From: Alphaproteobacteria bacterium
GTDB lineage: Bacteria > Pseudomonadota > Alphaproteobacteria > Sphingomonadales > Rhodothalassiaceae
Assembly: GCA_003694205.1 (NCBI GenBank)
Contig: RFKS01000128.1
Location: 1-11,920, forward strand
Length of the DNA stretch: 11,920 nt
Direction: 5' to 3'
The notes under the pieces are model-generated. The model made no database searches. It was not told the origin of the DNA and saw nothing but the letters and a program-made list of their open reading frames with translations. The translations under genes were made by a program, and so were the position numbers. Positions 1 to 11,920 of the stretch are shown here, piece by piece (the stretch's first letter is position 1; every line of letters begins with the position of its first letter).

Positions 1-550
1 GAAACAGGGCGTCGGGCGCGAAGGGATCGCTGGCGATCACCTCGAGCCCGAGCGCCTGCGCCTTGGGGGCGAGGGTGCGCGGGATCTTTCCGAACCCGAC
101 GAGCCCGAGCACGCGGCCGCGCAGGCGCCACATCGGCGTCAGCGGTTTCAGCGTCCATTCCCCGGCCTGCACCAGGCGGTCGGCGAGCGCCGTCTTGCGC
201 GCCAGAGTGAGAAGCAGCGCGAGCGCGTGATCGGACACCTCGTCGAGGCAATAATCGGGGCAGAAGACGACCTGAATGCCCGCCCGGCTCGCTGCCTCGA
301 GGTCAATATTGTCGACCCCGATCCCGAAGCGGCCGATCACGCGGCAGCGGGACAGACGCCCGATGAGATCAGCGTCAAGCTTCGCGAAGGTGACCATGAC
401 CGCATCGGCATCCGCCCCAAGTCGCGCGATGGTCGCCGGGTCCGGGTCAGGCGCCACGACCAGATCCGCATCGATGCGGGCGAGCACGGCCTCGGCGGGC
501 GCGAGCGAGGGAAACACCGAGTCGGTGAGGACGATTCTGGGCCGGCTCAT
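1..550 (-). CDS. D-isomer-specific 2-hydroxyacid dehydrogenase, partial (C-terminus beyond window)
   Basis: The first 183 residues are visible; the gene runs off the left edge. The family oxidises 2-hydroxyacids or reduces 2-oxoacids with NAD(P) in the cytoplasm. Visible family signatures are GRFGIGVDNIDL (residues 73-84), EVSDHALALLL (104-114) and the start of the Rossmann nucleotide-binding fold, GLVGFGKIPR (149-158). The third Gly of the usual GxGxxG is Pro157, a deviation from the textbook motif. The active-site Arg, Glu and His lie in the missing C-terminal half, so activity cannot be judged. The ATG (550-548) overlaps the stop of the upstream TRAP receptor as ATGA, which implies translational coupling. 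The imported TRAP substrate is therefore plausibly the 2-hydroxyacid or 2-oxoacid that this enzyme handles. CtBP-like or phosphoglycerate-dehydrogenase-like subfamily; exact substrate unknown. Confidence 0.88.
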   Translation of the reverse strand, partial: MSRPRIVLTDSVFPSLAPAEAVLARIDADLVVAPDPDPATIARLGADADAVMVTFAKLDADLIGRLSRCRVIGRFGIGVDNIDLEAASRAGIQVVFCPDYCLDEVSDHALALLLTLARKTALADRLVQAGEWTLKPLTPMWRLRGRVLGLVGFGKIPRTLAPKAQALGLEVIASDPFAPDALF

Positions 551-1620
551 GATTGCGGCTCCCTGATCACATAATCGACCGGCCAGTGATGGCCATGGGC
601 GCGCGCGATGGCGATATAGTCGGCGATCACCTCGGAGCCCGGCATGCCGCGCGCGTTGGCGTCCTCGGCCATGCGCTCGGGGAAGTCCCTGAGGGCCTCG
701 GCCCAGCGAGCGCGCACCGCTTCGGGCAAGGTGCGCACATGTGCCCCCGCTGTCTTCAGGAGCTCGAGGCCCTTGACCTGGCGCTCATAAAGCGCCCTTG
801 CCGCCACCTTCTCATACTCGCGCGCGACCTCGCGGATGATCCGCGCCACCGCGGGCGGCAGCCGGCGCATCGTCTTGGCGTTGGCCGTGATCACCACCGC
901 ACCGCCCATGGCACCGAAGTCGATCAGCGTGTAATAGGGCGCCGGTTCGTGGAACTTGTACGCGTAATAGGCCGAGGGGAACATGAGCCAGCCCGAATAG
1001 ACGCCCGTCTGCATCGCCATATAGCCGTCGGGCAGGCTCGACTGGACCGGGATCGCGCCGACATAGGAGAGCCACGGCAGATTGGGCCCGGCGCCGCCGA
1101 TCTTCACGCCCCTGAGATCATCCACCGAATCCCAGGGATTGACGGTTCCGAGGTGGTAATTGTCCCAGCCGTTGAGCGCCAGCAGCTCCTGGCCCCATTT
1201 TTCGCTGAATTGCGCCGCGAGCCACGGGTGCCGGTCATAGACCTCACGTGCGATGGCCACCGCTTCCTCGGCATTCGAGGGGCCAAAGGGCACGAAATAC
1301 GCAAAATTGTGCAGAAAGGTCTTGGCCGGCTCGAAACAGACGCAATAGCCGCCAATGTCGAGAATGCCGGTCTGCACCGCCTCAAGCGTCTCGGCCACCT
1401 TGGCGATCGATCCGCCATAGCCCTCGACGACCTCGAGCTCGTAGGGTGTTTCCGCGGCGACACGTCGCCGGATTTCGGGCACGAGCATCTTTTGCATGAC
1501 CGTTGCATAAACGCTCGGCCCCGCCGGGTGCCCCGTGCCGACCCGGAGGATCAGCCGCTCGGCGGTGGCAGGCGCCGCCGCAAGGAGCGCGAAGAGCCCC
1601 GCGAGAAGAACCGTCTTCAT
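547..1620 (-). CDS. TRAP transporter substrate-binding protein, DctP family
   Basis: This is a periplasmic receptor that captures an organic acid for a TRAP transporter. From the chosen start it has 357 residues, normal for DctP. Residues 1-20 form a signal peptide (MKTVLLAGLF... cleaved after APATA). The mature protein shows the family layout: an N-terminal beta strand with HPAGPSVYA, then DDLRGVKIGGAGPNLPWL (167-184) and GAIPVQSSLPDGYMAMQTG (188-206). Family members usually have Arg in the KIR motif, which salt-bridges the ligand carboxylate; here the segment reads KIGG, so ligand binding must differ. An upstream in-frame ATG (1728) exists, but the signal peptide argues for 1620; ATGs near 1668 are also possible. 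The DctQ and DctM membrane parts are not in the window and may lie left of the coupled dehydrogenase gene. Expression is probably controlled by the divergent LacI-type regulator. Confidence 0.87.
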   Translation of the reverse strand: MKTVLLAGLFALLAAAPATAERLILRVGTGHPAGPSVYATVMQKMLVPEIRRRVAAETPYELEVVEGYGGSIAKVAETLEAVQTGILDIGGYCVCFEPAKTFLHNFAYFVPFGPSNAEEAVAIAREVYDRHPWLAAQFSEKWGQELLALNGWDNYHLGTVNPWDSVDDLRGVKIGGAGPNLPWLSYVGAIPVQSSLPDGYMAMQTGVYSGWLMFPSAYYAYKFHEPAPYYTLIDFGAMGGAVVITANAKTMRRLPPAVARIIREVAREYEKVAARALYERQVKGLELLKTAGAHVRTLPEAVRARWAEALRDFPERMAEDANARGMPGSEVIADYIAIARAHGHHWPVDYVIREPQS

Positions 1621-1870
1621 CGCATACCGGGCGGTTTCCCAATATATTGCAGGCATATCGTTCGCCATCATGCCACCCCGTCCCGCCGTATCCTGCGCCG
1701 GTGACCGTGACCGGGACATCATGCGCATCGGCCGGCGCCGTCGGTCCCGCGACCCTACGCCCTAACGCAAACGATTGCAATCTTGCCAATCATGGCGCAT
1801 AGATGTTTTGTCGGGTCGTCCTCGCCCTCCCGGGCAACGCAATGACCCGCCAGACGGAGTACATGTCGTC
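1621..1870. promoter_or_regulatory. Divergent control region between TRAP receptor and LacI-type regulator
   Basis: About 250 bp separate the two divergent start codons. The region holds the LacI-type operator (1765-1780) and an imperfect inverted repeat with CCGGT (1698-1702) and ACCGG (1710-1714) arms. On the regulator side, TTGCAA (1775-1780) is a possible -35 that would overlap the operator, but no convincing -10 follows. On the TRAP side, a TATATT hexamer (1646-1641, minus) is a candidate -10 without a good -35. I cannot place transcription starts firmly. Confidence 0.5.
1765..1780. promoter_or_regulatory. Candidate LacI-family operator
   Basis: ACGCAAAC|GATTGCAA is a 16-bp pseudo-palindrome centred on CG (1772/1773), with GCAA and TTGC arms, matching the usual LacI/GalR operator architecture. 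Five of eight half-site positions are symmetric. The right half overlaps a perfect 10-bp palindrome, GATTGCAATC (1773-1782). It lies about 90 bp upstream of the regulator's start and about 145 bp upstream of the TRAP receptor start, so it fits autoregulation plus control of the TRAP operon. The assignment rests on position and symmetry only. Confidence 0.6.
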
Positions 1871-2896
1871 ATGTCCAATCGACCCGTCACCCTGCGCGAT
1901 ATCGCGAAAAAGGTTGGCGTTCACACGTCGACCGTGTCGCGTGTGCTCAATCCCGACGCCGGTGCCAAGGTCTCGCGCGAGGTGGCGCTCAAGGTGACGC
2001 GCGCGGCCGAGGAGCTCGGCTACAGCCTCAATCCCTTCGCCCGCAGCCTCAAGACCAATCAGTCCTTCACCATCGGCGTGCTCATTCCCGATCTCACGGA
2101 CCCGCTCTTCCCGCCGATCATGCGCGGCATCGAGGACACCCTGAGCGAGGCCGGCTACACCGCCATTCTCGCCAATTCGGACAATGACCCGGACCATGAG
2201 CGCAAGGGTCTCGAAACCATGCGGGCGCGCAAGGTCGACGGGCTCATCCTCGCCACTGCCCAGCGCAAGGACCGTCTGGTCGCCCGCTGCGTAGCCGACC
2301 GCATCCCGCTGGTGCTGGTCAATCGGGAGGTCGAGGATCACTCGGTGCCGGCGGTGGTCAATGACGATATCGGCGGCATGCGCATGGTGACCGAGCACGT
2401 CATCTCGCTCGGTCATCGCCGCATCGGCCACATTTCGGGGCCACAGACGCTGTCCACCGGCATGAACCGGCTCAACGGCTATCTCGCGGCGATGCGGGCC
2501 CACGGCCTGCCGGAGCGGCATGCTGACATGGTCGAGGCAGCGCCCCTCACCGACGCCGCGGCACAGGCAGCGGCCGAGGCCCTGCTTGCCTCGGATCCCG
2601 ATCTCACGGCGATCGTGACCGCCAATGACATGCTCGCCCTCGGCGCCTATGACGCGCTCGAGGCACGCGGCCTGAGCTGCCCGGATGACGTGTCGGTAAC
2701 CGGTTTCAATGACATTCCCTTCGCCGACAAGTTCAAGCCGCCGATCACCACGGTGCGCATCCAGAAATTCGAGATGGGCGCGGAGGCGGCGCGCCTCGTC
2801 CTGCGCATGATCAAGGGGGAGAATGTCGGGGGGTTGTCGATGCTGCTGCGCCCGACCCTGGTCGTGCGCGGCTCGACCGCGCCGCCGCGGCGCTGA
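1871..2896 (+). CDS. LacI/GalR-family transcriptional regulator
   Basis: Cytoplasmic DNA-binding regulator of 341 residues, the usual family length. The N-terminal helix-turn-helix is TLRDIAKKVGVHTSTVSRVL (7-26), followed by the hinge helix region NPFARSLKTNQS (54-65). The rest is a periplasmic-binding-protein-like effector domain starting TIGVLIPDLTDPLF (67-80), with the family segments VNREV (150-154), GHRRIGHISG (181-190), ANDMLALGAYDAL (251-263) and VSVTGFNDIPFA (274-285). The start is the ATG in front of SNRPVTL: GGAG at 1856-1859 lies 11 bp upstream, a somewhat long spacing. The longer frame from 1775 would cover the operator and adds nothing family-like. It is divergent from the TRAP/dehydrogenase operon, so it probably represses that operon until the substrate or a metabolite binds. 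The deiodinase-like gene follows 28 bp downstream. Confidence 0.93.
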   Translation: MSNRPVTLRDIAKKVGVHTSTVSRVLNPDAGAKVSREVALKVTRAAEELGYSLNPFARSLKTNQSFTIGVLIPDLTDPLFPPIMRGIEDTLSEAGYTAILANSDNDPDHERKGLETMRARKVDGLILATAQRKDRLVARCVADRIPLVLVNREVEDHSVPAVVNDDIGGMRMVTEHVISLGHRRIGHISGPQTLSTGMNRLNGYLAAMRAHGLPERHADMVEAAPLTDAAAQAAAEALLASDPDLTAIVTANDMLALGAYDALEARGLSCPDDVSVTGFNDIPFADKFKPPITTVRIQKFEMGAEAARLVLRMIKGENVGGLSMLLRPTLVVRGSTAPPRR

Positions 2897-2910
2897 TCAC
2901 CAAGAACAAG

Positions 2911-2916
2911 AAGGAG
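2911..2916 (+). promoter_or_regulatory. Ribosome binding site of the deiodinase-like gene
   Basis: AAGGAG lies 8 bp before the ATG at 2925. It decides this start over the longer reading frame beginning at 2823, which would overlap the LacI-type gene by about 70 bp and gives a Cys/Arg-rich N-terminus unlike the family. Confidence 0.85.
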
Positions 2917-2924
2917 AACCCGGA

Positions 2925-3683
2925 ATGGTCAAGGAGGGCACGACGCTCGATTATCTCAATCCGCGTTTCAAGGTGGGTCTTTACGACTGGGATCTCTTCG
3001 TCGGTCCCGGCGCCGGCGAACCGGCGATAGATTTCACCGCGCTCGATCTCGAGGGCAATGAGGTGAAGCTTTCCGATTTCCGCGGGCGTTGGGTGGTGCT
3101 CGAGACCGGCTCGGCGACCTGCTCGCAGTACAGCAAGAATATCGAGCGGGTCGGCGATCTGCGCGCCGAGTTCCCCGACGTCGAGTTCCTCGTCGTCTAT
3201 GTCCGTGAGGCGCATCCCGGCGAACGCCTGCCCCAGCACCGCAGTTTCGAGGAAAAGAAGCGGGCGGCGGCGCTCTTGCCGAAGAAGTACAAGGAGCACC
3301 GGCGTATTCTCATCGACAGCCTCGATGGGCAGATGCACCGCGCCTACGGCGCCATGCCGAATGTGGTCTATGTCATCAATCCGGACGGCATCGTGCACTA
3401 TCGCTGCGACTGGATGCATATCGAGGGCCTGCGGGCCGCGCTCCGCGACCGGGAGCATGTGCACACCGAGGAACACGCTGAACTGAAAAAGATCAGTGCC
3501 CAGCGCAGCGTATGGACCGCTATCCGCACCATGTGGACGGGCGGCATCATCGCGCTGTGGGACTTCGTCGTGCAGACGCCCGCCCTCTACAGGAAGCACA
3601 AGCTCATCGACGCCTATTACCGCACCCACGGCCGCTTTCGGCGGCGGCCCGACGAGCCGGACCCGGAGGCGCGATCCTCCTGA
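2925..3683 (+). CDS. Iodothyronine-deiodinase-like redoxin (thioredoxin fold), Cys in place of Sec
   Basis: Protein of 252 residues without a signal peptide. Residues about 30-175 form a thioredoxin/redoxin fold. The active-site segment is VVLETGSATCSQYS (57-70), with Cys66 where animal deiodinases have selenocysteine in the GSxTU motif. It is followed by FLVVYVREAHPGE (88-100), equivalent to the deiodinase IYIEEAH segment with conserved Glu-Ala-His, and by a likely cis-Pro in YGAMPNVVYVINPDG (141-155). The animal motif DGW after EAH is not present. A C-terminal tail (about 185-252, WTAIRTMWTGGIIALWDF then a basic end) is outside the fold. Bacterial members are redoxin-like proteins of mostly unknown substrate, so reductive dehalogenation or peroxide/thiol chemistry are both open. 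It is probably cotranscribed with the LacI-type gene and ends at a terminator. Confidence 0.8.
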   Translation: MVKEGTTLDYLNPRFKVGLYDWDLFVGPGAGEPAIDFTALDLEGNEVKLSDFRGRWVVLETGSATCSQYSKNIERVGDLRAEFPDVEFLVVYVREAHPGERLPQHRSFEEKKRAAALLPKKYKEHRRILIDSLDGQMHRAYGAMPNVVYVINPDGIVHYRCDWMHIEGLRAALRDREHVHTEEHAELKKISAQRSVWTAIRTMWTGGIIALWDFVVQTPALYRKHKLIDAYYRTHGRFRRRPDEPDPEARSS

Positions 3684-3710
3684 CCCGCACCCGGGCCCAC
3701 AGGCGGGGAA

Positions 3711-3747
3711 CGCCCGGGCCCCTTGCGGAGTCCGGGCGCCTTTTCTT
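3711..3747 (+). terminator. Intrinsic terminator after the deiodinase-like gene
   Basis: Stem CGCCCGG (3711-3717) pairs with CCGGGCG (3732-3738), with partial further pairing inside the loop. CC and TTTTCTT (3741-3747) follow. It lies 28 bp after the stop codon. On the opposite strand the same hairpin follows the protease gene but lacks a T-run, so it would work there only weakly. Confidence 0.8.
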
Positions 3748-3768
3748 CAACGGGAATGCCGCGGTGCC

Positions 3769-4953
3769 CTAGTTGAGCACGCAGATCGGATCGGGATTGC
3801 CGTCCGGATCGCCCGACACGAGACCGCCATTATAGGCGACGCCACCGGTGAGCAGCATGATGCCGGCCGCGTGCGGCGCCGCCATCGAAGTGCCCGAGAG
3901 CGTCGCCGTGCCGCCGTTCTTGTAGAGCGAAAAGATGCTCACCCCGGGATCGGCGCAGTCCACCGGCGGATTGCCGAAATTGGAGAAGCTTGCGAAGCGA
4001 TCCTGCGAATCCATCGCCGAGATGGTGTAGATGTTGCTGCCGCCCGCGCGTGCTGGCGACACATTCGCCGCATGCTGCGACTCATTGCCCGCGGCAAGGG
4101 TGAAAAAGATGCCCTGCGCGGCCGCATTCTTCACCGCATTGTCGAGCGTGGTGTTCGCCGGCCCGCCGAGGCTCATGTTCGCCACCTCGCCGGGAAGGCC
4201 CACCTGCGCCACATAATCGACGCCGGCAATGATGTCGGAGAAGGTGCCCGAGCCACTGGCATTGAGCACCCGCACGGCAACCACCGTCGCGCCGGCGGCA
4301 ACGCCGAGCGAGCCGATGGAGTTGTTCTTGGCGGCGATGATGCCGGCGACATGCGTGCCGTGACCGTTCTGATCGTCAGGCGATGAGAGGCCGGTAACGA
4401 AACTGCGGCTCAGAGAGGTCGCGACATTGAGATCGGGATGGTCGAGATCGATTCCGGTGTCGATGACGAAGGCATATTTGCCGAGATTGGTGCCGTCTCG
4501 CGGACCATTGACGCGCGACACGCCCCAGGACGCGGTCTGCGCCTGCGCCGTGACGCCGCCGAGCTTCTCGACGCGGTCGGAAATGAAGGCGACACCGTCG
4601 GGCTCATAGTAGGAAATGCGCGGATCCTTCGCGAGACGGGCCGCGGCACGCGGGGCCATCTTGGCGGCAAAGCCGTAGACCGCCTGGGTATAGACATGCT
4701 CCATCCGCCCGCCGGCCGCGCTGACCATGCGTTCGGCCTCCGCCGCGATGGCACTTTGCGGCATGCGATCGTCGAAGACGAAGATATAGCTGCCGCGGAC
4801 GCGCTCGCGCATCTCGGCGGAGATGCCAAACTGGACCCCCGCCGCCGCCTGGCTGCCGTCGCCATCGGCGTCCTGGGCTTGACCGACGAGAGGGGCAGCG
4901 ACAATCGCCGCGACGCCCATCGCAAATAGGGTGAGAATCGAGTCTTTGCGCAT
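3769..4953 (-). CDS. Secreted subtilisin-like serine protease (peptidase S8) with I9 propeptide
   Basis: A 394-residue precursor of an extracytoplasmic protease. Residues 1-25 are a signal peptide (MRKDSILTLFAMGVAAIVAA...). Residues about 54-122 resemble an inhibitor I9 propeptide (GSYIFVFDD...GGRMEHVYTQAVYGFAAKM...YYEPDGVA). The catalytic triad is complete: Asp165 in VIDTGID, His198 in NGHGTHVAG, and Ser356 in SGTSMAAPHAAG; the oxyanion Asn is N290 in LAAGNES. Spacing and sequence are proteinase-K/subtilisin-like. The C-terminus is short (GDPDGNPDPICVLN), with Cys391 and Cys333 as a possible disulfide. RBS AAAGGAAG precedes the ATG by about 7 bp. It lies on the same strand as the polysaccharide operon upstream but is separated by about 270 bp of AT-rich DNA, so it is probably a separate transcription unit. 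Confidence 0.93.
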   Translation of the reverse strand: MRKDSILTLFAMGVAAIVAAPLVGQAQDADGDGSQAAAGVQFGISAEMRERVRGSYIFVFDDRMPQSAIAAEAERMVSAAGGRMEHVYTQAVYGFAAKMAPRAAARLAKDPRISYYEPDGVAFISDRVEKLGGVTAQAQTASWGVSRVNGPRDGTNLGKYAFVIDTGIDLDHPDLNVATSLSRSFVTGLSSPDDQNGHGTHVAGIIAAKNNSIGSLGVAAGATVVAVRVLNASGSGTFSDIIAGVDYVAQVGLPGEVANMSLGGPANTTLDNAVKNAAAQGIFFTLAAGNESQHAANVSPARAGGSNIYTISAMDSQDRFASFSNFGNPPVDCADPGVSIFSLYKNGGTATLSGTSMAAPHAAGIMLLTGGVAYNGGLVSGDPDGNPDPICVLN

Positions 4954-5222
4954 GATGTGCTTCCTTTGTTGGTTGCAGAACGATGCTCCTAGACTCGTAT
5001 ATCGTGCGTTCTATATCAAGTACCATTTTGTGTAGTCATATCGTTATAACATAGAATATTTATGTATAATCTCTCCCGACAATCTGTAATATAAATATAA
5101 CATAGTTAATTGTAAAATATTCGTCAGACCTTTCATGGAATGGCGTATTGCGCGGCACGCCCACCTCATGGCCGCGCGGCGCGTGGGCGGATGATGGGCG
5201 CCCCGCCGCTCGTCCGGAGCGG
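4954..5222. promoter_or_regulatory. AT-rich intergenic island, probable promoter region of the S8 protease
   Basis: Between the HlyD gene and the protease, both on the minus strand, there is no convincing gene. By direct count 89 of 120 bases in 5001-5120 are A or T, in sharp contrast with GC-rich surroundings. It holds two copies of TATAACATAG (5045-5054 and 5096-5105), a GTTATAAC palindrome, and several TATA-type hexamers on the minus strand. There are too many to choose one -10 element. It is the only upstream control region available to the protease gene. Confidence 0.55.
5045..5105. repeat. 10-bp direct repeat TATAACATAG, two copies
   Basis: Copies at 5045-5054 and 5096-5105 are identical, with start points 51 bp apart, close to five helical turns. 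Both lie within the AT-rich island upstream of the protease. It could be a paired regulator site; AT-rich composition makes chance similarity easier. Confidence 0.6.
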
Positions 5223-5223
5223 C
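5205..5223 (-). terminator. Hairpin at the end of the HlyD gene, no T-run
   Basis: GCCGCTC (5205-5211) pairs perfectly with GAGCGGC (5217-5223) around a 5-base loop. The hairpin begins at the last base of the HlyD stop codon and is the only strong stem at the 3' end of the three-gene operon. No T-run follows on the minus strand, so it is at best a terminator without a U-tail or a 3'-end stabiliser. Confidence 0.35.
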
Positions 5224-6290
5224 TAAAGGTTGCTGGCGAAGGCCGCCTTGAAGTGGGAGAGCATGGTGCGGGCCGCGGCCGCAAGGCGAGCCCCGAAGGA
5301 TCCCGCCGCCCGCACCTCCACCTTGGTGAAGGTGGGCGGAATGATGGTGTTCTCGGCAAAGTCAATGCGCACGATTTGCGAGCGCTCGGCCGGCCGGAAG
5401 CTTTTCTGGAATTCAACCGGCAGCGGTGCCGCCACCGGGAAGAGCTGTGTCACCCGACCGCGCACATCCTCGACGCCGTATTCGAGAACCACCTCGTCAC
5501 CGACCTTGAGGCGATGCAGGGTGCCGGGCTGCAGGAAGGCAAGCACATAGGGCCGGCCGTAGAGAATCTCCATCATGGTCGAGCCGCCGGCGACAACGCT
5601 GCCTGTCGCCACATGCAGATTGTTGACCACGCCATCGACCGGAGCGCGCACGACGCCTTCTCCGAAAGACTCGAGAATCTGCTCAAGGGCATCCTGCTGC
5701 TTGGCCATGATGTCATCGAGGCCGGCAAGCTGGGCATCGACGCCCGCAAGCTCGGACTTGATGCGTTCGCTTTCGAGCACCGCATCATATTCGTCGACCA
5801 GGAACTGGCGCTGCTCGATCGAGGTGGCGACGCCGCGGCGAAGCCCGTCCTCGTGGAGCGCGCGCAGTCGCGTCAGGTCATGCGCCCGCTTGTCGGCAAT
5901 GGGAACAAGCCCCCGGAGCAGGTCGCGCCGCGCGAGAAGCTCGTTCCGCCGCATGCGGGCGTTGGCGATGTCGCGCGACAGGCTGGCAACGCTTTCGGTG
6001 ATTTCGGTCGAGCGCAGCCGGGCAAGCAGGTCGCCCGCCTTCACGATCTCGCCCTCGACCACCGGAACATCGGTCACCGAGGCCACGAAATCGACCGCGA
6101 TCTCCTTGCGCTCCTGGTTCACGAGGCCCTCGGCGCGGAGAAAAATGAGGCTGCCGAACATGTAATTCGCAAGCCACAGGAACAGGCTCGAGATGACCAG
6201 GATATAGGCCCACTGGCCGAAATAGCGCCGACGCGCCCGGACATCGTTGGTCATGCGGTCGAGCCGCCGGGATTTGCGCAGCCGCTTCAT
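5223..6290 (-). CDS. HlyD-family membrane-fusion (periplasmic adaptor) protein
   Basis: 355 residues, anchored in the inner membrane by one segment (about 24-44, GQWAYILVISSLFLWLANY) after a basic cytoplasmic tail. The body has the HlyD order: first half of a lipoyl/beta-barrel motif (about 55-95), a long coiled-coil hairpin (about 98-205), then the returning lipoyl half VVRAPVDGVVNNLHVATGS (213-231) and a beta-barrel domain. Such adaptors bridge inner-membrane exporters or synthases to the outer membrane; Alg44 has a comparable part in alginate synthesis. No PilZ domain is visible. The start ATG (6290-6288) shares one base with the stop of the glycosyltransferase gene (TGATG), so the two are translationally coupled. 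The context points to polysaccharide export rather than protein or drug export. No outer-membrane porin is present in the window. Confidence 0.88.
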   Translation of the reverse strand: MKRLRKSRRLDRMTNDVRARRRYFGQWAYILVISSLFLWLANYMFGSLIFLRAEGLVNQERKEIAVDFVASVTDVPVVEGEIVKAGDLLARLRSTEITESVASLSRDIANARMRRNELLARRDLLRGLVPIADKRAHDLTRLRALHEDGLRRGVATSIEQRQFLVDEYDAVLESERIKSELAGVDAQLAGLDDIMAKQQDALEQILESFGEGVVRAPVDGVVNNLHVATGSVVAGGSTMMEILYGRPYVLAFLQPGTLHRLKVGDEVVLEYGVEDVRGRVTQLFPVAAPLPVEFQKSFRPAERSQIVRIDFAENTIIPPTFTKVEVRAAGSFGARLAAAARTMLSHFKAAFASNL

Positions 6291-7573
6291 CAGAATCTCG
6301 TCGCCTGGTTGAGCACCCGCTGGGGCACATAGCTGTCGCGGTAGGAGGAGCGGAACATCATGTCGTCGACAAGGGCGACGAAACGGATGGCCGGCATGAC
6401 ATAACCGCGGAAAATGCTGGCGCCGACGATATAGGGCCACAGCCGTCCCGGATTGCGTTCGGGATAAAGTATGCAGACCATCATGTACTCGACGATGTCC
6501 TCGACGAGATAGAAGCTCGTCACCATGGCAAGAAGGATCGGTGCCAGCTCGCCATAGCCGATGAAGATCCAGGCGAGATAGGTCAGCACGGCGAAGGTGA
6601 GCACCACCTCAAAGATCAGGATGTTGAGAATCTCGAGCGCATTGGCGAGCGAAAAGCGGCGCGAGAACGGGTTGAGATTGTTGCCGAACTTGCGCAGGCG
6701 CAGGCGCAGGATGTCGCGGTCCCAACGCAGGCGCTGGCGCACGAAGCCGTCGAGATTGACCGGCGCGTCGGTCAGCGCCCAGGAGCGATGCGCAAAGCGC
6801 ACCTCCCATCCCGCGCGCCGCAGCTTGTCGGTGACGTCGGCATCCTCTCCCGGCCCGACGCTCATATCGCCGACCTGGGTCAGCGCACTCTTGCGAAAGG
6901 CGCCGTAGCCGCCGGAGACGATCGGCAGGATGTTGGCCATCGAGGTAAAGCGCCGGCCGAGGGCGATGCTCTCGAGATATTCGATCGCCTGCAGGCGGGT
7001 GAGCAGGCTTTCATCGACGTTGCGGACGCCGATATTGCCCGCCACACCACCGACCTTGGGGTCGGCGAAGGGGCGGATCAGCATCTCGATCGCGTCGCGG
7101 TCGAGCGACGTGTCGATATCCATGTTCACGATCACCGGGTGATCGCAAAAGCGGATGCCGAGATTGACCGCCGCCGACTTGCCGGCGCGCAGCGGCGTCG
7201 AGAGAGCGACGTCGATGAGCCCTTCCTTGAGCAGCCCCTGCGCCACGCGCTCCATACCGTCGGTCGAGCCGTCCGACACCACGATGATCTGGATGTCCTT
7301 GTGGGTCTGGTCGCGCAACCCGATCACGCTCTGGCGCAGGACGCGCGCCTCATTATGCCCGGCGAGCACGATACTGACGGGACCCTTGTAGCCCGGACGG
7401 TTGAAGTCGCGGCTGAAGCGCCGGGCAAAGGCGGAAAAGATCGCCGTCGCCGTGATGGGCACGATATCGAGCACGTAGCGCGGCAGGTCAAAGAGCGCCC
7501 AGAACCAGAAGACGGTGAGAAATCCGGTCAGGTCGAGCTGTGCCAGAAAGTCGAGACCCTGTTCGAAGATCAT
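6290..7573 (-). CDS. Family 2 processive glycosyltransferase (cellulose/alginate/chitin synthase-like), membrane-bound
   Basis: 427 residues. A membrane segment near the N-terminus (about 16-48) is followed by a GT2 catalytic domain (about 65-290) and several membrane segments (about 310-400). All GT2 processive motifs are visible: Asp101 in VVSDGSTD, the metal-binding DxD in NMDIDTS (Asp152, Asp154), GPGED (240-244, catalytic base position) and QRLRW (280-284), the processivity signature of synthases that extrude their polymer. It probably polymerises a nucleotide-sugar at the inner membrane and passes the chain to the coupled HlyD adaptor. No PilZ domain is present, so any c-di-GMP input would have to come from another protein. 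The ATG overlaps the upstream stop as ATGA. Polymer identity cannot be read from sequence. A GCGCAG triplet repeat (6692-6709) encodes Leu-Arg repeats after the QRLRW motif. Confidence 0.92.
   Translation of the reverse strand: MIFEQGLDFLAQLDLTGFLTVFWFWALFDLPRYVLDIVPITATAIFSAFARRFSRDFNRPGYKGPVSIVLAGHNEARVLRQSVIGLRDQTHKDIQIIVVSDGSTDGMERVAQGLLKEGLIDVALSTPLRAGKSAAVNLGIRFCDHPVIVNMDIDTSLDRDAIEMLIRPFADPKVGGVAGNIGVRNVDESLLTRLQAIEYLESIALGRRFTSMANILPIVSGGYGAFRKSALTQVGDMSVGPGEDADVTDKLRRAGWEVRFAHRSWALTDAPVNLDGFVRQRLRWDRDILRLRLRKFGNNLNPFSRRFSLANALEILNILIFEVVLTFAVLTYLAWIFIGYGELAPILLAMVTSFYLVEDIVEYMMVCILYPERNPGRLWPYIVGASIFRGYVMPAIRFVALVDDMMFRSSYRDSYVPQRVLNQATRF
6692..6709. repeat. GCGCAG tandem repeat, three copies, inside the glycosyltransferase gene
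   Basis: Three perfect 6-bp copies at 6692-6697, 6698-6703 and 6704-6709 encode LRLRLR on the minus strand just after the QRLRW motif. The unit keeps frame, so copy changes would alter length by two residues. Confidence 0.7.
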
Positions 7574-8916
7574 GGCACCTGCTCCATGAACCGCTCCCAG
7601 TCGTCGGCCTCGAAAATGTCGATCCGGAGATCGACGGGCTCGGACAGGGTTTCGTCGGCCCGCTGCCGCATGCGCTCGAGCGCCCGCTCGACGCCGGCAC
7701 GTGGCGTCTCGGCGAAGAGAACCAGCACCAAGCGTCCCGAGAGCGCTACCGCGTCCGAGGTGCGGAGCGTTTGCGAGATGATTTCGGCCAGCAGGGTGAA
7801 AAGTTGATTGAGCCGGCGCCCGCCGAGCCTTTGAGCGAGTTCGTCATAATTGGCGACCTCGAGCACACCGCCGCACAGTGGCCGTTCGTATCGACGTGCA
7901 ATATCGGACTGATAGTCGCAGAGCAGGCGAAAATCGCGCGGCGAATAGGTTCCCATGATGCGCGCAATGGCAGCACCGAGGCTGCGCGCCGGCAGCGCCC
8001 CCGCCTTCAATGCGGCGACGCCTTTCGACGTCAGGGCATAATGATGCCAGGTCCGCTTGTCGGCACGCTCGGCCTCGGTGCGCTTGCCGCAATCCATGCA
8101 GACGAAGCCGACCGCCGGTTCATCATTGACGTGGCCGCAGTCGCCGCAATGAAAAATCTCGGCAGGGCGGTCGTAGTCCACGCCGTAGTGCCGCAGCGTG
8201 TCGCCGCATTTGGGACAGAGCAGCCCACCGTCCGGGCGCTCGAATTCCTCGGCTGGCGCCTGATGCGCGCAGCGGTAATGATGGACGAGGCTTGTCTGAC
8301 GAAGATTGCTGCTGCCGCACTTGATGCATTCCTCGCGCACATTGAGCCGCGACGAGCCGCAGTGCCCGCACAGGTGCAAGGTATCGAAGGGGCGCCGCCG
8401 CAGAAGGTCACCGGCCGCAAGATCCTCGAGACTCTCGCGGCTCACCGGAATGCCTTCAAGAAGCGGATAACGGACCGCCTCGGGAACGAGTGGGCACCAG
8501 TCGGCAAGGAGTTCGGACTCGCGCGAGAAGGCCATCGCCATCGCCTCGAGCGCCGGCCGGTCAGATGGCGCGGCAGGCGGTGGCAATTCCGAAAGACGCC
8601 CGAGGATGTCGATCGCCTTGGCTGTGAACTCCGTCAGGCCCACCTCGCTCAGGGCCGGACCCGCATAATCCGCCCGCTTGAATTGCGCGCCCGAGAAATT
8701 GCCGATCGGCAGCAAGGCCTTGTCATGCTTCGCAAGGCGCGCCATCAGGCCGTCCGTCGCCGCCCCCTCAAGCAGAATGACGGCATCAGCCGGGGCTGCG
8801 GGGTCGGTGCTGCACTGCGCCCGCGGCAGGGCCTCCGGCCAGGGCGAGGTCGTCCCCTCCACAAGAAACCGCAAGCCCTTCTGGCCCTCTTGTCCTCTTG
8901 TCTGACCTTCTGTCAT
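7570..8916 (-). CDS. TackOD1-type multi-zinc-ribbon protein with degenerate GGDEF-like C-terminal domain
   Basis: 448 residues, no signal peptide or membrane segment, so cytoplasmic. Residues about 1-170 form an N-terminal alpha/beta region of unclear family, perhaps a degenerate receiver (DAVILLEGA..., ALLPIGNFSG). Residues about 178-280 are Cys-rich, with CGHC (183-186), CIKC (197-200), a lone C216 after HHY, CPKC (234-237), CGDC (257-260) followed by GHVNDEP, and CMDC (273-276). This matches the thaumarchaeal output domain 1 (TackOD1) as I know it. Residues about 325-435 look like a nucleotide-cyclase fold, with SGRLVLVLF where GGDEF would stand, so it is probably catalytically dead. It is the first gene of the operon with the glycosyltransferase (ATGA overlap) and is a likely regulator of polymer synthesis. 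The first ATG in the frame is 8916; GTG starts at 8919 and 9021 are alternatives. Confidence 0.8.
   Translation of the reverse strand: MTEGQTRGQEGQKGLRFLVEGTTSPWPEALPRAQCSTDPAAPADAVILLEGAATDGLMARLAKHDKALLPIGNFSGAQFKRADYAGPALSEVGLTEFTAKAIDILGRLSELPPPAAPSDRPALEAMAMAFSRESELLADWCPLVPEAVRYPLLEGIPVSRESLEDLAAGDLLRRRPFDTLHLCGHCGSSRLNVREECIKCGSSNLRQTSLVHHYRCAHQAPAEEFERPDGGLLCPKCGDTLRHYGVDYDRPAEIFHCGDCGHVNDEPAVGFVCMDCGKRTEAERADKRTWHHYALTSKGVAALKAGALPARSLGAAIARIMGTYSPRDFRLLCDYQSDIARRYERPLCGGVLEVANYDELAQRLGGRRLNQLFTLLAEIISQTLRTSDAVALSGRLVLVLFAETPRAGVERALERMRQRADETLSEPVDLRIDIFEADDWERFMEQVP
8887..8902. repeat. 8-bp perfect tandem duplication near the start of the TackOD1 gene
   Basis: CTCTTGTC occurs twice in direct succession (8887-8894, 8895-8902), covering about codons 5-10 of the chosen reading frame. 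Loss or gain of one 8-bp unit would shift the frame. Only two copies are present. Confidence 0.65.
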
Positions 8917-9170
8917 CACCGCCTGATTTTTGTGCTGATGCCCTCTGCGGGGCCGCTGCGTGCCTCCGATATGCTGTCCGCCGCCGTCATCCGGGCTTGC
9001 AGTTGCAAGCGAATGCGGCACGCCGGGACGCCGTTAAGGAAGCGATATCACGCCACGGAGAGGAGAGATTTCGCCAGTATTCCAGACTGTTGATCACGAG
9101 TCTTGTCCTCCCGTCTTGCGCTGCGGTGCCGAAATTCCTGTCGTCCCAAGCAAAATTGCAGGAACAGGAG

Positions 9171-9198
9171 AATCTATTAACGTTAATAGGGTTGACAA
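9171..9198 (-). promoter_or_regulatory. Possible promoter of the TackOD1/GT2/HlyD operon, overlapped by a palindrome
   Basis: On the minus strand TTGTCA (9198-9193; 5 of 6 to TTGACA) and TAGATT (9176-9171; 4 of 6 to TATAAT) are separated by 16 bp. The palindrome CTATTAACGTTAATAG (9174-9189) fills most of the spacer and part of the -10, a typical position for a repressor site. Assignment is by inspection only. Confidence 0.4.
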
Positions 9199-9337
9199 TT
9201 CGTAAAACTCCCCGCGGCCGATGGCGAGGATGGTGGGGTCCTGGAAAAATGCGCGGTCATCGACAAGCCATCTGTTCCAGCGCCGGCTTTCCTGATAAGA
9301 GCATTCAAGGCAAGAGCCTTCCGGCATCAATCGAAAT

Positions 9338-9343
9338 AGGGAG
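9338..9343 (+). promoter_or_regulatory. Ribosome binding site of the lipoprotein gene
   Basis: AGGGAG lies 6 bp before the ATG at 9350 and 9 bp before a second ATG at 9353. Both are acceptable; the proteins differ by one Met. Confidence 0.75.
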
Positions 9344-9349
9344 AATGCG

Positions 9350-9655
9350 ATGATGCGCTTCACGAAGATGGCAGGTCTTGCGGTCGTTGTGGCCGGGGTG
9401 GCGGCGGCTGGTGGCTGCGCGCAGCAGCTCGCTGATGATGACCGCCAGATCCTGATCGACGCCCGCGACGCGGCGCAGCAGGCGGCCGACGCCGCACGGC
9501 GCAGTGCCGACGCAGCCGAGCGCGCCGCGCGGTCGGCCGGTCAGGCGGTGAGCGCCGCACAGGACGCGGCGAGGACGGCGGAGTCCGCGGCCGAAAAGGC
9601 GCAGCGGATCGCCAACGAGCTGGAAGGCAAGTTCAACCGCTCGATGCGGAAGTAA
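9350..9655 (+). CDS. Small alanine-zipper lipoprotein, Lpp/OprI-like, ending in Arg-Lys
   Basis: 101 residues. A signal sequence (1-22) ends at a lipobox-like AAAGGC with Cys23 as the predicted lipidated residue. Position -3 is Ala rather than Leu, as I recall for OprI (ATGC). The mature part (79 residues) is almost entirely an Ala-rich helix with heptad spacing (about 34-95: DARDAAQQAADAARR... and so on), predicted to form an alanine-zipper coiled coil. The protein ends NRSMRK. Braun's Lpp (YRK) and OprI (SRK) also end in Arg-Lys, and in Lpp the terminal Lys is linked to peptidoglycan by L,D-transpeptidases. The convergent neighbour is such an enzyme, and the two genes overlap by 23 bp at their 3' ends. 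Likely role: outer-membrane to murein tether. Family assignment is by architecture, not by close sequence identity. Confidence 0.8.
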   Translation: MMRFTKMAGLAVVVAGVAAAGGCAQQLADDDRQILIDARDAAQQAADAARRSADAAERAARSAGQAVSAAQDAARTAESAAEKAQRIANELEGKFNRSMRK

Positions 9656-10664
9656 GCGAAGCTCCTGGACGTCGCCGGGTTACCGGCGGCGTGATTGGCT
9701 CGGGCACACCGCGGCGTTCGCGCGCAATCCGCGCCACCTCGGACCAGTCGATACGGCTGGCGAGATCACCAGCGCGGGCCATCAGCATGTCCTCGACCCC
9801 GATGAAGGGGTCGTCGGGTGGCGTTTGTCCCATATCGAGCGCCGCAACCTGGTCGCGCGAGGGCGCAATCTCGAGATAGAGACGGCCATCCTCGCCCTGC
9901 GCGAGCTTGGCGGGGGCATCGATGATGCGCACGATCGCCCCCCGCGCCACATGATCATAAAGCCAGGCGATGTCGCCCGGCGACAGGCGGATGCAGCCGC
10001 GGCTCACCTCGCGGCCGATGCTGTCGGGCCGGTTGGTTCCATGCAGCAGGTACTCCGTATGCCCGAGCCGCAGGGCATGGCGCCCGAGCGGATTGTCCGG
10101 CCCCGGCGGCACGACCCGCGGCAGCGCCGGCGATTCCGCCCGGTGGGCCGCGGTTGGGTACCAGGCGGGATTGGCCTTCTTCTCACCGATCGGAATTTCG
10201 CCGAGCGGCGTCTCGTAGCCGTCACGGCCGAGCGAGATCGGCGCCGACCAAATGGGACCGTCGGCGGGATAGGCGTAAAGGCGCAATTCGGCGCGATTGA
10301 CGATGATCGCCGCGCCATCGGCGGGCGGCGCGATGTGCATCGTCGGCAGCACGAGCCGGGCACCGGGCTGCGGCACCCAGACATCGACACCCGGATTGGC
10401 GGCACGCAGCTCGACGAAGCCGATGTCATAGCGCATGGCAAGCCGGATGAGCGTGTCCTCGCGGCGAATGATGACGCTGCGGGGCTCGCCGATCAGACGG
10501 CCGACGAGGATGTCGCGGGAATGGTCCTGCGCGCTGACCTCGGCCGGCACGAGCAGGATCGACGCAATGGCCGCGAGAACCAGGAGCGCAAGCGCCCGCC
10601 CGCGCCGCGCCGCGTCGCGCAGCGCCGGGTGGAGCCCCGGCCGGATGCGCACGTCTGTGCTCAT
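9633..10664 (-). CDS. L,D-transpeptidase, ErfK/YbiS type (LysM plus YkuD)
   Basis: 343 residues, exported. An N-terminal basic stretch and hydrophobic segment (about 24-45, LALLVLAAIASILLVPAEVSAQ) serve as signal peptide or anchor. A LysM-like peptidoglycan-binding motif follows (about 60-108, REDTLIRLAMRYDIGFVELRAANPG in part). The YkuD catalytic domain spans about 117-250: HGTN (208-211) and SRGCIR (221-226) with nucleophile Cys224. AANPGVD and VVPPGPDNPLG match the E. coli ErfK/YbiS/YcfS/YnhG group, whose members attach Lpp to diaminopimelate or make 3-3 cross-links. The C-terminal 90 residues are Pro/Arg-rich and not recognised. The ATG at 10664 is preferred over a GTG at 10715; its RBS is weak (CAGG), and a TATAAG just upstream hints at a very short leader. 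It lies 85 bp downstream of the XRE gene on the same strand. Confidence 0.9.
   Translation of the reverse strand: MSTDVRIRPGLHPALRDAARRGRALALLVLAAIASILLVPAEVSAQDHSRDILVGRLIGEPRSVIIRREDTLIRLAMRYDIGFVELRAANPGVDVWVPQPGARLVLPTMHIAPPADGAAIIVNRAELRLYAYPADGPIWSAPISLGRDGYETPLGEIPIGEKKANPAWYPTAAHRAESPALPRVVPPGPDNPLGRHALRLGHTEYLLHGTNRPDSIGREVSRGCIRLSPGDIAWLYDHVARGAIVRIIDAPAKLAQGEDGRLYLEIAPSRDQVAALDMGQTPPDDPFIGVEDMLMARAGDLASRIDWSEVARIARERRGVPEPITPPVTRRRPGASLTSASSG
9671..9690. other. Strong hairpin between the converging genes, inside the transpeptidase 3' end
   Basis: CGCCGG (9673-9678) pairs with CCGGCG (9683-9688) around a GTTA loop. It is extended by a T-G wobble and a G-C pair. It lies 15 bp after the lipoprotein stop but lacks a T-run, and it is also coding sequence of the transpeptidase. 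It may act as a weak terminator for the lipoprotein mRNA. Confidence 0.35.
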
Positions 10665-10749
10665 GCGCCTGCTTATAGAAGGAGAGCCGCGGCGAGGCCA
10701 GTCCCTCCCCGCCACGGCCCGGCGATGCGCCGACCGCGGAAGCCGTATC

Positions 10750-11169
10750 CTACTCGCCTGCGCCTTTGTCCTGCGTACCCGACAGGCGCCTGATGAGTCC
10801 GAGAATCTGCCCGCGCATCACCTCATCGCGAATCCGGTAGAAATTGCGCACGAGTTCTATGGTCTCGCGTCTCCCTACCTGGCGCATGTCGAACACCTCC
10901 TCGGGATCCGGCGGAATCAGCCGCTCGGCGAGATCCTCGGACATGTCCTCGAAAAAGAAGCCGACGGGAACGTTCAGAACCTTTGAAATCTTGTAAAGGT
11001 TGCTCGAGCCGATCCGGTTCAGGCCGCGCTCGTATTTCTGCACCTGCTGAAATGTCAGGCCGAGTGCGTTGGCCAGTTTTTCCTGGCTGAGGCCGAGCAG
11101 GGTCCGCCGCAAGCGCACGCGCGAACCCACATGGGCATCAATGGGATTGGGACCTCTGACCACCATCAT
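10750..11169 (-). CDS. XRE/Cro-family helix-turn-helix transcriptional regulator
   Basis: 139 residues. The DNA-binding domain covers about 12-72: VGSRVRLRRTLLGLSQEKLANALG (14-37, in part) with recognition helix around TFQQVQKYERGLNRI (39-53), then LYKISKVLNVPVGFFFEDM. The C-terminal half (about 80-139) is helical and charged, with RETIELVRNFYRI and no enzymatic motif. The combination of an HTH with PNPIDxHVG at the N-terminus is a widespread alphaproteobacterial chromosomal regulator rather than a phage repressor. The start is ambiguous: AGGAG ends directly at the first ATG (11169), is 3 bp from a second ATG (11166) and 6 bp from a GTG (11163); the GTG has the best spacing. Target genes are unknown; the transpeptidase gene 85 bp downstream could share its transcript. 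Confidence 0.92.
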   Translation of the reverse strand: MMVVRGPNPIDAHVGSRVRLRRTLLGLSQEKLANALGLTFQQVQKYERGLNRIGSSNLYKISKVLNVPVGFFFEDMSEDLAERLIPPDPEEVFDMRQVGRRETIELVRNFYRIRDEVMRGQILGLIRRLSGTQDKGAGE

Positions 11170-11475
11170 CTCCTGTCATGTGGAATTCAACCGCTCCGGC
11201 GCCACCCCCACCGCAGCACCACGCCGGTTGCTCGCCACGAAGCCTAATCGCGAAAATGTGAAAAGAGAAGATTTTCTTGTGAAATCTCCGTTGCCGACGT
11301 GACCTCGCCCGCGAGAGCCGTAAGTCACTGGGATGACAAGATATCGTGCAAATACTGACGCTTAGTGAGATTTGAGAGCGACGACCAAGCCAACCGATCG
11401 TGGAGCAAAAGGTCGCAACTCTCTATTTTTGCAGGTTATAAGAGTTTTCGCCAATACTCGGACTGCTACGATCGT
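11170..11475. other. Intergenic region upstream of the XRE gene; no gene seen
   Basis: About 300 bp between the XRE start and the stop of the Sel1-repeat gene. Short reading frames here have no family features. It contains TGTGAAA twice (11257-11263 and 11278-11284), an inverted repeat AGATTT/AAATCT (11269-11274 and 11282-11287), and a weak AACTCT/AGAGTT hairpin (11417-11446). The promoter of the XRE gene must lie here on the minus strand, but no clear -35/-10 pair was found. Confidence 0.5.
11257..11287. promoter_or_regulatory. Possible operator cluster upstream of the XRE gene
   Basis: Two TGTGAAA copies begin exactly 21 bp apart, about two helical turns. The second overlaps the right arm of the inverted repeat AGATTT-N7-AAATCT. 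The cluster is about 90-120 bp upstream of the XRE start, consistent with an autoregulatory or upstream activator site. Evidence is repeat geometry only. Confidence 0.35.
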
Positions 11476-11920
11476 TTATTTGGAATTTCTCGTACCGGTC
11501 GCATATTCCCGAAGCTTGGCGCCACGACTCCGATCCACGGCAAGCGCCGCAAGTGCGGCACGGGCATAGGCCGAAAGGGCGGGGTCTTTTGCCGCCTTTT
11601 CCGCTCTTTCGAACCAGCGAGCCGCCGCGTCGAGGTCGATCGGCACGCCATCGCCGGCGGCATAGGCACGAGCGAGCCGCAGCATCGCCCGCACCGAGCC
11701 CGCCTCCGCCGCCGCCAAAAGGCGCGTGATCCGATCCCCGCCAGGCGGTGTCACACCCTCGGCGGCGAGTGCCGCGAGGCGCTCCGCCGCCCGCGCGTGA
11801 CCGGCTTCGGCAGCCCTCGCATACCACCCTGCCGCCGTGGCACGCTGCACGTCCGGGCTGCCGCCCGCGCGCCCGTTCTCATAAAGCCAGCCGAGACGGA
11901 AGGCGGCCTCGGCATCACCC
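11476..11920 (-). CDS. Sel1-repeat (TPR-like) protein, partial (N-terminus beyond window)
   Basis: The C-terminal 147 residues are visible and the frame stays open to the right edge, so the GTG at 11850 is internal, not the start. Sel1 repeats are helix pairs that act as protein-binding scaffolds, often in cell-envelope or signalling proteins. Visible repeats include GDAEAAFRLGWLYENG followed by AAGWYARAAEAGHARAAERL, and GSVRAMLRLARAYAAGDGVP followed by DAARWFERAEKAA; the repeats show the typical A..LG.LY..G and W...AA..G pattern. The last about 40 residues are a capping region ending YATGTRNSK. No partner can be named from the visible part. The gene is on the same strand as the XRE regulator but separated by about 300 bp, probably a separate unit. 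Confidence 0.88.
   Translation of the reverse strand, partial: GDAEAAFRLGWLYENGRAGGSPDVQRATAAGWYARAAEAGHARAAERLAALAAEGVTPPGGDRITRLLAAAEAGSVRAMLRLARAYAAGDGVPIDLDAAARWFERAEKAAKDPALSAYARAALAALAVDRSRGAKLREYATGTRNSK

Follow-up and report, generated by a model that had tools for sequence, protein, structure and literature searches.

The locus and its three genes

The window examined here, a stretch of 11,920 nucleotides, belongs to an alphaproteobacterial assembly of 1.82 Mb in 339 contigs that is 64.9% complete. Its minus strand carries three overlapping genes, just as an earlier note on this DNA had placed them: one for a TackOD1 protein of 448 aa (7570..8916; ORF list and PF18551 profile), one for a GT2 synthase of 427 aa with C-terminal membrane segments (6290..7573; ORF list, profile and alignment) and one for an HlyD-type adaptor of 355 aa (5223..6290; ORF list, profile, structure model and structural match). 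The first and second share an ATGA (7570..7573, minus strand), the second and third a TGATG (6288..6292, minus strand), and the TackOD1 frame starts at the ATG at 8916, within a longer GTG frame. The GT2 and HlyD_3 profiles match above their Pfam cut-offs, and the TackOD1 profile (PF18551) matches with 154.3 bits against a cut-off of 32. The closest named relative of the TackOD1 protein, with 85% identity, comes from a Rhodothalassiaceae MAG.

Distribution of the operon

The earlier note had made its proposal depend on the three genes occurring together in other genomes, and the trio is indeed found both in relatives and in a phylum-wide sample, which supports a conserved, coupled TackOD1-GT2-HlyD operon in many Alpha- and Gammaproteobacteria. 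Among 385 alphaproteobacterial genomes, nine (that of the window included) have TackOD1 above the cut-off; four of the other eight loci contain the trio (L017-L020), and the four that do not (L021-L024) form a separate, long-branched TackOD1 group in the tree. A search of the same 385 genomes with the GT2, which scored at most four candidates per genome and may miss further GT2 proteins, gave matches at E <= 1e-60 in 12, and the matches above 500 bits come from five genomes, which are the five trio genomes.

In named genomes, GT2 is the next gene in 27 of 31 TackOD1 loci; in three more (L040, L048, L055) the contig stops at TackOD1, and L054, with an MFS gene downstream, is the true exception. 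HlyD follows GT2 in 26 of these 27 loci, the contig of L025 stopping inside GT2. The phylum-wide sample has TackOD1 above the cut-off in 15 of 398 genomes, again with that of the window; 15 loci were fetched (one genome gives two), although L107 and L034 have contigs of equal length and seem to be one Stappia locus, which leaves 14 new ones. All 15 have GT2 and 14 have HlyD, while the remaining one, L102, stops inside an upstream HlyD. HlyD precedes TackOD1 in L102 as well as in L098, L103 and L104; in the last three its match is weak (24-31 bits), with L098 and L103 above the HlyD_3 cut-off. Seventeen plasmid records match TackOD1, and of the seven examined the six bacterial ones all carry the trio. 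Across the 51 loci with all three genes, the closest possible GT2 start lies no more than 26 bases from the TackOD1 stop, a distance that is biased short by taking the nearest start.

Some loci differ in their surroundings. A PIG-L deacetylase gene directly follows TackOD1 in L021, L022 and L023; two of these loci, L021 and L023, also have a more distant GT2 nearby on the opposite strand, and an epimerase and an OEP protein are found near the TackOD1 of L024. The seventh plasmid, from the archaeon Haladaptatus, encodes a TackOD1-like protein (L070:5881-6843) with no GT2 or HlyD annotated nearby. In L031:11140-13802 (Chelativorans sp. J32), two tandem GT2 genes lie between TackOD1 and HlyD.

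The GT2 synthase

The full processive-type motif set (D, DxD, (T/G)ED, QxxRW) that the earlier note had read in the GT2 protein is present as D101, DxD at 152-154, GED at 242-244 and QRLRW at 280-284. When the protein is aligned with 36 of 120 listed relatives, D101, D154, D244, Q280, R283 and W284 are invariant in 37/37 sequences. The profile of the family aligns with hyaluronan synthases at 125-330 and 137-383, beyond the QxxRW site, with chitin synthase at about 140-227 and with cellulose synthase at 215-366. The NCBIfam models rank PgaC_IcaA first (131.5 bits), followed by an XrtG-associated glycosyltransferase (75.7), NodC (68.5) and CelA (26.6), and no curated NCBIfam cut-off is reached. 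Assignment to the PgaC/IcaA synthases of PNAG (TIGR03937, cut-off 422.3) was rejected at the score given above, as was assignment to UDP-forming cellulose synthase, BcsA (TIGR03030, 26.6 bits against 699.1). Taken together, the motifs and matches support a processive-type synthase.

The alternative is a non-processive or lipid-linked glycosyltransferase, with the HlyD protein exporting something else, for example a glycolipid or an oligosaccharide. It would fit a protein that has no assigned product, falls below every curated synthase cut-off and has a profile that also matches non-processive GT2s, but it is made quite improbable by QxxRW in all 37 aligned sequences, by hyaluronan synthase matches that run past this site where chondroitin and dolichol-phosphate-mannose synthases align, at best, over no more than about 49-169, by the order of the NCBIfam neighbours and by a GH16 domain fused to HlyD in a Rhizobiaceae genome (L045:12267-14201; 39.2 bits against a cut-off of 22). 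A grouping with non-processive enzymes, which the earlier note had said would refute its proposal, did not emerge from these profile comparisons over parts of the catalytic core.

Other hints at the product of this processive-type synthase each come from one or a few loci. In L035 a nucleotide-sugar dehydrogenase gene overlaps HlyD and is TviB-like by best score (491.5, below the cut-off of 592), in L031 an epimerase and a nucleotide-sugar dehydrogenase follow HlyD, and in L074 galE is annotated. Most of the cassette neighbours scanned have no visible link to polysaccharides (GidA, queuosine synthesis, proline dehydrogenase, transposase and the like).

The HlyD adaptor and the route to the outer membrane

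The HlyD protein was claimed to be an adaptor without PilZ, and a profile search of this protein and of the rest of the trio returned nothing for PilZ, even with E values up to 1 allowed. In place of such a domain there is a basic N-terminal tail, predicted to be cytoplasmic (residues 1-19; 6234..6290, minus strand). In an alignment of the window with 21 of the 26 named loci that have HlyD, this tail is narrowly the most conserved of the nine segments compared, and R18 is invariant in all 22 sequences. The structure model shows an N-terminal anchor, two lipoyl halves and an alpha-helical hairpin (helices 95-151 and 157-212; 5655..6008, minus strand) of about 57 residues per helix, an EmrA-like layout; EmrA, of EmrAB-TolC, is also its best structural match. 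An RLS-type motif at the tip of the hairpin is one idea of how such adaptors bind TolC; no such motif is claimed for the present protein, in which conservation is low at the tip (mean 1.69, compared with 2.52 in the tail).

The exit through the outer membrane had been left blank in the earlier note, and relatives now offer a lead. The window cassette has no outer-membrane gene, but a TolC-family gene lies inside the operon in L068, an Aeromonas plasmid, and in L093, L095 and L096, the Pseudomonas-type loci that make up 3/15 of the phylum sample. These operons suggest an exit route. One OEP protein is encoded on another contig of the window's genome (assembly 65% complete).

It is also conceivable, if rather unlikely, that the adaptor works without TolC, as a BgsB-like HlyD that alone forms the periplasmic path, and that TolC genes were recruited in some lineages only. 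The absence of an outer-membrane gene from the window cassette agrees with this, as does the empty phmmer search with two TolC-family queries in the window and L017-L055, although this search is insensitive and overlooked the OEP protein beside L024; BgsB, moreover, has been described as resembling HlyD and as probably taking part in channel formation (passages of PMC9495663). Against it stand the operon-borne TolC genes, the long hairpin with its likeness to EmrA, and a large protein in L098, L103 and L104 that is perhaps related to the TolC family, with shared C-terminal columns. For these large proteins the TolC likeness itself was rejected: the Pfam OEP scan, made on selected ORFs of the cassette neighbourhoods, gave no match, and a profile from a five-sequence set matched L098 only, weakly (15.6 bits). 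Likewise, a domain fused to an outer-membrane factor was not accepted as GH97 or GH18 on weak matches only (putative GH97 chain, E 9.4e-6; concanavalin B, E 0.49).

The Aeromonas caviae plasmid pKAM329_3 carries a TackOD1-GT2-TolC-HlyD operon (L068:5596-11418) on 29 kb typed as mobilizable, and given this typing the cassette may be able to move between bacteria.

The TackOD1 protein

The TackOD1 protein consists of a small N-terminal alpha/beta domain, a TackOD1 zinc-ribbon core and a degenerate GGDEF domain, and its structure model has a mean pLDDT of 91.2. The core (residues 122-295; 8032..8553, minus strand, by profile) includes a stretch of zinc ligands (residues 183-276; 8089..8370, minus strand, by alignment columns). 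C183, C186, C197, C200, H212, C216, C234, C237, C257, C273 and C276 are invariant and C260 is nearly so in an alignment of 50 sequences, made up of the window and 49 of 69 matches; the other 20 were the 19 that bear a receiver and the copy of the window itself. This number of ligands would leave room for three zinc sites.

The degenerate GGDEF domain (residues 314-446; 7579..7977, minus strand) is identified by structural matches and by a profile match to GGDEF chains. GG[DE]EF, the active-site motif of diguanylate cyclases, occurs in 0/50 of these receiver-less proteins. The domain nevertheless has an I-site motif, R385-T-S-D388 (RxxD; 7753..7764, minus strand, by alignment of relatives), together with R415 (7672..7674, minus strand), which in the alignments coincides with the arginine of the helix following the GGDEF hairpin and would occupy the position of the third I-site residue. 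RxxD is present in 43/50 receiver-less proteins (and also in 43 when all 69 matches are counted), and all three residues occur together in 41/50. A degenerate GGDEF fold with RxxD, as in PelD, is seen alike in the alignment, the model and the structural matches, and as far as sequence can tell the retained RxxD and third arginine are the pattern of the c-di-GMP receptors PelD and BcsE. It is not a complete PelD, as the profile search found no GAF match and no hydrophobic segment was detected at the threshold used. A search of a viral structure library returned GGDEF-type and chance matches.

The presence of RxxD alone is weak evidence, because cyclase domains that are intact often have the motif as well (19/25 in two of the trio-search genomes); the I-site argument rests on its survival after the loss of the active site. 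Accordingly, one may suppose that RxxD is an inherited structural remnant, that the TackOD1 protein acts by protein-protein contact or otherwise, and that the synthase is not under c-di-GMP control. This reading gains from the intact domains, from several trio members that lack RxxD and from the naming of TackOD1 as an archaeal output domain of obscure function (according to passages of PMC5847659), and yet it is unlikely, since D388, R385 and R415 rank 1st, 4th and 6th in conservation within residues 305-448 (50 sequences) despite the lost GG[DE]EF. Action as a transcription factor is not favoured either: a profile search found no helix-turn-helix match, and the translational coupling to GT2 would favour a structural partner. 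The TackOD1 protein with its degenerate GGDEF domain thus stays the most plausible controller, as the earlier note had proposed; the likely sensor within it is the retained I-site, while nothing found speaks for or against sensing by the zinc ribbons.

Receivers in place of the I-site

In a set of 109 TackOD1 proteins, which contains repeats and the L021-L024 group, RxxD without a receiver is found in 64 and a receiver without RxxD in 30; 12 lack both features, one combines them and two are cut. Once identical rows are removed, the counts among 105 are 62, 30, 12 and one. Nearly all receiver-bearing proteins form one clade in a tree made by a quick method, and one member of this clade keeps RxxD whereas the rest lack it. 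The exchange of receiver for I-site approximates a single clade event because the receiver proteins fall together, and it was discarded as independent evidence, with only three independent pairs on supported branches and five on all branches.

A histidine kinase is found in four of the seven receiver-type loci with some neighbours scanned (L042, L044, L046, L053) and not among the scanned neighbours of L049, L051 and L054; Hpt and CHASE-domain genes are annotated on a Roseibium plasmid. Trio loci L031, L032, L034 and L037 have lost the I-site arginine and have no receiver. Neither feature occurs in L045 or in the plasmid loci L071, L073 and L074, also with the trio, and the same is true of RxxD and receiver in seven database proteins of unknown context. 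RxxD is present in only 2/6 of the bacterial plasmid loci examined.

Comparison with known systems

The Pel system is not known to have HlyD or TackOD1, nor is BcsE known to have zinc ribbons. The comparisons below draw on parts of the papers cited. PelD of Pseudomonas aeruginosa resembles the TackOD1 protein in its degenerate GGDEF domain with RxxD and a further arginine, and is the c-di-GMP receptor of a polysaccharide synthase without PilZ; it differs in having transmembrane helices and a GAF domain, and the Pel synthase is the GT4 protein PelF (PMC8461298). BcsE, of E. coli cellulose secretion, is likewise a separate cytosolic protein with a degenerate GGDEF domain that binds c-di-GMP by RxxD, but this domain is part of a degenerate REC-GGDEF tandem and is added to a synthase that already has PilZ (PMC7439463). 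Archaeal two-component proteins share the Cys-rich TackOD1 domain (PF18551), with REC-TackOD1 fusions among them, although in the context of type IV pilus loci (PMC5847659).

As regards the synthase, Alg8/Alg44 also combine a GT2 and a single-pass subunit with a periplasmic membrane-fusion domain in one polymerase, whereas Alg44 reads c-di-GMP through PilZ and the system includes an AlgK/AlgE/AlgG/AlgX scaffold (PMC8461298). The HlyD protein of the window has only its short basic tail, and membership of this family was rejected for the missing PilZ. The BgsBA mixed-linkage beta-glucan synthase of Rhizobium/Sinorhizobium is a two-gene, c-di-GMP-activated HlyD and GT2 system without PilZ (PMC5567048, PMC9495663). 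BgsA, however, reads c-di-GMP through its own C-terminal tail and has 664 aa as opposed to 427 aa; the two GT2 proteins are 23% identical over 290 columns, with the best alignment ending at the QxxRW region, the HlyD protein and BgsB align weakly, and no TackOD1 gene is listed beside BgsBA. Membership was rejected here because the window GT2 lacks this tail. The cyanobacterial XcsAB-TolC model for cellulose has the same order of synthase, HlyD adaptor and TolC-like channel (PMC12430437), but its synthase bears PilZ, and a TolC-family gene in the operon is a feature of some trio relatives. Judged by these sequence comparisons, the trio is not filed under the Alg8/Alg44, BgsBA, PelD, PNAG or cellulose systems; by analogy, it would join control of the PelD kind to an Alg8-Alg44/BgsBA architecture and to the XcsAB-TolC route proposed for cyanobacteria.

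Proposed mechanism

We consider it somewhat probable that the three genes encode an exopolysaccharide synthase of the GT2-HlyD-TolC type and that c-di-GMP gates it by way of the TackOD1 protein. The inner-membrane GT2 would polymerise a nucleotide sugar and move the chain across the membrane. HlyD, anchored by one helix, would take the chain through the periplasm on its EmrA-like hairpin and dock to an outer-membrane channel of the TolC type, whose gene some relatives have within the operon and which in the window's genome is perhaps the one encoded elsewhere. The cytoplasmic TackOD1 protein, in complex with the other two, would be the gate: c-di-GMP would bind the I-site that its degenerate GGDEF domain has kept, and the zinc-ribbon part would relay the signal, whichever direction it drives the gate, to GT2 and/or the conserved HlyD tail. 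The TackOD1 protein would in this way stand in for the PilZ domain that Alg44 has, with a role like that of PelD or BcsE.

More tentatively, with the odds leaning against it, these operons might represent a new class of GT2-HlyD-TolC polysaccharide secretion in which the zinc-ribbon TackOD1 domain is a shared gate with interchangeable inputs, either c-di-GMP at the I-site of a degenerate GGDEF domain or a phosphorylated fused receiver, and in which some lineages trim the chain with a possibly hydrolase-like domain on the outer-membrane factor or with GH16 on HlyD. On this view TackOD1 would be an output domain that docks to polymerases and that archaea have too.

No description of a TackOD1-GT2-HlyD operon was recognised in the titles, abstracts or passages of the open-licence papers searched. 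The trio would be a little-known way to make and secrete surface polysaccharide, with a regulator that probably senses c-di-GMP, and it places TackOD1 in a consistent setting in bacteria, with a function that can be put to the test. Whether the synthase-HlyD-TolC polysaccharide route covers operon-organised clusters, a question left open in passages of a 2025 review (PMC12430437), is a further point on which the trio bears. Because named marine and soil bacteria have the cassette, its product, receptor and export route are open to experiment.

Other genes near the cassettes

Upstream of the trio and on the same strand, the window contains a YkuD L,D-transpeptidase with LysM (9633-10715) and a Cro/C1-type regulator (10750-11169), together spanning 9633-11169. 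The next gene past the trio encodes a subtilisin-like S8 protease with an I9 propeptide domain (3769-4953, minus strand), and a deiodinase/AhpC-TSA thioredoxin-fold protein (2823-3683) lies downstream of a LacI-family regulator (1865-2893). Elsewhere, adenylate/guanylate cyclase-domain genes are located upstream of TackOD1 cassettes on the same strand (L105:7638-9374 and L073:1429-4728), and a gene near the cassette of genome G203 (L018:3146-4774) matches an anti-phage dCTP deaminase with 462.1 bits against an NCBIfam cut-off of 400.
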